Shown: positions 1 to 64,000 of the stretch, one piece after another
How the letters are laid out: the number at the start of each line of letters is the position of its first letter
How positions within the stretch are numbered: the stretch's first letter is position 1
Assembly: GCF_009733845.1 (NCBI RefSeq)
Contig: NZ_WNXZ01000003.1
Location: 310,001-374,000 of the forward strand
Direction: 5' to 3'
Length of the DNA stretch: 64,000 bases
DNA from: Pseudactinotalea terrae
GTDB taxonomy: Bacteria; Actinomycetota; Actinomycetes; Actinomycetales; Beutenbergiaceae
The notes under the pieces: generated by a model
Database searches by the model: none
What the model was told of the DNA's origin: nothing
The model's input: only the letters and a program-made list of their open reading frames with translations
Translations under genes and position numbers: made by a program

Positions 1-449
1 AGGTAGCCGCCGGCGAGGAGTTCAGGGACCGGCAGCAGCGCACCCTCAGCGGCGCCAAGATCATCGCCGAGCGGCTGATGGACCCGGCGGTGGCCGAGGC
101 CGGCGTCTCGGTGCTGACCGGCGGCACCGACGTGCACCTGGTCCTGGTCGACCTGCGCAACTCGCCGCTGGACGGTCAGCAGGCCGAAGACCTCCTTCAC
201 GGTGCCGGCATCACGGTCAACCGCAACGCGGTGCCGTTCGACCCTCGCCCGCCGCGGGTCACCTCCGGCCTTCGCATCGGTACCCCGGCGCTCGCAAGCC
301 GTGGCTTCGGCGACGCCGAGTTCACCGAGGTCGCGGACATCATCGCCGGGCTGCTCCGCGAGGGTCAGGGCGCCGACCTCGAGGCGGCACGCGCCCGGGT
401 CAAGAAGCTCACCGACGAGTTCCCGCTGTACGAGGGCCTGCAGCAGTGA
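1..449 (+). CDS. glyA: Serine hydroxymethyltransferase, C-terminal part (partial)
   Basis: This is the last 149 or so codons of SHMT, the PLP enzyme that interconverts serine and glycine while charging tetrahydrofolate with a one-carbon unit. The reading frame (third base of the window onward) is open from the edge and contains the family's EEFRDRQ...[11 protein letters not shown] segment, a [14 protein letters not shown] strand and the [20 protein letters not shown] block that lies near the C-terminus. The stop codon overlaps the GTG of folD by four bases (GTGA), so the two one-carbon genes are translationally coupled. The start and the PLP lysine are outside the window. Confidence 0.95.
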
Positions 450-1306
450 CTGCCCGTCTCCTCCCGGGCAAGCCGGTCGCCGATGCTGTCCTCGCAGCGC
501 TCGGACCTCGGATCGAAGCCCTGACGGCGGCCGGGCACCAGCCTGGCCTCGGCACCATCCTCGTGGGTGAGGACTCGGCGAGCGCCGGGTACATCCGGAT
601 GAAGCAGGGGAAGGCGGCGGAGCTGGGACTCACGTCGCCGCACATCCACCTGCCGCAGGACGCCACCCAGGCCGATGTGCTGGCAGCGATCCGCGAGATG
701 AACGATGCGGCCGAGGTGGACGCGGTGCTCATCCAGCACCCGACGCCGAAGCAGATCGACTTCGACGCCGCGCTGCTCGAGCTCGACCCGGACAAGGACG
801 TGGACGGCCTCCACCCGGTCAACATGGGTCGCCTCGCGTTGGGCATGCCCGGGCCCGTACCGTGCACGCCCGCCGGGATCGAGGCGCTGCTCGCCCACCA
901 CGAGATCCCCGTGGCCGGCCGTGAGGTCGTCATCCTGGGCCGCGGCACCACGCTCGGGCGCCCGCTCGCGCTGCTGATCTCGCAGAAGCGGGACACGGCC
1001 AACGCGGCCGTGACGGTGGTCCACACCGGTGTGCCGAACTGGGCCGACTACACGCGCCGTGCCGAGATCGTCATCGCGGCCGTGGGCGTGCCCGGCATCC
1101 TGCAGCCCGAGCACCTCACGCCCGGGGTCACGGTCGTGGGTGGTGGAGTCCGGTACGAGGGCAAGCGCCTGCTGCCCGACGTCGACGAGCGGTGCGCCGA
1201 GGTCGCCGGTGCCATCACGCCCCGGGTGGGCGGGGTGGGCCCCACCACGATCGCGATGCTCTTCAAGAACGCCGTCGACGCCGCAGAGCGCCGCCGCTCC
1301 GCCTGA
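446..1306 (+). CDS. folD: Bifunctional methylenetetrahydrofolate dehydrogenase/cyclohydrolase
   Basis: The 286-residue protein has the normal FolD length. It oxidises 5,10-methylene-THF (made by the upstream SHMT) to methenyl-THF and hydrolyses that to 10-formyl-THF for purine and fMet synthesis. Visible family features are the catalytic YIRMKQ-K segment (a Y-x3-K motif), [18 protein letters not shown] and the Rossmann loop [19 protein letters not shown] was chosen as start because it overlaps the glyA stop by GTGA; no other start fits the family N-terminus better. Confidence 0.95.
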
Positions 1307-1333
1307 CAGCCAATCCCGCTGCCAGCCCCCCCG

Positions 1334-1367
1334 TCGACCCCTCGTGACCCACGGCTGCGGGTCGAGG
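1334..1367. terminator. Possible bidirectional terminator between folD and the dinB-like gene
   Basis: TCGACCC (1334-1340) can pair with GGGTCGA (1359-1365); a competing CCTC/GAGG plus GACCC/GGGTC pairing shares the same right arm. It lies between two convergent genes, but there is no T-tract on either side. The rest of 1307-1582 shows no convincing gene on either strand. Confidence 0.3.
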
Positions 1368-1582
1368 TAATCGGAGACTCTCTCGCGGCGTGCAGGGCGA
1401 GAGCTCGATGATGAGCGTCGTGGAGATCTGTCGGGACGCCGTCGGGCCGATGCTCCGAGTTTCCTGCGCGGGGCTGGGCGCGCCGGGGGACGACGGGGTG
1501 CGACTGGCAGACGCCCGCGCCGGCAGCACACCCATCCGGTGAACCGCCGGCACCATCCCGCTCGGTCGTCGAGGTTCCGCGG

Positions 1583-2359
1583 CTACTGGGCGCCAGCGTC
1601 GGTGGCCACCTGCTGGAGTCGCTCGACGTACTCGGCCCACCACCGGGCGTCGTGCTCGGGAAGGTTCGAGCCGCCGTCGCGCAGCCCCGCAGCGCCGTCG
1701 ATCAGCTCGCGCACGATGTCGGCGTGGCCGGCGTGCCGAGCGACCTCGGCGGTCACGTGCACGAGGATCTGGGCGAGCGTGACGTCGCCCCGGTCGCCCC
1801 ACCACGGCACGTGGCCTGGAGCGTCGAGGGGGAGCGCGTCGATCGTCGCATCGGCGTGCGCCCACACCCGTTCCGCGAAGGCGCGTACCGAGGCCACCGA
1901 CTCCTCCGGCCCGGCGTACATGTCGGCGTTGTCCTCGGCATCCTCGGCTGCCCACGGCAGGACCTCCGGGAACGGCCGGTCGAACACGAGCCCGAAGTAC
2001 TCCGCCTCGACCGTGGCGACATGCTTCAGCAGCCCGAGCAGGTTGGTACCGGTCGGGGTCATCGGCCAGCGCGCGTCGCGCTCGCTGACCCCATCCAGCT
2101 TCCACATCAGCACCTCGTGCTGCCGCGACAGATAGTTGTGAAGGTGGTTCTTGACATCGCCGGGTGTCTCGTGCGCGTCTGTGCTCTCGATCTCGAGGCT
2201 GCCCACCTGCTGGTAGCCCGAGTCCATCAGGGGAAACGATGCCGGTTGTCTCAGGTCGAGCTGGCCCAGCGCGCCGGCCCAGTAGCGCAGGATCCTCCCT
2301 GCTTCGGATGCCGGCTCGGCGCCGAGGGCATCGAGGTCGATGTCGAGAGTGATTCGCAT
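1583..2359 (-). CDS. DinB/DUF664-family protein with an extra N-terminal module
   Basis: Residues from about 75 onward look like the DinB/DUF664 four-helix fold (bacillithiol/mycothiol-dependent transferase-like superfamily). The helix carrying LLGLLKHVATVEAEYF gives the first metal-type histidine and VTAEVARHAGHADIVREL gives the other two. The first 60 residues (MRITLDIDLD... then GYQQVGSLEIE) form a separate beta-rich module that I recall as a stand-alone start in small actinobacterial proteins. ATG 2359 is preferred because the conserved-looking sequence starts there; GTG 2389 would add ten residues. The gene follows the MarR gene on the same strand, 33 bp after its stop codon, and may be co-transcribed. 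The substrate is unknown. Confidence 0.75.
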   Translation of the reverse strand: MRITLDIDLDALGAEPASEAGRILRYWAGALGQLDLRQPASFPLMDSGYQQVGSLEIESTDAHETPGDVKNHLHNYLSRQHEVLMWKLDGVSERDARWPMTPTGTNLLGLLKHVATVEAEYFGLVFDRPFPEVLPWAAEDAEDNADMYAGPEESVASVRAFAERVWAHADATIDALPLDAPGHVPWWGDRGDVTLAQILVHVTAEVARHAGHADIVRELIDGAAGLRDGGSNLPEHDARWWAEYVERLQQVATDAGAQ

Positions 2360-2392
2360 GCCACCGATGCTGTCACGGCCCTCCGACACCGT

Positions 2393-2836
2393 TCACAGGA
2401 ACCGCAGCAGCAGCTCTCGCAACCGGGCCTCGTCGTCCGGCGAGAGCTCGTGCCGCACGATCGAGTCGACCGAGCCCGCGTCGTCGAGCTCCTGCATCAC
2501 GCGCCGGCCGGTCGGTGTGGCGGCCAGCAACCTGACCCGGCGGTCGTCGGTGTGCCGCTCACGCGTCACGTACCCATGGCGTTCGAGCCCTGCCACGATC
2601 CGGCTCGTCGTCTGCTCGGTCACCCCGAGCGCGGCGGCCAGCTCCCGCTGCGACAACGGCCCGGCCATGAGGATCGCGAGCGCGGGCAGCGAGGCGTGGT
2701 TGAGGTTCCACCCCGCCAGGTAGGCGTTCCAGCCGTTCTCCATGCGGCGCGCGGCTGCGGACAGCAACCGCCCGGTCGGCCACTGGGAGGGGTCCACGTC
2801 GACGCCGTGTCGATCGGGTGACTGCGCTGTGCTCAC
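2393..2836 (-). CDS. MarR-family transcriptional regulator
   Basis: A 147-residue winged-helix protein with the MarR order: a dimer helix, the recognition region LSQRELAAALGVTEQTTSRIVAGLERHGYV, and the wing with the family's DDRRVRLLAATPTG. It is transcribed divergently from the MMPL exporter, so it very probably represses that exporter. GTG 2836 is proposed because CACAAT (complement of 2844-2849) sits 7 nt upstream, giving a leaderless start. ATG 2845 and ATG 2866 are in-frame alternatives but lie inside or upstream of that -10. Confidence 0.88.
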   Translation of the reverse strand: MSTAQSPDRHGVDVDPSQWPTGRLLSAAARRMENGWNAYLAGWNLNHASLPALAILMAGPLSQRELAAALGVTEQTTSRIVAGLERHGYVTRERHTDDRRVRLLAATPTGRRVMQELDDAGSVDSIVRHELSPDDEARLRELLLRFL

Positions 2837-2856
2837 CTGAGGCATTGTGCCGGGAG

Positions 2857-2901
2857 TTGCCTGCAAGCGGGGAACCGTGCAAAATACTCAGCGTGCTGAG
2901 T
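2857..2901 (+). promoter_or_regulatory. Leaderless promoter and MarR-type operator over the MMPL start codon
   Basis: TTGCCT (2857-2862), 17 nt, CAAAAT (2880-2885), 7 nt, then the GTG at 2893. A perfect inverted repeat, ACTCAGC-GT-GCTGAGT (2887-2902, within one base), covers the predicted transcription start and start codon. The 7-2-7 geometry is typical of MarR operators, and the divergent MarR gene is the obvious ligand. Binding there would block RNA polymerase at +1. Confidence 0.65.
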
Positions 2902-5124
2902 GAATCTGAGGCCCCCGACCACCGCGAGGGCGGGGCGCGTCGCAGCCGCGGTGCGCTGCGCTGGCTCGTCGTCTCCATCGCGCTCATCGGGTGGTTCGCG
3001 ATCGCTGCGTTCGGGGGGATGGCGCAGGGAACGCTCTCGCAGGTGCAGGAGAACGATGCGGCTGCATTCCTGCCCGCCAACGCCGAGTCGACGCGTGCGG
3101 GCGAGCTCGCCGCCGAGTTCACCGAAGGCACCTCGCTGCCCGGTCTCGTCGTCATCACCTCCGACGACGGCGCTGCCCTGGGCGAGGAGCAGATCGCCGC
3201 GATCCAGGCCTTCGCCGAGAGCATCGGCGGCCTCGAGCTGCCCGGTGGCGAGGTGGTCGAGGACGTCCTCACCGGCCCTGTCGCGGTCGTGCCGTCCGAG
3301 GACGGCGAGGCGATCATGCTGCCCGTCTCGATCGATGCCACGCAGGCCGATCGGCTCATCGGTGACGACGAGGAGCGCGTGACGGTCGCCGTCGTCGAGA
3401 GCATCCGTACCGAGGCTCCCGCCGCGCTCGAGGGGGTCGACGTGACCGCCTGGGTCAGCGGCCCTGCGGGCTACGTCGCCGACCTCGTCTCCGCCTTCGG
3501 CGGCATCGACGGCCTGCTGCTGCTCGTCGCGCTGGTCGTGGTGCTGGTCATCCTCGTCATCGTCTACCGCTCGCCGCTGCTGCCGTTCGCCGTGATCTTC
3601 ACCTCCGTGTTCGCGCTGTGCCTGGCCGCGCTCGTGGTGAAGCCGCTCGCAGGCAACGACGTGCTCCAGCTCAACGGCCAGAGCCAGGGAATCCTGTCGA
3701 TCCTCGTGATCGGCGCGGCCACCGACTACTCGTTGCTGCTCGTGGCCCGGTACCGCGAGGAGCTGACGAGGCACCGCCGTCCGAGTGCCGCGATGCGCGC
3801 TGCCTGGCGCGCCTCGCTCGAGCCGATCGCGGCGAGCGCCGGCACCGTGATCGCCGGGCTGCTGTGCCTCATGCTCTCCGACCTCGGCTCCAACGCCAGC
3901 CTCGGCCCGGTCGCGGCGATCGGGATCGTCGCGGCATTCCTCGGCGCACTCACCTTCCTGCCGGCGCTCCTGCTGCTCGCGGGCCAGCGCAGCCGGGTCG
4001 TCTTCTGGCCGCGGGTGCCGCACTACAGCGCCGCAGGCGACGAGCCCGGGAAGCCCGGTCTGTGGCAGCGGGTGGCCGATGCGGTGACCCGCCGGGCGCG
4101 CCCGGTCTGGATCATCACGCTGCTCGGGCTGCTCGCGCTCGCCGCCTTCCTTCCCACGTTGCGCGCCGACGGCACGGGTGAATCCGACGTGTTCCGGGGC
4201 GAGGTCGAGGCTGTCGCGGGCGAGGAGGTGCTCGCCGCGCACTTCGAGATCGGCCAGGTCGAGCCGATCCAGGTGTTCGTCGCCGAGGACGCCGCCGCGG
4301 CGGTGGTCGACGCGATGGACGGGATCGACGGCGTCGCCTCCGCCGCCGTATACACCGGCGAGGCCGCCGCCGGACCACCGAGCGAGGAACCCGCCGAGCC
4401 GGTCGTCGTCGACGGGATCGTGATGGTCGAGGTCGTCACCGAGGCGAGTGCCGAGAGCCGGGAGGCGATCGGCGTGGCTGCCGACGTGCGGGAGGCGGCC
4501 CACGCCGCGGCGCCCGACAGCCTGGTCGGTGGCGCGGCCGCGGAGCGGCTCGACACCCAGGAGACAGCTGCCAGCGACCTCCGCACGATCGTGCCGGTCG
4601 TGCTGATCGTCATCTTCCTCATGCTCGTGCTGCTGCTGCGGGCGATCGTGGCGCCGCTGCTGCTGCTCGTCGCCAACGTGGTCTCGTTCGCCGCGACCAT
4701 GGGCCTGTCGGCGGTCGTGTTCAACCATGTCCTCGACCTGCCCGGCGCCGATGCCACCGTGCCGCTGTACGGGTTCGTGTTCCTCGTGGCGCTCGGCATC
4801 GACTACTCGATCTTCCTCATGACCCGGGTGCGCGAGGAGTCGTTGCAGCACGGCACCCGGGAGGGGGTGCGCCGCGGACTGGCGGTCACCGGCGGCGTCA
4901 TCACCTCCGCCGGGCTGGTGCTGGCGGCGACCTTCTCGGCACTCGGTGTCATCCCGCTGCTGTTCCTGCTCCAGATCGCGTTCATCGTGGCGGTCGGCGT
5001 GCTCATCGACACCTTCGTGGTGCGATCGCTGCTGGTGCCTGGCCTCGTGCACGACATCGGTCGCGCGGTCTGGTGGCCCTGGGTGCGCCGCATCCCGCGT
5101 GACGAGGCCTCGTCCCAGGGATGA
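2893..5124 (+). CDS. MMPL/RND-family membrane transporter
   Basis: A 743-residue transporter with two repeated halves. Each half has one membrane helix, an extracytoplasmic domain and a cluster of helices: N-terminal helix at about residues 20-42, the first large domain to about 215, then helices; the second half starts near 415. Each half carries the MMPL hallmark in its fourth-helix region (GAATDYSLLLVARYREE and ALGIDYSIFLMTRVREE), whose Asp-Tyr pair carries the proton. Length matches the YdfJ-type drug or lipid exporters. GTG 2893 is preferred over an upstream start at 2818 because 2818 would overlap the divergent MarR gene and the promoter. Substrate is unknown; the MarR partner suggests a toxic or phenolic compound. 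Confidence 0.9.
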   Translation: MLSESEAPDHREGGARRSRGALRWLVVSIALIGWFAIAAFGGMAQGTLSQVQENDAAAFLPANAESTRAGELAAEFTEGTSLPGLVVITSDDGAALGEEQIAAIQAFAESIGGLELPGGEVVEDVLTGPVAVVPSEDGEAIMLPVSIDATQADRLIGDDEERVTVAVVESIRTEAPAALEGVDVTAWVSGPAGYVADLVSAFGGIDGLLLLVALVVVLVILVIVYRSPLLPFAVIFTSVFALCLAALVVKPLAGNDVLQLNGQSQGILSILVIGAATDYSLLLVARYREELTRHRRPSAAMRAAWRASLEPIAASAGTVIAGLLCLMLSDLGSNASLGPVAAIGIVAAFLGALTFLPALLLLAGQRSRVVFWPRVPHYSAAGDEPGKPGLWQRVADAVTRRARPVWIITLLGLLALAAFLPTLRADGTGESDVFRGEVEAVAGEEVLAAHFEIGQVEPIQVFVAEDAAAAVVDAMDGIDGVASAAVYTGEAAAGPPSEEPAEPVVVDGIVMVEVVTEASAESREAIGVAADVREAAHAAAPDSLVGGAAAERLDTQETAASDLRTIVPVVLIVIFLMLVLLLRAIVAPLLLLVANVVSFAATMGLSAVVFNHVLDLPGADATVPLYGFVFLVALGIDYSIFLMTRVREESLQHGTREGVRRGLAVTGGVITSAGLVLAATFSALGVIPLLFLLQIAFIVAVGVLIDTFVVRSLLVPGLVHDIGRAVWWPWVRRIPRDEASSQG

Positions 5125-5168
5125 GCGCCGGCACGATGGCCGGAGGTGCCGCGGACCGGCGATCCGCG

Positions 5169-5181
5169 TACGCTCCATCCA
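5169..5181 (+). promoter_or_regulatory. Leaderless promoter of the TetR-like gene
   Basis: TACGCT at 5169-5174 is followed by six bases and the ATG at 5181, the same spacing seen before sdhC, manC and several other genes here. It lies just downstream of the MMPL stop, so the regulator can be expressed separately. Confidence 0.55.
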
Positions 5182-5723
5182 TGCCGGATCGCCGTACGCG
5201 GATGCTCGACGCCGCCCTCGCCATCGTGGGAGAGAGCGGCACGAGGGGGCTCACCCACCGCGGGATCGACCGTCGCCTGGAGGTGCCGGACGGGAGCACC
5301 TCCAACTACTTCCGCACCCGCCGCTCGCTGCTGGTGGGCACGATGGAGCGGCTGCAGGAGGTGGACCAGGCCACGCTCACGGAGATCCACCGCGGGTTCA
5401 AGAAGATCGACGACGTCGGTCTCGCTGCTGCGCTCGCCGAGTTCGCGGTGCGTCAGTGCCGGCCGTCCGCGATCACGCGCGCCCGTGCTCGCTTCGCGCT
5501 GACGCTCGTGTTCCCCGAGCGCCTCGGCGGGACGCTGCGAGCCTGGCTGAAGCTCGGCGTCGCGAACCTGGGGCACGCCAACCCGGACGCCCTGACCCGA
5601 GCGCTGCTCGCCTACACCGAGGGCGTCATCTACCAAGCGATCCTCGACACCGGCGGCAAGGGCACCGAGCTCGACCGAGACGAGGTCGCCTGTCACGCCC
5701 TCACCTTGATCCGTGGGGTCTGA
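5181..5723 (+). CDS. TetR-family transcriptional regulator
   Basis: A 180-residue regulator. Residues 1-50 form the TetR DNA-binding domain (MPDRRTRMLDAALAIVGESG, then a recognition helix region with TSNYFRTRRSLLVG). The remainder is an all-helical ligand/dimer domain with no recognisable ligand signature. The ATG at 5181 is chosen over one at 5121 because of the TACGCT box six bases upstream and because the family N-terminus starts there. It sits 56 bp after the MMPL gene and may add a second layer of control. Its end overlaps the xthA GTG by 11 bases. Confidence 0.85.
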   Translation: MPDRRTRMLDAALAIVGESGTRGLTHRGIDRRLEVPDGSTSNYFRTRRSLLVGTMERLQEVDQATLTEIHRGFKKIDDVGLAAALAEFAVRQCRPSAITRARARFALTLVFPERLGGTLRAWLKLGVANLGHANPDALTRALLAYTEGVIYQAILDTGGKGTELDRDEVACHALTLIRGV

Positions 5724-6540
5724 GCCGCTCACCGTCGCCACCGTCAACGTCAACGGGATCCGCGCGGCGTTCCGGCGCGGGATGCCCGCTTGGCTGACGG
5801 CGAGCCAGCCCGACGTGCTGCTGCTGCAGGAGGTCCGCGCACCCAGCTCGATCCTCACCGAGCATCTCGGGCCCGACTGGCACCTCGTGCACCACGAGGC
5901 TCCGACCGCCGGGCGCGCCGGCGTGGCGATCGCCTCCAGGCTCGCGTTCCAGGCAGTGCGGCTCGGGCTGCCCGGGGAACCGACCGAGAGCGTGGGTCGC
6001 TGGGTCGAGTCCGATCTCCTCATGCCCGACGGCGAGACCCTCACCGTGATCTCGACCTATGTCCACACCGCGACCGCGCGCACGCCGTCGATGGCGGTCA
6101 AGCTCGCCTTCCTCGAACGAGCTACCGCGAGGCTGGCCGAGCTGGCCGAGGGCCGTGCGGTGCTGGGCGGCGACCTCAACGTGGCCCACGACGAGCGGGA
6201 CATCAAGAACTGGAAGGGCAACCGTGGCAAGTCGGGCTTCCTGCCGCAGGAGCAGGCGTACCTGACGCGCTGGCGCGAGCTCGGCTGGGTCGACGCCGCG
6301 CGCACCTACGCCGGTGATGTCGAGGGGCCCTACACCTGGTGGTCCTGGCGCGGCCGCGCGTACGACAACGACGCGGGGTGGCGCATCGACTACCTGTGGT
6401 GCTCGGCCGCGCTCGCGCCGTCCGTGCGTGAGGTCACGGTCGACCGCGCGCCCGGCTATGAGGGTCGCTGGTCGGACCACGCCCCCGTGAGGGCTGTGCT
6501 CAGCCAGCGCGACCCGCTGGGCCGCCGGGCGTCGCGATGA
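5713..6540 (+). CDS. xthA: Exodeoxyribonuclease III
   Basis: A 275-residue endonuclease/exonuclease/phosphatase-fold enzyme that cuts DNA 5' to abasic sites and trims 3' ends in base-excision repair. Catalytic motifs are in order: VNVNGIRAAF (Asn near 12), LLLQEVRA (metal-binding Glu40), GGDLNVAHDERDIKN (Asp154, Asn156), RIDYLW and the terminal SDHAPV (catalytic Asp-His). Start GTG 5713 overlaps the TetR gene. The 3' end overlaps the convergent galK by 41 bp, so the last 13 codons of each gene are antisense to each other. Confidence 0.93.
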   Translation: MGSEPLTVATVNVNGIRAAFRRGMPAWLTASQPDVLLLQEVRAPSSILTEHLGPDWHLVHHEAPTAGRAGVAIASRLAFQAVRLGLPGEPTESVGRWVESDLLMPDGETLTVISTYVHTATARTPSMAVKLAFLERATARLAELAEGRAVLGGDLNVAHDERDIKNWKGNRGKSGFLPQEQAYLTRWRELGWVDAARTYAGDVEGPYTWWSWRGRAYDNDAGWRIDYLWCSAALAPSVREVTVDRAPGYEGRWSDHAPVRAVLSQRDPLGRRASR

Positions 6541-7723
6541 GGAAAGCGGGCTCGGCGTGCCCGGCATCGTGGAAGGCCTGCACGACGGCGGTGCTCACCG
6601 CGTGCCCCTGACCCGCCTCGATCAGGGCGATGGCCGAGCCGCCGAACCCGCCGCCGGTCATGCGGGCACCGAGGGCGCCAGCGGCACGTGCGGCCTCGAC
6701 CGCCAGGTCGAGCTCGGCGCAGGAGACCTCGTAGTCGTCACGCAGCGAGGTGTGCGAGGCGTCCATCAGCGGGCCGACCTCGCGCACCTTCCCGGCCGAG
6801 AGCAGGGCCACGAAGCCGCGGACCCGGTCGATCTCGGTGACGACGTGCCGCACCCGAGCCCGGGCGACATCGTCCTCGAGGCGGGGGAGGGTGACGTCGA
6901 GGTCGGCGAGATCGATCTCGCGAAGGGTCTCGACCCCCAGTGAGGCGGCGGCCGCCTCGCAGGTGGCGCGGCGCTGCGCATATTGACCGTCGGCGTGCGC
7001 GTGCGGCGCGCGGGTGTCGATGACCAGCAGCTCCAGGCCGGCGGCCGGCAGGTCGAACGGGAGGTGCTCGACGCTGCCGTTGCGGCAGTCGAGCAGCAGG
7101 GCGTGCCCCTCACGGCAGCGCAGCGACGCGGACTGGTCCATGCCGCCCGTGTTGGCGCCGGCGATCTCGTTCTCGGCCCGGATGCACGCCTCGACGAGCA
7201 GGGCGCGTGCCTCATCGGTGTCGACGCCGGAGCCCACCCAGTCGGGGTGCTCGGCCAGCGGGACCGCGATCGAGCCCTCGAGCGCGGCAGAGGAGCTGAG
7301 GCCCGCGCCGTAGGGGACGCAGGACTCGACAGCGGCGTCGAACCCGGTGACCGGCTGCCCCGCCTGCTGCAGCGCCCATGCGACGCCGACCACGTACGCA
7401 GCCCAGCCCTCGACAGCACCGGGAGCGACGTCGGCGAGCCGACCCTCCCACGGCGTCGACTCCCGACCCGAGACCAGGCGCACGACGTCGTCGTCCCGGC
7501 GACGGAAGGCGGCGAAGGTGCGGTGGGGGAGTGCGATCGGGAGCGCGAGACCGCCGTTGTAGTCGGTGTGCTCCCCGATGAGGTTGACGCGCCCGGGGGC
7601 GAACCAGACGCCGTCGGGTCGCTCGCCGAAGACCTCGGTGAACGTGCTGCTTGCACGGGCGGCGCCATCGGCAGCGGACCAGGAGTCGACGAGCTCGGGC
7701 GTGGGCTGATCGGTGTAAGGCAC
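6500..7723 (-). CDS. galK: Galactokinase
   Basis: A 407-residue GHMP kinase that phosphorylates galactose at C1 with ATP. It shows the galactokinase signature GRVNLIGEHTDYNGG (residues 44-58), the phosphate loop PYGAGLSSSAALE, a GANTGGMDQSAS segment with the catalytic Asp, and TGGGFGGSAIAL near the end. The open frame runs 60 codons further upstream, but GTG 7723 is preferred because CACAAT lies six bases upstream and the sequence before it is not family-like. No other Leloir gene is nearby. Confidence 0.93.
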   Translation of the reverse strand: MPYTDQPTPELVDSWSAADGAARASSTFTEVFGERPDGVWFAPGRVNLIGEHTDYNGGLALPIALPHRTFAAFRRRDDDVVRLVSGRESTPWEGRLADVAPGAVEGWAAYVVGVAWALQQAGQPVTGFDAAVESCVPYGAGLSSSAALEGSIAVPLAEHPDWVGSGVDTDEARALLVEACIRAENEIAGANTGGMDQSASLRCREGHALLLDCRNGSVEHLPFDLPAAGLELLVIDTRAPHAHADGQYAQRRATCEAAAASLGVETLREIDLADLDVTLPRLEDDVARARVRHVVTEIDRVRGFVALLSAGKVREVGPLMDASHTSLRDDYEVSCAELDLAVEAARAAGALGARMTGGGFGGSAIALIEAGQGHAVSTAVVQAFHDAGHAEPAFLIATPGGPAGRAG

Positions 7724-7735
7724 GGGTCCATTGTG
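7723..7735 (-). promoter_or_regulatory. Leaderless promoter of galK
   Basis: On the minus strand CACAAT (complement of 7730-7735) is followed by six bases and the galK GTG. The same CACAAT box is used before the MarR gene. No operator-like palindrome is evident. Confidence 0.45.
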
Positions 7736-7824
7736 GCCGTTCTGGCAGATGCCGGGCACCACGGCGTCCGAGGAGCGGGACACGATTGGCGCGGAGAACA
7801 GGTCGGACCGGGCAAGATGGGGGG

Positions 7825-7869
7825 ATGCTCGCCGCCGCGCCCTGCTCGTCCGAGGGTCTGATCCGATGA
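7825..7869 (+). CDS. Short leaderless leader ORF (14 codons) coupled to the 2H phosphoesterase gene
   Basis: CAAGAT (7813-7818) lies six bases before an ATG at 7825 that opens a 14-codon frame, MLAAAPCSSEGLIR. Its TGA overlaps the ATG of the next gene (ATGA at 7866-7869). No ribosome-binding site precedes the downstream ATG, so ribosomes terminating on the leader could reinitiate there. It is too short to judge by coding statistics; the peptide resembles nothing I know. Confidence 0.4.
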   Translation: MLAAAPCSSEGLIR

Positions 7870-8423
7870 GGGTGCCGCCGAGGGTGGGTTCGCAGATCAG
7901 CATCGGCGTGGCGATCGCGGTGCCCGCCCCCTACTCCGAGTCGCTGACGCGGGCGCGGATCGATGCCGGCGATCCCGAGGCACTCGCGATCGACCCGCAC
8001 ATCACGCTGATGCCGCCGACCGTGATCGAGCCCGATCAGCTCGACGCCGTACGGGTGCACCTGCGCGAGGTCGCGGCCGCGCACGCGCCGTTCGTGGTCG
8101 CGCTGTCGGGGACCGACACGTTCCGGCCGATCTCGCCCGTGGTGTTCGTGGCGGTCACCGAGGGTGCCGAGGGATGCGCCGAGCTGCACGGCTCGGTCAA
8201 CACGGGCCCGTTGTCGCAACCGATCCGGTTCCCGTACCACCCGCACGTGACGATCGCGCACGACCTCGACGACGCCCGGCTCGACGCCGCCGGGCTGTCA
8301 CGCGCCGACTTCCAGGCCCGCTTCCCGGTCGCGCAGTTCGCGCTCTACGAATACGGTGACGACGGGGTGTGGCGCGAGGTCGAGACGTTCTTGCTCGTGA
8401 CGCACGACGACCCAGGGGGCTGA
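7866..8423 (+). CDS. 2H phosphoesterase / 2'-5' RNA ligase-like protein
   Basis: A 185-residue protein of the LigT/2H superfamily, which opens cyclic phosphates or RNA 2'-5' links. Both catalytic H-x-T/S motifs are present: PHITLMPP near residue 45 and HPHVTIAH near 130. Start ATG 7866 is fixed by the overlap with the 14-codon leader and by the conserved beta strand QISIGVAIAVPAPYS soon after it. It is followed by the YihY/BrkB gene one base after the stop codon. The physiological substrate is unknown. Confidence 0.85.
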   Translation: MRVPPRVGSQISIGVAIAVPAPYSESLTRARIDAGDPEALAIDPHITLMPPTVIEPDQLDAVRVHLREVAAAHAPFVVALSGTDTFRPISPVVFVAVTEGAEGCAELHGSVNTGPLSQPIRFPYHPHVTIAHDLDDARLDAAGLSRADFQARFPVAQFALYEYGDDGVWREVETFLLVTHDDPGG

Positions 8424-8424
8424 G

Positions 8425-9561
8425 ATGAACGATCAGGCCGAAGAAGCAGCGAAGCGCTCCGACGACGACGGCGCCGTCGAGGCGGCGAAGACGCGCCTCG
8501 CCCGGCTGCTCGAGTGGTGGAAGCAGACCCGCGTCGCTCGTGGCCTCGCCCGCTACGGCGCCACCAACGGGGCGTTGCTCACCGGAGGCATCGCCTACTC
8601 GGCGCTGTTCTCGATCTTCGCGGGACTTGCCGTCGCGTTCTCGATCTTCATGGCGATCGTGGGCGACAACGAGGGGATGCAGGAAGCCGTTCTCGCGGCG
8701 CTCGACTCCGCGCTGCCCGGCGTGGTGCAGTCCGAGACCAACTCCGACGGGATGCTCACGCCCGAGAGCCTGCGCTTCAGCGGCGGGGCCTCGTTGCTGA
8801 CCGGCGTCATCGGGTTCGTGGTGCTGATCAACGCCGCGATCTCGGTGATGGCCGCGCTGCGGGCGGGTATCCGTGCGATGTTCGGGATCGTCACCACCTC
8901 GGAGAACGCCGTGGTCGCGAAGCTGCGCGACCTGGCCGGGTTCGTGGTGCTCGCGCTCGCGGTCGTGCTGACCGCCGGGTTGGGGATCGCGGTGGGGACC
9001 GCGGGTACGGCGATCGCCGACGCTGTCGGGCTCGGCGACAACCCTGCGGTGCAGGTTCTGCTGCGGATCGCGGGATACCTGGTCGCGCTGGCCGTGGACC
9101 TCGGGGTGGTGGTCTTCCTCATCCGCGGCCTGGCGGGCGCTCGACCGCCCCGCAGGGATCTGCTGACCGGTGCGCTGGTCGTCGCGGTCGCCGCCGGTGT
9201 GATCCGGTTCCTCGGGACCTCGATCGTGGGCGGTGCGGCCAGCAACCCCCTGCTCGCCCCGTACGCCGCGATCATCACGCTGCTGCTCTGGGTGAACTTC
9301 ATCGTCCGGATCCTGCTGATGGTGTGCGCGTGGACGGCGAACCCGCCCGCGGTCCCGGAGGTCGAGCCGGGCCAGCTCACGCACGAGGACGAGGCCCCCA
9401 ACTACGTCACCGAGACCGATCCCGACACGCTGGCGTGGGACCACGACCCCAGCACCGGTCGCATCCGCCCTGCTCCCGCTCCCGATCCTGAGCGCGAGGA
9501 GTACTGGGGCGGCCTCATCGGCTGGATCAAGCGCAAGTACCGCGGCTTCCGCGACGCCTGA
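8425..9561 (+). CDS. YihY/BrkB-family inner membrane protein
   Basis: A 378-residue polytopic protein. After a charged cytoplasmic N-terminus, six hydrophobic segments run from about residue 52 to 300, beginning with the family's TNGALLTGGIAYSALFSIFAGLA. A polar C-terminal tail of about 75 residues follows. Family members are often called 'ribonuclease BN' from an old misassignment; they are membrane proteins of uncertain function. The ATG starts two bases after the upstream stop, so the pair is one operon. Confidence 0.88.
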   Translation: MNDQAEEAAKRSDDDGAVEAAKTRLARLLEWWKQTRVARGLARYGATNGALLTGGIAYSALFSIFAGLAVAFSIFMAIVGDNEGMQEAVLAALDSALPGVVQSETNSDGMLTPESLRFSGGASLLTGVIGFVVLINAAISVMAALRAGIRAMFGIVTTSENAVVAKLRDLAGFVVLALAVVLTAGLGIAVGTAGTAIADAVGLGDNPAVQVLLRIAGYLVALAVDLGVVVFLIRGLAGARPPRRDLLTGALVVAVAAGVIRFLGTSIVGGAASNPLLAPYAAIITLLLWVNFIVRILLMVCAWTANPPAVPEVEPGQLTHEDEAPNYVTETDPDTLAWDHDPSTGRIRPAPAPDPEREEYWGGLIGWIKRKYRGFRDA

Positions 9562-9601
9562 CCTGCGCGGCGTGGTCCCGCCGTGGCGTGACTCCTGACC
9601 G

Positions 9602-9639
9602 CACGTGAGTGCCGGTCCCACACGTGAGTGCCGGTCCCG
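9602..9639. repeat. Two tandem 19-bp repeats containing CACGTG
   Basis: CACGTGAGTGCCGGTCCC occurs twice with a 19-bp period, starting at 9602 and 9621. Each copy begins with the palindrome CACGTG. It lies 40 bp downstream of the yihY-like gene; 9562-9675 otherwise contains nothing recognisable. Confidence 0.6.
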
Positions 9640-9675
9640 GACGCTGACGGGACCTGACCGAGCGCACCTCCGTTC

Positions 9676-9832
9676 CGGTGGGACGTCGTCACGGTGACCG
9701 GGATGCAGATGTGGGACCCCGAGCGCGTGATCAACCGCGTGCGTGCTGCGTTGACCCCGCGCAGGCGAGACTCTCCCGCCCGTCAGCCAGGAATGGCGCC
9801 GCCACTTCCCGACCCGCCGCCGCCCGTCTTGA
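9676..9832 (+). pseudogene. 3' remnant of a DUF559 endonuclease-like gene
   Basis: Translation from 9676 reads RWDVVTVTGMQMWDPERV and continues to RVRAAL. This closely matches the C-terminus of the intact DUF559 protein at 17792-18700 (WKVVTVTGMQMWDPERV...). After that a frameshift separates it from the matching end segment (SQEWRRHFPTRRRP then TGA at 9830). Nothing resembling the first 250 residues is present upstream, so this is a decayed tail. The nucleotide match continues past the stop into the repeat array, as at the intact locus. Confidence 0.8.
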
Positions 9833-9884
9833 CCTCGTGGGTGGACGCGACACCGCTGTGCGTCCCGCACGACTGGCCGTCGAC

Positions 9885-10173
9885 GTTGCGCAGTTGACAC
9901 CCCGGTGGGTTCCGCAACACCTACGGTGCTGCGGCGTTGCGGTTGTGACACCTGGGTGGGTTCCGCAACGCTGACGGTGCTGCGGCGTTGCGGTAGTGAC
10001 ACCTGGGTGGGTTCCGCAACGCTGACGGTGCCGGGGCGTTGCGGTTGTGACACCTGGGTGGGTTCCGCAACGCTGACGGTGCCGGGGCGTTGCGGTTGTG
10101 ACACCTGGGTGGGTTCCGCAACGCTGACGGTGCCGGGGCGTTGCGGTCGTGACACCTCGGTGGGTTCCGCAAC
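9885..10173. repeat. Palindromic tandem array, six units, 51-bp period (left copy)
   Basis: Each unit is GTTGCG(G/C), 20 bases, CCGCAAC, so its ends form a perfect 7-bp inverted repeat. Units are separated by 17 bases, giving an exact 51-bp period (unit starts 9885, 9936, 9987, 10038, 10089, 10140). The 20-base interior is nearly invariant and contains a smaller CACC-TG-GGTG inverted repeat. Inter-unit bases are also nearly identical, unlike CRISPR spacers. The array follows the DUF559 remnant by about 50 bp. 10174-10340 shows no gene. Confidence 0.9.
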
Positions 10174-10340
10174 ACCTACGCGGAATCCGCTTGGGGTGAT
10201 CCCCGGGCCACCGGGTGCACCGCCAGCACCCCAAAGCGCTTTCCCGAGCTGCAGCGGGCGGGCTCGAGCCGGCTGCGCCGAGGCGGTGCGCGGCGGCACG
10301 CTGCTCAGCCGGACCCCGTGCTGATCTCCGGCCGAGATCA

Positions 10341-10374
10341 TCAAACCGGTTGACCTCATCGTCAAACCGGTTTA
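10341..10374 (+). promoter_or_regulatory. Twin LacI-family operators upstream of the sugar-island regulator
   Basis: TCAAACCGGTTGA (10341-10353) and TCAAACCGGTTTA (10362-10374) each contain the CG-centred palindrome AACCGGTT typical of LacI-family sites. Their centres are 21 bp apart, two helical turns, so two dimers could bind on the same DNA face. They lie 35-65 bp before the LacI-type gene, pointing to autoregulation of the whole operon. Confidence 0.75.
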
Positions 10375-10407
10375 GCGTCGACTTTGCCGTCACCACGAGG
10401 GAGTGTT

Positions 10408-11445
10408 GTGAGCAGACCGACGATCGGGGACGTGGCCGCCGCCGCAGGTGTCACGAAGGCCACCGTCTCGCACGCGTACAGCGGGAAGCGACCCATCTCG
10501 GTCGCGACCAAGCAGCGTGTCTTCGCCGCCGCCGAACAGCTGCAGTGGGTGCCGAGCTCGAGCGCACGTGCGCTCGCCACCCGCCGGGCCAACGCCGTCG
10601 GGATCATCCTCGCTCGCGACCCGGACATCCTCGCCTCCGACACCTTCTTCCCGGCGTTCATCGCCGGAGTGGAGTCGGTGCTCGCCCGCCAGGAGGTCGC
10701 GCTCGTCATGCAGGTGGTCACCAACCGCACCGCCGAGGAGCGCGCGTATCGGGCGATGGCCCATGGCCGCTCCGACGGCGTGATCCTCCTCGACCTGCAC
10801 CGCAGCGACTGGCGCGTGGGGTTCCTGCAGGATCTGCGCATCCCCGCGGTGCTCCTCGGCGCGTACGACGGCGAGACCTCCTTCTCGCGCGTCCGCACCG
10901 ACGATGCCACGCCGGTGAAGGAGCTGATCGCCCATCTGCGGGCTGCGGGGCACGAGCGCATCGCGCACGTGGCCGGCCCGCTCGACTACGTGCACTCCTA
11001 CGTGCGGGCCCGCGCCTACCTCGAGGAGACGGGCACGCCCGAGCTGTTGCGCGAGGGTGACTTCACCGCCGGGAGCGGCCGCGACCTCACCGCCGAGCTG
11101 CTCAGGCTGCCCGACCGGCCGACCGCGATCGTGTACGCGAACGACACCATGGCGATCGCCGGCTACTCCCACGCCCGCGCCCACGGCCTCGACGTCCCGC
11201 GCGATCTCGCCGTCGCAGGGTTCGACGACGACCACCTCTCCGGCCATCTCAGCCCGGCGCTGACCAGCGTCTTCACCGATCCACGACGGCGCGGTGAGGT
11301 CGCAGCAGAACGTCTGCTCGCCGACATCGCCGGCGACCTGCACCGCGAGGTCACCGTCGACTGCACCCGGCTCGTGCTGCGCGAGAGCACCGCGGCCGCT
11401 GCCCCCACCACCGCTCGCCCCCTGCTCACGAAGGAGCTCCCATGA
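10408..11445 (+). CDS. LacI-family transcriptional regulator
   Basis: A 345-residue repressor. Residues 1-50 hold the LacI helix-turn-helix and hinge (RPTIGDVAAAAGVTKATVSH, then ALATRRANAVGII). The rest is a periplasmic-binding-protein-like sensor domain ending in the usual VAGFDDDHLS...LTSV segment. GTG 10408 is preceded by GAGGGA with suitable spacing; the frame is open further upstream but unlike the family. It is the first gene of the sugar island and overlaps the binding-protein gene by ATGA. The inducer is probably an oligosaccharide imported by the adjacent ABC system. Confidence 0.92.
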   Translation: MSRPTIGDVAAAAGVTKATVSHAYSGKRPISVATKQRVFAAAEQLQWVPSSSARALATRRANAVGIILARDPDILASDTFFPAFIAGVESVLARQEVALVMQVVTNRTAEERAYRAMAHGRSDGVILLDLHRSDWRVGFLQDLRIPAVLLGAYDGETSFSRVRTDDATPVKELIAHLRAAGHERIAHVAGPLDYVHSYVRARAYLEETGTPELLREGDFTAGSGRDLTAELLRLPDRPTAIVYANDTMAIAGYSHARAHGLDVPRDLAVAGFDDDHLSGHLSPALTSVFTDPRRRGEVAAERLLADIAGDLHREVTVDCTRLVLRESTAAAAPTTARPLLTKELP

Positions 11446-12722
11446 AGATCATCCGACCTGTTGCCCTGCTCGGCGCAGCAGCCCTGCTCGTCGCCGGTTG
11501 CTCCGGTGGCGGAGGCGGCGGTGACGACGGCGGCGAAGGCGTCGAAGCGACCGGCCCGATCGACATCTGGCTCTCGAACAACGAGCAGGAGGTGGCCTGG
11601 GGGACCGCCGTGGTGGACGCCTGGAACGCCGAGCATCCCGACGAGCAGGTGACCGCGCAGGAGATCCCCGCCGGGTCGTCGTCGGAAGAGGCGATCACGG
11701 CCGCCATCACAGCGGGCACGGCACCCTGCCTGGTGTTCAACATCGCGACCGCAGCTGTCTCGGGCTGGGTGCGTCAGGGAGGGCTCGTCGACCTCACCCA
11801 GTTCGACGACGGGGCCGACTACATCAACGAACGAGGCGGCGACAGCGCCGCCTCGTACATGACCGACGACGGCTTCTACCAGCTGCCTTGGAAGTCCAAC
11901 CCGGTGATGGTGATGTACAACAAGACGATCTTCGCCGACGCCGGCCTCGACCCCGAGAACCCCGGCATGGAGAGCTATGACGACTTCCTGGCCGGCGCCC
12001 AGCAGATCGTCGACTCCGGTGCCTCGCAGAGCGCGATCTGGCCCTCGCCCACGAGCGAGTTCTACCAGCCGTGGTTCGACTTCTATCCGCTCTACATCGC
12101 CGAGACCGGCGGCACGATGCTGGTCGAGGACGGCGAAGCCACCTTCGACAGCGACGAGGGTCGCGCGGTCGCCGAGTTCTGGGCGCAGATCTATGCCGAC
12201 GGGCTCGCGCCGCAGGAGGCCTCGACCGACGACGCGATGTCGGTCGGCACGACCGCGATGCAGCTCGCCGGCCCCTGGGCCATCGCTTCCTACGCCGAGA
12301 CGGTCGACGTGGGATTCATGCCCGTGCCTACCAGCAGCGGGTCCGAGGACGTGTTCACCTTCGCCGACTCCAAGAACGTCTCGATGTTCACCTCGTGCGA
12401 GGCGCAGGGTACGGCGTGGGAGTTCCTCAAGTTCGCCACCAGCGAGGACAGCGACGGCCAGCTGCTGGAGCTGACCGGGCAGATGCCGCTGCGGACCGAC
12501 CTCGCTGCCACGTTCCCCGAGTACTTCGAGGCCAACCCGAGCTACGAGGCGTTCGCCGGCCAGGCCGAGCGGGTCGCCGACGTGCCGAGCGTGCCGAACT
12601 CCGTCGAGACGTGGCAGGCCTTCCGTGACGGCTACTCCGCCGCCGTCATCTTCGGCACCGCCCCGGTCGACGAGTTCCTCACCAGCACGGCCGAGACGAT
12701 CAACGGCCTCGTGGCGGAGTAG
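11442..12722 (+). CDS. Sugar ABC transporter substrate-binding lipoprotein
   Basis: A 426-residue family-1 (MalE-type) solute-binding protein. The signal peptide ends in the lipobox LVAGC (Cys20), followed by a Gly/Asp linker, so it is lipid-anchored outside the membrane. AAGGAG precedes the ATG. The mature part has the usual IWLSNNEQEV start and a PLPWKSNPVMVMYNKTIF-like central strand. It feeds the two permeases that follow; together with GH130 this suggests a beta-mannosidic oligosaccharide ligand, which is inference. Confidence 0.9.
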   Translation: MKIIRPVALLGAAALLVAGCSGGGGGGDDGGEGVEATGPIDIWLSNNEQEVAWGTAVVDAWNAEHPDEQVTAQEIPAGSSSEEAITAAITAGTAPCLVFNIATAAVSGWVRQGGLVDLTQFDDGADYINERGGDSAASYMTDDGFYQLPWKSNPVMVMYNKTIFADAGLDPENPGMESYDDFLAGAQQIVDSGASQSAIWPSPTSEFYQPWFDFYPLYIAETGGTMLVEDGEATFDSDEGRAVAEFWAQIYADGLAPQEASTDDAMSVGTTAMQLAGPWAIASYAETVDVGFMPVPTSSGSEDVFTFADSKNVSMFTSCEAQGTAWEFLKFATSEDSDGQLLELTGQMPLRTDLAATFPEYFEANPSYEAFAGQAERVADVPSVPNSVETWQAFRDGYSAAVIFGTAPVDEFLTSTAETINGLVAE

Positions 12723-12724
12723 CG

Positions 12725-13645
12725 ATGACCACGGCTCCCACAGCCGGCCAGGACCGGGTGCGCGCCCAACGCCGGGGGTGGTTGGGCGCGCAGCCGATCG
12801 GGTCGCTGTTCACGCTGCCGTACCTGGTGTTCGTGCTGACGATCTTCGCCTACCCGCTCGGGTTCGCCGTCTACATCGCCTTCCACGACTACTTCTTCAC
12901 CGCTCCGGGCGTCGAGGTGCCGAAGCCGTTCGTCGGGTTCGACAACTTCGCGGCCGTGCTCACAGACGAGCGGGTGCTCGAGTCGTTCCGCAACACCGCG
13001 GTGTTCCTGGTCATCAACGTGCCGCTGACGGTGGTGCTCTCGATGGTGCTCGCCACCGCCCTGGACTCCGGCGTCCGGTGGGCCTCCGCGTACCGGATCG
13101 CGTTCTACGTCCCGTACCTGACGGCGAGCGTCTCACTCGTGGGGGTGTGGATGCTGCTGTTCTCCTCGGGCGGGCTCATCAACAGCGTGCTGGGACCGTT
13201 GGCGCCCTCGCCGTCGTGGCTGATCAACTCGACCCTGGCGATGCCCACGATCGCGCTGTACGTCACGTGGAAACAGCTCGGCTTCTATATCCTGCTCTAC
13301 CTCGCGGCGCTGCAGAACGTGCCGAGGGAGCTGCACGAGTCGGCGATGACCGACGGCGCGAACGGCTGGCAGCGGTTCCGCGCCGTCACGATCCCGGGGG
13401 TCCGCGCGGCCACCACGCTGGTGCTGATCCTCGCCATCATCACGGGCGCCAACCTGTTCACCGAGCCCTATCTGCTGACGGCGGGCGGCGGTCCCGACGG
13501 CGCCTCCAGCACCCCGGTGCTCCTCATCTACCAGCAGGGCATCCAGCAGCAGAACCCGGATACCGCCGCGGCGATCGGGATGCTGCTGGTGATCGTGGTC
13601 GGGCTGCTGTCGCTGACCGCCAACCGCCTCACGAGGGAGAGCTGA
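12725..13645 (+). CDS. Sugar ABC transporter permease (MalF-type)
   Basis: A 306-residue integral membrane protein with six predicted helices. It has the EAA loop (ELHESAMTDGANGWQRFRAVTIPG) near residues 205-228 that docks to the ATPase. It starts two bases after the binding-protein stop, and its stop overlaps the next ATG (TGATG). Confidence 0.92.
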   Translation: MTTAPTAGQDRVRAQRRGWLGAQPIGSLFTLPYLVFVLTIFAYPLGFAVYIAFHDYFFTAPGVEVPKPFVGFDNFAAVLTDERVLESFRNTAVFLVINVPLTVVLSMVLATALDSGVRWASAYRIAFYVPYLTASVSLVGVWMLLFSSGGLINSVLGPLAPSPSWLINSTLAMPTIALYVTWKQLGFYILLYLAALQNVPRELHESAMTDGANGWQRFRAVTIPGVRAATTLVLILAIITGANLFTEPYLLTAGGGPDGASSTPVLLIYQQGIQQQNPDTAAAIGMLLVIVVGLLSLTANRLTRES

Positions 13646-14547
13646 TGTCCACCAAGCGACCTTCCTCTGCGCCGCTGCCTTCCGCCGAGCGACCTCGCGC
13701 GAGGGCCGGAGCCATGCGCCGCACGCGCCTCACCTGGCTGCGCTACGTGGTGCTGACGGTGGCAGCGCTCGTGTTCGCGTTCCCGTTCTACTTCATGCTG
13801 ATAGGGGCGTTCCAGGAGAACCCGACCAACACCCCGGACAGCATCTTCCCGACCTCCGGGTGGACCACCGGCAACTTCGCGGCGATCGACTCCCGCATCG
13901 ACCTCGTCGGCTCGTTGCTCAACTCGCTGGTCTTCACCGCCGGCGTGCTGCTCGGCACCGTGGTGTTCGGGCTCCTCGCGGGCTACGCGATCGCGCGACT
14001 GAACTTCCGGGGCCGTGGTGTGACCTGGGTGCTGATGCTGCTCGTGCAGATGGTGCCCTTCCAGCTCCTGATGATCCCGCTGTACGTGCAGATCACGCGA
14101 GGCTACGGGCTGGGGGACACCTATCTCGGCATGATCCTGCCGTTCGCGATCAACACGACCGCCGTCTTCATCTTCTCCCAGTTCTTCCGTGCACTGCCGA
14201 AGGAGATGTTCGAGGCCGCCAGGATCGACGGCGCGGGTGAGCTCCGGCTGCTGGTCTCGATCGCCGTCCCGCTGGTGCGACCCGCACTGGTGACGGTTCT
14301 GCTCGTCACCTTCATCGGTCCGTGGAACGAGTTCCTCTGGCCGTTCCTCATCACCAAGGACGCCACGATGCAGCCGCTGGCGGTGTCCCTGGCGAACTAC
14401 ATCTCCAACGTCGCGCAGTCCACCGCCAACCCCAACGGCGCGATCCTCGCGGGCGCTACCGCGCTCGCTTTCCCCGTGGTGGTGCTGTTCTGCCTGTTCC
14501 AGCGCTATTTCACCGCCTCTGACCTCGGCGCAGCCGTGAAGGGCTGA
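13645..14547 (+). CDS. Sugar ABC transporter permease (MalG-type)
   Basis: A 300-residue permease with a basic N-terminal tail, six helices and the EAA motif (EMFEAARIDGAGELRLLVSIAVP) around residue 190. ATG 13645 shares a base with the previous stop; the much longer open frame upstream is an overlap with other genes. No ATP-binding subunit is encoded in the island, so the pair must use one made elsewhere. Confidence 0.92.
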   Translation: MSTKRPSSAPLPSAERPRARAGAMRRTRLTWLRYVVLTVAALVFAFPFYFMLIGAFQENPTNTPDSIFPTSGWTTGNFAAIDSRIDLVGSLLNSLVFTAGVLLGTVVFGLLAGYAIARLNFRGRGVTWVLMLLVQMVPFQLLMIPLYVQITRGYGLGDTYLGMILPFAINTTAVFIFSQFFRALPKEMFEAARIDGAGELRLLVSIAVPLVRPALVTVLLVTFIGPWNEFLWPFLITKDATMQPLAVSLANYISNVAQSTANPNGAILAGATALAFPVVVLFCLFQRYFTASDLGAAVKG

Positions 14548-14550
14548 AGG

Positions 14551-15537
14551 ATGACCTCAACGACCATGTTCGACGACGCGCGGTTCCCGCTGGGCCCGTT
14601 CGTCCCCTACGAGGGCAACCCGATCCTGCGACCCCAGGGTGGGACGTGGGAGTCGGCGAACCTCTACAACCCGGCCGCCCTGGTCGAGGGCGACGAGGTG
14701 CTGCTGCTGTACCGCGCGCACGCCGAGGACATCGTGTCCCACGTCGGCCTGGCGCGCAGCCGCGACGGCCTGCACTTCGAGCGCGAGGCCGAGCCGATCC
14801 TGTCGCCGAGCGAGGACTACGAGCGGTACGGGTGCGAGGACCCGCGCATCGCCGTCATCGACGGCACGTACTACCTCACCTACACCGGCTGGGACAGGCG
14901 CAGCGCACAGCTGTGCCTGGCCACCTCGACCGACCTGCGCACGTGGACCAAGCACGGTCCGTTGTTCGAGGACTTCGACACCTTCGCGACCATGGACCCG
15001 CGAGGCTTCAACTGGTCCAAGGCCGGTGTGATCGTGCCGGTGCAGATGCAGGGGAAGTGGTGGATGTACTTCGGTGAGGGCGGTATCTACTGGGCCACCA
15101 GCGACGACCTGATCCACTGGACGCCCGGCACGCCGGACACCGAGCCGATGTACGCCCCGACGCCGGGGACCTTCGATGCCGACCTCGTCGAGATCGGCAC
15201 GTCGCCGGTGCTCACCGACAACGGCCTGCTGGTGATGCTGACCAACGGTGCCACCCGCCTGGTTCACGACGACGGCACGGTCGATGTCGACTACCGGTGC
15301 GGTCAGATCGCGATCGACCCCGACGACCCCACCACCGTGATCGCACGCATGCAGGTGCCGTGGCTGCGACCGCAGACCTTCGAGGACCGGCACGGGCTGG
15401 TCTCGAACGTGACGTTCGTCGAGGGGCTCGTGAAGTTCCACGGCACGTGGTTCGCCTACTACGGCCAGTCCGACACCACACTCGCAGTCGCGGTCCACGA
15501 CCCGGCCGAGCCCTGGGGCGCCTCGCTGCGCCACTGA
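14551..15537 (+). CDS. GH130-family beta-mannoside phosphorylase-like enzyme
   Basis: A 328-residue five-bladed beta-propeller protein of GH130. The family's NPIL strand is near residue 23, and the catalytic Asp lies in YGCEDPRI (Asp97). It has no signal peptide, so it acts in the cytoplasm on imported sugar. Characterised members phosphorolyse beta-1,4- or beta-1,2-mannosides to mannose-1-phosphate; a few are hydrolases. The short length suits mannooligosaccharide phosphorylases rather than the longer mannosylglucose enzymes, but exact specificity cannot be read from sequence. Mannose-1-phosphate would be a direct substrate for ManC 8 kb downstream. Confidence 0.88.
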   Translation: MTSTTMFDDARFPLGPFVPYEGNPILRPQGGTWESANLYNPAALVEGDEVLLLYRAHAEDIVSHVGLARSRDGLHFEREAEPILSPSEDYERYGCEDPRIAVIDGTYYLTYTGWDRRSAQLCLATSTDLRTWTKHGPLFEDFDTFATMDPRGFNWSKAGVIVPVQMQGKWWMYFGEGGIYWATSDDLIHWTPGTPDTEPMYAPTPGTFDADLVEIGTSPVLTDNGLLVMLTNGATRLVHDDGTVDVDYRCGQIAIDPDDPTTVIARMQVPWLRPQTFEDRHGLVSNVTFVEGLVKFHGTWFAYYGQSDTTLAVAVHDPAEPWGASLRH

Positions 15538-15569
15538 CCCCCTTTCGCACCATCCGACGAGAGACGACG

Positions 15570-17588
15570 ATGACGACTCGACGTACGTTCCTGACCCTGT
15601 CTGCAGCACTCCCGGCCACCGCCCTGGTGGCGCCCGGCATCGCGACCGGGGCTCCGCCGTCGGACACCCCGGTGGGCGGAGGGAGACGGAACAGGCTGAC
15701 GAACCTGGACCACCTGCGGTTCCTGCTCGAGGAGGTACCACTGGTGGCGGACGGCACGCACACGACGTATCGGATCGAACACGAGCCGACAGCCCTGGCA
15801 CCGTGGACGTACGCCGACGCTGACGGCGCCGAGTTCCGGCGGATCGGTGGCGGTGCGCTCGACCCCGAGACCGGCTACTACTCGCAGGGCGCGTACAACG
15901 CCGACGACATCTCACGAGCTGCCGTGGTGTTCCTGCGGGCCTGGCGTGCGCGGGGCGACCGGGGCAGCAAGGAGCACGCCTACCAGCTGCTGCGCACGCT
16001 CACGTACCTGCAGAACGACAGCGGTCCGAACGCGGGCCGGGTGGTGCTGTGGCAGCAGTCCGACGGCACGCTCAACCCGAGCGCCGAGCCGGTGGAGCTG
16101 CCGGACCCGTCGGACTCGGCGGAGTCGTACTGGCTCGCGCGAACCGTGTGGGCGCTCGGCGAGGGGTACGCCGCCTTCCGGCGCAGTGGCGAACGGAGGT
16201 TCGCGGACTTCCTGAAGGAGCGCCTCGACCTGGCCGTGGCGGCGCTGGAGGCGGAGTCGCTGTCGCGGTACGGGAGCTGGGTGACGAGCGACGGCGTCGA
16301 CCTGCCGGACTGGCTCATCACCGGCGGTGCGGACGCGACGGCGGAGGCGATGCTCGGGCTGGTCGCGGCGCTGGAGGTGGGTCCCAAGGACCGCCGGCTG
16401 CGGCGTGCGCTCGACCGGTACGGCGAAGGGGTCGCGGCGATGGGGACCTCGCGGTCAGGTGGCTGGCCGTTCGGCGCCGTGCTGCCGTGGACCGGATCGC
16501 TCGGGTTCTGGCACGCGTGGGGAGGTGCAGCGCCGGAGGCGTTGGCGCGTGCCGGGCGTGCGCGCCACCAGCGTGAGTGGGTGCGGGCCGCGATCGCGGA
16601 CGCCGGGACCTTCACGCCCCAGGTTCTGGCCAGCGGGGGACCCAGCAACGCCTGGGCGCCGGTGCCGGCGGAGGCGCAGATCGCCTACGGCGCGCACGGG
16701 CGGGTGGCGGGCCCGCTCGCTGCTGCTGAGGCCGGCGGCGGACGCGGCCTGCGGGTGGTCGCCGGGCTCGCGGCGGGCTGGTTCTTCGGTGCGAACACCG
16801 CCGGCATCCCGACCTACGACCCTGAGACCGGTGTGACGTTCGACGGCGTCGAGACCGACGGCCGGGTCAACCGCAACTCCGGGGCCGAGTCCACGATCCA
16901 CGGTCTCCTGACGATGCAGCTGCTCGACGCACACCGTGACGTCGCTGCGCTCGCCACCTCGATCACGGGGTACGCGAGCTTCGACGGACTGCAGGTGCTC
17001 GACGCCGCTGCGGGCACCCTGAGCGCCGGCTGCACGATCGTCACGCCCGACGGCGGCGCCTGGACCGGGGAGGGCAACCTCGTGGGCGGGCACTACGTGT
17101 CGGTGCCAGCAGGGGAGTGGGTCGAGCTGGACGTGGACGCGGCCGCGGGCAGCTGGGCGCTCCCGCTCGCGTGGCGCACGGCCGAGGAAGCGGGCGACGC
17201 GGAGTGGGCGGTCGTCGACGGTCCGGTGCTGGGGACCTCGGTCAACGGCAGTACCGGCTCCGCAGGCCTGACCGAGGCGGAGGGGAGCCTGATCCCGCAG
17301 CAGCTGGAGCAGCCCTTGCCCGGCGGCGTGGTGCGGTTGCGGTGCACGAGTCGGGGGGAGCTGCGGCTGAACGCGCTGCTCGTGCGCCCGGCCGTGGCGA
17401 CCGCCCACTACACGACCACCGATGGTGACGCCGTTCTCTACGCCGGCGCGACGCCGTCGGGCACCGAGGTCCCGGCGCTCGCGCCGGGCACGGGCCGCAG
17501 CTACGACGCCGACGGCGACCCGCATCGCCGCGTCACCGCCGGTTCCACCGTCCCCGTCCTTGCCGGAGGATTCACGATCACGACGTGA
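15570..17588 (+). CDS. Tat-exported alpha/alpha-toroid protein with a C-terminal beta domain
   Basis: A 672-residue secreted protein. The N-terminus is a twin-arginine signal (MTTRRTFLTLSAALPATALV) cleaved near residue 28. Residues of about 60-470 are helical repeats rich in Trp and Ala, resembling a six-hairpin glycosidase; near the end of this domain is RNSGAESTIHGLL, and a GAES(T) motif also carries the acid in GH9-type enzymes. The C-terminal 200 residues are beta-rich and may be carbohydrate-binding. I cannot assign a family. Its position after GH130 suggests it releases oligosaccharides outside the cell. ATG 15570 follows GH130 by 32 bp. Confidence 0.8.
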   Translation: MTTRRTFLTLSAALPATALVAPGIATGAPPSDTPVGGGRRNRLTNLDHLRFLLEEVPLVADGTHTTYRIEHEPTALAPWTYADADGAEFRRIGGGALDPETGYYSQGAYNADDISRAAVVFLRAWRARGDRGSKEHAYQLLRTLTYLQNDSGPNAGRVVLWQQSDGTLNPSAEPVELPDPSDSAESYWLARTVWALGEGYAAFRRSGERRFADFLKERLDLAVAALEAESLSRYGSWVTSDGVDLPDWLITGGADATAEAMLGLVAALEVGPKDRRLRRALDRYGEGVAAMGTSRSGGWPFGAVLPWTGSLGFWHAWGGAAPEALARAGRARHQREWVRAAIADAGTFTPQVLASGGPSNAWAPVPAEAQIAYGAHGRVAGPLAAAEAGGGRGLRVVAGLAAGWFFGANTAGIPTYDPETGVTFDGVETDGRVNRNSGAESTIHGLLTMQLLDAHRDVAALATSITGYASFDGLQVLDAAAGTLSAGCTIVTPDGGAWTGEGNLVGGHYVSVPAGEWVELDVDAAAGSWALPLAWRTAEEAGDAEWAVVDGPVLGTSVNGSTGSAGLTEAEGSLIPQQLEQPLPGGVVRLRCTSRGELRLNALLVRPAVATAHYTTTDGDAVLYAGATPSGTEVPALAPGTGRSYDADGDPHRRVTAGSTVPVLAGGFTITT

Positions 17589-17628
17589 GGCACCAGTCAG
17601 CCTCGATCGCGCCGGCTCCCACGCTGGT

Positions 17629-17714
17629 GTTGCGCGATCTGGTGCTGTGGTCAGCTCCGCAACGCGGATGGGCCGAGCCCGTTGCGGAACCGCCTTTCGT
17701 GCTCCTTGGGCAAC
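17629..17714. repeat. Degenerate palindromic array upstream of the DUF559 gene
   Basis: GTTGCGC (17629-17635), 21 bases, CCGCAAC (17657-17663), 17 bases, GTTGCGG (17681-17687), 20 bases, GGGCAAC (17708-17714). Arms and spacings match the arrays downstream of the DUF559 gene and its remnant, but the interior sequences are unrelated. The last intact arm ends about 100 bp before the DUF559 ATG, so the gene is bracketed by the element on both sides. Confidence 0.6.
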
Positions 17715-17791
17715 GTGCCTGGGTACGACACGGGCCTGCTTGCCTGTGGACAGCCCCAGCGAACAGCGACCACTCTTCGTCACGATGTCCC

Positions 17792-18700
17792 ATGCCTTTC
17801 GATCCGACGCAGCCGTTCACACGCGCTCAGGGTGAGGCGGCCGGTCTCAACTGGCGGCACTTCAGCGGCCCGAGGTACCAACGGCCGCTGCGTGGCGTCT
17901 ACATCGAGGCCGGCGTGGTGCTGACGCCCGCAATCCGCGCGCGTGCGGCTCTCCTGGTGGTCGGAGAGAACGGCGCGATCTGCGGGGTCAGCGCAGCTGA
18001 CATTCGCGGCCTGCCGGTGCCGGTCTGCGAGGACACGCACGTGCTCGTGCCGCGCGGCGCGCCACGCGTCCGGATGCGGGGGATCGTGACGCACCAGGGC
18101 ACGCGGAAGCTCAGCCAGCACCGCGGCATCCCGGTCACTGCGATGAAGGACACCTTCCTCGACGTCGCCAAGGACTACCCGCTCGTCGACGCCGTCGTGC
18201 TGGGTGATGCCATGGTGCGGGAGGGCTACGTCAGTCCGCGTCAGCTGGTGGCTGCGGCGGCAGGAGCCCGAGGACGAGGCGCCGAGCGCGCGCGCCGCGC
18301 CGCAGGGCTCGTCCGTGCGCGAGTGACGCTCCCGCAGGAGAGCAAGTTGCGGCTGCTGTTGATCTCCAGCGGGTTCCCGGAGCCGGAGACCGGGGTAGAG
18401 GTGGAGGCGGCCGGACGCCGACGCGAGCTGGACACCGCCTACCGCGAGTGGCGCGTGGCAGTCGAGTACGACGGGCGCCATCACGTGGAGCGCGACCTGC
18501 AATGGAGCGAAGACATCGAACGCCGGGAAGAGCTCAACGGTGACCAGTGGAAGGTAGTGACGGTGACGGGTATGCAGATGTGGGATCCCGAGCGTGTCAT
18601 CGCCCGCGTCCGGGCAGCGTTAGCAAGCGTGGGCGCGCCCCTGCCTGCGGTGAGTCAGGAGTGGCGCCGCCACTTCCCGACCCGCCGCCGTCCTTCCTGA
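17792..18700 (+). CDS. AbiEi-like N-terminal / DUF559 endonuclease-like protein
   Basis: A 302-residue two-part protein. Residues 1-100 resemble the AbiEi winged-helix antitoxin module (FTRAQGEAAGL, then RPLRGVYI). Residues of about 178-275 look like the DUF559 PD-(D/E)xK nuclease fold: LPQESKLRLLL (Glu183), RRELDTAYREW (Asp214) and VAVEYDGRHH (Glu225). It is common in multiple copies in Micrococcales; its role is not established. ATG 17792 starts at the first family-like residues. No partner toxin is adjacent. Palindromic repeats lie on both sides. Confidence 0.8.
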   Translation: MPFDPTQPFTRAQGEAAGLNWRHFSGPRYQRPLRGVYIEAGVVLTPAIRARAALLVVGENGAICGVSAADIRGLPVPVCEDTHVLVPRGAPRVRMRGIVTHQGTRKLSQHRGIPVTAMKDTFLDVAKDYPLVDAVVLGDAMVREGYVSPRQLVAAAAGARGRGAERARRAAGLVRARVTLPQESKLRLLLISSGFPEPETGVEVEAAGRRRELDTAYREWRVAVEYDGRHHVERDLQWSEDIERREELNGDQWKVVTVTGMQMWDPERVIARVRAALASVGAPLPAVSQEWRRHFPTRRRPS

Positions 18701-18752
18701 CCTCGTGGGTGGACGCGACACCGCGGGGCGTCCCGCACGACTGGCCGCCGAC

Positions 18753-18888
18753 GTTGCGCATGTGACACCTGGGTGGGTTCCGCAACACCCACGGTGCCGC
18801 GGCGTTGCGGTTGTGACACCTGGGTGGGTTCCGCAACACCCACGGTGCCGCTGCGTTGCGGGAGTGACACCCCGGCAGGTTCCGCAAC
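18753..18888. repeat. Palindromic tandem array, three units, 51-bp period (right copy)
   Basis: Three units start at 18753, 18804 and 18855. Each is GTTGCG(G/C), 20 bases, CCGCAAC, with 17-base separators, matching the left array in arms, period and most interior bases. The array begins 52 bp after the DUF559 stop, and the intervening sequence is also shared with the left locus. Confidence 0.9.
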
Positions 18889-18902
18889 AGGACGGCACTC
18901 CT

Positions 18903-18931
18903 GCGCGCCTTCGTCACACGCGAAGGCGCGC
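18903..18931. terminator. Strong hairpin between the repeat array and the sdh operon
   Basis: GCGCGCCTTCG (18903-18913) and CGAAGGCGCGC (18921-18931) form a perfect 11-bp stem with a 7-base loop. There is no T-tract. It could end + strand transcription leaving the array or back up the sdh terminator. Confidence 0.5.
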
Positions 18932-18968
18932 CGCCTACGAAACGGGGCGCCACCGCCGTCGTCCCAGC

Positions 18969-18989
18969 CTCGTCACCGGAGGTGACGAG
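18969..18989 (-). terminator. Likely terminator of the sdhCAB operon
   Basis: CTCGTCACC and GGTGACGAG form a perfect 9-bp stem around a GGA loop, starting 30 bp past the sdhB stop. No T-tract follows, as is usual in this high-GC sequence. The rest of 18701-19018 is repeat array and this pair of hairpins; no gene is seen. Confidence 0.6.
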
Positions 18990-19018
18990 CGACCGGGGCG
19001 ACGATCAGTACGAAGAGA

Positions 19019-19758
19019 TCACACCCGGTGCCACAGGGCGTGGCGCATGTCCTTGTTGAGGGTGGCGATGACGTCCTGCGGGATCTCCTTGGGGCAGACG
19101 GCGGTGCACTCACCGATGTTGGTGCAGCCGCCGAAGCCCTCGAGGTCGTGCTGGTGCACCATGTTGAGCACGCGGGTGTAACGCTCGGCCTGACCCTGGG
19201 GGAGCTCGGCGAGGTGGGTGATCTTGGCCCCGAGGAACAGCGAGGCCGACCCGTTGGGGCAGGCGGCCACGCACGCGCCGCAGCTGATGCACGTGGCGGC
19301 ATCGAACGCGCGGTCGGCGTTCTCCTTCGGGACCGGGCTGGCGTGCGCGTCCGGTGCTGCGCCGGTGTTCACCGACACGTAGCCACCGGCATCGATGATG
19401 CGGTCGAAGGCCGAACGGTCCACGGCAAGGTCGCGCAGCACCGGGAAGCCGGAGGCGCGCCACGGCTCGATGGTGACGACATCGCCGTCGGAGAAGGAAC
19501 GCATGTGGAGCTGGCAGGTCGTGGTGACCTCGGGCCCGTGCGCGACGCCGTTGATCATCAGGCCGCACATGCCGCAGATGCCCTCACGACAATCGGAGTC
19601 GAACGCGACCGGCTCCTGCCCCTCGGCGGTGAGTCGCTCGTTGAGGACGTCGAGCATCTCCAGGAACGACATGTCCTCGGAGACGTCGGTGATGGGGTAG
19701 GTCACCATCTCGCCCGCAGCGGAGCCGTTCGGCTGGCGCCAGATCTTGAGGGTCAGGT

Positions 19759-19762
<4 letters not shown>
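19019..19762 (-). CDS. sdhB: Succinate dehydrogenase / fumarate reductase iron-sulfur subunit
   Basis: A 247-residue subunit that passes electrons from the flavin of SdhA to quinone. Cys58, 63, 66 and 83 ([11 protein letters not shown]...TTC) bind the 2Fe-2S cluster in the N-terminal ferredoxin domain. Cys158, 161, 164, 168 with Cys213, 219 and 223 ([12 protein letters not shown] and [12 protein letters not shown]) bind the 4Fe-4S and 3Fe-4S clusters. GTG 19762 overlaps the sdhA stop by GTGA; the open frame further upstream is inside sdhA. Confidence 0.96.
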
Positions 19763-21897
<2,135 letters not shown>

Positions 21898-21917
21898 CGG
21901 ATCCTTCTCTTGGTGGC

Positions 21918-22613
21918 TCATGTGGTGACGATGCCGAGGAGCACGCCCAGCGGCACGAGCGCGAACCCGCCGGCGATGACGATCGCGAGCACGAGCCCGA
22001 CAGCGTGCGAGATGCGGTAACGCCGGCGGTTGTCGGTCAGTCCGAGGGTCTGCAGCATGCTGAACGCACCGTGGCGGATGTGCATCCCCAGCGCGAGCAT
22101 CGCCAGCAGGTAGATGACGGCGACCCACCAGACCTGGAAGCTGCCGACGAGCCGCAGGTACGGGCTCTCGGGGTCCCCGCCGGGGTTGATGGTGTGGGTC
22201 GTCAGATGAAGGATGTGGAAGATCACGAAGGCGAGCAGCGCGACGCCGCCCCACCGCATCGTCCGTGAGGCGAGGGTGGCGGTGACAGCCTTCTTGACGG
22301 CGTAGCGCTGCTCGCGCGCCTTGGCGGCACGGGCCCAGAGCGCGAACGCGGCCGCGGCGTGCCCGACCAACGAGGCCACGAGCACCACGCGCAGGATCCA
22401 GAGCAGGCCACCGTAGGGGAGCATCGGGGTCAGCAGCTCACGCAGGTGGTGCGCGTACTCGTCGAAGGCCTGCTGGCCGCTGAACGCCCAGAGGTTGCCG
22501 TACATGTGCAGCAGGACGTAGCCGACGAACACCAAGCCGGTGACCGCCATCAGCAACTTGAGCGCAATCGTCGTCGCCTGGCCGCTGCGACGTCCGGGGG
22601 CGGTTGTGGTCAC
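21918..22613 (-). CDS. sdhC: Succinate dehydrogenase cytochrome b subunit
   Basis: A 231-residue membrane anchor with five hydrophobic helices. Histidines expected to hold heme b lie in [30 protein letters not shown] and [12 protein letters not shown] single large cytochrome subunit replaces SdhC plus SdhD, as in Bacillus- and Bacteroides-type enzymes. GTG 22613 is chosen because TACGGT lies exactly six bases upstream; an open frame of 25 more codons precedes it without family-like sequence. It is the first gene of sdhCAB. Confidence 0.93.
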
Positions 22614-22625
22614 CAGCACACCGTA
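22613..22625 (-). promoter_or_regulatory. Leaderless promoter of sdhCAB
   Basis: On the minus strand TACGGT (complement of 22620-22625) is followed by six bases and the sdhC GTG. It is about 85 bp from the divergent manC promoter. Confidence 0.6.
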
Positions 22626-22710
22626 TCGCCATCCGGACACTGCTTGGTGTCGCGCGAACGAGCGATGCCCGAGCTCGGAAGGTCGCATCGATCGACTCCC
22701 GCCAGCGCCC

Positions 22711-22723
22711 TACTGTGGTCCGA
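22711..22723 (+). promoter_or_regulatory. Leaderless promoter of manC
   Basis: TACTGT (22711-22716) is followed by six bases and the ATG at 22723, with no ribosome-binding site between them. Confidence 0.6.
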
Positions 22724-23826
22724 TGACCGAGCCCAGCGCCTTCTACGCAGTGGTCCCGGCGGGCGGCGCAGGGACGCGCCTGTGGCCGCTCTCGCGTGCG
22801 GGCAACCCCAAGTTCCTGCTGGACCTCACCGGCAGCGGCCGGTCCCTGCTGCAGCAGACCTGGGACCGGCTGCGCCCGCTGGCCGATGGTGTGGTCGTCG
22901 TCACAGGAAGCCGTCACGCCAACGCGGTCGCGGCTCAGCTGCCCGACCTCGGCGCGGAGGGTCTCCTGGTCGAGCCCTCACCCCGCGACTCGATGGCTGC
23001 GATCGGTCTGGCCGCCGCCGTGCTCACGCAACGGCTCCCGGGGGAGGACGTGGTCATCGGGTCGTTCGCGGCCGACCACGTGATCACCGAGTCCGAGGCC
23101 TTCGCGACGGCGGTGCGCACCGCCGTCGAGGTCGCTCGCCAGGACCTCGTGGTGACGATCGGGATCGAGGCCGATCACCCCTCCACCGCCTTCGGGTACG
23201 TGGAGATGGCAGACCCGGTCGCCGAGGTCCCGGGCTCCTTCACCGTGGCTGCGTTCACCGAGAAGCCCGATGCCGAGACGGCGGCCGCCTACCTCGCGAC
23301 CGGGCGCTACCGCTGGAACGGCGGGATGTACGTGGCCCGCGCGCGGGTCCTGCTGAACCACCTGCTGCGCTACCAGCCCACCATGCACGCCGGCCTGCTC
23401 GAGATCGCCGCTGCGTGGGACTCGGCGGCCCGCGACGAGGTGACCGCGCGCGTGTGGCCGAGCCTGACCCGCATCGCGATCGACCACGCGATCAGCGAGC
23501 CGCTGGCCGCCGAGGGCGGCATCGCCGTCGTCCCGGCCTCGCTCGGATGGAGCGACGTGGGGGACTGGCGCTCGCTCGCCGATCTCACCCCTGCCGACGA
23601 CGGCGGAGCTCGCATCCTCGGGGATGCTCGCCTCGTGCGGGGGCTGGGTGCCGAGGGCGCGATGGTGGTGCCCGGATCGGGGCGCACGGTCGTGGTCCTG
23701 GGCGTTCCGGACGCGGTGGTGGTGGACACCCCGGACGCGCTGCTGGTCAGCACGCGCGAGCGGGCGCAGGACGTCAAGAGCATCGTGGATGCCCTGGCTG
23801 CCGACGATCGGCGCGACCTGCTCTGA
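22723..23826 (+). CDS. manC: Mannose-1-phosphate guanylyltransferase
   Basis: A 367-residue nucleotidyltransferase that makes GDP-mannose from GTP and mannose-1-phosphate for glycolipids and cell-wall mannosylation. The N-terminal signature PAGGAGTRLWPLSR followed by PKFLLDL (residues 12-33) and the FTEKPDAETA and WNGGMYV segments identify the type. It lacks the C-terminal isomerase domain of bifunctional forms. The ATG follows a TACTGT box by six bases, giving a leaderless mRNA. It is divergent from sdhC. Confidence 0.93.
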   Translation: MTEPSAFYAVVPAGGAGTRLWPLSRAGNPKFLLDLTGSGRSLLQQTWDRLRPLADGVVVVTGSRHANAVAAQLPDLGAEGLLVEPSPRDSMAAIGLAAAVLTQRLPGEDVVIGSFAADHVITESEAFATAVRTAVEVARQDLVVTIGIEADHPSTAFGYVEMADPVAEVPGSFTVAAFTEKPDAETAAAYLATGRYRWNGGMYVARARVLLNHLLRYQPTMHAGLLEIAAAWDSAARDEVTARVWPSLTRIAIDHAISEPLAAEGGIAVVPASLGWSDVGDWRSLADLTPADDGGARILGDARLVRGLGAEGAMVVPGSGRTVVVLGVPDAVVVDTPDALLVSTRERAQDVKSIVDALAADDRRDLL

Positions 23827-23873
23827 GCCGGGGCGAGCCACGGGACCGCCCGGAAGCGAACCGGTGGGCGCAC

Positions 23874-23886
23874 TACTCTGGCCGCG
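23874..23886 (+). promoter_or_regulatory. Leaderless promoter of the M20 amidohydrolase gene
   Basis: TACTCT (23874-23879) is followed by six bases and the GTG at 23886. Confidence 0.6.
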
Positions 23887-25103
23887 TGCCTGCCCTCTCC
23901 GACATCGACCTGTCCGCACTGATCACCGAGCGTGCTGCCCTGCTCGAGGCGGAGCTCATCGAGATACGGCGCGACATCCACGCTCATCCCGAGGGTGCGC
24001 GCATGGAGCACCGCACCACCGACGTGGTCGCGGCGCGGCTCGAGCGTGCCGGGCTCTCCCCGAAGCGGTTCGAGGGCACCGGCCTGATCTGCGACATCGC
24101 GCCCAGCGGTATGGACAGCACCAGCGCGCGAGCGATGCGCCGGGTGATCCTCCGCGCCGATCTGGACGCGCTGCCGCTGACGGAGACGAGCGGCGTCCCG
24201 TTCGCAGCCACGAACGGCTACACCCACGCGTGCGGGCACGACGTGCACACCACGGTCGTGCTCGGGGCCGGGCTGGTGCTGGCCGAGCTGGCCCGCGAAG
24301 GGCTCCTGCACACCGCGGTGCGGCTGCTGTTCCAGCCCGCCGAAGAGGTGCAGCCGGGTGGTGCGAACGACGCGATCGCGTCCGGGGTCCTCGAGGGGTA
24401 CGAGGAGATCTACGCGCTGCACTGCGACCCGAAGACCGACGTGGGGCAGATCGGCTCCCGCATCGGCTCGATCACCTCGGCCTCCGACACCGTGACGGTG
24501 ACGCTCAGCAGCGCCGGCGGACACACGTCGCGCCCGCACCTGACCGGTGACGTCGTGTTCGCGCTGGGACAGATCATCACCCAGGCACCGGCCGTGCTCG
24601 GCCGCCGCATCGACCCGCGCGCGGGCGTCAACCTCACCTGGGGCGCGGTCGAGGCAGGGAAGGCACCGAACGCGATCCCGGCGCGGGGCGTCGTCACCGG
24701 CACGCTGCGCTGCCTGGACGAGAACGCCTGGCAGCGCGCGGAGGACCTGTTGCGCGAGGTGCTCGGGCAGGTCGTGGCGCCGTACGGCGTCGAGATCGCT
24801 GTCGACATCACGCGGGGCGTCCCGCCGGTCGTCAACGACGAGCCCTCCGTGACCCGCCTGGAGAGCGCGGCTCGGAGCGTTGTCGGCCCGCACGCGGTCG
24901 TGCTCACCGAGCAGTCGCTGGGCGGCGAGGACTTCGGCTGGTACCTCCAGCACATCGACGGCGCGATGGCGCGCCTGGGGGTGCGCACGCCCGGAGGCCG
25001 CAGCTACGACCTCCACCAGGCCGATCTCGTCGTCGACGAGCGCGCGATCCTCCAGGGTGTCAGCCTGCTGAGCGGCGTCGCCGTGCTCACGAGCGACGGC
25101 TGA
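23886..25103 (+). CDS. M20-family amidohydrolase (N-acyl amino acid / hippurate hydrolase-like)
   Basis: A 405-residue metallohydrolase. Metal-binding residues are in the expected places: RRDIHAHPE near residue 29, ACGHDVHTTV near 118-127, FQPAEEVQPGG near 152 and HQ near 380. A dimerisation domain (SSAGGHTSRPHLTGD) interrupts the catalytic domain. It removes acyl groups from amino acids or related amides; the substrate cannot be deduced. The frame is open far upstream, but GTG 23886 has a TACTCT box six bases before it and begins the family-like sequence. Confidence 0.88.
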   Translation: MPALSDIDLSALITERAALLEAELIEIRRDIHAHPEGARMEHRTTDVVAARLERAGLSPKRFEGTGLICDIAPSGMDSTSARAMRRVILRADLDALPLTETSGVPFAATNGYTHACGHDVHTTVVLGAGLVLAELAREGLLHTAVRLLFQPAEEVQPGGANDAIASGVLEGYEEIYALHCDPKTDVGQIGSRIGSITSASDTVTVTLSSAGGHTSRPHLTGDVVFALGQIITQAPAVLGRRIDPRAGVNLTWGAVEAGKAPNAIPARGVVTGTLRCLDENAWQRAEDLLREVLGQVVAPYGVEIAVDITRGVPPVVNDEPSVTRLESAARSVVGPHAVVLTEQSLGGEDFGWYLQHIDGAMARLGVRTPGGRSYDLHQADLVVDERAILQGVSLLSGVAVLTSDG

Positions 25104-25280
25104 GGGCTCCCGCGGGCAGCGTCAGGTACCAGTTGGATAACAAACGTCCCGGCGTCTCACGATGTAACACTGGCGTGACCTGGGCGGGGTTATCGTCGCG
25201 CAACGCCGTTCGGACTCACCGTCCCGGCAAGGGGGCCCTGGTACCACCATGCCCGGGCGCGACCACGACAGGAGAAGCAC

Positions 25281-26393
25281 GTGAAGAAGTCCATCCTTGG
25301 TGCGGCGACGATGGCCGTCGCCGCGCTCACGCTGGCCGCCTGCGGCCAGGCCCCGGCCGATGACCCGACGACCACCGATGGTGGCGGCGAGGAGACGAGC
25401 GCCGAAGGCGGCGAGACCAGTGACGTCAAGGCCTGCCTGATCTCCGACGCGGGCGGCTTCCAGGACCAGTCCTTCAACCAGGCCGGTTTCGAGGGCCTCG
25501 AGCGCGCCGAGTCCGAGCTCGGTGTGGAGATCAACTCCATCGAGTCCGCCAGCGACGCCGACTTCGCCCCCAACATCGACGCGATGATCCAGGACGGCTG
25601 CACCTACATCGTGGGCGCCGGCTTCCTGCTCGAGAACGCGATCCAGGCGGCTGCCGAGGCCAACCCCGACATCAACTTCGGTCTGGTGGACTCCGGCTTC
25701 TCCGACGACGACTTCAACCCGATCGAGCTCGACAACGCCAAGCCGCTGCTGTTCAACACCTCCGAGGCAGCCTTCCTCGGCGGCTACGTGGCCGCCGCGA
25801 TGAGCGAGACCGGCACGATCGCCACCTACGGCGGCATGGCGATCCCGTCGGTGCAGATCTTCATGGACGGCTACGTCGACGGCGTCGCCCAGTACAACGA
25901 GGACACCGGCTCCGCCGTCCAGCTGCTCGGCTGGGACAAGGAGGCCCAGGAGGGCGACTTCACCGGTGACTTCGACAACCAGGCGAACGGCCAGAACCTC
26001 ACCAACACGTTCCTGGCGCAGGGCGCCGACATCATCCTGCCCGTGGCCGGCCCCGTGGGTCTCGGCACCGGCGCGGCGCTCGAGGCCAACGGTTCCGGCG
26101 CGATGGTCTGGGTCGACTCCGATGGCTACCTCACCACCGACTACGGCTCGCTGATCATCACCTCGGTGCTCAAGGAGATCGGCGCCTCGGTGTTCGACTC
26201 GATCGAGGAGCAGGTCAATGGCAGCTTCTCGAACGAGCCGTACGTCGGAACGCTCGAGAACGGTGGCGTGAGCCTGGCCGAGTTCCACGACTTCGAGGGC
26301 CAGGTCCCGCAGGAGGTCGTCGATCGCGTGGGCGAGCTGCAGGAGCAGATCATCTCCGGTGAGCTCGTGATCGAGTCGCCGAACGCACCCTGA
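25281..26393 (+). CDS. BMP-family nucleoside-binding lipoprotein
   Basis: A 370-residue lipoprotein of the BmpA/PnrA family; its signal peptide ends in TLAAC (Cys21), followed by an acidic linker. The mature part has the family's SDAGGFQDQSFNQ start and YGGMAIPSVQIFMDGYVDGV. Characterised relatives bind purine or pyrimidine nucleosides. It is first in an operon with a double ATPase, two permeases, cytidine deaminase and a nucleoside phosphorylase, which fits nucleoside uptake. In the 177 bp upstream a weak TATCGT (25191-25196) could be a -10; nothing stronger is visible. Confidence 0.92.
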   Translation: MKKSILGAATMAVAALTLAACGQAPADDPTTTDGGGEETSAEGGETSDVKACLISDAGGFQDQSFNQAGFEGLERAESELGVEINSIESASDADFAPNIDAMIQDGCTYIVGAGFLLENAIQAAAEANPDINFGLVDSGFSDDDFNPIELDNAKPLLFNTSEAAFLGGYVAAAMSETGTIATYGGMAIPSVQIFMDGYVDGVAQYNEDTGSAVQLLGWDKEAQEGDFTGDFDNQANGQNLTNTFLAQGADIILPVAGPVGLGTGAALEANGSGAMVWVDSDGYLTTDYGSLIITSVLKEIGASVFDSIEEQVNGSFSNEPYVGTLENGGVSLAEFHDFEGQVPQEVVDRVGELQEQIISGELVIESPNAP

Positions 26394-26413
26394 CAACCAG
26401 CTGAGCGAACGTT

Positions 26414-26445
26414 CTCCGGGGTGGCCGTCCGCGGTCACCCCGGAG
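26414..26445 (+). terminator. Intercistronic hairpin after the BMP binding-protein gene
   Basis: CTCCGGGGTG (26414-26423) pairs perfectly with CACCCCGGAG (26436-26445). It stands between the binding-protein gene and the ATPase gene. Such a hairpin can stop part of the transcription or protect the upstream mRNA, giving more binding protein than membrane complex. Confidence 0.65.
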
Positions 26446-26505
26446 TCGTCTCGGGGCAGTAGTGTCCGTGGTCACCACCGGTGTGGGTGGTGGGAGGGAG
26501 AACCG

Positions 26506-28128
26506 GTGAAGCTCGAGCTTCGCGGGATCACGAAGAAGTTCGGTGATTTCGTCGCCAACGACGCGATCGACATGGTCGTTCAACCCGGCGAGATCCACGC
26601 GATCCTGGGTGAGAACGGCGCCGGCAAGAGCACGCTGATGAACGTGCTCTACGGCCTGTACGAGCCCGACGGCGGCGAGGTCGTCATCGACGACGTCCCG
26701 GTCCAGTTCTCCGGCCCGGGGGATGCGATGGCCGCGGGTATCGGCATGGTGCACCAGCACTTCATGCTGGTCCCGGTGTTCACGGTGGCCGAGAACATCA
26801 TCCTGGGCCAGGAGCAGACCGGCTTCGGGGGCCTGCTCGACCTGCAGGCCGCGCGCCGACTGGTCCGCGAGACCTCCGAGTCGCTGGGCTTCACCATCGA
26901 CCCCGACGCCAAGATCGAGGACCTGTCGGTCGGCGCGCAGCAGCGCGTCGAGATCGTCAAGGCACTCTCTCGGCAGGCGGAGGTGCTCATCCTCGACGAG
27001 CCGACGGCGGTGCTCACCCCTCAGGAGACCGACGAGCTCATCGAGATCATGGGTAGGCTGAAGCAAGCCGGCACCTCGATCATCTTCATCACCCACAAGC
27101 TGCGCGAGGTCCGTGCCGTCGCCGATGCGATCACCATCATCCGTCTCGGCAAGGTCGTGGGCGATGCCGATCCCAGCGCGACCGAGACCGAGCTCGCCTC
27201 GCTCATGGTCGGGCGCTCGGTCAGCCTCGGCGTCGACCGCGCACCCGCGCAGCCCACCGACGTCGCCCTCGCTGTCACCGGGCTCACCGTGCGTGACAGC
27301 AAGGGCATCGAGGTGGTCAAGGACGTCACCCTGGAGGTCAGGCGGGGCGAGATCGTCGCGCTCGCGGGCGTGCAGGGCAACGGCCAGACCGAGCTGACCG
27401 AGGCGATCCTCGGCGTCGGACCGACCACGCGCGGCACGATCGAGCTTGACGGTCGGGACATCTCCCGCCTCGGCGTCCGGGACCGTCTCGACACCGGGCT
27501 GGGCTTCGTGCCGGAGGACCGCACGACGTCGGGGGTCGTGGCTGACCTGTCGATCACCGAGAACCTGGTGCTCGACCTTGTCGGTGCCCGCCCCTACTCC
27601 GCCTACGGAGCGCTGGACATGGGGTTCCTGAGGACGAACGCCGAGCAGCGGGTCGAGGAGTTCGACGTCCGCACCACCTCGATCGACCGCGCGGTCGGCA
27701 CGCTCTCGGGCGGCAACCAGCAGAAGGTCGTGCTCGCGCGTGAGCTGTCCCGCGAGCTCAGCCTGCTGGTGGCCTCGCAGCCCACCCGCGGCCTCGACGT
27801 GGGGTCGATCGAGTTCGTGCACAAACGGATCGTGGCGGAGCGGGATCGAGGGGCCGGCGTGCTGATCGTCTCCACCGAGCTCGACGAGGTGCTCGCCCTG
27901 GCCGACCGGATCGCGGTGATGTGCGGAGGTCGCCTCGTGGGTGTGGTGGACGGCGGTGAGGACCGGGATGTGCTCGGACTCATGATGGCCGGCGTCCCGG
28001 CCGACGAGGCACGGGCACAGGCAGCCGAGCACCACACGGTGCTCGGCGTGGCCGATATCGACGTCGATCCCGCGGCTGCCGTGGAACCGGTGCCGCACCC
28101 GGGGCAGGACCAGGAGGGCACGCCATGA
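26506..28128 (+). CDS. BMP-type nucleoside ABC transporter, double ATP-binding protein
   Basis: A 540-residue fusion of two ABC ATPase domains, like NupA/YufO. Domain one has Walker A GENGAGKST (residues 36-44), signature LSVGAQQRVEI and Walker B ILILDEPTAVL. Domain two has a degenerate Walker A (GVQGNGQTEL) and signature LSGGNQQKVVLARE, as in the family. GTG 26506 is preceded by GGGAGGGAG. The stop overlaps the next ATG by ATGA. Confidence 0.95.
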   Translation: MKLELRGITKKFGDFVANDAIDMVVQPGEIHAILGENGAGKSTLMNVLYGLYEPDGGEVVIDDVPVQFSGPGDAMAAGIGMVHQHFMLVPVFTVAENIILGQEQTGFGGLLDLQAARRLVRETSESLGFTIDPDAKIEDLSVGAQQRVEIVKALSRQAEVLILDEPTAVLTPQETDELIEIMGRLKQAGTSIIFITHKLREVRAVADAITIIRLGKVVGDADPSATETELASLMVGRSVSLGVDRAPAQPTDVALAVTGLTVRDSKGIEVVKDVTLEVRRGEIVALAGVQGNGQTELTEAILGVGPTTRGTIELDGRDISRLGVRDRLDTGLGFVPEDRTTSGVVADLSITENLVLDLVGARPYSAYGALDMGFLRTNAEQRVEEFDVRTTSIDRAVGTLSGGNQQKVVLARELSRELSLLVASQPTRGLDVGSIEFVHKRIVAERDRGAGVLIVSTELDEVLALADRIAVMCGGRLVGVVDGGEDRDVLGLMMAGVPADEARAQAAEHHTVLGVADIDVDPAAAVEPVPHPGQDQEGTP

Positions 28129-29453
28129 CGCAGGACGAGGGGCCAGAGAAGCGCGGCGCCGCCGGCGAGCCTGTCGAGCCGCACGACGGCGAGAGGCGTG
28201 CGGACCGGGATCCGGCGGACCCGGAGAACCTGCAGAGCCGCGACGACGACCAGCCCGCACCCGCGTTGACGACCTCGTCCCGGATGCAGGACGCGTTGCG
28301 CTCCATGATGTCCTCCTCGGTGCTGATCACCGTTGGCGCGGTGGTGCTCGCGCTCGCTGTCGGATCGGTGCTGATCCTGGCCGGAGATACCGACGTACAG
28401 GCGACTCTCGGCTACTTCTTCCAGCGGCCGGGCGACTTCTTCGGCGAGGCGTGGCGGGCGATCAGCGAGTCCTACATCGCCCTGTTCCAGGGTGCGATCT
28501 ACGACTCCGAGGCCACCACACCGGAACGGCGGATCCGGCCGCTCACCGAGACGTTGACGATCGCTGCGCCGCTGATCTTCGCCGGCCTGGGGATCGGCCT
28601 GACGTTCCGGGTGGGGCTGTTCAACATCGGTGGTCAGAGCCAGCTCGTGCTCGGCGCGGTGCTCGGCGCCTGGGTGGGCTTCGCACTGAACCTGCCGCCG
28701 TTCGTGCACGTGGCGCTCGTGGTGCTCGCCGCAGCGCTCGGTGGTGCGATCGCCGGTGCGATCCCCGGTGTGCTGAAGGCGCGGTTCGGGGCGCACGAGG
28801 TGATCTCCACGATCATGCTCAACAACACCTCCAGGTACTTCCTGCTGTGGTTGCTCGGGACCGGCGCGTTCATCAGCGCCACCCCGCAGGTCTCGCCCGG
28901 GCTGGCCGAGACCGCGCGGTTGCCGCTGCTGCTGGGTGGCAGCTTCCGGCTCCACCTGGGGTTCGTGCTGGCGCTGCTGACCGCGGTGGCCCTCTGGTGG
29001 CTGGTCGAGCGGTCGGTGCTCGGGTTCCAGATGCGCGCGGTGGGTGCGAACCCCGAGGCTGCCGGCACGGCCGGGATGAGCGTCCGCAAGATCCTGGTGG
29101 TCTCGATGGCGCTCTCCGGGGCGCTCTGCGGGCTCGCGGGAGCCATGCAGGTCGCGGGCACCGAGGGCAAGCTGACGAGCTCGGTCTACGGGACGATCGG
29201 TTTCGACGCGATCACGGTCGCGCTGCTGGGTCGCAGCCGCCCGTTCGGCACGGTGCTCGCCGGGATCCTGTTCGGTGCGCTCGCCGCCGGTGGCCGCATC
29301 ATGGCCTCCCGCGCCGGTACCGAGGCCGAGCTCGTGACCGTGCTGCAGGCGGTGATCGTGCTGCTGATCGCCGCGCCGCCACTGGTGCGGTCGGTGTTCC
29401 GGCTCCCTGAGCCGGGCACGAGCCGCCGTCGGGTGAAGGAGGCGACAGCGTGA
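28125..29453 (+). CDS. BMP-type nucleoside ABC transporter permease 1
   Basis: A 442-residue permease of the RbsC-like superfamily (YufP/NupB type). A polar 55-residue cytoplasmic N-terminus precedes about ten hydrophobic segments. Motifs of this family include LGIGLTFRVGLFNIGGQSQL and AHEVISTIMLN. The gene overlaps its neighbours by ATGA and GTGA. Confidence 0.93.
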   Translation: MTQDEGPEKRGAAGEPVEPHDGERRADRDPADPENLQSRDDDQPAPALTTSSRMQDALRSMMSSSVLITVGAVVLALAVGSVLILAGDTDVQATLGYFFQRPGDFFGEAWRAISESYIALFQGAIYDSEATTPERRIRPLTETLTIAAPLIFAGLGIGLTFRVGLFNIGGQSQLVLGAVLGAWVGFALNLPPFVHVALVVLAAALGGAIAGAIPGVLKARFGAHEVISTIMLNNTSRYFLLWLLGTGAFISATPQVSPGLAETARLPLLLGGSFRLHLGFVLALLTAVALWWLVERSVLGFQMRAVGANPEAAGTAGMSVRKILVVSMALSGALCGLAGAMQVAGTEGKLTSSVYGTIGFDAITVALLGRSRPFGTVLAGILFGALAAGGRIMASRAGTEAELVTVLQAVIVLLIAAPPLVRSVFRLPEPGTSRRRVKEATA

Positions 29454-30730
29454 GCGCGGTCCAGGTGGACAGCCACGTCGAGGTGGCGGCCCCGCCGCCG
29501 CCCGGTTTCGTGCGGTCGTTGGTGGGCTACGGTGTGATCGCGCTGGTGGCGGTGGTGCTGGCGCTGACGGCACCCTCGGGGATCTCCAAGATCCAGCTCA
29601 CCGCCGGGAGCGAGTTCTTCCAGATCCCGCAGCTGGACCTGCCCGCCGCGCTCGCGGTCGGCGTGCCGGCGATCGGGGCGGCGGTGATCGCGACCGTCGC
29701 GCTGGTCACCCAGCTCCGCAGCCGGAGTAGCGCTCCGCGGTGGATGGCGATCCTTGCGGGCACGCTGCTGCTGCTCGGGTTCCTCGCCCACCTCGTGGCA
29801 GGGAAGAGCGGTGTGCTGCCGCTGACGGGCCTGCTGACGAGCACGCTGTTCCTGGCGACGCCGCTGATCTTCGGCGCACTGGGCGGCGTGGTGTGCGAGC
29901 GGGTCGGCATCGTCAACATCGCGATAGAGGGCCAGCTCCTCGCGGGCGCGTTCGCCGGTGTCGTGGTGGCCTCCATCGCGGGCCAGAACCCGTACGTGGG
30001 GCTGATCACCGCGCCGATCGCGGGCGTCGGGGTCGGCGCGCTGCTCGCCTGGTTCTCGATCAGGTACCGGGTCGACCAGGTGATCACCGGTGTCGTGCTC
30101 AACGTGCTCGTGCTCGGGCTGACGACGTTCTTCTTCAAGGGCCTGCTGAGCGAGCTCGAGGGCCTGAACGACCGGTCGCGGTTGCCGGTGCTGCCGATCC
30201 CGCTGCTGTCGGAGATCCCGGTGATCGGGCCGGTGCTGTTCCGGCAGACGCTGCTGGTGTACCTGCTCTACGTGATCGTGATCCTGCTGCACATCTACCT
30301 GTTCCGCTCCCGGTGGGGACTCCGGGTGCGCTCGGTCGGCGAGCACCCCAAGGCCGCCGACACCGTGGGGATCGACGTCAACCGCACCCGGTGGCGCAAC
30401 ACCCTCCTCGGCTCCGGGATCGCCGGCCTCGGCGGCGCGTTCTTCACGATCGGTCAGGGGCTGGCGTTCGGCATCGACATCACGGCGGGCTCGGGGTTCA
30501 TCGCGCTCGCCGCGCTGATCCTCGGGCGCTGGACCCCGCTGGGGGCGGTGGCGGCGGCGCTGTTCTTCGGGTTCGCCAACGCGCTGAGCCAGTCGCTGCG
30601 CTCGTACGGGGTCAGCCTCGACTCCAACATCCCGCTGATGATCCCGTACATCGTGACGCTGTTCGCGGTCGCCGGGTTCGGCGGCAAGGTCCGCCCGCCC
30701 GCCGCCGAGGGCACCCCGTACGTCAAGTGA
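29450..30730 (+). CDS. BMP-type nucleoside ABC transporter permease 2
   Basis: A 426-residue permease (YufQ/NupC type) with about ten hydrophobic segments. ERVGIVNIAIEGQLLAGA and YRVDQVITGVVLNVL are the family's conserved stretches. It pairs with the preceding permease to form the membrane channel. The end is followed 35 bp later by cytidine deaminase. Confidence 0.93.
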   Translation: MSAVQVDSHVEVAAPPPPGFVRSLVGYGVIALVAVVLALTAPSGISKIQLTAGSEFFQIPQLDLPAALAVGVPAIGAAVIATVALVTQLRSRSSAPRWMAILAGTLLLLGFLAHLVAGKSGVLPLTGLLTSTLFLATPLIFGALGGVVCERVGIVNIAIEGQLLAGAFAGVVVASIAGQNPYVGLITAPIAGVGVGALLAWFSIRYRVDQVITGVVLNVLVLGLTTFFFKGLLSELEGLNDRSRLPVLPIPLLSEIPVIGPVLFRQTLLVYLLYVIVILLHIYLFRSRWGLRVRSVGEHPKAADTVGIDVNRTRWRNTLLGSGIAGLGGAFFTIGQGLAFGIDITAGSGFIALAALILGRWTPLGAVAAALFFGFANALSQSLRSYGVSLDSNIPLMIPYIVTLFAVAGFGGKVRPPAAEGTPYVK

Positions 30731-30753
30731 TGCCTGGTGCAGGCCCGGCGAGG

Positions 30754-30766
30754 CAGGATGGCACTG
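30754..30766 (+). promoter_or_regulatory. Possible leaderless promoter of cdd
   Basis: CAGGAT (30754-30759) is six bases before the cdd GTG. It would allow cdd and the phosphorylase gene to be expressed without the transporter. Confidence 0.4.
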
Positions 30767-31179
30767 TGAGCACCGAGACGATCGACTGGGAAGCGTTGCG
30801 TGCCGCGGCACGCGAGGTGATGACGCGCGCCTACGTCCCCTACTCCCGCTTCCCGGTGGGCGCGGCCGCGCTGACCGACGCGGGCGAGGTGGTCGTGGGG
30901 TGCAACGTCGAGAACGCCGCGTACGGCGTGACGTTGTGCGCCGAGTGCTCGTTGGTCTCGGCCCTGATCACCGGGGGCGGCGGGCGCCTGGTGGCGTTCA
31001 CCTGCTGCGACAGCCGCGGCGCGCGGCTGATGCCGTGCGGTCGCTGTCGCCAGCTGCTCTGGGAGCACGGCGGGCCCGAGCTGATCGTCGACACCGTCAG
31101 CGGACTCAAGCCGATGACCGAGGTGCTGCCCGATGCGTTCGGCCAGACCCAGCTCGAAGAGGGCACCACACCAGCATGA
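30766..31179 (+). CDS. cdd: Cytidine deaminase
   Basis: A 137-residue homotetrameric-type enzyme that deaminates cytidine and deoxycytidine to uridines. Substrate motif CNVENAAYG (46-54), the catalytic CAE with zinc ligand Cys58 and Glu60, and PCGRCRQ with Cys91 and Cys94 are all present. GTG 30766 starts the family sequence. The stop overlaps the phosphorylase ATG. Confidence 0.95.
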   Translation: MSTETIDWEALRAAAREVMTRAYVPYSRFPVGAAALTDAGEVVVGCNVENAAYGVTLCAECSLVSALITGGGGRLVAFTCCDSRGARLMPCGRCRQLLWEHGGPELIVDTVSGLKPMTEVLPDAFGQTQLEEGTTPA

Positions 31180-32477
31180 CCACCACGCACGAGGCGCATG
31201 ACGCCGTCGACATCATCGCCACCAAGCGCGACAAGGGCGTGCTGAGCGATCAGCAGATCGACTGGGTGGTCGATGCCTACACCCGCGGCGTCGTCGCCGA
31301 GGAGCAGATGTCCTCGCTCGCGATGGCGATCCTGCTCAACGGCATGAATCGCGCCGAGATCGCCCGCTGGACCGCCGCTATGATCGCGACCGGGGAGCGA
31401 ATGGACTTCTCCACGCTCTCGCGCCCCACCGCGGACAAGCACTCCACGGGCGGCGTCGGCGACAAGATCACGCTGCCGCTCGCACCGCTGGTCGCGACGT
31501 TCGGGGTCGCGGTCCCGCAGCTGTCCGGGCGCGGGCTCGGCCACACGGGCGGCACGCTCGACAAGCTCGAGTCGATCCCCGGCTGGCGCGCGGCGCTGAG
31601 CAACGACGAGATGCTGGCGCAGCTCGACGGCGTGGGCGCCGTGATCTGTCAGGCCGGTTCCGGCCTCGCGCCCGCCGACCGCAAGCTCTACGCCCTGCGT
31701 GACGTCACGGGCACGGTCGAGTCGATCCCGCTGATCGCCAGCTCGATCATGAGCAAGAAGATCGCCGAGGGCACCGGCGCGCTGGTGCTGGACGTCAAGG
31801 TCGGCTCTGGCGCGTTCATGAAGGATCTCGAGGACGCGCGCGAGCTGGCCCGCACGATGGTCGATCTGGGCACGGACGCCGGCGTCCGCACGGTCGCGCT
31901 GATCACCGACATGTCGACGCCCCTCGGCCTCACGGCCGGCAACGCGCTCGAGGTGCGGGAGTCGGTCGAGGTACTGGCAGGTGGTGGCCCGCAGGACGTC
32001 GTGGAGCTCACGGTGGCGCTCGCGCGCGAGATGCTCGCCGCCGCGGGCCAGCCGGACGCCGATCCTGCGGCAGCGCTCGCCGACGGTCGCGCCATGGACA
32101 CCTGGACGCGGATGATCGCCGCCCAGGGCGGTGACCCCGACGCCGCGCTCCCGACGGCGACGCACACCGAGCAGGTCCTCGCACCCGCCGACGGGGTGCT
32201 CGCCGGGCTGGACGCGCTCGCGGTCGGGATCGCGGCCTGGCGCCTCGGCGCCGGGCGTGCCCGCCGGGAGGACCCGGTGCAGGCCGGCGCCGGCGTCGAG
32301 ATGCACGCCAAGCCCGGTGCCCTCGTCCGGGCCGGTGAGCCGCTCATGACGCTGCACACGGACACCCCGGAGCGGTTCGACCGTGCCAAAGAAGCCCTCG
32401 AGCACGCTGTGACGATCCTCCCGGAGGGCGACCGGGCCGCCGTGGGACCGATCGTCATCGATCGCATCGGTGCCTGA
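31176..32477 (+). CDS. deoA: Thymidine / pyrimidine-nucleoside phosphorylase
   Basis: A 433-residue class-II nucleoside phosphorylase. It splits thymidine or uridine with phosphate into base and (deoxy)ribose-1-phosphate. The phosphate-binding signature KHSTGGVGDKITL is near residues 88-100, and GRGLGHTGGTLDKLESI follows. Sequence alone does not separate DeoA from Pdp. It completes the import-deaminate-cleave pathway with the BMP importer and cdd. ATG 31176 overlaps the cdd stop by ATGA. Confidence 0.93.
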   Translation: MTTTHEAHDAVDIIATKRDKGVLSDQQIDWVVDAYTRGVVAEEQMSSLAMAILLNGMNRAEIARWTAAMIATGERMDFSTLSRPTADKHSTGGVGDKITLPLAPLVATFGVAVPQLSGRGLGHTGGTLDKLESIPGWRAALSNDEMLAQLDGVGAVICQAGSGLAPADRKLYALRDVTGTVESIPLIASSIMSKKIAEGTGALVLDVKVGSGAFMKDLEDARELARTMVDLGTDAGVRTVALITDMSTPLGLTAGNALEVRESVEVLAGGGPQDVVELTVALAREMLAAAGQPDADPAAALADGRAMDTWTRMIAAQGGDPDAALPTATHTEQVLAPADGVLAGLDALAVGIAAWRLGAGRARREDPVQAGAGVEMHAKPGALVRAGEPLMTLHTDTPERFDRAKEALEHAVTILPEGDRAAVGPIVIDRIGA

Positions 32478-32498
32478 GGGCGAGCGCCGCGCCTGCGC

Positions 32499-32539
32499 TA
32501 GGCTCTGGACATATTGATTCTCTCCAGAGGGGCACGTGA
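32499..32539 (+). promoter_or_regulatory. Promoter and inverted-repeat operator of the mannan-island regulator
   Basis: TAGGCT (32499-32504) can serve as -10. CTCTGGA (32503-32509) and TCCAGAG (32523-32529) form a perfect 7-bp inverted repeat over the likely start of transcription. The right arm merges with the ribosome-binding site AGAGGGG. The 13-mer CTCTGGACATATT (32503-32515) recurs exactly before the GH125 gene at 40378-40390. Confidence 0.65.
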
Positions 32540-33645
32540 TGAACGACGCGTTGTACGCCCGGGTGTTCACCGCCCTCAAGGAGCGCATCGAGTCGGGTGA
32601 GGCCGCGGTCGGCGAGCGGCTGCCGACCCAGAGCGAGCTCGCCGGCGAGTTCGGCGTCTCGACGATCACGATCAAGCACGCGCTCGACATGCTCGACCGC
32701 GCCGGTTACATCAAGCGCCGACCACGCCTGGGCTCGGAGGTCATCTCCAGGACAGCCAGGACCGGGGGAGACCGGTCGCCGGGCGCGCTCCCGACGATCG
32801 GGTGCGTGCTGACCAGCTTCGACGACAGCTTCGGCACCCGGGTGCTGTGGGGCATCCTCGACGCGAGCCTCGGGCGAGCCAACGTGGTGCTCGGCCGCAC
32901 GGAGGGCTTCCACGATCGGGAGCAAGGGCTGCTGGCCCAGTACCGCGACCTCGGCGTCGACGGGTTGATCCTGCAGCCCGGCTCCTCGGAGTGGATCGCC
33001 CCGGCGATCCTCGACCTGGTCTCCACCCAGCGTCCGCTGGTGATCCTCGACCGCAACCTCGACGGGCTCCCGGTCTCGACCGTGTGCTCGGACAACATCG
33101 CCTCGGGGCGGGCCGCTGCTGAGCACCTGTTCGAGCTCGGCCACCGCCACATCGGCCTGGTGACCTCTGCCGGCACGGTCTCCACGCTCGACGACAGGCA
33201 CCGCGGCTTCGTGTTCGCGCACGCCGAGCACGGCCTGCCCTTCAGCGCCGCCCACGAGTACCGCAAGGTCTCCTCGGTGGTGCCCGACCACGAGGTCGGC
33301 GTCGAGGACGACCTCGCCAACCTCAAGGAGTTCCTGTCGGCCAACGCGCACCTCACCGGGTTCGTGGCGTCCGAGCACGCCGTCGGCCTGCTGCTGGTGC
33401 GCGCGCTGCACGAGCTCGGGCTCGAGGTGCCCGAACAGGTCTCCGTCGTCTCGTTCGACGCCCCGCAGCACGTGTTCGACGACGAGGTGCGGCGGTTCAC
33501 GCACATCGACCAGCACGAGCACGACCTGGGTCGCGCGACGCTGGAGTCGGTGCTCGCTCAGGTCGCCGAGCGTGGCCGCGTCACCAAGCAGGTGCTCGCC
33601 ACCGAGCTGGTGATCGGCGACACCACGGCGCCGCCGCGAGGCTGA
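32539..33645 (+). CDS. GntR-type wHTH / LacI-type sensor regulator of the mannan island
   Basis: A 368-residue regulator with an AraR-like layout. Residues 1-70 form a GntR winged helix (ALYARVFTALKERIESGEAAVG, then TQSELAGEFGVSTITIKHAL). From about 85 onward is a LacI/periplasmic-binding-protein-like sugar sensor (TIGCVLTSF... LILQPGSSEW ... VVSFDAPQHV). ATG 32539 has AGAGGGG six bases upstream; GTG 32536 is too close to it. It converges on the GH76-GH125 operon and shares a 13-bp promoter sequence with it, so it probably controls both. Confidence 0.88.
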   Translation: MNDALYARVFTALKERIESGEAAVGERLPTQSELAGEFGVSTITIKHALDMLDRAGYIKRRPRLGSEVISRTARTGGDRSPGALPTIGCVLTSFDDSFGTRVLWGILDASLGRANVVLGRTEGFHDREQGLLAQYRDLGVDGLILQPGSSEWIAPAILDLVSTQRPLVILDRNLDGLPVSTVCSDNIASGRAAAEHLFELGHRHIGLVTSAGTVSTLDDRHRGFVFAHAEHGLPFSAAHEYRKVSSVVPDHEVGVEDDLANLKEFLSANAHLTGFVASEHAVGLLLVRALHELGLEVPEQVSVVSFDAPQHVFDDEVRRFTHIDQHEHDLGRATLESVLAQVAERGRVTKQVLATELVIGDTTAPPRG

Positions 33646-33652
33646 CCTCCGT

Positions 33653-34855
33653 TCAGCGGTGCTGCGCTGCCGCGACCTCGGTGGCCATCACGGCGCTGAG
33701 CTGGGTGGACAGGTCGGTCGAGGGTGGGGCGGGCTGCGACCAGTCGTCGCCGGCTCGCAGCGTGCCGTCGGTGGCCTGGTTCCGGAACAGCGCCTCGGTG
33801 CTGCTCACCAGGAACCGCGACAGCGCTGCGTGCTCGGTCTCGGCCAGCAGCTGCCCCGCGTACCGGTAGAAGATGCCCGGGAACAGCCCGGCGTCGCCGC
33901 CGTCGCCGTCGGGCAGCAGCACCTCCCCGTCGGAGAGCTCCGCGAGCGTCACGTCGATCGTGGTGGCGGCGCGCTCGAGCCTGCCCTCGTCACCGTCGGT
34001 GCGGTACTCCTCGACGCACGCTCCCACGTACAGGCCTTGGTTGTAGCTGAAGCGCCAGTCGAGGTCGATCTTGCCGTCCCGGTTGCGGTTGATGCCGTCG
34101 TGGACGAAGCCGTTCGGTGCCACCAACGTCTCCTCCCACCACTGCATGGAGGCACGGGCGCGGTCGAGGAACCTGGCCTCGCCCGTCGCCCGGTGCAGCC
34201 GGTGGCCGGCGATCACGAACGGGCCGTTGGCAGGGGTGTTCTTGTAGTGGTACTGGCCCTTCTCCCACACGATGCCGCCGCCCTGGGTGCTCCAGCCGAG
34301 GTCCCAGATGTGGTCGTGCAGCGTGATCGCGTCCTGGAGCGCGCTCTGGTCCTGGGCGGCGTCGTACAGCCTCACCAGAGCGAGAGCGAACCAGCCCATG
34401 TCGTCGAAGAAGTCGTTGATCAGGCTGTCCCCGTTGCGCAGCACCAGGTTCTCGCGCAGCTGCTGTGCGCGGTCGAGGTCGGCGGCGTCCTGCGTGCGCT
34501 CCCAGGCATCGATCGCGGCGTCGACGGCGTGGACGTTCCACCAGTAGTGGAACGGTGCATCGGCCTGGGGGTCCTCCGGGTAGGCGTAGTGCAGGAGCTG
34601 CGGCGACGGCGCCTCGAAGAAGGCCGCCAGGCCATCCTGAGCTGCGGCGGCCCGCCAGGCCGCGAGCCCGGCGGGGTCCGTCGGTGGCGACGCCGTGGTC
34701 TCCTCGGGCGCCGGCGGCGCACTCGATCCGCAGGCGCCGAGCAGCGCCGCCACTCCTGCGCTGCCCAGCGCCAGCGCCCGACGGCGGCTCAGCGCCGATC
34801 GGGCAGCCGGCACCGGGCCACGCTCAGCCCGGGGTGTCCGCGAGCTCACGGGCAT
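33653..34855 (-). CDS. GH76 alpha-1,6-mannanase-like Tat lipoprotein
   Basis: A GH76 endo-alpha-1,6-mannanase homologue of about 400 residues. The catalytic Asp pair lies in NDFFDDMGW, as in GH76, and the PANGPF(V/I) segment is shared with its neighbour. The N-terminus holds a twin-arginine lipoprotein signal (LSRRRALALGS ... LLGAC), so it works on the outer face of the membrane. ATG 34855 overlaps the upstream gene by 32 bp; GTG 34813 is an equally reasonable start that leaves a 10-bp gap and a shorter n-region. It is the last gene of the operon. Confidence 0.85.
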   Translation of the reverse strand: MPVSSRTPRAERGPVPAARSALSRRRALALGSAGVAALLGACGSSAPPAPEETTASPPTDPAGLAAWRAAAAQDGLAAFFEAPSPQLLHYAYPEDPQADAPFHYWWNVHAVDAAIDAWERTQDAADLDRAQQLRENLVLRNGDSLINDFFDDMGWFALALVRLYDAAQDQSALQDAITLHDHIWDLGWSTQGGGIVWEKGQYHYKNTPANGPFVIAGHRLHRATGEARFLDRARASMQWWEETLVAPNGFVHDGINRNRDGKIDLDWRFSYNQGLYVGACVEEYRTDGDEGRLERAATTIDVTLAELSDGEVLLPDGDGGDAGLFPGIFYRYAGQLLAETEHAALSRFLVSSTEALFRNQATDGTLRAGDDWSQPAPPSTDLSTQLSAVMATEVAAAQHR

Positions 34856-35870
34856 CGATCCGCGCGCGCATCTCGGTCGCCATGATCGCCGACAGCTGGG
34901 TGGACATCGACGTCGGATCGGCGGCGGGGGAGCGCCAGTCGTCGCCGGCCCGGAGCACGTCTCCCGAGCAGGCGTTCTCCCACAGCGCGTCGGTCCCCAG
35001 CCGCACGAACGCGACCAGGTCCGCCGCGGGTCGCAGCGCCAGCAGCAGCTCCAGGTAGCGGTAGAAGATGCCCTTGAACAGGCCGACGTCACCACCTCCG
35101 GTCTCGGGGAAGACACCGTCGACGGCGAGCAGCTCGATCGCGCGGCGTGCGCTGAGCTCGGCGCGGTCGAGCCACCGCTCGTCGTGGTCGTGCGAGAACA
35201 GCTCGACGCACGCCCCGATGAACAGGCCGTAGTTGTAGGTGTACCGCCAGTCGGTGTCGACCGAGCCGTCGTCCTCGCGGTTGACGCCGTCCTCGACCGT
35301 GCCGTCGTCGCGCACCAGGTGCTCCTGCAGCCAGGACATCGTGCGCCTCGCCCAGACCAGGTACGGGTCGTCCGCGCCGAGTCTGCTGGCCAGCCGCGCC
35401 CCCAGGATGATGAAGGGTCCGTTGGCGGGCGTGTTCTTGTAGAACCGCTGGGGCTTGCGCCAGGCGATGCCGCCGCCCATCGTGTCGTTCCAGCCGTCGT
35501 CGAGGCAGTGCTGCCAGATCTCCCGCGCGGGCTCGAGGTAGCGCTCGTGCCCGGGCGCACGGGAGAGTCGCTCGAGCGCGAGCCCCAGCCAGAGCATGTC
35601 GTCGAAGTACTCGTTGAAGAGCCGGCCCTCGTTGCGGGTCAGCACGTTCTCGAAGATCTCGACGGCGGCCCCCAGGTGGCTGGGGTCGCCGCTGCGCTCC
35701 CACCGGTCGACGGCGATATCCATCGCGTGCGCGAGCCACCAGTAGTTGAAGGTCTCGTTCTCGTCCACCGGATAGGTGTTGTTGAGCAGCTGCGGAGCGG
35801 GTGCGCCGTACAGGCTCCACAGGCTGTCTTGGGCGAGCTCGGTGCGTGCGGTCCAGTCGGTTCGTGTCAT
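34824..35870 (-). CDS. GH76 alpha-1,6-mannanase-like enzyme, no signal peptide
   Basis: A 348-residue GH76 paralogue of the adjacent lipoprotein with the same NEYFDDMLW catalytic Asp pair and PANGPFI segment. It starts directly in the helical domain with no export signal, so it should act in the cytoplasm on imported alpha-1,6-mannooligosaccharides. ATG 35870 lies 3 bp after the binding-protein stop codon. Confidence 0.88.
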   Translation of the reverse strand: MTRTDWTARTELAQDSLWSLYGAPAPQLLNNTYPVDENETFNYWWLAHAMDIAVDRWERSGDPSHLGAAVEIFENVLTRNEGRLFNEYFDDMLWLGLALERLSRAPGHERYLEPAREIWQHCLDDGWNDTMGGGIAWRKPQRFYKNTPANGPFIILGARLASRLGADDPYLVWARRTMSWLQEHLVRDDGTVEDGVNREDDGSVDTDWRYTYNYGLFIGACVELFSHDHDERWLDRAELSARRAIELLAVDGVFPETGGGDVGLFKGIFYRYLELLLALRPAADLVAFVRLGTDALWENACSGDVLRAGDDWRSPAADPTSMSTQLSAIMATEMRARIDARELADTPG

Positions 35871-35873
35871 CGA

Positions 35874-37151
35874 TCAGGCGTTCTCGGCGAGGATGCGGTT
35901 GAAGGACTCCTCGGCATTGTCGAGCGCTTCCTGCGCGGTGATCTCACCGGCCATGAAGCGCTGCAGCTCGGGGATCAGGCCCTGCACCTCCGCATCGGAG
36001 TAGCCGGGCACCGTCGGACGTGCTGTCGCGAAGGACATCGTCTCCAGCAGCGCCGAGTAGGCCTCGTTCTCGGTGAAGAAGGGGTCCTCGGCGGCCTCCA
36101 GGTTGGCGGGCATGTTGCCGCTGGCCTCGGCGAACGCGACACCGTTCTCGGCCTGCGCGGTCCACCAGGTCATGAACTCCCAGGCGCCCTCGGCGTTCGG
36201 TGCACCCTCGGGGATGATGAGCCCGAAGCCGCCCAGACCGGAGGCCTGGTCGCCGTCCGGGCCTGCGGGGGCAGGCATGATGCCGTAGTTGAGGCCCTCG
36301 AGAGCGTCGTAGCTCGCGAGCATCCACGGGCCGTTGTAGGACATGGCCACGGTGCCCTCGGCGAACCCGTCGGTACCCTCGGCGAACCCGAGCTCGTAGA
36401 CCCCGCGCTCGTTCATCAGCTCGTCCCACTGCTCGAGCACCGCGAGGCCCTCGGGCGTGTTGAAGGCGGCGGTGGTGCCGTCGTCGGAGACCATCTGGCC
36501 GCCGGCCTGACCGAGCCACATGCTGAACAGCCCGACGTCGTTCAGCGCGAAGCCCGAGCGCACCAGTGCCCCACCGTCGTCACGCACCGTGAGCGCCTCG
36601 GCAGCGTCGGCGAGCTCGGCCCACGTGGTGGGCGGCTCGACGCCGGCCTCGGCGAGCATGTCGACGTTGTAGAAGAGCGACCGGTTGTCCACGGTCAGCG
36701 GCAGACCGTAGACCGTGCCGTCATAGGTGAGCTCGTTCAGCGCGGCCTCGTAGAAGATCGAGGTGTCGAGCGAGTCCTGCGAGATGAGGTCCTCGAGCGA
36801 CATCAGGGCACCCTTGCTGGCGTAGACGCTGGTCTGGAACCTGTCCCAGAGCACGACGTCGGGTACGCCGCCGCCGGCGATCGCGGTGAGCAGCTTCGCC
36901 TCGACCTCCTCCTGCGGCTGGTAGGTGACGACGTAGTCCTCCTGGCTGGAGTTGAAGGCCTCGACCTGCGCCTCGATCTGGGCGGCCTGCTCGCCGGTCC
37001 AGTTGCCCCAGAAGGTGACGTCCTGGCTGCCGCCGGCGTCGTCACCGCCGGCACCACCGCCGCCGCTGGAGCAGGCGGCCAGGGCGAGCGCCCCGGCCGC
37101 GAGCGCGGCCGAGACCTTGATGAGTCCTGCGGTTCGTGTCTGCGTCGACAT
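35874..37151 (-). CDS. Mannooligosaccharide ABC transporter substrate-binding lipoprotein
   Basis: A 425-residue family-1 solute-binding lipoprotein. The signal ends in LALAAC followed by a Ser/Gly/Asp linker. The mature part begins DVTFWGNWTGEQAAQIEAQV, typical of this type. ATG 37151 has AAGGAGAT upstream at slightly long spacing; an in-frame start at 37202 would add 17 polar residues and lies in the leader. The ligand is inferred as alpha-mannooligosaccharide from the GH76 and GH125 neighbours. Confidence 0.9.
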   Translation of the reverse strand: MSTQTRTAGLIKVSAALAAGALALAACSSGGGGAGGDDAGGSQDVTFWGNWTGEQAAQIEAQVEAFNSSQEDYVVTYQPQEEVEAKLLTAIAGGGVPDVVLWDRFQTSVYASKGALMSLEDLISQDSLDTSIFYEAALNELTYDGTVYGLPLTVDNRSLFYNVDMLAEAGVEPPTTWAELADAAEALTVRDDGGALVRSGFALNDVGLFSMWLGQAGGQMVSDDGTTAAFNTPEGLAVLEQWDELMNERGVYELGFAEGTDGFAEGTVAMSYNGPWMLASYDALEGLNYGIMPAPAGPDGDQASGLGGFGLIIPEGAPNAEGAWEFMTWWTAQAENGVAFAEASGNMPANLEAAEDPFFTENEAYSALLETMSFATARPTVPGYSDAEVQGLIPELQRFMAGEITAQEALDNAEESFNRILAENA

Positions 37152-37185
37152 GGGATCCGGATCTCCTTGCGTGGGTGGGGTGGGC

Positions 37186-38100
37186 TTACTTGCTTCCGAC
37201 ATGTGCGACGCCCTCGATGATGTATCGCTGGGCGAGCACGAAGATGAGCAGCACCGGGAGGCTGACGATCACGGTGCCCGCCATCAGCGGCCCGTAGTCC
37301 GTCGTGTGCTCGGACTTGAAGGCGGCCAGACCCACCTGCACGGTCAGCATGCTGCGGTCGCTGAGCACGATGAGTGGCCACATGAAGCTGTTCCAGCCGG
37401 CCTGGAACGTGAGGATGCCGAGCACAGCTGCTCCCGCCGTCGCGAGCGGCATGTAGATCTGGGCGAAGATCCGGAACTCGGAGGCGCCGTCGATCCGGGC
37501 GGCCTCAGCGAGCTCCTCGGGCATCGAGGCGAAGAACTGCCGCATGAAGAACACGGCGAACGCACCGGCGGCGCCGGGCAGGATCACGGCCCAGTACGAG
37601 TTGATGAAGCCCATGCCGCCCTCGCCGAACAGGTCGTTGCCACCGGCGAACGGGAAGCGGCGCAGCACCAGGAACGTGGGAACCATGGTGACGATGCCGG
37701 GGATCATCAGCGAGGACAACAGGGTGCCGAACAATGCACGCTTGCCGCGGAAGCGCAGCCGGGCGAACGCGTAGCCGGCCAGCGACCCGAAGAAGATGTT
37801 CAGCACGACGCCCGCGACGGCGAGGAACGTCGAGTTGAAGAAGTAGCGCCCGAACGGCACCGACGTCCATGCGCGGACGTAGTTCTCCAGCGTCGGTGCG
37901 TCCGGCCAGATCTGCAGCGACGAGGAGAGGATCTCGCCCTCGGGCTTGAGCGAGGTGACGATCGTCCAGACCAGCGGGAACACGGTCGTGATCGAGATCA
38001 GCACCACGGCGGCGAACCACAGCACCGTGCCGATCTTCTGGCGGGGCGTGCTCGGGCGCTTGGCACGCATGAGGGAGGGCTGTGGTGCTGCAGCGGTCAT
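37186..38100 (-). CDS. Mannooligosaccharide ABC transporter permease (MalG-type)
   Basis: A 304-residue permease with six predicted helices and the EAA loop ELAEAARIDGASEFRIFAQIYMP near residue 190. ATG 38100 overlaps the upstream permease stop by ATGA. No ATPase gene is in the island. Confidence 0.92.
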   Translation of the reverse strand: MTAAAPQPSLMRAKRPSTPRQKIGTVLWFAAVVLISITTVFPLVWTIVTSLKPEGEILSSSLQIWPDAPTLENYVRAWTSVPFGRYFFNSTFLAVAGVVLNIFFGSLAGYAFARLRFRGKRALFGTLLSSLMIPGIVTMVPTFLVLRRFPFAGGNDLFGEGGMGFINSYWAVILPGAAGAFAVFFMRQFFASMPEELAEAARIDGASEFRIFAQIYMPLATAGAAVLGILTFQAGWNSFMWPLIVLSDRSMLTVQVGLAAFKSEHTTDYGPLMAGTVIVSLPVLLIFVLAQRYIIEGVAHVGSK

Positions 38101-39065
38101 GACTGGCTCCGTGACGTCAGCCTGAAGTTGATGAGCGAGAACACGGCGATGATCAGGAACAGCACGAAGGACAGGGCCGATGCGTAGCCCATCTTCAGAC
38201 CGCCGAAGCCCTGGTTGTAGATGTAGTAGACGACCGTCAGCGTCGAGTTGCCTGGCCCGCCCTTGGTGAGGAGGTACGCCTGGTCGAAGACCTGGAAGGC
38301 ACCGATGATCAGCAGCGTGGAGATCAGGAACGTGGTCCGCGACAGGCCTGGCAGCGTGATGTAGCGCAGCGACTGCCACGCGTTCGCACCATCGATCCGC
38401 ACCGCTTCGTAGAGCTCGCGGGGGATGCCCTGCAGGCCGCCGAGGTAGATGAGCATGTTGGTGCCGAAGCCGGACCAGACCGACATCAGCACGATCGCCG
38501 TCATCGCCCACTTGGAGTCGTACAGCCAGGCCGGGCCGTTGATGCCGAACCATCCGAGCACGATGTTGAAGAGCCCGGACTGGGGGTTCAGGAGCCAGTA
38601 CCAGATCGTCGCGGTCGCCACGGTCGAGGCCACCACGGGAACGTAGAAGAAGGTGCGGAAGAGGTTGACCGCGCGGCTGTCGCGGTTGAGCAGGAGGGCC
38701 GTGCCGAGCGCGACCAGCACGCCCAGCGGCACGAACATGACCGTGTAGATCGCGGTGTTGCGCAGCGCCAGGCCGAAGATCGGGTCATCGAGGATGCTCC
38801 GGTAGTTCTCGAGCCCCACCCAGCCGACGTCGCCGATGACGGCGTAGTCGGTGAAGCTCAGCACGACCGCCATCACCACCGGGATGATGACGAAGGTCAG
38901 GAACAGCAGCATCGGCACCAGGACGAAGAGCCATCCCCAGAGCTCCTGGGGGTCAGGGCGGCGGAACGGGTGCGAGTGACGGTCTCGGCGCGGTGTGGCC
39001 TGCGGCTCTCTCGTCGCCACATCCATCGCGTCGGCGCTGACGGCGGTGGGCTGGATGGTGGTCAT
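38097..39065 (-). CDS. Mannooligosaccharide ABC transporter permease (MalF-type)
   Basis: A 322-residue permease. A polar tail of about 40 residues is followed by six helices; the EAA loop is ELYEAVRIDGANAWQSLRYITLPG. ATG 39065 overlaps the GH125 stop by ATGA. The long open frame extending upstream is antisense or overlapping sequence within GH125. Confidence 0.92.
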   Translation of the reverse strand: MTTIQPTAVSADAMDVATREPQATPRRDRHSHPFRRPDPQELWGWLFVLVPMLLFLTFVIIPVVMAVVLSFTDYAVIGDVGWVGLENYRSILDDPIFGLALRNTAIYTVMFVPLGVLVALGTALLLNRDSRAVNLFRTFFYVPVVASTVATATIWYWLLNPQSGLFNIVLGWFGINGPAWLYDSKWAMTAIVLMSVWSGFGTNMLIYLGGLQGIPRELYEAVRIDGANAWQSLRYITLPGLSRTTFLISTLLIIGAFQVFDQAYLLTKGGPGNSTLTVVYYIYNQGFGGLKMGYASALSFVLFLIIAVFSLINFRLTSRSQS

Positions 39066-40369
39066 GGCATCGGCACCTGCTCCGGCTCGGAGGTGATGGA
39101 TCGCACGCTGATCCCGCACACGTCGAGCACGAGCTCGCAGAACATCGAGTCGGCCCACGAGAACCACTCGCGTGTGAAGGTGCCCGGGTCGTCGACGTCG
39201 AACGACTCGTGCATGCGGAAGGTACCCGCGTGCGTGCGGGCGAGGAGGTCGAGGATCCGGCGTTTGTCCGCCTCGTCCGTCGTGGTCAGCCCCTCGACCG
39301 CGAACGCGATCGGCCACACGTACCCCTGGGGGGTGTGCGGACTGCCCATGCCGGTGACATCTGCGCCTGAGACATGGCTCGGGTTGTCGGCGGAGAGCAC
39401 GAACGCGCGCGTGCGCAGGTAGAGCTCGTCGTCGAGCGCGTGGCCGCCGGTCAGCGGCAGCGAGAGGAGGCTCGGCATGTTGGCGTCGTCCATCAGCACC
39501 GCGTGGCCGAGACCATCGACCTCGTAGGCGTAGATGCGCCCATGGACCGGGTGCTCGACGACGCCCCACTCGTTCACGCCCACGGTGATCTCGGCGGCCA
39601 GCTCGCGGGCGCGGGCGGCCAGCTTCGGGTCGTCGAGGACGGTCTGGGCAAGCGTGGCGAGGTCGCCCAGCGCCGCCGCGGCGAACAGGTTGCCCGGTAC
39701 GTTGTAGTGCAGCTCGCACGCGTCGTCGCTCGGCCGGAAGGCGCTCCAGCTCATGCCGGTCCGGCCGACGGGCGCACCCATGCCCTCGTGCGTGAGGGTG
39801 TCCGAAGGCGGGCCGTCGTGGCGCTGGAACCGGTAGGGCGAGCGGTCGGCGTGGTCCTGCTCCACCCGCCAGGTGGTGATGATCAGCTCGGCCGCGCGGG
39901 TGAACTCCGAGTCGAGGTGGTCGGTGCGCCCGGTCGCGCGCCAGAGGAGGTGCGCGAGCTGCAGCGGGAAGGCCAGCGAGTCGATCTCGTACTTGCGCTC
40001 CCAGACGCTCGGGTGCATCTGCGTGTCGTCGTCGACGTGGCCGGCGCCGTTCGGGCTCGCGTTGAAGGCGTTGGCGTACGGGTCGAGAAGGACCGCGCGC
40101 ACCTGGCGGCGTACCAGCGAGACCAGCAGGTCGGCGAGCGCGTCGTCGTCGGCGGCGAGCGGGAGGTATGGGCGCACCTGGGCTGCCGAGTCGCGCAGCC
40201 ACATCGCCGGGATGTCGCCGGTCAGCACGAACACGTCCTCGCCCTCGACGTGCACGAAGGCGTCGCGCAGGGTGCGGGCCATCGCCTCGGCGAAGATCCG
40301 GGTGATGGTGTCCGATCCAGTCGTCGTGCGCACGCGCTCGACGAGATCGTTCGGAACGGTCAGAGCCAC
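39062..40369 (-). CDS. GH125 exo-alpha-1,6-mannosidase
   Basis: A 435-residue (alpha/alpha)6-barrel enzyme of GH125, a metal-independent exo-alpha-1,6-mannosidase. Family-specific stretches are TGDIPAMWLRDSAAQVRPYL, WERKYEIDSLAFP and a terminal HESFDVDDPG...TREWFSWADS carrying the catalytic acids. It lacks a signal peptide, so it would finish off imported oligomannosides in the cytoplasm. GTG 40369 is preferred because AGAGGGAG lies just upstream; ATG 40387 or 40396 in the same frame would place the start inside the operator-like sequence. Confidence 0.9.
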   Translation of the reverse strand: MALTVPNDLVERVRTTTGSDTITRIFAEAMARTLRDAFVHVEGEDVFVLTGDIPAMWLRDSAAQVRPYLPLAADDDALADLLVSLVRRQVRAVLLDPYANAFNASPNGAGHVDDDTQMHPSVWERKYEIDSLAFPLQLAHLLWRATGRTDHLDSEFTRAAELIITTWRVEQDHADRSPYRFQRHDGPPSDTLTHEGMGAPVGRTGMSWSAFRPSDDACELHYNVPGNLFAAAALGDLATLAQTVLDDPKLAARARELAAEITVGVNEWGVVEHPVHGRIYAYEVDGLGHAVLMDDANMPSLLSLPLTGGHALDDELYLRTRAFVLSADNPSHVSGADVTGMGSPHTPQGYVWPIAFAVEGLTTTDEADKRRILDLLARTHAGTFRMHESFDVDDPGTFTREWFSWADSMFCELVLDVCGISVRSITSEPEQVPMP

Positions 40370-40377
40370 AGTGCTCC

Positions 40378-40421
40378 CTCTGGACATATTCAACATTAAG
40401 GATGTCTGGCCGCAACATTAA
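40378..40421 (-). promoter_or_regulatory. Operator-like region of the GH125 operon
   Basis: Two elements are visible. CTCTGGACATATT (40378-40390, + strand reading) is identical to 32503-32515 before the regulator gene. AACATTAA occurs twice (40392-40399 and 40414-40421) as direct repeats 22 bp apart, two helical turns. On the coding strand each repeat contains TAATGT, which could also be a -10. The region is strikingly A+T-rich compared with its surroundings. Confidence 0.6.
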
Positions 40422-40452
40422 ACGTACTCACCTCGATCGCGCAAGGCCCGGC

Positions 40453-40466
40453 TAGGCTCACGCGGG
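40453..40466 (+). promoter_or_regulatory. Leaderless promoter of the 42-codon ORF and DUF202 genes
   Basis: TAGGCT (40453-40458) is followed by seven bases and a GTG at 40466, with no gene upstream on this strand. Confidence 0.45.
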
Positions 40467-40594
40467 TGACGATCATGGGTGCGTATACGCCTCCCGGCTC
40501 TCGAGCCCGCGGCCCCGCGCCGACACCGCGTCGCGCACGCCGCCGTCCCGGTGGCGGGCCCCGGTCTCGTCGGCACGGGGAGGCCGGGAGGTGA
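40466..40594 (+). CDS. Putative small leaderless ORF (42 codons, Arg/Pro-rich)
   Basis: The frame opens at a GTG seven bases after TAGGCT and ends in a TGA that overlaps the GTG of the DUF202 gene (GTGA at 40591-40594). The peptide starts MTIMGAYTPPGSRARGP and is strongly basic with no hydrophobic segment. Arg/Pro-rich translations are easily produced by random high-GC sequence, so the support is the promoter spacing and the overlap only. ATG 40475 is an alternative start. Confidence 0.4.
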   Translation: MTIMGAYTPPGSRARGPAPTPRRARRRPGGGPRSRRHGEAGR

Positions 40595-40965
40595 CGGGCG
40601 AGCGCAAGCCCACCTCGGTGTATGGCGTCGGCAGCGAGCCGGACCCGCGGTTCTCGCTCGCGAACGAACGGACGGCGCTCGCCTGGCTGCGCACCGGGCT
40701 CGCGCTGGTGGGTGGTGGCGTCGCGCTGACGACGCTCGGCACCTTCGCCGATGCCGGGGCCTTCCTCGACGTCATCGCCGCGGTCGCGTGCCTGGCCGGC
40801 GGCGTGCTCGCCGTCGGCGCGCTGGCGTCCTGGCGCCGGGCCGAGCGCGCACTGCGGCTGAAGCAGCCGCTGCCGTCGCCGAGCGCGTTGCCGATCCTCG
40901 TTGGCGGTGTCGCGGTCATCGGGATCGCGATGGCGGTCTACGCGGTGGTCCAGGCGGTCACCTGA
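40591..40965 (+). CDS. DUF202 / YidH-family small membrane protein
   Basis: A 124-residue protein with three hydrophobic helices. The family's NERTALAWLRTGLALVGGG is at residues 25-43; the Trp-Leu-Arg segment is the DUF202 hallmark. Helices follow at about 48-75 and 100-122. GTG 40591 overlaps the stop of the small upstream ORF. Function is unknown for the family. The second DUF202 gene starts one base after its stop. Confidence 0.85.
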   Translation: MTGERKPTSVYGVGSEPDPRFSLANERTALAWLRTGLALVGGGVALTTLGTFADAGAFLDVIAAVACLAGGVLAVGALASWRRAERALRLKQPLPSPSALPILVGGVAVIGIAMAVYAVVQAVT

Positions 40966-40966
40966 G

Positions 40967-41287
40967 GTGCGCAGCGTCCACTCCGATCTCGACGCCGACG
41001 GCGGTGCGCAGCCCCAGCGCACGATGCTTGCGTGGAACCGCACGATGCTCGCCACGGTGCTCGGCTGCGCCACGCTCGCTGTCGCCGCGCAGCGGCAGGA
41101 GATGGCCGTCATCGCTGCGGTCGCGGCCCTGGCCGCGCTCGCGGTGCTGGTGCTGGTGCTGCGAGACATGCCTGCCTGGCGCGAGGGCGGCAGCACTCAC
41201 TACACGCTGATGCGGCACGTCGCGGGAGCGGTGGTGCTGCTGGCCGCCCTGGGTGCGGTCATCTCGATCCGCGGCCTGCTGGGATGA
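40967..41287 (+). CDS. Second DUF202-family small membrane protein
   Basis: A 106-residue protein with PQRTMLAWNRTMLATVLGCA (DUF202-like) and two more hydrophobic helices. GTG 40967 is chosen because it directly follows the preceding stop and starts before the first conserved segment. DUF202 proteins often occur as adjacent pairs (compare yidH-yidG), suggesting a heteromeric complex. Confidence 0.8.
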   Translation: MRSVHSDLDADGGAQPQRTMLAWNRTMLATVLGCATLAVAAQRQEMAVIAAVAALAALAVLVLVLRDMPAWREGGSTHYTLMRHVAGAVVLLAALGAVISIRGLLG

Positions 41288-41291
41288 GGCC

Positions 41292-42095
41292 ATGAGCTCA
41301 CCGTTCGCGCTCAACAAGGCGCTGAGCCCGTTGTTCACCTCGCGGTGGACGACGCTCGCGATCTCCAGGCTCGACGGCGGCGCCCGGCGTGCGATCGGCC
41401 GTCGCCTAGAGCCGCCCACGATGGCGATCTTCGGGCGCGGCACAGGACCCGTGAAGGTCGGGGGAGTGACGGTGGCGCAGCCCGATGGCATCACGTGCGC
41501 CGCCACGGGCCTGCTGCTGCTCAACGCCGCGTGCGACCCGGCACTCGCGGCCTGGCTGGAGGCCGGCGACCGGCCCGGCGCGCTGCCGCCCGAGATCGCT
41601 GCCCTGAGCGAGGCGCAGCTGGCTGAACCCGACGCCGCGCGCAGGATCGCGCTTGCGGCCGCCGCCGTCCACGACCGGGCCACCCGCGCGACCCTCGGCC
41701 CATTCCGGTGGCCACGGAGATACGGGACGACGCCCTGGGGCGTGGCGCGCGAGGCCCGGGTGCCGGGCGTGCGGTACCGGCAACGCGCCGTCGACGACCA
41801 GGACCAACAGGTCATGGACGAGGTCCTCGAGATGATCACATCGGCGACGATGCAGGGCATCCCGGTGCCGGTCTACTCCGGTGGCGACCGGGCCGGCGGA
41901 TGGCAGACCGCGATGCCGCGGCACCTGGTGCTGGCGCTGCCGACCACCCGCCCGGACCAGCTGCGGATCTACGAGCCCGGTCGCGGCCGCATCGAGACGA
42001 TCGCCCCGCACGAGCTCCGCGCCCGTACCGAGCCGCACCGTGCGCTCGGCGGCTGGACCCACCTCGCCTGGACCCTGATCCCGATCGTGCGCTGA
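41292..42095 (+). CDS. Hypothetical protein, possible papain-fold (C39-like) peptidase
   Basis: A 267-residue soluble protein I do not recognise. VAQPDGITCAATGLLLLNA (around residue 60) has the spacing of a papain-like active site, with Gln a few residues before Cys at the start of a helix. MPRHLVLALPTTRPDQLRIYEPG near residue 220 could supply the His and a following strand with an acidic or polar residue. This is a fold guess, not a family match. ATG 41292 lies four bases after the DUF202 stop, so the three genes form an operon. Confidence 0.6.
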   Translation: MSSPFALNKALSPLFTSRWTTLAISRLDGGARRAIGRRLEPPTMAIFGRGTGPVKVGGVTVAQPDGITCAATGLLLLNAACDPALAAWLEAGDRPGALPPEIAALSEAQLAEPDAARRIALAAAAVHDRATRATLGPFRWPRRYGTTPWGVAREARVPGVRYRQRAVDDQDQQVMDEVLEMITSATMQGIPVPVYSGGDRAGGWQTAMPRHLVLALPTTRPDQLRIYEPGRGRIETIAPHELRARTEPHRALGGWTHLAWTLIPIVR

Positions 42096-42110
42096 CGGCA
42101 CCGCCGTGCG

Positions 42111-45008
42111 TCAGGGGACCCCGGCCAGCCCGCACTGCGCGAGCAACTGCTGGGAGCGGGCCTCGTCGGAGGCCGACTCGGCAACGTCACCTCGATCCCG
42201 CAGCAGCTGCGAACGCGCCGCCAGGGCCCGGGCCTCGTTCTCGGCCATCCCGACCCGACGGGAGCGAGCGACGGCGTCGTCGAGCAGCCGGAGGGCCTCG
42301 CTCTGGTCGGTGGCAGCGGTCACGGTGGCGAGGCCGACGAGTGAGCGGGTGAGCTGGTCGTCGTCGTGGAACCGGCGGGCCTTCTCGACCGAGCTCGCCA
42401 GCCAGAGCTGTGCACTCTCAGGCTCCTGGAGCTGCAGCATCGACATACCGATCACCCACTCGAACTCCGCCTCCTGGGTGATCGCGCCGAGCTCGGCCGC
42501 CGCCTCGAGTGCCCGGCGCGCCGTCGCGATGGCCTCCTCTGGGCGGCCCTGCAGCATCTGTAGCCAGGCGAGCGATCCAAGGGCCTCAGGCAGCCGCCCC
42601 AGGTGATCGGTGCGCTCGCCGGTCAGGTCCTCGACCTGCGCCACCAGATGCGGCTCGGCCTCGTCGAGCCGACCCAGCCGTGCCAGCGTGAAGCTCACGT
42701 TGCCGAGCGCCAGTGCCTGGCGCGCCTCGTCGTTGCCCTGCTCGCACCAATGGGCGCTGGAGCGGTAGGCATCCAACGCGTCCTGCAACCTCCCCGTCTT
42801 CTCGAGAAAGATGCCGTACTGGTTGCATGCGACGGCCATCTTGATCGGGTTGTCGGCCGCGTCGGCACAGCGCATCGCAGCGATCAGATGCTGTCGCGCC
42901 CCCTCATGGTCCCCGGTCCGGGTCGCGATCGACCCGAGCGACGCATGGGCCGAGGCGGCGCCACCGGGGTCATCGGTGCGCGCCGCCGCCTCGAGGGCAG
43001 CGGTGTGGAGCGCTCGACCGATCTCGTGGTTGCCGCTGCGCAGGATCAGCAGCGGGATCGCACGCGAGATGAGGATGAGCGACCCCGCCGCCTCGTCGGG
43101 TGCGTGGTCGATCGCGGCCATCAGGGGCCCGAGCGCAGCCAGCAGCCACTCCCGGGCCGCACCCCCGTCGGCGAACCGCTCCGACGCGGCCCCCTCCTCC
43201 AGCACCCCGATCGCCTCGCGCACGAGGCCCGCGTAGCAGGCGAGCAACCGGACGCGGGATGCCTCGCGCTGCTGCTCGCTCCCGAGGTCGTCGGCGCACT
43301 CGCACGCGTAGGCGGCCACGAGGTCGTGCTGACGCACCCACCGCCCCTCCGTCTCGGCGAGGTGCGCTCGCCGCAGTGCCGCGATCGCCACGGCTGTCCG
43401 CCGGTGGTCGAGGCCTGCGAGCGCTGCGACGCCCTCGACGTCGACCGCGTTGCTTCGAGCCAGCCCGATGGCGGTGAACACCGTGACCGCATCGGGCGGC
43501 ACTGCTCGCAACGACCAGGAGAGCACCTCGCGGGCGCTGCTGCGCCGGTCACCGAGGTCCCAGAGGTCGAGCGTGGTGCCGTCGAGGTGAGAGTCGGACA
43601 GCGCGGCCAGGGCGCCCGGGTCCTCACGGACACGCTCACCTGCGAGCTTGAGCATGAGAGGCATGTACCCGCAACGTCGCGCGAGGTCGGTCCACGCCGG
43701 GTCGTCGTGCGCGCCGGCAGCACTGCCCCGCAGCAGGGAGACCGCCGTCTCCTCGTCGAGCCCCGGCAGCGCGAGGTGGAGCGCGTCCTCGCGCACGCAG
43801 AGCCCGCTGAGGCGTTCCCGGCTCGTGACGAGCACGCGAGTGCCCGGCGTACCCGGCAGCAGCGGCCGCACCTGCTCGACGTCGCGGGCGTTGTCGAGCA
43901 CCACCAGCGCGCGCCGACCCGCCAGCAGGCTGCGGTAGGTCGCGGCCCGTTCGTCGAGGTCGTGCAGGCTCGCCGGGTCGCCACCCAGCGCGCGGATGAA
44001 CCCGTTGAGCGCGCGCTCCGGGGCGATCGGGGCGCCGGCGCTGTAACCGTGCAGATCGACGAACAGCTGGCCGTCGGGGAAGTCGTCACGGTTCTCGTGC
44101 GCCCAGCGAAGTGACATCGCGCTCTTGCCCACACCGGGCGGGCCGCAGATCACGGCGACGCGCGGGGCGCCGTCGCCCTCGCCGAGCAGAGGCGCGAGCG
44201 AGTCCATCGCCTCGCCGCGACCGACCACCTCGGTCGCACCCGGGAGCTGGGCCGGCACGAGAGGCGGCTGGTCGGCCGGGGTGCCGGTGAGCACGAGATC
44301 CTGCACGGCTGCGAGATCGGCAGAGGGTTCGAGGCCGAGCTCGCGTACCAGCAGCCTGCGCGTGCTCCGGTACACCTCCAGGGCCTCGTTCCGGCGGCCT
44401 GCCTGGTGGAGCGCGCGCATCAGCAGGGCCTGCACGGTCTCCCGCAGCGGGTGCAGCCGCGCCAGCACGGTCAGGTCGGCGAGCGAGTCGAGATGCCGCC
44501 CGTGCCGGACCGCTGCGGCCAGGTCGACCTCGGCCACCTCGAACCGGAGCGTCTCCAGACGCTCGGCCTCGTCCCGGCAGATCGGGACGTCGACGCCCTC
44601 GTACGCTCGGGCCGACCAGTCCGTCGGCCACTCCTGCAGGGCAGCGTGCGCCGCCTCCGCCCTGACCGTCTCGTCCGCCGAGCTCAGCGCCGTCCGTGCG
44701 AGATCCTCGAACCGCTGCGCGTCGAGGCCGCCCGGGAGGACACGCAGCTCGTACCCGCCGTCATGGGCGATCAGTGCACGGGGGTCGCTCAGCTCGTTCC
44801 GGAGTCGATGGATGTGAACGTGCAGCCGCTGCTTGGCCCGGTCCTGCGCCGCTCCGGGCCAGAGTGCGTGCCACAGCACGTCGCCCGGCACCTGCTGACC
44901 TGCGCGTGCCAGCAGCACCGCGAGCAGGCGACGGCGGAGCTCGCCGCCAGGTTGGACCCACGACTCCCCGGTGTGATGAGCCACGGGTCCGAGCACGCGA
45001 AACCGCAC
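42111..45008 (-). CDS. AfsR/SARP-type regulator: wHTH-BTAD, NB-ARC and TPR domains
   Basis: A 965-residue multidomain regulator. Residues 1-95 are an OmpR-like winged helix (VRFRVLGPV ... QRLHVHIHRLR). Residues of about 97-245 are the bacterial transcriptional activation domain. Residues 265-560 are an NB-ARC ATPase with Walker A CGPPGVGKSAM (288-298), Walker B ALVVLDNARD and LVTSRERLSG. The last 280 residues are TPR repeats. Such proteins integrate signals through the ATPase and TPRs to activate secondary metabolism or stress genes. GTG 45008 has GGGGAGGT upstream. It is divergent from the HAD gene; no biosynthetic cluster is present. Confidence 0.92.
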   Translation of the reverse strand: MRFRVLGPVAHHTGESWVQPGGELRRRLLAVLLARAGQQVPGDVLWHALWPGAAQDRAKQRLHVHIHRLRNELSDPRALIAHDGGYELRVLPGGLDAQRFEDLARTALSSADETVRAEAAHAALQEWPTDWSARAYEGVDVPICRDEAERLETLRFEVAEVDLAAAVRHGRHLDSLADLTVLARLHPLRETVQALLMRALHQAGRRNEALEVYRSTRRLLVRELGLEPSADLAAVQDLVLTGTPADQPPLVPAQLPGATEVVGRGEAMDSLAPLLGEGDGAPRVAVICGPPGVGKSAMSLRWAHENRDDFPDGQLFVDLHGYSAGAPIAPERALNGFIRALGGDPASLHDLDERAATYRSLLAGRRALVVLDNARDVEQVRPLLPGTPGTRVLVTSRERLSGLCVREDALHLALPGLDEETAVSLLRGSAAGAHDDPAWTDLARRCGYMPLMLKLAGERVREDPGALAALSDSHLDGTTLDLWDLGDRRSSAREVLSWSLRAVPPDAVTVFTAIGLARSNAVDVEGVAALAGLDHRRTAVAIAALRRAHLAETEGRWVRQHDLVAAYACECADDLGSEQQREASRVRLLACYAGLVREAIGVLEEGAASERFADGGAAREWLLAALGPLMAAIDHAPDEAAGSLILISRAIPLLILRSGNHEIGRALHTAALEAAARTDDPGGAASAHASLGSIATRTGDHEGARQHLIAAMRCADAADNPIKMAVACNQYGIFLEKTGRLQDALDAYRSSAHWCEQGNDEARQALALGNVSFTLARLGRLDEAEPHLVAQVEDLTGERTDHLGRLPEALGSLAWLQMLQGRPEEAIATARRALEAAAELGAITQEAEFEWVIGMSMLQLQEPESAQLWLASSVEKARRFHDDDQLTRSLVGLATVTAATDQSEALRLLDDAVARSRRVGMAENEARALAARSQLLRDRGDVAESASDEARSQQLLAQCGLAGVP

Positions 45009-45033
45009 CGAATCACCTCCCCGACCCTTCGCG

Positions 45034-45072
45034 AGCGTACTCACCGTGCGGTCGTGAAAGCGAGGAGAAAGC
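45034..45072. promoter_or_regulatory. Candidate SARP box in the regulator/HAD intergenic region
   Basis: TGAAAGC (45055-45061) and AGAAAGC (45066-45072) are heptamer direct repeats exactly 11 bp apart, the geometry bound by SARP regulators. On the minus strand TACGCT (complement of 45034-45039) is a possible -10 for the regulator's own gene. A matching pair is found before the LysE gene. Confidence 0.5.
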
Positions 45073-45093
45073 CGGCCCACGCAGGGTGTCCAC

Positions 45094-45885
45094 ATGAAGC
45101 TCCGGACCGGGCCCGCATCCCGTCTGCTGGTGGTGTGCGACATCGATGGCACCCTGACGTTCACCGGCCGACGGCCCGAGCCACGCGTGCTCGCCCAGCT
45201 GGTGGCGCTGGCATCCCGCGGGCCTCGCGTGAGGATCGCCGTGGCGACCTCACGATCCTCCCGCAACGTGCTGGCCTGGTTTCCCGAGCTCCTTCACCGG
45301 CTCGACCGCATCTGCTGCCACGGTGCGCTGACGATCACCGCGGACCGCATCTCGCGTGTGCCGGTGCCGGTCGAGTCCCTCGAGGTCGTCGTCGGGCGAC
45401 TGGCGGACCTCGGCGCCGACTACTGCCTCGAGCGCGGCACACACTTTGCCGCGAGCGATGCTGGCGCGCTGCCCTGGCTGGGAACGACGCACCGCTACGT
45501 GCTCCCCGGCCTGCCCGCGCGCTCTGACCTGACCGGCGTCGTCATGTGCAGCGTGGCCGATGCCGAGCAGGCTGCCGAGGCTGTGCGCGACGTGGCGGGT
45601 GTCAGCCTCGTCCCGAACGCCGGCCACGCCGACGTCGTGGCTGCCGGTGTCGACAAGGCGCGTGCGCTCGCCGAGCTGCGCGAGCCGGACGACCATGTCG
45701 TGGTGCTCGGCAACGACCACGAGGACCTCCCGATGCTGCTCGCGGCCGATCGGGCCTACGTCGTCGGCGGCGACCTCGCGGGTCTCGACGAGCTGCCGCA
45801 CATCAGCCGAGCTCCCGCGACCGCGATCGGGGTCGGGGACGTGCTCGCCCAGCTGGAGCTGCCCGCACTACGCTCAGCGCTGTGA
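45094..45885 (+). CDS. HAD-superfamily hydrolase (Cof/SPP-like)
   Basis: A 263-residue phosphatase-like protein with all four HAD motifs. They are CDIDGTLTF (nucleophile Asp16, Asp18), IAVATSR, a Lys in VDKARAL and VVLGNDHEDLPML with the metal-binding acids. A cap domain lies between motifs II and III, as in sucrose-phosphatase or Cof-type enzymes. The substrate is a small phosphorylated metabolite, not identifiable. Its stop overlaps the add start by GTGA. Confidence 0.85.
   Translation: MKLRTGPASRLLVVCDIDGTLTFTGRRPEPRVLAQLVALASRGPRVRIAVATSRSSRNVLAWFPELLHRLDRICCHGALTITADRISRVPVPVESLEVVVGRLADLGADYCLERGTHFAASDAGALPWLGTTHRYVLPGLPARSDLTGVVMCSVADAEQAAEAVRDVAGVSLVPNAGHADVVAAGVDKARALAELREPDDHVVVLGNDHEDLPMLLAADRAYVVGGDLAGLDELPHISRAPATAIGVGDVLAQLELPALRSAL
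45869..45882 (+). promoter_or_regulatory. Possible internal leaderless promoter of add
   Basis: TACGCT (45869-45874) inside the end of the HAD gene is seven bases before the add GTG, so add may also be transcribed on its own. Confidence 0.4.
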
Positions 45886-46982
45886 CGTTGACCCAGGACC
45901 AGATCCGCACCCTCCCCAAGGTCGTGCTGCACGACCACCTCGACGGCGGCCTCCGCCCGGCCACGATCATCGAGCTCGCTGCCGAGATCGGCCACGAGCT
46001 GCCGACGACGGACCCGGCCGAGCTCGCCCAGTGGTTCGTCGACGCGTGCACCTCCGGGTCGCTGGTGCGGTACCTGTCGACGTTCGCGCACACGTGCGCC
46101 GTCATGCAGACAGCGCCGGGGCTGCGCCGGGTGGCGCGTGAGTCGGTCGTCGACCTGGCCGCGGACGGCGTCGTCTACGCCGAGCAGCGGTACGCGCCCG
46201 AGCAGCACCTCGAGAGGGGACTGACCCTCCAGCAGGTGGTCGATGCCGTCGAGCAGGGATTCGCCGAGGGCGTGGCCGAGGCGGCGGAGAACGGCCACAC
46301 CATCCGGGTGGGGACCCTGCTCTCGGCGATGCGGCAGAACAGCCGCAGCGACGAGATCGCGCAGCTGGCGATCGAGAACTACGGTGCGGGCGTCGTTGGA
46401 TTCGACATCGCCGGGCCCGAGGACGGCTTCCCGCCCACCCTGCACTCTGCCGCCTTCACGACGCTGCGCAAGAACCACGTGCCGGTCACGATCCACGCGG
46501 GCGAGGATGCGGGGTTCTTCTCGATCGACCAGGCTGTCATCGACTGCTACGCCCTCCGCATCGGTCACGGGGTGCACATCATCTCCGACGTCACCACACC
46601 CGCGGGGGCCGATCCCAGCGACATCGATGCCGCTGAGCTCGGTGTCACCGCAACCTGGGTGCGCGACCGCCAGATCCCCCTCGAGGTGTGCCCGACGTCG
46701 AACATCCAGACCGGCACGTCGCCCTCGATCGTGGAGCACCCGATCACGCGCCTGCGCGACCTGGGCTTCGCCGTCACCATCAACACCGACAACCGGCTGA
46801 TGTCAGGCACGTCGATGAGCCGGGAGATGTCGCTGCTGGTCGACCAGGCTGGCTGGGAGCTCGCCGACCTCGAGCGCGCCACCCTCACTGCGGCGTGGAA
46901 CGGGTTCGCCCACCACGACGTGATGGAGGACATCATCACGAACCAGATCATCCCGGGGTACGCCGCCATCATCGGCGACTGA
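45882..46982 (+). CDS. add: Adenosine deaminase
   Basis: A 366-residue TIM-barrel zinc enzyme that converts (deoxy)adenosine to (deoxy)inosine. HDHLDGG (His17, His19) binds zinc, VTIHAGEDAG supplies the zinc His and the catalytic Glu, IGHGVH and ITINTDNRLMSG complete the active site (Asp pair region). GTG 45882 overlaps the HAD stop. It complements the cytidine deaminase and phosphorylase encoded 14 kb away. Confidence 0.93.
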   Translation: MTLTQDQIRTLPKVVLHDHLDGGLRPATIIELAAEIGHELPTTDPAELAQWFVDACTSGSLVRYLSTFAHTCAVMQTAPGLRRVARESVVDLAADGVVYAEQRYAPEQHLERGLTLQQVVDAVEQGFAEGVAEAAENGHTIRVGTLLSAMRQNSRSDEIAQLAIENYGAGVVGFDIAGPEDGFPPTLHSAAFTTLRKNHVPVTIHAGEDAGFFSIDQAVIDCYALRIGHGVHIISDVTTPAGADPSDIDAAELGVTATWVRDRQIPLEVCPTSNIQTGTSPSIVEHPITRLRDLGFAVTINTDNRLMSGTSMSREMSLLVDQAGWELADLERATLTAAWNGFAHHDVMEDIITNQIIPGYAAIIGD

Positions 46983-47036
46983 TCTCGGCAGTCGACCCCC
47001 TGGGGCCTCGCGCCGGGAATGTGCGCGGCCGCGCCT

Positions 47037-47042
47037 ACGCTG
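47037..47042 (+). promoter_or_regulatory. -10 box upstream of the amino-acid binding-protein gene
   Basis: TACGCT is followed by a 31-base stretch to the TTG start that includes the ribosome-binding site GAGAGGA, so this promoter would give a normal leadered mRNA. No clear -35 is visible. Confidence 0.4.
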
Positions 47043-47073
47043 AACAGCGGGAACACGACCGAGAGGACCTTCC

Positions 47074-47943
47074 TTGCGACCTGCTACGCGCGCGCTGACC
47101 GGGGCGGCTGCTCTGCTGCTCCTCGCTGCCTGCTCCACCGCTGGTGATGGCTCGCCGGGCGAGAGCGCCACCGACGGAGCCTCCGACGGCGGAGCCACCT
47201 CGTGCGAGCCCGGTGCCCTGCCGACGCTGACCGAGAGCACCCTCACGATCGGCACGAGCGTCCCCTACGAGCCCTGGTACGTGGGGGAGGACCCGAGCAG
47301 CGGCGAGGGCTTCGAGTCCGCGCTGGTCTACGCCGTGGCCGAGGAGCTCGGCTACGCAGCACAGGATGTCACCTGGGAGACCGTGACCTTCGAGCAGATC
47401 GTCGCGCCCGCCACCAAGCCGTTCGACTTCGCCGCGTACCAGACCTCGATCACACCCGAGCGGGAGCAGGCGGTCGACTTCTCCAGCCCGTACCTGACCA
47501 CCCGGCAGGGCGTCGTGGTGCAGGGCGAGGGCGACCTCGCCGACGCCACCACGATCGCCGAGCTCGAGGGCGCCAGGATCGGCGTCACCGCCTCGCAGAC
47601 CTCGCTGACGATCGCTGAGGCCGCCTGGGGCGACGCCGTGGAGCTGGTCCCGTACGACGACGCCGGCCTCGCGATGCAGGCGCTCAGCAACGACCAGGTG
47701 CAGGCGGTGGTCATGGACGTGGACCAGGCCGTGGCGGCTACCACGGTGTACTTCCCGGGCACCTCGGTCATCGGGACCCTGCCCGACGGCGGTGTGGTCG
47801 AGCAGCTCGGCTTCGTCCTCGACCTCGACTCGCCGCTGACCGACTGCGTCTCGGCCGCCGTCGACGCCCTCGAGGAGGACGGCACCCTGGCCGACCTCCG
47901 CACCGAGTGGCTCAGGTCCGACGACATCCCCGAGCTCGGCTGA
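47074..47943 (+). CDS. Polar amino-acid ABC transporter substrate-binding lipoprotein
   Basis: A 289-residue family-3 solute-binding lipoprotein. The signal ends in LLLAAC (Cys20). The mature part has LTIGTSVPYEPWYV, GFESALVYAVAEELGY and the TPEREQAVDFSSPYLTT segment that bind amino acids. A TTG start at 47074 is supported by GAGAGGA six bases upstream. The permease and ATPase follow after an intervening LysE gene. Confidence 0.9.
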   Translation: MRPATRALTGAAALLLLAACSTAGDGSPGESATDGASDGGATSCEPGALPTLTESTLTIGTSVPYEPWYVGEDPSSGEGFESALVYAVAEELGYAAQDVTWETVTFEQIVAPATKPFDFAAYQTSITPEREQAVDFSSPYLTTRQGVVVQGEGDLADATTIAELEGARIGVTASQTSLTIAEAAWGDAVELVPYDDAGLAMQALSNDQVQAVVMDVDQAVAATTVYFPGTSVIGTLPDGGVVEQLGFVLDLDSPLTDCVSAAVDALEEDGTLADLRTEWLRSDDIPELG

Positions 47944-47992
47944 GCGCGTCGCGTGCCGAGGCGGGCACGCCGTCGGGGCGAACGCGCTCCGG

Positions 47993-48010
47993 TGAAAGCG
48001 CGACGAAAGC
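47993..48010. promoter_or_regulatory. Second candidate SARP box upstream of the LysE gene
   Basis: TGAAAGC (47993-47999) and CGAAAGC (48004-48010) are direct repeats exactly 11 bp apart, matching the pair at 45055-45072 in sequence and spacing. They lie about 80 bp before the LysE ATG in a non-coding stretch. Confidence 0.45.
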
Positions 48011-48091
48011 GTCGCTCGGAAACCTGGGCGGGTCAGCGTCCGGGCACCTGCGTTCAGGCAGCTCGGGCGATCGTGCCCACCGGGAGCTGCG

Positions 48092-48721
48092 ATGCCCGTG
48101 CCCAGTCCGGAGACGACGCTGGCGTTCCTTCTCGCCACGGCAGCCGTGGTGGTGATCCCGGGACCGTCGGTCGCCTTCGTCGTGGCGCGCAGTGTGCAGC
48201 AGGGCACTCGGGCCGGTCTCGTCTCGGTGCTCGGCCTGGAGACCGCGGCGGCTGTCCACGCGGGTCTGTCCATCGCCGGCGTGGCCGCGCTGCTGGAGCT
48301 GGTACCGATGGGCGTGCAGCTGCTCTCCTGGGTCGGAGCGGGCTACCTCCTCTGTCTCGCCGCGCTCGCGCTGCGCCGGGTCCGACCGCCCACGAGCGGT
48401 GGCTCCCTCGGGGCGCCGGTGCGTCGAGGTCGGTTGTTCCTCGAGGGGTTGCTCGTCGACCTCCTCAACCCGAAGACCGCCCTGTTCTTCGTCGCGTTCC
48501 TGCCGCAGTTCGTGGAGCCCGAGCGGGGGCCGGCCACCACCCAGGTCGCGCTGCTGGGAGGGGCGTTCGTGCTCGTGGCGTGCGTGTGCGACAGCGCCTA
48601 CGCCCTGCTGGCCGGCCGGCTGTCGGAGCGACTGCGCGCCTCCCAGTCGGCGCAGCGCCGGCTGGCGAAGATCTCGGCGGGCGTGTACCTGGCCCTGGCG
48701 GTGACAGCCGTCGCGGTATGA
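48092..48721 (+). CDS. LysE/RhtB-family amino-acid exporter
   Basis: A 209-residue membrane protein with about six hydrophobic helices. The start PETTLAFLLATAAVVVIPGPSVAFVVARS carries the PGP motif of the family, and GLLVDLLNPKTALFFVAFLPQF is the second conserved block. It exports amino acids or related compounds. GGGAG precedes the ATG. It stands between the binding protein and permease of an amino-acid importer. Confidence 0.9.
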   Translation: MPVPSPETTLAFLLATAAVVVIPGPSVAFVVARSVQQGTRAGLVSVLGLETAAAVHAGLSIAGVAALLELVPMGVQLLSWVGAGYLLCLAALALRRVRPPTSGGSLGAPVRRGRLFLEGLLVDLLNPKTALFFVAFLPQFVEPERGPATTQVALLGGAFVLVACVCDSAYALLAGRLSERLRASQSAQRRLAKISAGVYLALAVTAVAV

Positions 48722-48756
48722 GGCCAGCGACACCTGGCGTGCGCCAGAATGTGGCG

Positions 48757-48786
48757 GTGGAGCGCGGCAGAGGGGGCGAGGGGTGA
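48757..48786 (+). CDS. Short leaderless leader ORF (9 codons) coupled to the permease gene
   Basis: CAGAAT (48745-48750) is six bases before a GTG that opens MERGRGGEG. The TGA overlaps the GTG of the permease gene (GTGA at 48783-48786). The pattern matches the leaders at 7825 and 40466. The frame is very short; its GAGGGG also serves as a ribosome-binding site for the permease, so the arrangement may be accidental. Confidence 0.35.
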   Translation: MERGRGGEG

Positions 48787-49640
48787 CCTGGGAGCCCTCA
48801 CCGGTCGCCGTCGAGCGGGAGCGGTACCGCTCCCGACGGCGACGGCGCTCGTTCCTGCTCGCGCTCGGCTCGACGCTGGTCCTCGTGGTGGCGGCCGTCC
48901 TGGTGGTGATCACGTCCCCGGGCTGGGAGCGGACCCGTAGCTCCTTCTTCGACCTCGACGTCGCGACCGAGGTGCTGCCCGGGCTCGTCCAGGGCCTGTG
49001 GCTGAACCTGCGGGTGTGGGTCCTTGCCGTGGTCATCTCGCTCACGCTCGGTCTCGGGCTGGCGATCCTGCGCACGACGGCGTACCCCGTGCTGTTCCCG
49101 CTGCGCGCCCTGGTCGCGGCGTACGTCGACATCTTCCGTGGGCTGCCGCTGCTGCTCGTGCTGCTTCTCGTGGGCTTCGGGCTGCCCTCGCTGCGGCTCT
49201 CGTGGTTGCCGATCGATGCCGTGTACCTGGGCACCGGTGCCATCGTGCTGACCTATACCGCCTACAGCGCGGAGATCTTCCGCGCCGGCATCGGCGCGGT
49301 GCACCCGGCACAGGTGACGGCGGCGCGGGCACTGGGACTGACCCGCGCGCAGACCACGCGCCGGGTGGTGGTGCCGCAGGCGATCCGCAACACCACCCCC
49401 GCGCTGCTGAACACGGTGGTCTCCCTGCAGAAGGACTCAGGGCTGATCTCGATCCTGGGTGCGGTCGACGCGATCCGGGCCGCCCAGATCGAGGTGACCG
49501 GGGCCTACAACTTCACGCCGTACGTGGTCGCGGGCGTGCTGTTCCTGCTGATCTCGATCCCGCTGACGCGCGCGGTGGACGCCTACAGCGAGCGGCGCGG
49601 CTGGGGCGCCACCCGACCGGCAGCGGGCGTGGCGAGATGA
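48783..49640 (+). CDS. Polar amino-acid ABC transporter permease
   Basis: A 285-residue HisM/GlnP-type permease. An Arg-rich cytoplasmic tail and a first helix (SFLLALGSTLVLVVAAVLVVI) precede the conserved core of about five helices. It has YVDIFRGLPLLLVL and the EAA-like loop VTAARALGLTRAQTTRRVVVPQA near residue 190. GTG 48783 is set by GAGGGG upstream. A single permease implies a homodimer. Confidence 0.92.
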   Translation: MTWEPSPVAVERERYRSRRRRRSFLLALGSTLVLVVAAVLVVITSPGWERTRSSFFDLDVATEVLPGLVQGLWLNLRVWVLAVVISLTLGLGLAILRTTAYPVLFPLRALVAAYVDIFRGLPLLLVLLLVGFGLPSLRLSWLPIDAVYLGTGAIVLTYTAYSAEIFRAGIGAVHPAQVTAARALGLTRAQTTRRVVVPQAIRNTTPALLNTVVSLQKDSGLISILGAVDAIRAAQIEVTGAYNFTPYVVAGVLFLLISIPLTRAVDAYSERRGWGATRPAAGVAR

Positions 49641-50398
49641 CCGCGCAGGTGAGCGACGTCGTCGAGAACCCCGATGCGAGCGCGGTACTGAGCGTGCGCG
49701 GGCTGCGGCTGCAGTACGGCGACCGCGTGGTGCTCGACCGGCTGAACCTCGAGGTCCGCGAGCACGAGTGCGTCGTGCTGCTGGGGGCCTCCGGGTCCGG
49801 CAAGTCGACGTTGCTGCGTGCGATCGACCTGCTCGAGGACGTCCAGGACGGCGTGATCGCGCTGCGCGGCCTCGACGTGACCGACCCGCGCGTGGACGCC
49901 GACGCCGTGCGGGCACGGCTGGGGCTGGTGTTCCAGGCCTTCAACCTGTTCGGCCACCTGAGTGTGCTCGACAACCTCACGCTCGCGCCGCGGTTGGTGC
50001 ACCGGCTGCCGCGCGCCGCCGCGGAGCAGGCTGCGCTGCAGATGCTGGAGCGGGTCGGGCTGGCGGGGCGGGAACGGGCCTACCCCGAGCAGCTCTCGGG
50101 CGGCCAGCAGCAGCGGGCGGCGATCGCGCGCGCCTTGGTGACCTCTCCCGATCTGCTGCTGCTCGACGAGGTCACCTCCGCGCTCGACCCCGCGCTGGTG
50201 GGCGAGGTGCTCGAGCTGCTCGCCGATGTCCGCGCGGCCGGCACCACCATGCTCGTGGCCACGCACGAGCTCGGCTTCGCACGCCGCGTCGCCGACCGGG
50301 TGTGCTTCCTGCACGAGGGCCGGGTGTGGGAGCAGGGACCGCCCGAGATCATCGACGCGCCGACGACCCCGGAGCTCGCTGCCTTCCTCGGCCGCTGA
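49637..50398 (+). CDS. Polar amino-acid ABC transporter ATP-binding protein
   Basis: A 253-residue GlnQ-type ATPase with Walker A GASGSGKST, Q-loop QAFNLFGHLSVLDN, signature LSGGQQQRAAIARAL, Walker B LLLDEVTSALDP and the switch His in ATHELGFA. ATG 49637 overlaps the permease stop by ATGA. It completes the amino-acid importer. Confidence 0.94.
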   Translation: MTAQVSDVVENPDASAVLSVRGLRLQYGDRVVLDRLNLEVREHECVVLLGASGSGKSTLLRAIDLLEDVQDGVIALRGLDVTDPRVDADAVRARLGLVFQAFNLFGHLSVLDNLTLAPRLVHRLPRAAAEQAALQMLERVGLAGRERAYPEQLSGGQQQRAAIARALVTSPDLLLLDEVTSALDPALVGEVLELLADVRAAGTTMLVATHELGFARRVADRVCFLHEGRVWEQGPPEIIDAPTTPELAAFLGR

Positions 50399-50400
50399 GC

Positions 50401-50417
50401 CCACGCGTCTCGCGTGG
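50401..50417 (+). terminator. Probable terminator of the amino-acid ABC operon
   Basis: CCACGCG and CGCGTGG form a perfect 7-bp stem with a TCT loop, starting three bases after the ATPase stop. There is no T-tract. Confidence 0.5.
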
Positions 50418-50449
50418 CCGGACGTGACTTGAACGTGATGCTGGTCAAC

Positions 50450-50484
50450 TTGACTTGTGGGATTTTGAATCTAAAATCGAATCC
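50450..50484 (+). promoter_or_regulatory. Strong promoter with overlapping palindrome for the dpp-nucleoside operon
   Basis: TTGACT (50450-50455), 16 bases, TAAAAT (50472-50477) is close to consensus, unusual in this window. GATTTT (50461-50466) and AAAATC (50473-50478) form an inverted repeat within a wider pair GGATT/AATCC (50460-50464, 50480-50484), covering the spacer and -10. A repressor bound here would block the polymerase. The FCD-GntR regulator encoded in the operon (58891) is the best candidate. The remaining leader, 50485-50755, has no convincing gene. Confidence 0.7.
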
Positions 50485-50755
50485 AACATCGCAGGGCACG
50501 TAGGCGTTGATGCGATGCCGGGCCAACCGGCCACGACTAGTTCACCAGTCAGGCAGCGTGCGATCCACGGTCAGGCCTGCAGAGAATGCACCCCGGTGCC
50601 TGAGCGGCGATCGCTCGGCGCAGACGTCGTCGTCTGAGCCATGCCTCGCCGTGCGTCTCGTGCTCCCGCCGGAGCGCTGATCGGCAGACAGACATCCTGA
50701 TCGATCCTGCGAGCTCGCACCCAAGCAACGATGCTTCACACCAAGGAGACAACAG

Positions 50756-52372
50756 ATGGCCACGACCAATCGACGAGGGTTCCTCACTCTCGCGGGAGTG
50801 AGCGCCCTGGCGGTGCCGCTGCTCGCCGCATGCAACCGGGACACCAACGACCCGTTCGCCGACGACACCGGTGGCGGCGAGAGTGGTGGCGGCGAGGGCG
50901 GAGTCGCGGTGATCGTGACGGACGCCGACCCCGAGAGCCTGAACCCCGGTCAGACCACCTCGAACCAGACCCTCGACGTGTGCGCGAAGATCTTCGAGGC
51001 GCTGGTCTGGATTGACCCCGACGGCCAGCCGGCACCGCTGCTGGCGACCGAGTGGACGATCTCGGAGGACGAGCTGGTCTATACCTTCACGCTGCGGGAA
51101 GGAGTGACATGGCACGACGGCGAGCCCTTCACCTCGGCGGACGTGGTCTGGACGATCGAGGAGGGCATGCCGAACAACTCGCGTGCGCAAGGTGTGATCG
51201 CGCAGATCGCCTCGGTCGAGGCTCCGGGCGACTACGAGGTCGTCATCACGTTGATCGAGCCCTATGCCCCGCTGCTGCAGCAGCTCAAGGTCTTCGACCT
51301 GCCGATCATCCCGAAGCACGTCTTCGAAGGCACCGATCTCGCGACCAACGCAGCGTCTCGGGCGCCCATCGGGACTGGCCCGTTCCGGTTCTCCGAGTGG
51401 GACCCGGGCCGCTCGTTGCTGCTGGTGGCGAACGAGGAGTACTGGGACGAGGGCAAGCCCGGCCTGTCTGAGATCATCTATCAGATCGTCCCCGACGCGG
51501 CCAACCGATCAGCCGGCCTCGAGACGGGTGAGTACGACTTCGTGGGCGCTTTCTACCTGCCGCGCGCCGACGTCGCGCGCCTGAAGAGCCTCGACAACGT
51601 CGTGGTCCGCGAGCAGACGACGATCCCCTCCCTTCACTTCATCCAGTTCAACCACCAGAACGAGCACCTGGGAAAGCGTGAGGTGCGTCAGGCGATCGCC
51701 AAGGTGGTGGACCGGCCGCGCATCGTCGAGCAGGCGATGGCCGGCCTCGGACTTCCGGGCGTGGGTTCGTTCGGTGAGGGCTTCCCATGGCTGGTGAACG
51801 AGGAGGTGTCCTACGACATCTTGTACCCGTTGGATCCCGATGCCGCGAGGAGCGAGCTCGAGAGCGCCGGCGTCCCCGAGGGGACCACGCTGCGGCTGAC
51901 CTACGACGCTGCGAAGCCGCAGTTCCAGGCGGCATCGCAGATCGTCCGCGACAACCTCTCCGCCATCGGGATCGAGGTGACGATCGAGCCGTTGGAGACC
52001 TCGGTGTACCGGGACGCCGTGTACGCGCAGCGTGATTTCGACCTGGCGCTCCAGTCGTTCACCTCCAGCGGTGACCCCGCCATCGGGTACCACCGGATCT
52101 ACCGAACGAACGAGACCAACGACCCGAACGTGAACGCGACGGGCTACTCCAACGCCGAGGTCGACGCGCTGCTCGAGCAGGCAGAGACGGTCAGCGACCT
52201 CGAGAAGCGTGGCGAGTTCTACAAGCAGGCGCAGGTGATCCTCAACGAGGACGTGCCCACGCTGGTCATGTACGACGAGCTCCAGGCCGACGCGGTCAGC
52301 ACGCGGCTGGAGGGGCTGTTCGCCGGCATCAACCCGGTGGACCGCTGGGGCGAGGTCACCGCGACCGAGTAA
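50756..52372 (+). CDS. Peptide/opine-type ABC transporter substrate-binding lipoprotein
   Basis: A 538-residue family-5 (DppA-like) solute-binding protein. The N-terminus combines a twin-arginine motif (TNRRGFLTLAG) with a lipobox LLAAC (Cys26). The mature part has the family's WTISEDELVYTFTLREGVTWHDGEPFT and SRAPIGTGPFRFSEW. AAGGAGAC precedes the ATG. Such proteins bind peptides but also many other compounds, so the ligand is open; downstream enzymes hint at an acylated or nucleoside-like compound. Confidence 0.92.
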   Translation: MATTNRRGFLTLAGVSALAVPLLAACNRDTNDPFADDTGGGESGGGEGGVAVIVTDADPESLNPGQTTSNQTLDVCAKIFEALVWIDPDGQPAPLLATEWTISEDELVYTFTLREGVTWHDGEPFTSADVVWTIEEGMPNNSRAQGVIAQIASVEAPGDYEVVITLIEPYAPLLQQLKVFDLPIIPKHVFEGTDLATNAASRAPIGTGPFRFSEWDPGRSLLLVANEEYWDEGKPGLSEIIYQIVPDAANRSAGLETGEYDFVGAFYLPRADVARLKSLDNVVVREQTTIPSLHFIQFNHQNEHLGKREVRQAIAKVVDRPRIVEQAMAGLGLPGVGSFGEGFPWLVNEEVSYDILYPLDPDAARSELESAGVPEGTTLRLTYDAAKPQFQAASQIVRDNLSAIGIEVTIEPLETSVYRDAVYAQRDFDLALQSFTSSGDPAIGYHRIYRTNETNDPNVNATGYSNAEVDALLEQAETVSDLEKRGEFYKQAQVILNEDVPTLVMYDELQADAVSTRLEGLFAGINPVDRWGEVTATE

Positions 52373-52380
52373 CGCTCACG

Positions 52381-52413
52381 CGCCGGGCCGGGGAGAGCAT
52401 CCCCGGCCCGGCG
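52381..52413 (+). terminator. Strong intercistronic hairpin after the peptide-binding gene
   Basis: A perfect 14-bp G+C stem (52381-52394 with 52400-52413) closes a 5-base loop, nine bases after the stop. As at 26414 it separates a binding-protein gene from its permease genes, so partial termination or mRNA protection is likely. Confidence 0.75.
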
Positions 52414-52444
52414 CCGACCCGTTCGACGATCGAGAGGCCCCCAC

Positions 52445-53413
52445 ATGCGACATTCGTGGATCCCGCTGTTCGCACTGAAACGACTGCTGTTCGCCATCCC
52501 GCTGGTGCTCGGCGTCGTCATCATCAACTTCCTGCTCATCCAGCTGGCCCCGGGTGACCCCGCGACGGTGCTGGTGGGTGACTTCCCGGTGCCCGAGGAG
52601 TACCTCGACCGCATCCGCGCGGAGTACGGCCTCGACAAGTCGATCCCGGAGCAGCTGATCGCCTACCTGGGCCAGCTTTTCCAGGGCAATCTGGGCGTCT
52701 CGTTCTCCAAGCGGCAGGACGTGCTCACGCTGCTCCTCGAGCGGATGCCGGCAACCTTGAAGCTCACGCTCAGCGCGATGGTGCTGGCCACGATCGTGGG
52801 CGTGCTGCTCGGGGTCGTCGCAGCCAAGTACCGTGGCCGGGCGCCCGACACGGCGTCCCAGGTCACCACGCTGCTCGGGTTCTCGGTCCCGGAGTTCTGG
52901 CTCGGTCAGATCCTGATCCTGCTGTTCGCCGTCACGCTCGGGTGGCTGCCGCTCGGTGGCGACGCACCGGTCCGTGGCGATGGTGACGTGCTGTTCAACC
53001 TGGACTACCTGGTGCTGCCCGCCGTGGCGCTGTCGTTCCGCTACGTGGCGCTGATCGCGCGGATGACCAGGTCCAGCCTGTTGGAGGTCAGCAGCGCCGA
53101 CTTCGTCGCGGCAACCCGGTCCCGGGGCGTGTCGGAGTCGCTGATCCTGCGGCGGCACACGCTGAAGAACGCGGCACCACCGGTGATCACGGTGATCGGC
53201 TACAACTTCGGCTTCATCCTGGCGGGCTCCGTCATGGTCGAGACCGTCTTCGGGTGGCCGGGCATCGGACGCCTGCTGTACGAGTCCATCACCTCGCGCG
53301 ACTACCCCGTGATGACGGCGATCTTGCTGATCATCTCGGTCACGGTGGTGCTCGCGAACGTGCTGACCGACATCGTGCACGCCCTCCTCGACCCACGGTT
53401 GGAGCGAAAGTGA
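52445..53413 (+). CDS. Peptide-type ABC transporter permease (DppB-like)
   Basis: A 322-residue permease. The first helix (LLFAIPLVLGVVIINFLLIQLAPGDP) is followed by the conserved DppB opening, five more helices and the loop FVAATRSRGVSESLILRRHTLKNA that contacts the ATPase. The end overlaps the next GTG by GTGA. Confidence 0.94.
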   Translation: MRHSWIPLFALKRLLFAIPLVLGVVIINFLLIQLAPGDPATVLVGDFPVPEEYLDRIRAEYGLDKSIPEQLIAYLGQLFQGNLGVSFSKRQDVLTLLLERMPATLKLTLSAMVLATIVGVLLGVVAAKYRGRAPDTASQVTTLLGFSVPEFWLGQILILLFAVTLGWLPLGGDAPVRGDGDVLFNLDYLVLPAVALSFRYVALIARMTRSSLLEVSSADFVAATRSRGVSESLILRRHTLKNAAPPVITVIGYNFGFILAGSVMVETVFGWPGIGRLLYESITSRDYPVMTAILLIISVTVVLANVLTDIVHALLDPRLERK

Positions 53414-54315
53414 GCACGCCCACTCTCCACGACGCCACCCCCAACGCCGAGGCCGCCGGCCTGGCGACGCAGGAGAACGCGCTCGGCGAGTTCTGGTACC
53501 GCTTCTCACGCAACCGGGCCGCCGTCGTCTGCCTCTTCGTGGTGATCGTCGTGATCGCAGCAGCGCTGCTGGCCCCGCTGATCTCCCCGTACGACCCGAT
53601 GAGTGGCGTGGGTGCGGCACAGCAGCCGCCCGGCAGCCCCGGGCACCTGCTGGGCACCGACCACCTCGGTCGCGACATGTTCTCGCAGGTGATCCACGGT
53701 GCGCGGGTCTCGCTGATGGTCGGGTTCGTGGTCGCCGCGTTCGCCACCGTGCTCGGGGTGCTCATCGGCGCCCTCGCCGGCTACTACGGCGGCTGGGTCG
53801 ACAACGTCCTCATGAGGGTCACCGAGTTCTTCCAAACCCTGCCCCGACTGGTGCTGGCGCTGATCATCGTGGCGCTCTTCGGCAGCGGTCTGACCAAGCT
53901 CATCCTGGTCGTGGCTATCCTGTCCTGGCCGCAGACGGCACGCGTCGTCCGCACCGGGTTCCGGACGCTGCGCTCAGCGGCCTTCGTCGACGCGGCACGG
54001 GTGAGTGGCGTGCCGTCGTGGCGCATCATCGCCACCGAGATCCTGCCGAACGTCCTCGCACCTGTCGTGGTGGTGGCCTCGCTCGACGTCGCCTCGGCCA
54101 TCCTCACCGAGGCGTCCTTGAGCTTCTTCGGCCTGGGGGACCCCAACGTGGTCTCGTGGGGCGGGATGCTGCAGCAGGCGCAGCAGTACCTGCGGTCGGC
54201 ATGGTGGATGGCCGTCTTCCCCGGGATCGCGATCGCCGTGCTGGTGCTCACGTTCAACGTGCTCGGTGACGGTCTCAACGACGCACTCAACCCGCGACTG
54301 AAGGACAAGGACTGA
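53410..54315 (+). CDS. Peptide-type ABC transporter permease (DppC-like)
   Basis: A 301-residue permease with the N-terminal OppC-type helix (RNRAAVVCLFVVIVVIAAALLAP), then LLGTDHLGRDMFSQVIHGARVSL and the ATPase-contact loop FVDAARVSGVPSWRIIATEILPN. GTG 53410 is fixed by the overlap with dppB; the open frame upstream of it is inside dppB. The stop shares bases with the next ATG (TGATG). Confidence 0.94.
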   Translation: MSTPTLHDATPNAEAAGLATQENALGEFWYRFSRNRAAVVCLFVVIVVIAAALLAPLISPYDPMSGVGAAQQPPGSPGHLLGTDHLGRDMFSQVIHGARVSLMVGFVVAAFATVLGVLIGALAGYYGGWVDNVLMRVTEFFQTLPRLVLALIIVALFGSGLTKLILVVAILSWPQTARVVRTGFRTLRSAAFVDAARVSGVPSWRIIATEILPNVLAPVVVVASLDVASAILTEASLSFFGLGDPNVVSWGGMLQQAQQYLRSAWWMAVFPGIAIAVLVLTFNVLGDGLNDALNPRLKDKD

Positions 54316-55388
54316 TGGACACCAGCGCTACCGGGCTCCTCGACGTCCGGGACCTGTCGGTCGCCGTACGGTCTCGGCGGGGCCCCATCGGACTCGTGGA
54401 CCGGGTCAGCCTGTCCATCGGACGAGGAGAGATCGTCGGTCTGGTCGGTGAGTCCGGCTGCGGCAAGTCCATGACCGCGGCCGCCATCGGCCGGCTGTTC
54501 CCCACGACGGCGGCACGCATCACCGGCGGAGAGGTGATGCTCGAGGGCACCGGTGACCTCACGAACCTGAGCGACCGGCAGTTCCGCAAGATCCGCGGCG
54601 CCAGGATCGGGATGATCTTCCAAGATCCTTCGACCTACCTCGACCCCTTGATGACTATCGGCAGGCAGGTGGGCGAAGCGCTGCAGGCGCACGGCTACGA
54701 GGGGTCGCGCGAGGACCGCGTCGCGGAGCTGCTCGCGATGATGGGACTGCCCGACGCCGCCCAGCTCTCGACGCGTTACCCGCACGAGCTCTCCGGAGGG
54801 CAGCGTCAGCGCGTGCTGATCGCCGCAGCACTCGCGGGCGAGCCGGACCTGCTCATTGCAGACGAGCCGTCTACCGCCCTGGACGTCACCGTGCAAGCAG
54901 AGATCCTTGTGCTGCTGCGTGAGCTTCGGGACGACCTTGGCCTCAGCATCCTCATGATCACGCACGACCTCGGTGTGGTAGCGCAGATGTGCGACCGCGT
55001 GTACGTCATGTACGCCGGGCGCGTCGTCGAGGAGCGCGACGTGTACGAGATCTTCAAAGATCCTCGGCACCCGTACACGCTGGGACTGCTCGCGGGGACG
55101 CTCTCACCGGAGGTCCGCGACCAGGAGCTGTTCGCGATCCCCGGCCGAGTCCCGGATCCTCGGGCGATGCCGGAGGGCTGCCGATTCCATCCTCGGTGCC
55201 CCCTCGCGGTGCAGGAGTGTCGCGAGAAGGAGCCACCCAAGCAACCGTTGGGGGAGGGCTTCAGCGCGTGCTGGAAGTACGACGACCCCCGGCTGCCGCG
55301 AGCATGGCAGCTGGCCGAGGAGCACGTGCTTCCCGTCGGGTTCGAGGGCATCCCGGCGACGTCCGACGACGAGGTGAGCGAGCCATGA
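54315..55388 (+). CDS. Peptide-type ABC transporter ATP-binding protein (DppD-like)
   Basis: A 357-residue ATPase. Walker A is GESGCGKSM (46-54), signature [15 protein letters not shown], Walker [14 protein letters not shown], and the C-terminal OppD extension has the Cys pattern [15 protein letters not shown] that can bind an Fe-S cluster. It works with the next ATPase as a heterodimer. The stop overlaps the next ATG by ATGA. Confidence 0.94.
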
Positions 55389-56410
55389 GCGCCGATCAGG
55401 CCGACGACCGGTTGGTCGCCGAGGATGTCTACCGCAGCTTCAAGGTCACCTCGAAGGGGCGCAAAGCGGTGCTCACCGCCGTCAACGGGGTGTCGTTGAG
55501 CATCAGCCCGTCGGAGACCGTGGCGCTGGTGGGCGAGTCCGGGTCGGGGAAGTCAACCCTCGGCCGCATGATGTTGGGCCTGGATCAGCCCACGGAAGGT
55601 CGGGTGCTCTACCAGGGTAGGGACGTCAATGCGCTCGACCGCGCGCAGTGGCGCGACTTCCGCCGCGAGGTGCAGGTCATCTTCCAGGACACCGGGTCCT
55701 CGCTCAATCCCCGGCGCTCGATCGGTGACTCAGTCGAGATGCCCTTGCTCTACAACCTCGGGCTGGATCGTCGGGAGGCACGGGCCCGCGTGGCCGACCT
55801 TCTCGATACCGTCGGTCTTCCTCCCGACACCTTCATCAATCGCAGCCCCCTGGAGCTCTCCGGTGGTCAGCGTCAGCGCGTCTCGATCGCGCGTGCCATG
55901 GCCTCGGAGCCGCGCTTCATCGTCGCGGACGAAGCCGTGTCGGCGCTCGACGTCTCCGTGCGCGCCCAGGTCCTCAAGGTGATGAAGGAGATCCAGCACA
56001 GCCGGCAGCTCTCCTACCTGTTCATCACGCACGACCTCGGGGTGGTGCGCGCGATCGCCGACCGGGTCGTGGTGATGTACCTGGGCGAGATCGTGGAGTC
56101 CGGACCGGCGTCGATTGTTCTCGAGCAGCCATCGCACCCGTACACCCGCAGCCTGCTGGCCGCGGCACCTCGGCCGGACCCCACCATGCGGACGCTGGCC
56201 CGGGCACAGGTGAAGGGCGAGATCCCCTCGCCGATCGAACCTCCTCTCGGCTGCCGGTTCCACACGCGGTGCCCGATCGCACGGGACGTCTGCGCCACCA
56301 CGGTGCCTGCCGCCGTCGACTTCGGAGACGGCTCGCTCGCGGCCTGTCACTTCGCCGACGAGGTCCGCAGCGGCGCCGGGCCGTGGACCGCCGAGGAGCG
56401 ATCGGCATGA
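55385..56410 (+). CDS. Peptide-type ABC transporter ATP-binding protein (DppF-like)
   Basis: A 341-residue ATPase with Walker [10 protein letters not shown], signature [15 protein letters not shown], Walker [14 protein letters not shown] and the C-terminal [15 protein letters not shown] pattern. Start ATG 55385 overlaps dppD by ATGA. Its end overlaps the amidohydrolase ATG by ATGA. Confidence 0.94.
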
Positions 56411-57678
56411 GGGACGAGCTCGTCCGGCTGCGCCGCGAGATTCACAGGCATGCCGAGCTGCCGTTCCTGGAGGTGGCGACGGCAGCGCTGATCCTGCGCG
56501 AGCTCGAGGGTCTGCCGGTCCAGATCCGCACCGGTGCCGCAGCGATGACGATCGACGGCGTCGTCGACTACCCCTCGGTCGAGCAACGGGCGGAGGCGGC
56601 GGCCGCCGCCGTCGCCGCAGGGTTCGACGAGACCACGCTGACGGCGCTCGCCGAGAACGGAACCGCCGTCGTCGTCGACATCCCCGGAGCCCGACCCGGC
56701 CCCACGTGGGCCCTCCGGTTCGACATCGACGGGCTCCCGATCGTCGAGTCGACCTCGCCCGTGCACCTGCCTGCACGTGCGGGATTCGCTTCCCAGACGG
56801 GCGCGATGCACGCCTGCGGTCATGACGGGCACACGGCGATCGGGCTGCAGCTCGCTCGCCAGCTGGTCGACGGCGACTTCCCCGGGCACGTGAGGATGCT
56901 GTTCCAGCCTGCCGAGGAGGGTTCCCGCGGCGCGGCCGCGATGATCCCCGCAGGCGTCCTCGACGGCGTCGACCGCTTCCTCGCGCTGCATCTCGGCCAC
57001 AGCCTGCCCGCCGGCCTTGCCGTGGGCACCGGCGTCGGCGTGCAGGCCACCACCAAGTTCCGGGTGACGTTCACCGGCATCGAGGCGCACGCCGCCGGTG
57101 CGCCGCAGGAGGGGCGCAACGCGGTGGCTGCCGCCGCAACGGCGATCCTGCACATCCTCGCGCTGCCGAGGTCGAGCAAGGCCGCCACGAACGCGAACGT
57201 GGGCACGATCGCCGGGGGGAGCGCGACCAACATCGTGCCGTCATCCTGCGTGATCACCGGCGAGGTCCGCTCCGACGACGGCGCGACCTGTGAGGACCTC
57301 CTGGAGCGAGTACGGGGCGTCATCGATGGAGCGGCGCGCACCTGGGGTGTGGAGTCCGAGCTGGTCGTCACGGCATCGGCGACGACGCTGCATCCCGACG
57401 ACGTGCTCGTCGACGAGGTGGTCGCCGTGGCGAGGAGACTCTTCGGTGACGCCGGGGTGAGGCGTACCGCGACGATGTCTGCCAGCGACGACGCGACGAT
57501 CCTCGCCCGTGAGGTCCAACGCGCGGGCGGCCTCGCGACCTACGTGATGGTCGGCGGTGCCAACGAGCACCCGCACCACCACCCGTTGTTCGACATCGAT
57601 GAGGACTGCCTCGTCCCGGCCGTGCGATGGTTGGAGGAGGTCATTCGCTCAGCGGATGACCACAGCCTTCATGACTGA
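56407..57678 (+). CDS. M20D-family amidohydrolase (AbgB/hippurate hydrolase-like)
   Basis: A 423-residue metallohydrolase distinct from the one at 23886. Metal ligands are in ACGHDGHTAIG, FQPAEEGSRG, LHLGH and near the C-terminus HPHHHPLFDIDE. An insertion of about 35 residues (VDYPSVEQRAEAAAAAVAAG) lies before the first catalytic strand. It hydrolyses an amide, for example an N-acyl or aminobenzoyl amino acid; co-transcription with the importer suggests it acts on the imported compound. Confidence 0.88.
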   Translation: MRDELVRLRREIHRHAELPFLEVATAALILRELEGLPVQIRTGAAAMTIDGVVDYPSVEQRAEAAAAAVAAGFDETTLTALAENGTAVVVDIPGARPGPTWALRFDIDGLPIVESTSPVHLPARAGFASQTGAMHACGHDGHTAIGLQLARQLVDGDFPGHVRMLFQPAEEGSRGAAAMIPAGVLDGVDRFLALHLGHSLPAGLAVGTGVGVQATTKFRVTFTGIEAHAAGAPQEGRNAVAAAATAILHILALPRSSKAATNANVGTIAGGSATNIVPSSCVITGEVRSDDGATCEDLLERVRGVIDGAARTWGVESELVVTASATTLHPDDVLVDEVVAVARRLFGDAGVRRTATMSASDDATILAREVQRAGGLATYVMVGGANEHPHHHPLFDIDEDCLVPAVRWLEEVIRSADDHSLHD

Positions 57679-58888
57679 GTCGCAGCCCAGGCTGCGGAGC
57701 CTGCTCGGATCTCTGCTGCTGCTGATCCTCGTGGGGCTCAACCTCCGCCTCACCCTCGCAGGCTTTACGCCGCTCGTGCCGCTGATCCAGGCGGAGTCTG
57801 CGGTGTCCAGCTCCGTGCTCGGGCTCGCCACCGGGGTGGCGGTCGTGATGTTCGGTCTGATGGCGCCCCTCACACCGATGCTGGTGCTGCGGTTCGGCCC
57901 GGACCGTGTCCTGACCTTGGGACTGTTCGCCATCTGCGTCGGGACGGGTGTGCGGTTCGTCTCGATCTTCGCCGGCATGATCCTCATCGGCGCGGGTATC
58001 GGCCTGATGAACGTGGTCCTGCCCGCGATCGTCAAGCGGGACTTCCCGGCACGCATGGCGGTCGCGACCGCCGTCTACACCTCGGCGCTCAACGTGGGCT
58101 CAGCGGCGGCCGCGACCGGGGTGGTTCCGCTCGCCGAGGCTGTCGGCGGCTGGCGTGTCGCAGCCGCGATCACCGGAGTCCCGGCAGTCGTGGCCCTCAT
58201 CGTCTGGGTCGTGCTGCGCGGGCGGACCACCCGGACGGCGCCTGCGCCGGCTCGACTGGGTGGGGCTCTCCTGCGCAGCGGGCTCGCATGGCAGGTCACT
58301 GCCTTCATGGCCCTGCAGTCGTTGCTGTACTACTTCGTGCTGGCCTGGCTCCCGACGATCTATCTCGATGCCGGGCTCTCGCACTCCCGTGCGGCGGCCG
58401 TGCTGGCGATCGCTCAGGTGGGGCAGCTCGTGGGCTGCATCGCCACACCGGTGCTGATCAAGCACCGCACCGACCTGCGCGCCATCTGCAGCGGCTTCGC
58501 GATCGTGACGCTGCTGGCGTTCCTCGGGTTCGTGACCGTTCCGATGGCTTCGCCGTTCGGGTTCGCGTTCGTGCTGGGGATCGGGCAGGGCGGTGCGCTC
58601 GTCTGCGCCTTGCTGCTGATCGGGGTGCGGACGCCGGACGCGCGGACCGCAGGCAGCCTGTCCGGGATGGCACAGAGCGTCGGCTACGTCGTCGCCGCGA
58701 CCGGCCCACCGGTGGCCGGGCTGATCTTCGACAGGACCGGAAGCTGGAGCACGCCATTGTTGATCATGTGCGTCCTGTGCGTGATCGAGGCAGTCGTGGG
58801 TGTGCTCGCAGGCCGCGACCGTGTGGTCCCTTCGATCATCCCGATCGAAGGATTCGGAACGAAGCGCGCTCGAGTGGGGGAGATCTAA
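57656..58888 (+). CDS. MFS transporter (CynX/NimT-like)
   Basis: A 410-residue permease with 12 predicted helices. The start LLLLILVGLNLRLTLAGFTPLVPLI is characteristic of the CynX/NimT group (cyanate, nitroimidazole and related transporters). ATG 57656 overlaps the upstream gene by 23 bp, with GGAGGAGG rather far upstream; ATG 57671 is an alternative five codons on. It may import or export a product of the operon. Confidence 0.87.
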   Translation: MTTAFMTESQPRLRSLLGSLLLLILVGLNLRLTLAGFTPLVPLIQAESAVSSSVLGLATGVAVVMFGLMAPLTPMLVLRFGPDRVLTLGLFAICVGTGVRFVSIFAGMILIGAGIGLMNVVLPAIVKRDFPARMAVATAVYTSALNVGSAAAATGVVPLAEAVGGWRVAAAITGVPAVVALIVWVVLRGRTTRTAPAPARLGGALLRSGLAWQVTAFMALQSLLYYFVLAWLPTIYLDAGLSHSRAAAVLAIAQVGQLVGCIATPVLIKHRTDLRAICSGFAIVTLLAFLGFVTVPMASPFGFAFVLGIGQGGALVCALLLIGVRTPDARTAGSLSGMAQSVGYVVAATGPPVAGLIFDRTGSWSTPLLIMCVLCVIEAVVGVLAGRDRVVPSIIPIEGFGTKRARVGEI

Positions 58889-58890
58889 CG

Positions 58891-59562
58891 ATGTCGGAAC
58901 AGCTGCAGCTCCAGACCTACACGGAGCAGGCCTACCGCAGGCTTCGGCGCATGATCCTGGGAGGGGAGATCGCCCAGGGAACGAAGCTGACCGTACGGGT
59001 GCTCGCGGAACGGCTCGGGCTCTCGCCGACCCCGATCAAGTCCGCACTGATGGGGCTCGAGCGCGAGGGGTACATCGTGAGCTCGGCGCACCGAGGGTTC
59101 TCGGTCCCTCGGGTGCGGCCCTGCGACGTGGCCGATGCGTTCGAGTTGCTGGAGATCCTAGAGGTCTACGCCGCGCAGAAGCTTGCCCGCTCACCCGAGC
59201 GGGAGTCGGTGCTGCAGCGCCTCGACGCCCACATTGAGGCACCGGAGGACCTCCAGGGAGATGCCGAGGACCGCTGGCGGATGACCTTTCACCGCCTGGT
59301 CTGGGAAGGATGCGGGAACGCCAAGCTGGTCCAGGTCGCCGAGAACCTTCGTGGGCTCATCCTCATCGCGTCCGGTGGTGTGCTCGACATGCCCGGTCAC
59401 CACGAGTCCGCGCACGCGGAGCACGCGCAGATGGTCGAGGCCATGCGCGACGGCGACGTGGACCTGGTGACAGGGCTGCAGCGCGTGCACTCCCAGAACC
59501 TTGCCCGCGCGGTGAAGGACCGCCTCTTCGGTGACGCCGACAACCTGCGTGAGGTCGACTGA
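58891..59562 (+). CDS. GntR-family (FCD) transcriptional regulator
   Basis: A 223-residue regulator. Residues 8-75 are the winged helix (TEQAYRRLRRMILGGEIAQG, then RVLAERLGLSPTPIKSALMGLEREGYI). The helical FCD domain follows, with metal-site-type residues in WRMTFHRLVWEGCGN and ESAHAEHAQMVEAM. FCD regulators sense carboxylic acids or sugars. It lies two bases after the MFS stop in the middle of the operon, and probably binds the palindrome at 50460-50484. Confidence 0.9.
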   Translation: MSEQLQLQTYTEQAYRRLRRMILGGEIAQGTKLTVRVLAERLGLSPTPIKSALMGLEREGYIVSSAHRGFSVPRVRPCDVADAFELLEILEVYAAQKLARSPERESVLQRLDAHIEAPEDLQGDAEDRWRMTFHRLVWEGCGNAKLVQVAENLRGLILIASGGVLDMPGHHESAHAEHAQMVEAMRDGDVDLVTGLQRVHSQNLARAVKDRLFGDADNLREVD

Positions 59563-59564
59563 CG

Positions 59565-60530
59565 ATGCTGGCTGCCGTGGTCCGCGACTATGACGCGGGG
59601 GTTCAGCTCGAGAAGCTGCCCGACCCGGTCCCGTCGGGCGACGCCGTGGTCGTGGACGTGCTAGGAGCTGGGATCTGCCACACCGACCTCCACCTGCTGC
59701 AGTGGCGCAATCGTGAGCTGCCGTTGATCATGGGTCACGAGATCGCGGGGACCGTGCCCGGCTACGGACCGGTGCTCGTCCATCAGTCCTGGGGCTGCGG
59801 CCATTGCCGATCGTGTCGGCGCGGCGAGGAACAGCTCTGCTCCGACGTGACCGAGGCTGGCTTCGAGCGTCCCGGCGGCTACGCCGAGAAGGTGCTCGTG
59901 CCGCACCCGCGGTACCTGATCCCCCTCGGGGAGCTCGACCCGCGCCGAGCAGCACCCCTGACCGACGCGGCGGCGACGAGCTACCGCGCCGTTCGGCGGG
60001 CCGCTCCGTGGCTCTCGAGCGAGCAGGACCGAGCCGTGGTCATCGGCGCCGGTGCGCTGGGCCAGTTCGCCATCCAGTTCCTGCGGCTCCTCACCCCGGC
60101 CCACGTGATCGCCGTCGATCTGTCCGAGGACAAGCGCGCCGATGCGCTCGTGCTCGGCGCGCACGAGGCGGTGACGGCGAAGGAGCTGGGCGGACGCCGG
60201 GCCGAGGTCGTCCTCGACCTCGTGACCGAGGACGACACGCTCGCCCTCGCCGCGGCGCTGGTCGAGCCTGGCGGCATGATCATGCGGATCGGCTCCGGCA
60301 ACGGCTCGTTGCCGTTCGGCCGCGGCGTGGTGCCGCCAGAGGTCACGTTCATGTCCGCGCGCGGCGGCTCGCTGGCCGATGTCACGGAGGTCGTCGAGCT
60401 TGCGCGCGCCGGCCGACTGCGCTGGGAGACCGAGGAGATCCCGCTGACCGACGTCGTCGGCGCGCTGGACCGGCTCGCTCGCGGCGACGTCCAGGGTCGG
60501 CTAATCCTCACGCCAGGGGGCCCCGCATGA
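59565..60530 (+). CDS. Zinc-dependent medium-chain dehydrogenase
   Basis: A 321-residue MDR-family enzyme, slightly short. Catalytic zinc ligands are Cys38 (AGICHTDLH), His58 and Glu59 (MGHEIAG). Four structural-zinc cysteines lie in CGHCRSCRRGEEQLC (78, 81, 84, 92). The NAD(P) loop is VIGAGALGQFAIQFLR. It oxidises an alcohol or polyol; the substrate is unknown. It follows the regulator after two bases. Confidence 0.9.
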   Translation: MLAAVVRDYDAGVQLEKLPDPVPSGDAVVVDVLGAGICHTDLHLLQWRNRELPLIMGHEIAGTVPGYGPVLVHQSWGCGHCRSCRRGEEQLCSDVTEAGFERPGGYAEKVLVPHPRYLIPLGELDPRRAAPLTDAAATSYRAVRRAAPWLSSEQDRAVVIGAGALGQFAIQFLRLLTPAHVIAVDLSEDKRADALVLGAHEAVTAKELGGRRAEVVLDLVTEDDTLALAAALVEPGGMIMRIGSGNGSLPFGRGVVPPEVTFMSARGGSLADVTEVVELARAGRLRWETEEIPLTDVVGALDRLARGDVQGRLILTPGGPA

Positions 60531-61342
60531 CCGGGTCGCTGCGCCGATTCGGAGACGTGACGCTCAACGTCGCCGATGAAGGTGACGGTGCGCCGATCGT
60601 GCTGCTCCACGGCTGGTCCTACGACCTGCACCTGTGGGACACACTGACGCCACGGCTCCTCGAGGAAGGCTGGCGCGTGATCCGCGTCGACCTGCGCGGG
60701 CACGGCCGATCACCCGCCGCCGGTCCCTATTCGTTCACGCAACTGTCCCACGACGTCGAGGCCGTGCTGGCGGAGATGACCGCGCAGCGACCGGTGCTGC
60801 TGGGGCTGTCGTTGGGTGGCTTCCTGAGCATGCGGCACGCGATCGAGCACCCGACCGTGATCCGGGGGGTCGTGCTGGCGGACACCTGGACCACCCCCAT
60901 CCCCTCCGACGCCGAGATGGCCGCCACCCTGCCGGAGTCGGCACGGGATCCGGCAGCGCTCGCGCAGTGGTGGAGCGACCGGCGTGGCGGCGACGCGGTG
61001 GTGGCCGCCGACCCCACGCTGCGTGCCGCGCGCGATCGATTCGCGCAGCTCGACGCCGACGGGCTGCGGCACGCCATCGCCGCGTGCGCCGAGCGCGAGC
61101 CGGTGACCGAGGTCGAGCTGGCCTCGATCATGGTGCCCGCGCTGGTGATCGCGGGCGAGCACGACCGGCTGTTCACGCCCTCGATGCACGCCTCGATGGC
61201 CGAGGCGATCCCCGACGCGCGCCTGCACGTCATTCCCGACGCCGGTCACATCTCCGTGTCCGACGCCCCCGACGAGTTCATCCGGGCCGTGCTCGCGTTC
61301 CTCGCGGCCCTGCCGAGTCCCGACCAGGAGGAGATCCCATGA
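60527..61342 (+). CDS. Alpha/beta-fold hydrolase
   Basis: A 271-residue alpha/beta hydrolase. The oxyanion segment is LLHGWSYDLHLW, the nucleophile Ser95 lies in LLGLSLGGFL, the acid in AGEHDRLF and the His in DAGHISV. It cleaves an ester, lactone or similar bond. ATG 60527 overlaps the dehydrogenase stop by ATGA, and the end overlaps the next gene in the same way. Confidence 0.9.
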   Translation: MTGSLRRFGDVTLNVADEGDGAPIVLLHGWSYDLHLWDTLTPRLLEEGWRVIRVDLRGHGRSPAAGPYSFTQLSHDVEAVLAEMTAQRPVLLGLSLGGFLSMRHAIEHPTVIRGVVLADTWTTPIPSDAEMAATLPESARDPAALAQWWSDRRGGDAVVAADPTLRAARDRFAQLDADGLRHAIAACAEREPVTEVELASIMVPALVIAGEHDRLFTPSMHASMAEAIPDARLHVIPDAGHISVSDAPDEFIRAVLAFLAALPSPDQEEIP

Positions 61343-62469
61343 CCATCTCGCCCGCCTATGCCGAGTACCTGCGCAGGATGCCCAAGGTGGACCTGCACGT
61401 CCACCTGACGGGAACCGTGCGCCCGGAGACGTTCGCCGAGATCATCGAGCGGGAAGGCGTCGAGCTGCCGGAGCCACCGCTGGAGGTCTTCGCCAAGATC
61501 AACTCGCGCGCCAAGGATCTGAGCATCTACCGCGACGCGGTGCTGCCGGTTCCCACCGGACCGGGGGACGACGAACCGGAGCCGTCCTACAGCCTGTTCC
61601 AGGTGTTCGAGTGGCTCACCGCCGCCATCACCACGCCCGCCGACTACGAGCGCATCGCGTACGAGGCCTGCGAAGACGCAGCGACGCTGTCCAACGTCCG
61701 CCACGTCGAGTACTTCTTCGAGCCGGCGCCCTGGGCCGGGTTCGGCTACGCGGCGGCCATCGACGCCTGCATCGCCGGGCTGAAGGCCGGCGAGCGTGAC
61801 TTCGGGCTTAGTGCGCGGCTGGCGATCGGCATCGACCGCAGCCAGTCCGGCGAGGCTGCCCTGGAGCGGGTCCGCGCCGTTGTCGAGAATCCGCGTGACT
61901 ACGTGATCGGGATCGGGCTGGACAACCTCGAGACCGTGGGTCCGCCCGAGCAGTTCATCGAGGCCTACCAGCTCGCCAAGGAGCACGGCCTGCGCCGCAC
62001 CGCGCACTCATCCGAGCACTCGCCGAGCGCGCAGAACACCATCACCTGTCTGGACGACCTCGCGTGCGACCGCATCGATCACGGGTACTTCGTGCTGCAG
62101 GACGAGGCGGTGATCGAGCGGTGCCGGGACGAGCAGGTCCCCTTCACGTGCATCTTCACCACCTCCCGGCGGGCCTGGCGGCCCTGGCGCCGGGCCAGCG
62201 TGCGCGAGATGGTGGCGCGCGGCCTCAAGGTCACGATCGCCTCCGACGACCCGGGCATGTTCCCGACGACGCTCGCGCAGGAGTACCTGATCGCCGCGCA
62301 GGAGGTCGGCTTCGACAGGAAGACCATGCGTGAGCTGTGCCTGAACGGCGTCGACGCGTGCTGGCTCGAGGAGGACGAGAAGGCCGCCTTGCGGGCCGAG
62401 TTCGTCGGGGCGCTCGACGCGCTCGAGGCCGAGCTCTTCGCCGACGAGACCGCAGGTGAGCATGCCTGA
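61339..62469 (+). CDS. Adenosine deaminase-like aminohydrolase with a variant HxxE motif
   Basis: A 376-residue TIM-barrel enzyme of the ADA family, paralogous to add at 45882. Zinc ligands are His20 and His22 (DLHVHLTG), then His in RRTAHSSEHSPS where the usual HAGE reads HSSE, and the Asp pair in TIASDDPGMF. DRIDHGYFV carries the catalytic His. All catalytic residues are kept, but the motif around the Glu and the 40-residue insert near residue 60 differ, suggesting a different substrate such as a modified purine nucleoside or base. Confidence 0.87.
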   Translation: MTISPAYAEYLRRMPKVDLHVHLTGTVRPETFAEIIEREGVELPEPPLEVFAKINSRAKDLSIYRDAVLPVPTGPGDDEPEPSYSLFQVFEWLTAAITTPADYERIAYEACEDAATLSNVRHVEYFFEPAPWAGFGYAAAIDACIAGLKAGERDFGLSARLAIGIDRSQSGEAALERVRAVVENPRDYVIGIGLDNLETVGPPEQFIEAYQLAKEHGLRRTAHSSEHSPSAQNTITCLDDLACDRIDHGYFVLQDEAVIERCRDEQVPFTCIFTTSRRAWRPWRRASVREMVARGLKVTIASDDPGMFPTTLAQEYLIAAQEVGFDRKTMRELCLNGVDACWLEEDEKAALRAEFVGALDALEAELFADETAGEHA

Positions 62470-63406
62470 GGTGCGCCCGGTCGTCGTGGACTGCGACCCG
62501 GGACTCGACGACGCCGTCGCGCTGGCGATGGTCGTTGCGTCACCCGAACTCGACCTCATCGGGGTGACCACGCTCGCCGGCAACGCCTCGCTCGCCCACA
62601 CCACCGCCAACGCCGGTGCTCTGCTCGAGCTGCTCGGGCTTCCCGCCGAGCTGCCGTTCCACACCGGGCACGCAGGCCCGCTCGCGCGGGTCCAGCGTGA
62701 GCCCGACGAGCCGATCCACGGTCCCGGCGGCATGGGGGACATCGAGCTGCCCGCGCCGCGGCAGCCCCGACCGGGTCACGCCGTCGACTGGCTCGCCGAG
62801 ACGATCCGCGAGCGGCCGGGCGAGGTCACGATCATCGCGATCGGTCCGCTGACCAACGTGGCCGGGCTACTGCTCCACCACCCCGACGTGGCGCCGCTGA
62901 TCGGTGACGTCGTCGTCATGGGGGGTGCCGCGTTCGTGCAAGGCAACCTGACAGCGCGTGCCGAGTTCAACTTCCACGCCGATCCCGAGGCCGCACGCTA
63001 CGTGGCGGAGTCCGGCGTGCCGCTGCGGATCGTGCCGCTCGATGTCACACGCCGCGCCCTGGTCACAGGTGAGGACATCGATCGACTGCGCGCGGCGGGC
63101 GGCATCGCCGCGCTCATGGGGGACATGCTCGCCTATCTGGCACGCGGCTTCGAGCGGCGGCACGGGATACGGGCATGCGCCGTCCACGACGCGCTCGCGG
63201 TCGCTGCGCTGCTCGAGCCCGAGCTGATGGTGTGGGAGCACGCGGCCATCACCGTCGAGTGCTCAGGCGAGTTCACGCGCGGCGAGCTCATCGTCGACAC
63301 CCACGGCCGGCTCGGCCGCGAGCCGAGCGCGGCGGTCGCCACCGGCATCGATGCCGAGAGGTTCCGAACCCTCATGCATAGGCGGCTCACCGCCGTCAGT
63401 CACTGA
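62462..63406 (+). CDS. Nucleoside hydrolase (IU-type)
   Basis: A 314-residue inosine-uridine-preferring-type nucleoside hydrolase that splits N-glycosidic bonds of ribonucleosides with water. The calcium site is the N-terminal DCDPGLDDAVAL; GPLTNVAGLL, VVVMGGA and AEFNFHADPEAA are the other conserved stretches, and the C-terminal Asp is in VHDALAV. ATG 62462 or GTG 62456 both overlap the previous stop; AGGT just upstream favours 62462. Confidence 0.92.
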   Translation: MPEVRPVVVDCDPGLDDAVALAMVVASPELDLIGVTTLAGNASLAHTTANAGALLELLGLPAELPFHTGHAGPLARVQREPDEPIHGPGGMGDIELPAPRQPRPGHAVDWLAETIRERPGEVTIIAIGPLTNVAGLLLHHPDVAPLIGDVVVMGGAAFVQGNLTARAEFNFHADPEAARYVAESGVPLRIVPLDVTRRALVTGEDIDRLRAAGGIAALMGDMLAYLARGFERRHGIRACAVHDALAVAALLEPELMVWEHAAITVECSGEFTRGELIVDTHGRLGREPSAAVATGIDAERFRTLMHRRLTAVSH

Positions 63407-63438
63407 TCGACCACCCGAACGGACCTGGAGAAGAGAAC

Positions 63439-64000
63439 ATGCTGATCGTCGACACGGACCCCGGCACGGATGATGCCGCCGCGATCATGACGCTGCTGGC
63501 GTCCGGCACGAAGGTGGACGCGTTCGTGAGCGTCTACGGCAACGTGCCGGAGCACAAGACGACCTCGAACCTGCAGCGGCTGCTGGACATCGTGGGCGAG
63601 ACGAACACGGCCCGGTACCGCGGCACCCACCGGCCCATGTACGGCGAGCAGGTCGCTGCCAAGCACATCCACGGCGAGGACGGCATGAGCGGCGCGTTCG
63701 CCGAGCCGCGCCACGATCTGCCCGAGCTGCCGCGCGTCAACTATGTCTCGATGCTTCGTGAGGCGACCGAGCCGGTGACGATCATCGCCCTCGGCCCGCT
63801 GACCAACATCGGCTCGGCCCTGGCGGCCGCACCGGACGTGGTGGACAAGATCGAGCGGATCATCTTCATGGGCGGGGCCGTGCTCACCTACGGCAACGAG
63901 ACGGCGGCAGCCAGCTTCAACGCCGTCAACGACCCGACCGCCGCCGCGATCGTCTACGACTCCGGGGTCTCGATCGCGCAGGTCGGGCTCGATGTCTGCC
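63439..64000 (+). CDS. Second nucleoside hydrolase (partial, runs off the window)
   Basis: The first 187 codons of another IU-type nucleoside hydrolase. The calcium-binding DTDPGTDDAAAI is at residues 5-16 and ALGPLTNIGSAL, FMGGAVLTYGN and ASFNAVNDPTAA are present. GGAGAAGAG precedes the ATG. It is 32 bp after the first hydrolase gene; the two differ clearly in sequence, so they may act on different nucleosides. Confidence 0.92.
   Translation, partial: MLIVDTDPGTDDAAAIMTLLASGTKVDAFVSVYGNVPEHKTTSNLQRLLDIVGETNTARYRGTHRPMYGEQVAAKHIHGEDGMSGAFAEPRHDLPELPRVNYVSMLREATEPVTIIALGPLTNIGSALAAAPDVVDKIERIIFMGGAVLTYGNETAAASFNAVNDPTAAAIVYDSGVSIAQVGLDVC

Follow-up and report, generated by a model that had tools for sequence, protein, structure and literature searches.

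A DUF559-type gene that stands between palindromic repeat arrays in the actinobacterium Pseudactinotalea terrae raises the question whether the nuclease and the palindromes form a functional unit. A first-pass annotation of the window (the whole 64,000-nt stretch of DNA that was analysed) had proposed such a nuclease-palindrome module, comparable to REP/RAYT systems. Our analysis indicates that DUF559 nucleases are probably responsible for both the spread and the maintenance of their own repeats. The relevant features of the window are as follows.

9676..9830, plus strand: second, decayed copy of the 3' end of DUF559, aligning with 18543-18700 (protein match to residues 253-303)
9885..10173, plus strand: second array, six units with a 51-bp period
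10337..17588, plus strand: operon of LacI, sugar ABC transporter and glycosidase between both DUF559/array copies, absent from this place in sister genome G001
17629..17714, minus strand: upstream decayed array in opposite orientation, in which 17 nt separate a 35-nt unit (17629-17663) from a 34-nt unit (17681-17714)
17792..18700, plus strand: gene for a 302-aa protein with an AbiEi-like wing-helix and a DUF559/Vsr-like PD-(D/E)XK nuclease, from Pfam and PADLOC matches
17816..18295, plus strand: AbiEi-like N-terminal region, residues 10-169, from the PADLOC AbiEi profile; putatively the repeat-reading part
18338..18622, plus strand: Vsr-like nuclease domain at the C-terminus (residues 184-278), in which E184, D215 and E226 are conserved
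18753..18888, plus strand: downstream array of three 34-nt palindromic units with an exact 51-bp period

The downstream units lie at 18753-18786, 18804-18837 and 18855-18888. Their 51-bp period and 17-nt separators agree with the initial description as three GTTGCGG-N20-CCGCAAC units; the arm of the first unit, however, reads GTTGCGC, and both arms are exact in only two of the three. The upstream array, initially called a degenerate version with unrelated interiors, does have the 17-nt separator, but its interiors resemble the downstream unit when read on the minus strand (GTTGCGGAGCTGAC..., ...GGCGGTTCCGCAAC). The gene is therefore located between a decayed array and an intact array of opposite orientation. 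A decayed upstream array also accompanies the orthologous gene in P. suaedae. At the proposed second locus, 9676-10173, an array does lie beside a decayed DUF559 tail, but tail and array align with 18543-18888 as a single block and thus represent a copy and not a second association; the scenario of two independent loci in the window was rejected. The pattern GTTGCGG-N18..22-CCGCAAC is present seven times in the window versus 0 times in 100 shuffles, and the predicted hairpin of the unit is weak (z -1.4). A CRISPR or integron attC identity was rejected by sequence reading, since neither period nor interiors fit, and a known RNA family was rejected because Rfam has no family in the window at the gathering threshold.

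The description of the protein as an AbiEi-like winged helix joined to a PD-(D/E)xK-like domain is supported by our data. The PADLOC AbiEi profile matches residues 10-169 (E 5.6e-10). Pfam matches the protein with MTES_1575 (E 2e-5; 25 bits versus a gathering cut-off of 38.2) and DUF559 (E 0.012; 15.9 bits versus 20.6), neither of which reaches the curated cut-off; among 14 members, 11 match MTES_1575 and nine match DUF559 at E <=0.1. In the alignment of relatives the acidic active-site residues are conserved in 82/82 (E184), 80/82 (D215) and 80/82 sequences (E226), and this near invariance suggests that catalysis by the DUF559-type nuclease is probably under selection. Similarity to solved structures is weak (3hrl, E 0.12), and a single-sequence structure model of the window protein was too poor for use (pLDDT 39). 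Relatives of the window protein are present in 21 of the 24 genomes of the host family, and the nearest full-length paralogue in the P. terrae genome is 28% identical.

Throughout the P. terrae genome the GTTGCGG-type pattern was found in 19 places at nine loci, and a reversed control pattern in none. Separators are constant at 17 nt across these loci, units measure 34-35 nt and interiors vary. Seven of the nine loci lie between ordinary genes without a nearby DUF559 gene. In a search of 84,980 species the exact 34/17 geometry was recovered in 12 stretches, with a true array only at the P. suaedae locus; nearly all of the rest seem, on reading, to be fortuitous hits within coding sequence and were discarded. 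P. suaedae carries the exact array at the orthologous locus and one decayed orthologous array besides. The search for the 34-nt unit in related genomes, suggested by the first-pass annotation, has yielded exact arrays in P. suaedae only. Scattered copies unlinked to a nuclease gene, which that annotation named as a refuting outcome, are what is expected of a REP-like dispersed repeat. Since both loci of the window derive from a single duplicated block, and the majority of genomic copies do not lie beside a DUF559 gene, the local evidence taken by itself is weak.

The association was then assessed gene by gene in a flank test, in which about 300 bp upstream were compared with about 300 bp downstream of each gene in either orientation, and flanks were taken to match at z >=4 over dinucleotide shuffles. 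In the host family, 23 of 28 AbiEi-like/DUF559 genes had matching flanks versus two of 30 TetR genes. The corresponding numbers are 30/39 DUF559 genes versus 20/366 neighbouring genes in other Micrococcales families (superseding the 23/26 from an earlier ORF-based, less complete gene call) and 18/21 versus 14/167 controls in other orders of the class. Controls with gaps of at least 100 bp on both sides matched in 5/74 (other Micrococcales) and 0/32 cases (other orders). The effect is large in each of the three gene sets; pooled, it amounts to 71/88 DUF559 genes versus 36/563 controls (p = 6e-51, a value that overstates independence as the loci are partly related), and 17 of the 88 genes have no matching flanks at z >=4. 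Palindrome bracketing of AbiEi-DUF559 genes is general across many actinobacterial families. DUF559 paralogues do not, then, usually lack repeats, each having a repeat family of its own, and the proposed module resembling REP/RAYT is upheld by the flank result and not by the window loci.

Each DUF559 gene is accompanied by its own palindrome, and the sequence of the repeat tracks protein relatedness. Among 82 loci, repeats are shared by 19/19 protein pairs with at least 60% identity, by 76% of pairs with 50-60% and by 2-6% of those below 40% (Mantel r 0.42, 0/999 permutations). Most close protein pairs with common repeats are syntenic, and common descent of the locus therefore accounts for part of this correlation. 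A prediction, namely that a repeat met at a solo site will also be found around a DUF559 gene, was tested by a new search of three genomes (G000 denotes P. terrae, the genome of the window, G002 is P. suaedae, and L numbers are fetched loci). GGTTTCAACACGATTCCG, solo in G002, flanks DUF559 gene L252 of the same genome, five times upstream and three times, inverted, downstream. GGTGGCTGAGCGTCCA, solo in G000, lies beside DUF559 gene L243 of the same genome, with the exact motif on one side. GATTTCAACGCACTTCCG, solo in G000 (L016, L019), has no partner among the DUF559 genes detected in G000; it is L246 of sister genome G002 that it flanks. The prediction held, for two families in the same genome and for one in a sister genome.

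Most gene-flanking repeats are palindromes with a median span of 64 nt and perfect arms of up to 34 bp, which downstream start about 18 bp past the stop codon and upstream end about 84 bp short of the start codon. In some families (L252, L083, L085, L093) the repeats are instead short tandem units whose orientation upstream of the gene is opposite to that downstream. Units measure either 34 nt or about 45-85 nt, and predicted hairpin stability over the repeat families ranges from z -1.4 to z -14. Twenty units, joined into one query and searched against 24 genomes, matched in the genome or the genus from which they came, with at least about 15-29 matches per genome in many. The genus-mates G011 and G015 as well as G004 have no repeat among the matches listed and no close relative by window-protein search. 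G011 has distant relatives by profile, and G012, where the window protein finds no more than a weak homologue, has kept repeats of the g7 type; the co-occurrence of repeat and nuclease is consequently suggestive, not strict. Nearly all fetched solo copies are intergenic, and 11/20 are located between convergent genes versus 73/324 baseline regions (p 0.002).

Repeats are gained and lost between sister species: the array present at one site is absent from the orthologous site in L022 vs L223, L019 vs L219, L197 vs L234 and L237, and L201 vs L239. Tandem copy number changes as well, with one extra unit at L207 relative to L204, and a different family occupies the orthologous site in L018 vs L218 and in L199 vs L232 and L238. 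No clean target-site duplication was seen at the insertion junctions compared at orthologous sites.

The history of the window locus can be followed in part. In sister genome G001 the genes YihY, DUF559 and sdhB are adjacent, with no sugar operon between them, while in P. terrae the operon separates YihY from DUF559 and the second DUF559 tail and array lie on the YihY side. On each side the operon is bordered by a direct copy of DUF559 tail and array (window 9676-18888). P. suaedae has the sugar operon and lacks the second tail/array copy. Recombination between array copies could have created the arrangement seen in the window. The P. suaedae (G002) orthologue of the window gene is frameshifted near its 3' end (L067, about 8700-8840), and the alternative that the locus is a relic of DNA mobility fits only single copies of this kind. 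GTTGCGG units in the P. suaedae genome are few and partly decayed. In another genus the sdhB-adjacent site (L076, L088, L090, L077) harbours a DUF559 clade with only about 28% identity to the window protein, which suggests either an insertion-prone hot spot or very rapid divergence.

Among known systems, REPtrons (RAYT/TnpA-REP) are characterized by cognate palindromes that border a single low-copy gene and are dispersed in intergenic regions, with a preference for the 3' ends of genes and for gaps where genes converge, and with a different repeat for each enzyme (PMC3733652, PMC8266576). The DUF559 systems share these traits: the genes are likewise bordered by cognate palindromes (71/88 versus 36/563 controls), and the linked palindromes are likewise dispersed at extragenic sites. 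In contrast, the DUF559 enzyme is a Vsr-like nuclease and RAYT a Y1 HUH transposase, the DUF559 systems sit in Actinomycetes, and some of their families are short tandem units with opposite orientation per side. A RAYT as the resident enzyme was rejected, since the P. terrae genome has no match to the Y1 transposase family PF01797 while 5/14 control genomes do. The end tetranucleotide GTAG (or CGTC) of REPs is absent from the 34-nt units listed. TIRtrons are RAYT-like genes between long gene-specific terminal inverted repeats, some of them in repeat families (PMC3733652); DUF559 genes are also flanked by gene-specific inverted repeats, but the enzyme class is unrelated and dispersed repeat families are common in the DUF559 case. 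The N-terminal region fits profiles of AbiEi, the antitoxin of the AbiE type IV toxin-antitoxin system, but a nuclease C-terminus replaces the antitoxin domain and the repeats occur on both sides of the gene and genome-wide. No DUF1814 toxin gene was noticed; the neighbours of the window gene are the sugar operon and sdhB. With DUF559/MTES_1575 proteins of the Vsr-like restriction endonuclease fold the window protein has the nuclease domain and the conserved acidic residues in common. In the open-licence literature searched, no description of a link between the DUF559/MTES_1575 domain and palindromic repeats was found.

We consider it rather likely that AbiEi-DUF559 genes constitute a REPtron-like system, built on a Vsr-like PD-(D/E)XK nuclease whose wing-helix half would recognise a palindrome private to its own gene, with the repeat copied elsewhere. 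The N-terminal half is the likely repeat reader because AbiEi proteins, as well as Rv2827c, bind inverted repeats, in their case in promoters (PMC7319586). The nuclease may bind and cut the repeat as a double strand or as a hairpin extruded during replication, and repair or recombination of the cut might then copy and homogenise the repeats, in a manner like that proposed for RAYTs with a different enzyme. The repeat, which brackets the gene, would be copied into further intergenic positions, in most cases directly downstream of a stop codon. The gene in the window belongs to this system, its repeat being a short unit of 34 nt arrayed with a 51-bp period.

The binding of promoter inverted repeats by AbiEi and Rv2827c, together with the spacing of the palindromes, which upstream lie about 84 bp from the start codon and downstream about 18 bp from the stop, would also suit repeats that act as operators or terminators, with the AbiEi-like domain repressing its own gene, downstream and solo copies serving as decoys or terminators, and the nuclease target lying elsewhere. 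This scenario is unlikely, as it leaves the matching downstream copies, the dispersal to convergent sites, the tandem arrays and the replacement of families unexplained, and by inspection neither loop size nor a T-tract points to ordinary terminators. Still less probable is a mobile element with long terminal repeats, formed by the gene and its flanking repeats, of which solo arrays would be the remnants. Long inverted repeats do occur at the flanks (163 bp at 85% in L076), and the sdhB-adjacent site holds different nuclease clades in different genera. However, with the best full-length paralogue in the genome at 28% identity it is the repeats that multiply and not the gene, close relatives are mostly syntenic, and the solo sites read contain repeats only.

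A role in defence, with the nuclease cleaving foreign DNA and private repeats marking self or regulating its activity, is equally improbable. The DNA-binding half does match AbiEi profiles from a defence database, and it was in proteins of conflict systems that the Vsr/MTES_1575 nuclease was initially recognised (PMC3710099). Yet neither a partner toxin gene nor clustering or phage linkage was seen at the window locus, one viral-contig scan returned no relative, and the mobility of the repeats is left unexplained.

DUF559-type proteins were found in 139/149 Micrococcales and 163/198 class-level genomes, and the literature searched names no source of actinobacterial intergenic palindromes. That AbiEi-DUF559 genes, several per genome in most Actinomycetes examined, represent a second, unrelated class of repeat-propagating enzymes, in which each Vsr-like nuclease binds, cuts and spreads its private palindrome and which makes much of the intergenic palindrome content, is a proposition on which we are evenly divided. 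A private nuclease-palindrome pairing, if true, would provide a testable function for DUF559-type proteins and a source for intergenic palindromes. It would also mean that unrelated nucleases gave rise to REP-like repeat systems on more than one occasion, and would make available a large natural collection of DNA-binding domains, each with its matching target sequence.

Further observations were made at individual solo sites. In the comparison of L205 with L208 (G016, G019) a solo array lies at a synteny breakpoint between sister species, which are syntenic on one side only. Upstream of leuS in L016 (about 5730-6110) three different repeat families are placed next to each other within a single intergenic region, in a BIME-like mosaic, and a short leucine-rich, leader-peptide-like ORF, possibly an attenuator, precedes leuS at about 6185-6215.

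Follow-up and report, generated by a model that had tools for sequence, protein, structure and literature searches.

The locus examined here poses the question of which protein recognizes two short direct repeats near a SARP gene, and which genes that protein would control. In the window (the whole 64,000-nucleotide stretch of DNA analysed), motif counts identify candidate operator 1, TGAAAGC-N4-AGAAAGC, at 45055..45072 (heptamers 45055-45061 and 45066-45072), and candidate operator 2, TGAAAGC-N4-CGAAAGC, at 47993..48010 (heptamers 47993-47999 and 48004-48010), both on the plus strand and both direct repeats with a register of exactly 11 bp. Operator 1 lies in the intergenic region from which the SARP and HAD genes diverge (starts at 45008 and 45094, respectively), and operator 2 lies between the stop of an SBP gene (47943) and the start of lysE (48092). 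A first-pass annotation had reported the two heptamer pairs, their identical spacing and their placement in the divergent SARP/HAD region and upstream of lysE, all of which we confirm. Our analysis suggests that both repeats are probably operators of the adjacent AfsR-like SARP.

The regulator and the layout of its putative promoters

The regulator gene (42111..45008, minus strand; GTG start read as 45006-45008) encodes a large AfsR-like SARP, as judged by Pfam and by alignment to AfsR structures. Pfam assigns Trans_reg_C (winged helix), BTAD, AAA and TPR domains: Trans_reg_C and BTAD both exceed their cut-offs and provide the N-terminal winged helix and BTAD expected of a SARP, and in the C-terminal part TPR_12 exceeds its cut-off, with AAA_22 and AAA_16 significant yet under theirs. 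The predicted nucleotide-binding and TPR parts place the protein among the large SARPs, and it aligns to AfsR structures across residues 2-835 (E 2e-73). It is not AfsR itself, scoring 336.9 bits against the AfsR equivalog model NF053617 (cut-off 1430). Base contacts of AfsR described in PMC10936776 include Thr88 and Arg92; in the recognition helix of the window SARP, Arg92 is retained, Thr88 is replaced by Val and Ser91 by His (AfsR numbering), so that the Thr88 and Arg92 pair expected of AfsR itself is not kept. This SARP is likely to represent a subfamily distinguished both by its operator and by a recognition helix in which His stands for AfsR Ser91 and either Val or Leu for Thr88, while Arg92 is retained. 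The genome that contains the window (G000) has one high-scoring SARP only, and it adjoins both sites.

A NANNNT hexamer lies 9 bases downstream of both repeats: CAGGGT (45082..45087, plus strand) follows operator 1 and stands 6 nt ahead of the HAD ATG, and AAACCT (48020..48025, plus strand) follows operator 2. Measured from the heptamer GAAAGC(C/G), the distance to these predicted -10 elements, which match NANNNT only, is 8 nt, close to the 8 bp between 3' repeat and -10 that PMC10936776 gives for published SARP promoters. The proposal that the repeats have SARP-operator geometry is thus supported by both their 11-bp register (SARP operators have direct repeats spaced by 11 or 22 bp) and their distance from a -10-like hexamer. 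Moreover, 21 SARP-neighbourhood loci contain 8 GWAAG pairs, where shuffles predict 0.017, and all 8 are accompanied by a hexamer at the same spacing. An ATG follows the hexamer by 6-7 nt at 11 of 22 composite sites (24 family genomes, duplicates removed), two of these sites being neighbours in G023. The HAD gene is apparently leaderless.

Chance and recurrence of the site

Could such repeats have arisen by chance among the many patterns that might have been noticed? There are only two matches, and counts with one or two mismatches equal those of the control. At one mismatch or fewer, the genome holds 2 + 2 matches against 2 + 3 for the reversed control, and at two or fewer 58 + 51 against 55 + 56; because these counts equal the control, we discard the idea that degenerate GAAAGC sites extend the set in this genome. 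The exact pattern GAAAGC-N5-GAAAGC, however, occurs exactly twice in 4.76 Mb, both times inside the window. With up to one mismatch the window again has 2 matches, against 0.04 expected, and at least 2 were seen in 0 of 100 shuffles. A look-elsewhere scan of the window covering all hexamers with at least three A/T and spacings of 8-24 returned three recurring composites (each also on the other strand), of which GAAAGC/11 alone has spacing 11; in each of 12 Markov-1 resamples the number of composites was 0-2, and none of these had spacing 11. The shuffles, genome counts and look-elsewhere scan, together with the family-wide excess, the association with SARP presence and the forward match described below, lead us to discard a chance origin as extremely improbable.

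Across 24 family genomes, 22 sequences match the composite site GWAAG-N6-GWAAG-N11-A-N3-T exactly, whereas its reversed control is matched by 2. It is present in 9/9 genomes with a full-length SARP relative and in 1/15 others (Fisher 7.6e-6, a value that is optimistic because the genomes compared are related); within genus g7 the figures are 3/3 and 0/5. The one genome with a composite site and no full-length SARP relative is G002. Sites near SARP relatives precede MFS-HAD operons (g4), an amino acid permease gene that follows the SARP gene (g7) or a FAD-lysE-SARP operon with SARP as its final gene (G548). In a forward test on another family, G379 carries one site, before the MFS-HAD operon adjoining its SARP. 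The test found no site in the 80 kb around the SARP of G285, though its helix signature is the same. In addition, no site was found in the SARP neighbourhoods of G097, G084, G136 and G001, nor in that of G009, whose three sites are located elsewhere, and the lysE promoter of G018 fits only by way of a degenerate further unit. The flanks examined spanned 5 kb for most contig loci and 1.5 kb for most others, a scope that misses more distant SARPs. A search for related loci with the window SARP as query yielded 12 stretches that matched a pattern, none of them a relative. We found no link between TGAAAG and SARPs in the literature, of which subscription papers could still hold one.

The first-pass annotation had proposed a genome scan for the pair and had named random occurrence in coding sequence, or lack of conservation upstream of orthologues, as grounds for rejection. 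The scan found only the two exact pairs, neither in coding sequence, and sites of this type turn up next to SARP relatives elsewhere, so the conservation test did not refute the proposal.

Putative targets and competing readings

The gene downstream of operator 1 (45094..45885, plus strand) encodes a HAD-IIB (Cof-type) hydrolase (Hydrolase_3), whose homologues from MFS-HAD operons in g4 and G379 are 44-45% identical. Its stop is overlapped by add, an adenosine deaminase gene (45882..46982, plus strand; A_deaminase), which may be only partly driven from HAD because it has a -10-like hexamer of its own: TACGCT stands just ahead of its GTG, inside the HAD 3' end, and this junction reads TACGCT also in G001 and TACCCT in G002. 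Downstream of operator 2 lies a LysE/RhtB-family exporter gene (48092..48721, plus strand; LysE, E 4e-31), whose product is 56% identical to that of a gene in G018 that diverges from a small SARP gene and 50% identical to that of the G548 gene that shares an operon with SARP. It is followed by an ABC permease gene (48783-49640, BPD_transp_1) and an ATPase recognized from its ORF alone (together 48783..50398, plus strand), possibly transcribed by read-through from lysE. A general LysE-SARP pairing was discarded: tblastn on 98 loci, a set that includes window-derived and overlapping ones, gave a BTAD match at the G018 place only (two overlapping loci), and a second pairing, G548, came from 15 class-level loci. 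By eye, no GAAAG pairs were seen upstream of other lysE homologues.

The earlier prediction of a small regulon made up of SARP itself, HAD-add and amino-acid export, with no biosynthetic cluster, therefore holds for the most part; as to a cluster, the check covered the immediate neighbours. Site and hexamer placement argue for HAD and lysE as SARP targets; add would be reached only possibly, by read-through, and amino-acid export may be read at family level only, as the LysE/RhtB exporter falls below every specific NCBIfam cut-off. Autoregulation looks weak: the repeats and NANNNT hexamer of operator 1 are oriented towards HAD and not SARP, the candidate -10 facing SARP (TACGCT, 45034..45039, minus strand) is 16 nt from the repeats as against 9 on the HAD side, off the operator spacing, and SARP relatives in other genomes have no site ahead of SARP itself, with the exception of G548, where it closes the operon. 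Likewise, the repeat is not conserved at the promoters of the g4 and g7 SARP genes, and sites there precede neighbouring transport operons.

A SARP bound at operator 1 could nevertheless repress or otherwise regulate its own gene, with HAD as a bystander. Operator 1 overlaps the -35 region of the plausible SARP promoter with TACGCT, and Atr32 is a SARP reported to act negatively (PMC10972967). Against this, repeat orientation and hexamer spacing follow the HAD, lysE, MFS and permease genes and not the SARP genes, and we consider this reading very unlikely. It is also highly improbable that the repeats are sites of an OmpR-type regulator. Direct repeats of 11 bp are likewise used by PhoP and GlnR. 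Taken on the minus strand, operator 2 ahead of lysE includes TTTCACC, which, compared by eye, is loosely PHO-box-like, and the overlap of AfsR and PhoP sites at afsS (PMC10972967) points the same way. However, PhoP and GlnR are general in actinobacteria, yet the sites follow the presence of this SARP type (9/9 against 1/15) and adjoin SARP genes, and this genome has just two of them.

A proposed mechanism and its relation to known systems

We return to the SARP as the probable ligand of both repeats. The sites, their geometry, co-occurrence and conservation are read from sequence; from these we infer binding, activation, an inducer and a physiological role. Each 11-bp unit (core T-G-W-A-A-G-C) would take one SARP protomer, and a side-by-side pair would occupy the place where sigma region 4 would bind the -35, recruiting RNA polymerase to the poor NANNNT -10 located 9 nt downstream. 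The direct regulon would then comprise leaderless HAD and lysE, with add and permease-ATPase possibly included through read-through, and in the subfamily the operator would mostly stand ahead of transporters, HAD hydrolases and small secreted proteins. A Pfam scan of two of the latter, from g7, gave no family, and the idea of an I36 inhibitor was dropped on that ground. By analogy with other STAND activators, the sensing of an inducer and of ATP presumably falls to the nucleotide-binding and TPR part. More tentatively, SARPs with an [ILV]-His-Arg helix and the TGWAAGC operator might govern a response to metabolite overflow rather than antibiotic production, a possible but doubtful extension in which the NOD-TPR sensor would detect an accumulating (phosphorylated) metabolite and switch on a HAD phosphatase together with an MFS, LysE or permease exporter, the type being exchanged from lineage to lineage and the promoters mostly leaderless, with operator and promoter forming one portable cassette that new targets can acquire.

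SARPs have been studied almost wholly as antibiotic switches, and a subfamily with compact transporter/HAD regulons would depart from that. A readable operator and helix signature would make function predictable from sequence, a two-site system would serve the study of signal sensing by STAND-SARP proteins, and a SARP gene would not always be a beacon for a biosynthetic cluster.

The subfamily would be AfsR-like, with its own operator, recognition helix and targets, whose promoters would often be leaderless. Streptomyces coelicolor AfsR (PDB 8k60_I, 8jke_I, 8hvr_I) shares with the window SARP the SARP-NOD-TPR order, 11-bp direct repeats ahead of a poor -10, and Arg92 and Arg94 in the recognition helix. 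It differs in Ser91/Thr88 (His/Val here), in its target afsS (putatively HAD and lysE here) and in its operator core, CGTTYATCG as against TGWAAGC; the window units, of TGAAAGC type and on the complementary strand of GCTTTCA type, are not the CGTTYATCGNN units of the afs box (PMC10972967). Small cluster-situated SARPs such as ActII-ORF4 and DnrI similarly use heptameric 11-bp direct repeats overlapping the -35 region (PMC10972967). In contrast to these, the window SARP is large, and its immediate neighbours, the only ones scanned, are HAD, A_deaminase, SBPs, LysE and permease, with no biosynthetic genes among them.

EmbR of Mycobacterium tuberculosis has a non-antibiotic role, its targets being cell-wall genes. 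It carries an FHA domain where the window SARP has NOD-TPR (PMC10936776). The two proteins share the wHTH-BTAD part (PDB 2fez, E 2e-13). In the sugar-phosphate stress response of E. coli, the YigL phosphatase acts with the SetA exporter under RNA-based control. YigL/SetA thus brings together a HAD-IIB phosphatase and an MFS efflux protein, as do the g4 and G379 MFS-HAD operons, and differs from the window in its RNA-based control and in belonging to a distant bacterium. LysG is a LysR-type regulator and so belongs to another regulator family than SARP. In LysG-LysE pairs (PMC5648196), a regulator governs a LysE-family exporter, as we propose for the window.

Paired repeats and their promoter geometry

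The first-pass annotation had proposed that GAAAGC pairs with 11-bp spacing are operators of the SARP, the AfsR-like regulator of the window, and that they serve a regulon of SARP, HAD-add and export. Both repeats are present in the window sequence where it had placed them, TGAAAGC-N4-AGAAAGC at 45055-45072 (operator 1) and TGAAAGC-N4-CGAAAGC at 47993-48010 (operator 2). A whole-genome scan of 4,758,154 bases found the exact pattern GAAAGCN5GAAAGC at these two places only, and 0.04 matches with at most one mismatch would be expected by chance in the window. When all A/T-bearing hexamers were scanned across the window at spacings of 8-24, three composites recurred, the GAAAGC pair alone at 11 bp. 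With up to two mismatches, the genome yields 58+51 matches versus 55+56 for the reversed pattern, and because these counts are about equal the two sites are not accompanied by a cloud of weaker ones.

The SARP gene (42111-45008, minus strand) encodes a winged helix, a BTAD, a nucleotide-binding domain and TPRs. Its product can be aligned with AfsR structures over residues 2-835, scores far below the NCBIfam AfsR cut-off and outscores the products of the other two BTAD genes of the genome. A HAD-IIB hydrolase gene (45094-45885) is divergent from the SARP gene and overlaps the adenosine deaminase gene add; an SBP gene, a LysE/RhtB exporter gene (lysE, 48092-48721) and genes for an ABC permease and an ATPase follow, the ATPase being known from its ORF alone. 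Downstream of both repeats, at the same distance of 9 nt past the GAAAGC hexamer, we found a -10-like hexamer of the form NANNNT: CAGGGT, which starts at 45082 and ends 6 nt ahead of the HAD ATG, and AAACCT, which starts at 48020. If the heptamer GAAAGC(C/G) is taken as the reference, the distance is 8 nt, comparable to AfsR sites, for which the published account describes 11-bp repeats, a poor -10 (CACTGT) and 8 bp between that -10 and the 3' repeat (PMC10936776). The sites match what is expected of SARP operators embedded in weak and often leaderless promoters. HAD and lysE are the predicted direct targets in the window, as had been suggested for both genes; the geometry lends no support to the suggested autoregulation of SARP.

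Composite sites and SARP relatives

In 21 SARP-neighbourhood loci (283 kb), the relaxed pair GWAAGN6GWAAG occurs eight times, in seven loci and always with the hexamer (8/8), whereas shuffles of these loci contain a mean of 0.017 pairs. At this strictness, 13-14 of the 21 loci gave no match (L057, L061, L062, L065, L066, L211, L212, L213, L214, L215, L216, L265-L267), L061 being cut off by its contig end ahead of the MFS promoter. L065 (G009:C1:3450000-3469000) carries four large SARP genes in 19 kb; the composite site is absent there and the three sites of this genome lie elsewhere.

Among 24 genomes of the family, GWAAGN6GWAAGN11ANNNT gave 22 exact matches in 10 genomes, compared with 2 for the reversed control. 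A full-length relative of the window SARP is encoded in nine genomes (E 4e-66 or better; next best in the family 5e-24), and composite sites were found in all nine and, among the other 15, just in the genus mate G002. This association (Fisher p 7.6e-6) is also seen within genus g7 of the same family (3/3 SARP-bearing genomes versus 0/5 others, p 0.018), both p values being optimistic because the genomes are related. The genes downstream of the 22 sites code for MFS proteins (5), apparently secreted small proteins of one type (5), a short membrane-like protein of genus g4 (3), subtilases (2), amino acid permeases (2) and, once each, HAD, LysE, an RNHCP protein, a 72-aa ORF and a methyltransferase-like ORF; Pfam was run on representatives, and the secreted, membrane and methyltransferase labels were read from sequence. 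At 11 of the 22 sites an ATG lies 6 or 7 nt past the hexamer. In g7, SARP-type sites at G020:C18, G023:C39 and G022:C2:817238 and 2554132 are found ahead of several paralogues, small proteins that appear to have signal peptides and that carry a CPSGAVC(I/V)YP motif; no Pfam family was found for the two tested.

The sites recur beside relatives of the SARP gene. In g7 (G022 and G023, and G020 with one mismatch) a site immediately follows the SARP gene, ahead of an amino acid permease gene whose ATG is 7 nt past the hexamer, and in g4 TGTAAGC-N4-TGTAAGC is located upstream of an MFS-HAD operon that converges on SARP and whose HAD shares 44-45% identity with the window HAD. In G548, from another family of the same class, an apparent operon comprises a FAD oxidoreductase gene, lysE (50%) and a gene for a full-length SARP (36% overall and 41% in the DNA-binding part); upstream of it, TGAAAGGAAGAAGAAAGA is followed after 9 nt by GACTGT. 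In this operon (L272, G548:C5 5497-10516) the oxidoreductase weakly matches tryptophan halogenase, and the operon is possibly a small biosynthetic or detoxification unit.

Recognition helix and a prospective test

In AfsR, Thr88 and Arg92 contact DNA bases and Ser91 and Arg94 are among the backbone contacts, as the structural report describes (PMC10936776). The SARPs of the window, g4, g7, G009, G548, G285 and G379 share the helix [ILV]-H-R-[LMV]-R. Proteins with the [ILV]-H-R helix keep Arg92 and Arg94 and carry His for Ser91 and Val or Leu for Thr88; other SARPs in the 27-row alignment have Ser, Cys, Ala or Gly at the His position. Most His-helix proteins form a modestly supported cluster in the tree (90/87), the four G009 proteins stand apart, and the position of the window SARP inside the His group is not fixed.

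G379 and G285, both with the His helix, were chosen for a wider site scan as a prospective test. With C also permitted at the second base, the 40 kb surrounding the G379 SARP gene contained exactly one match. It lies upstream of an MFS-HAD operon convergent on SARP, whose MFS gene shares 55% identity with that of G018 and whose HAD shares 44% with the window HAD; 100 shuffles of the L318-L321 set produced no match to the site pattern. The prediction held for one of the two genomes, since the 80 kb surrounding the G285 SARP gene contained no match.

Locus history and proposed role

SARP and HAD are missing at this place in the genus mates G001 and G002, where about 117 bp and about 32 bp, respectively, lie between the sequences that match window 42097 and 45868. 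The hexamer immediately 5' of the add GTG is TACGCT in G001 and TACCCT in G002, and the window keeps TACGCT within the last HAD codons (45868-45890), just before the add GTG. Because the HAD 3' end includes this -10-like hexamer, which G001 also has in front of its add gene, HAD seems to terminate within a promoter of add that is older than itself.

In g4 the SBP gene adjoins the permease gene, with no lysE between them. In this slot (window 47944-48782; L243, G001:C17 ~5587-6171), the window and G001 hold non-orthologous LysE-family genes (36%) in opposite orientations, and in G002 a remnant of lysE persists in decayed form (72% over 99 bp, E 9e-10). At these places, G001 and G002 have no intact orthologue of either HAD or lysE. 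Ahead of the G002 remnant stands TGAGAGCGCCAGGAGAGC, with CAGCGT 9 nt on; as the BLAST alignment of the remnant stops short of this repeat, we infer rather than observe its orthology. The nearest homologue of lysE in G018 (56%) and a small SARP gene are divergent, with CGACAGC-N4-TGACAGC between them, and TAGGTT lies 9 nt past a degenerate further unit, not past the clear pair.

HAD is found more than once together with an efflux-type transporter, which suggests that the regulon serves detoxification or overflow. This role is speculative and would resemble the E. coli sugar-phosphate response in its logic. SARP operators are a known mechanism class; the operator, the helix signature and the non-antibiotic regulon did not turn up in the open-licence full texts searched.

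Beyond the window, one 17-mer, GAAAGTGCGTTGAAATC, recurs without change at no fewer than 12 places in the genome (for example G000:C8:69312-69356 and G000:C9:232364-232408), sometimes as two copies 28 bp apart. Similar copies are found in G001, and the 17-mer is an interspersed repeat family.
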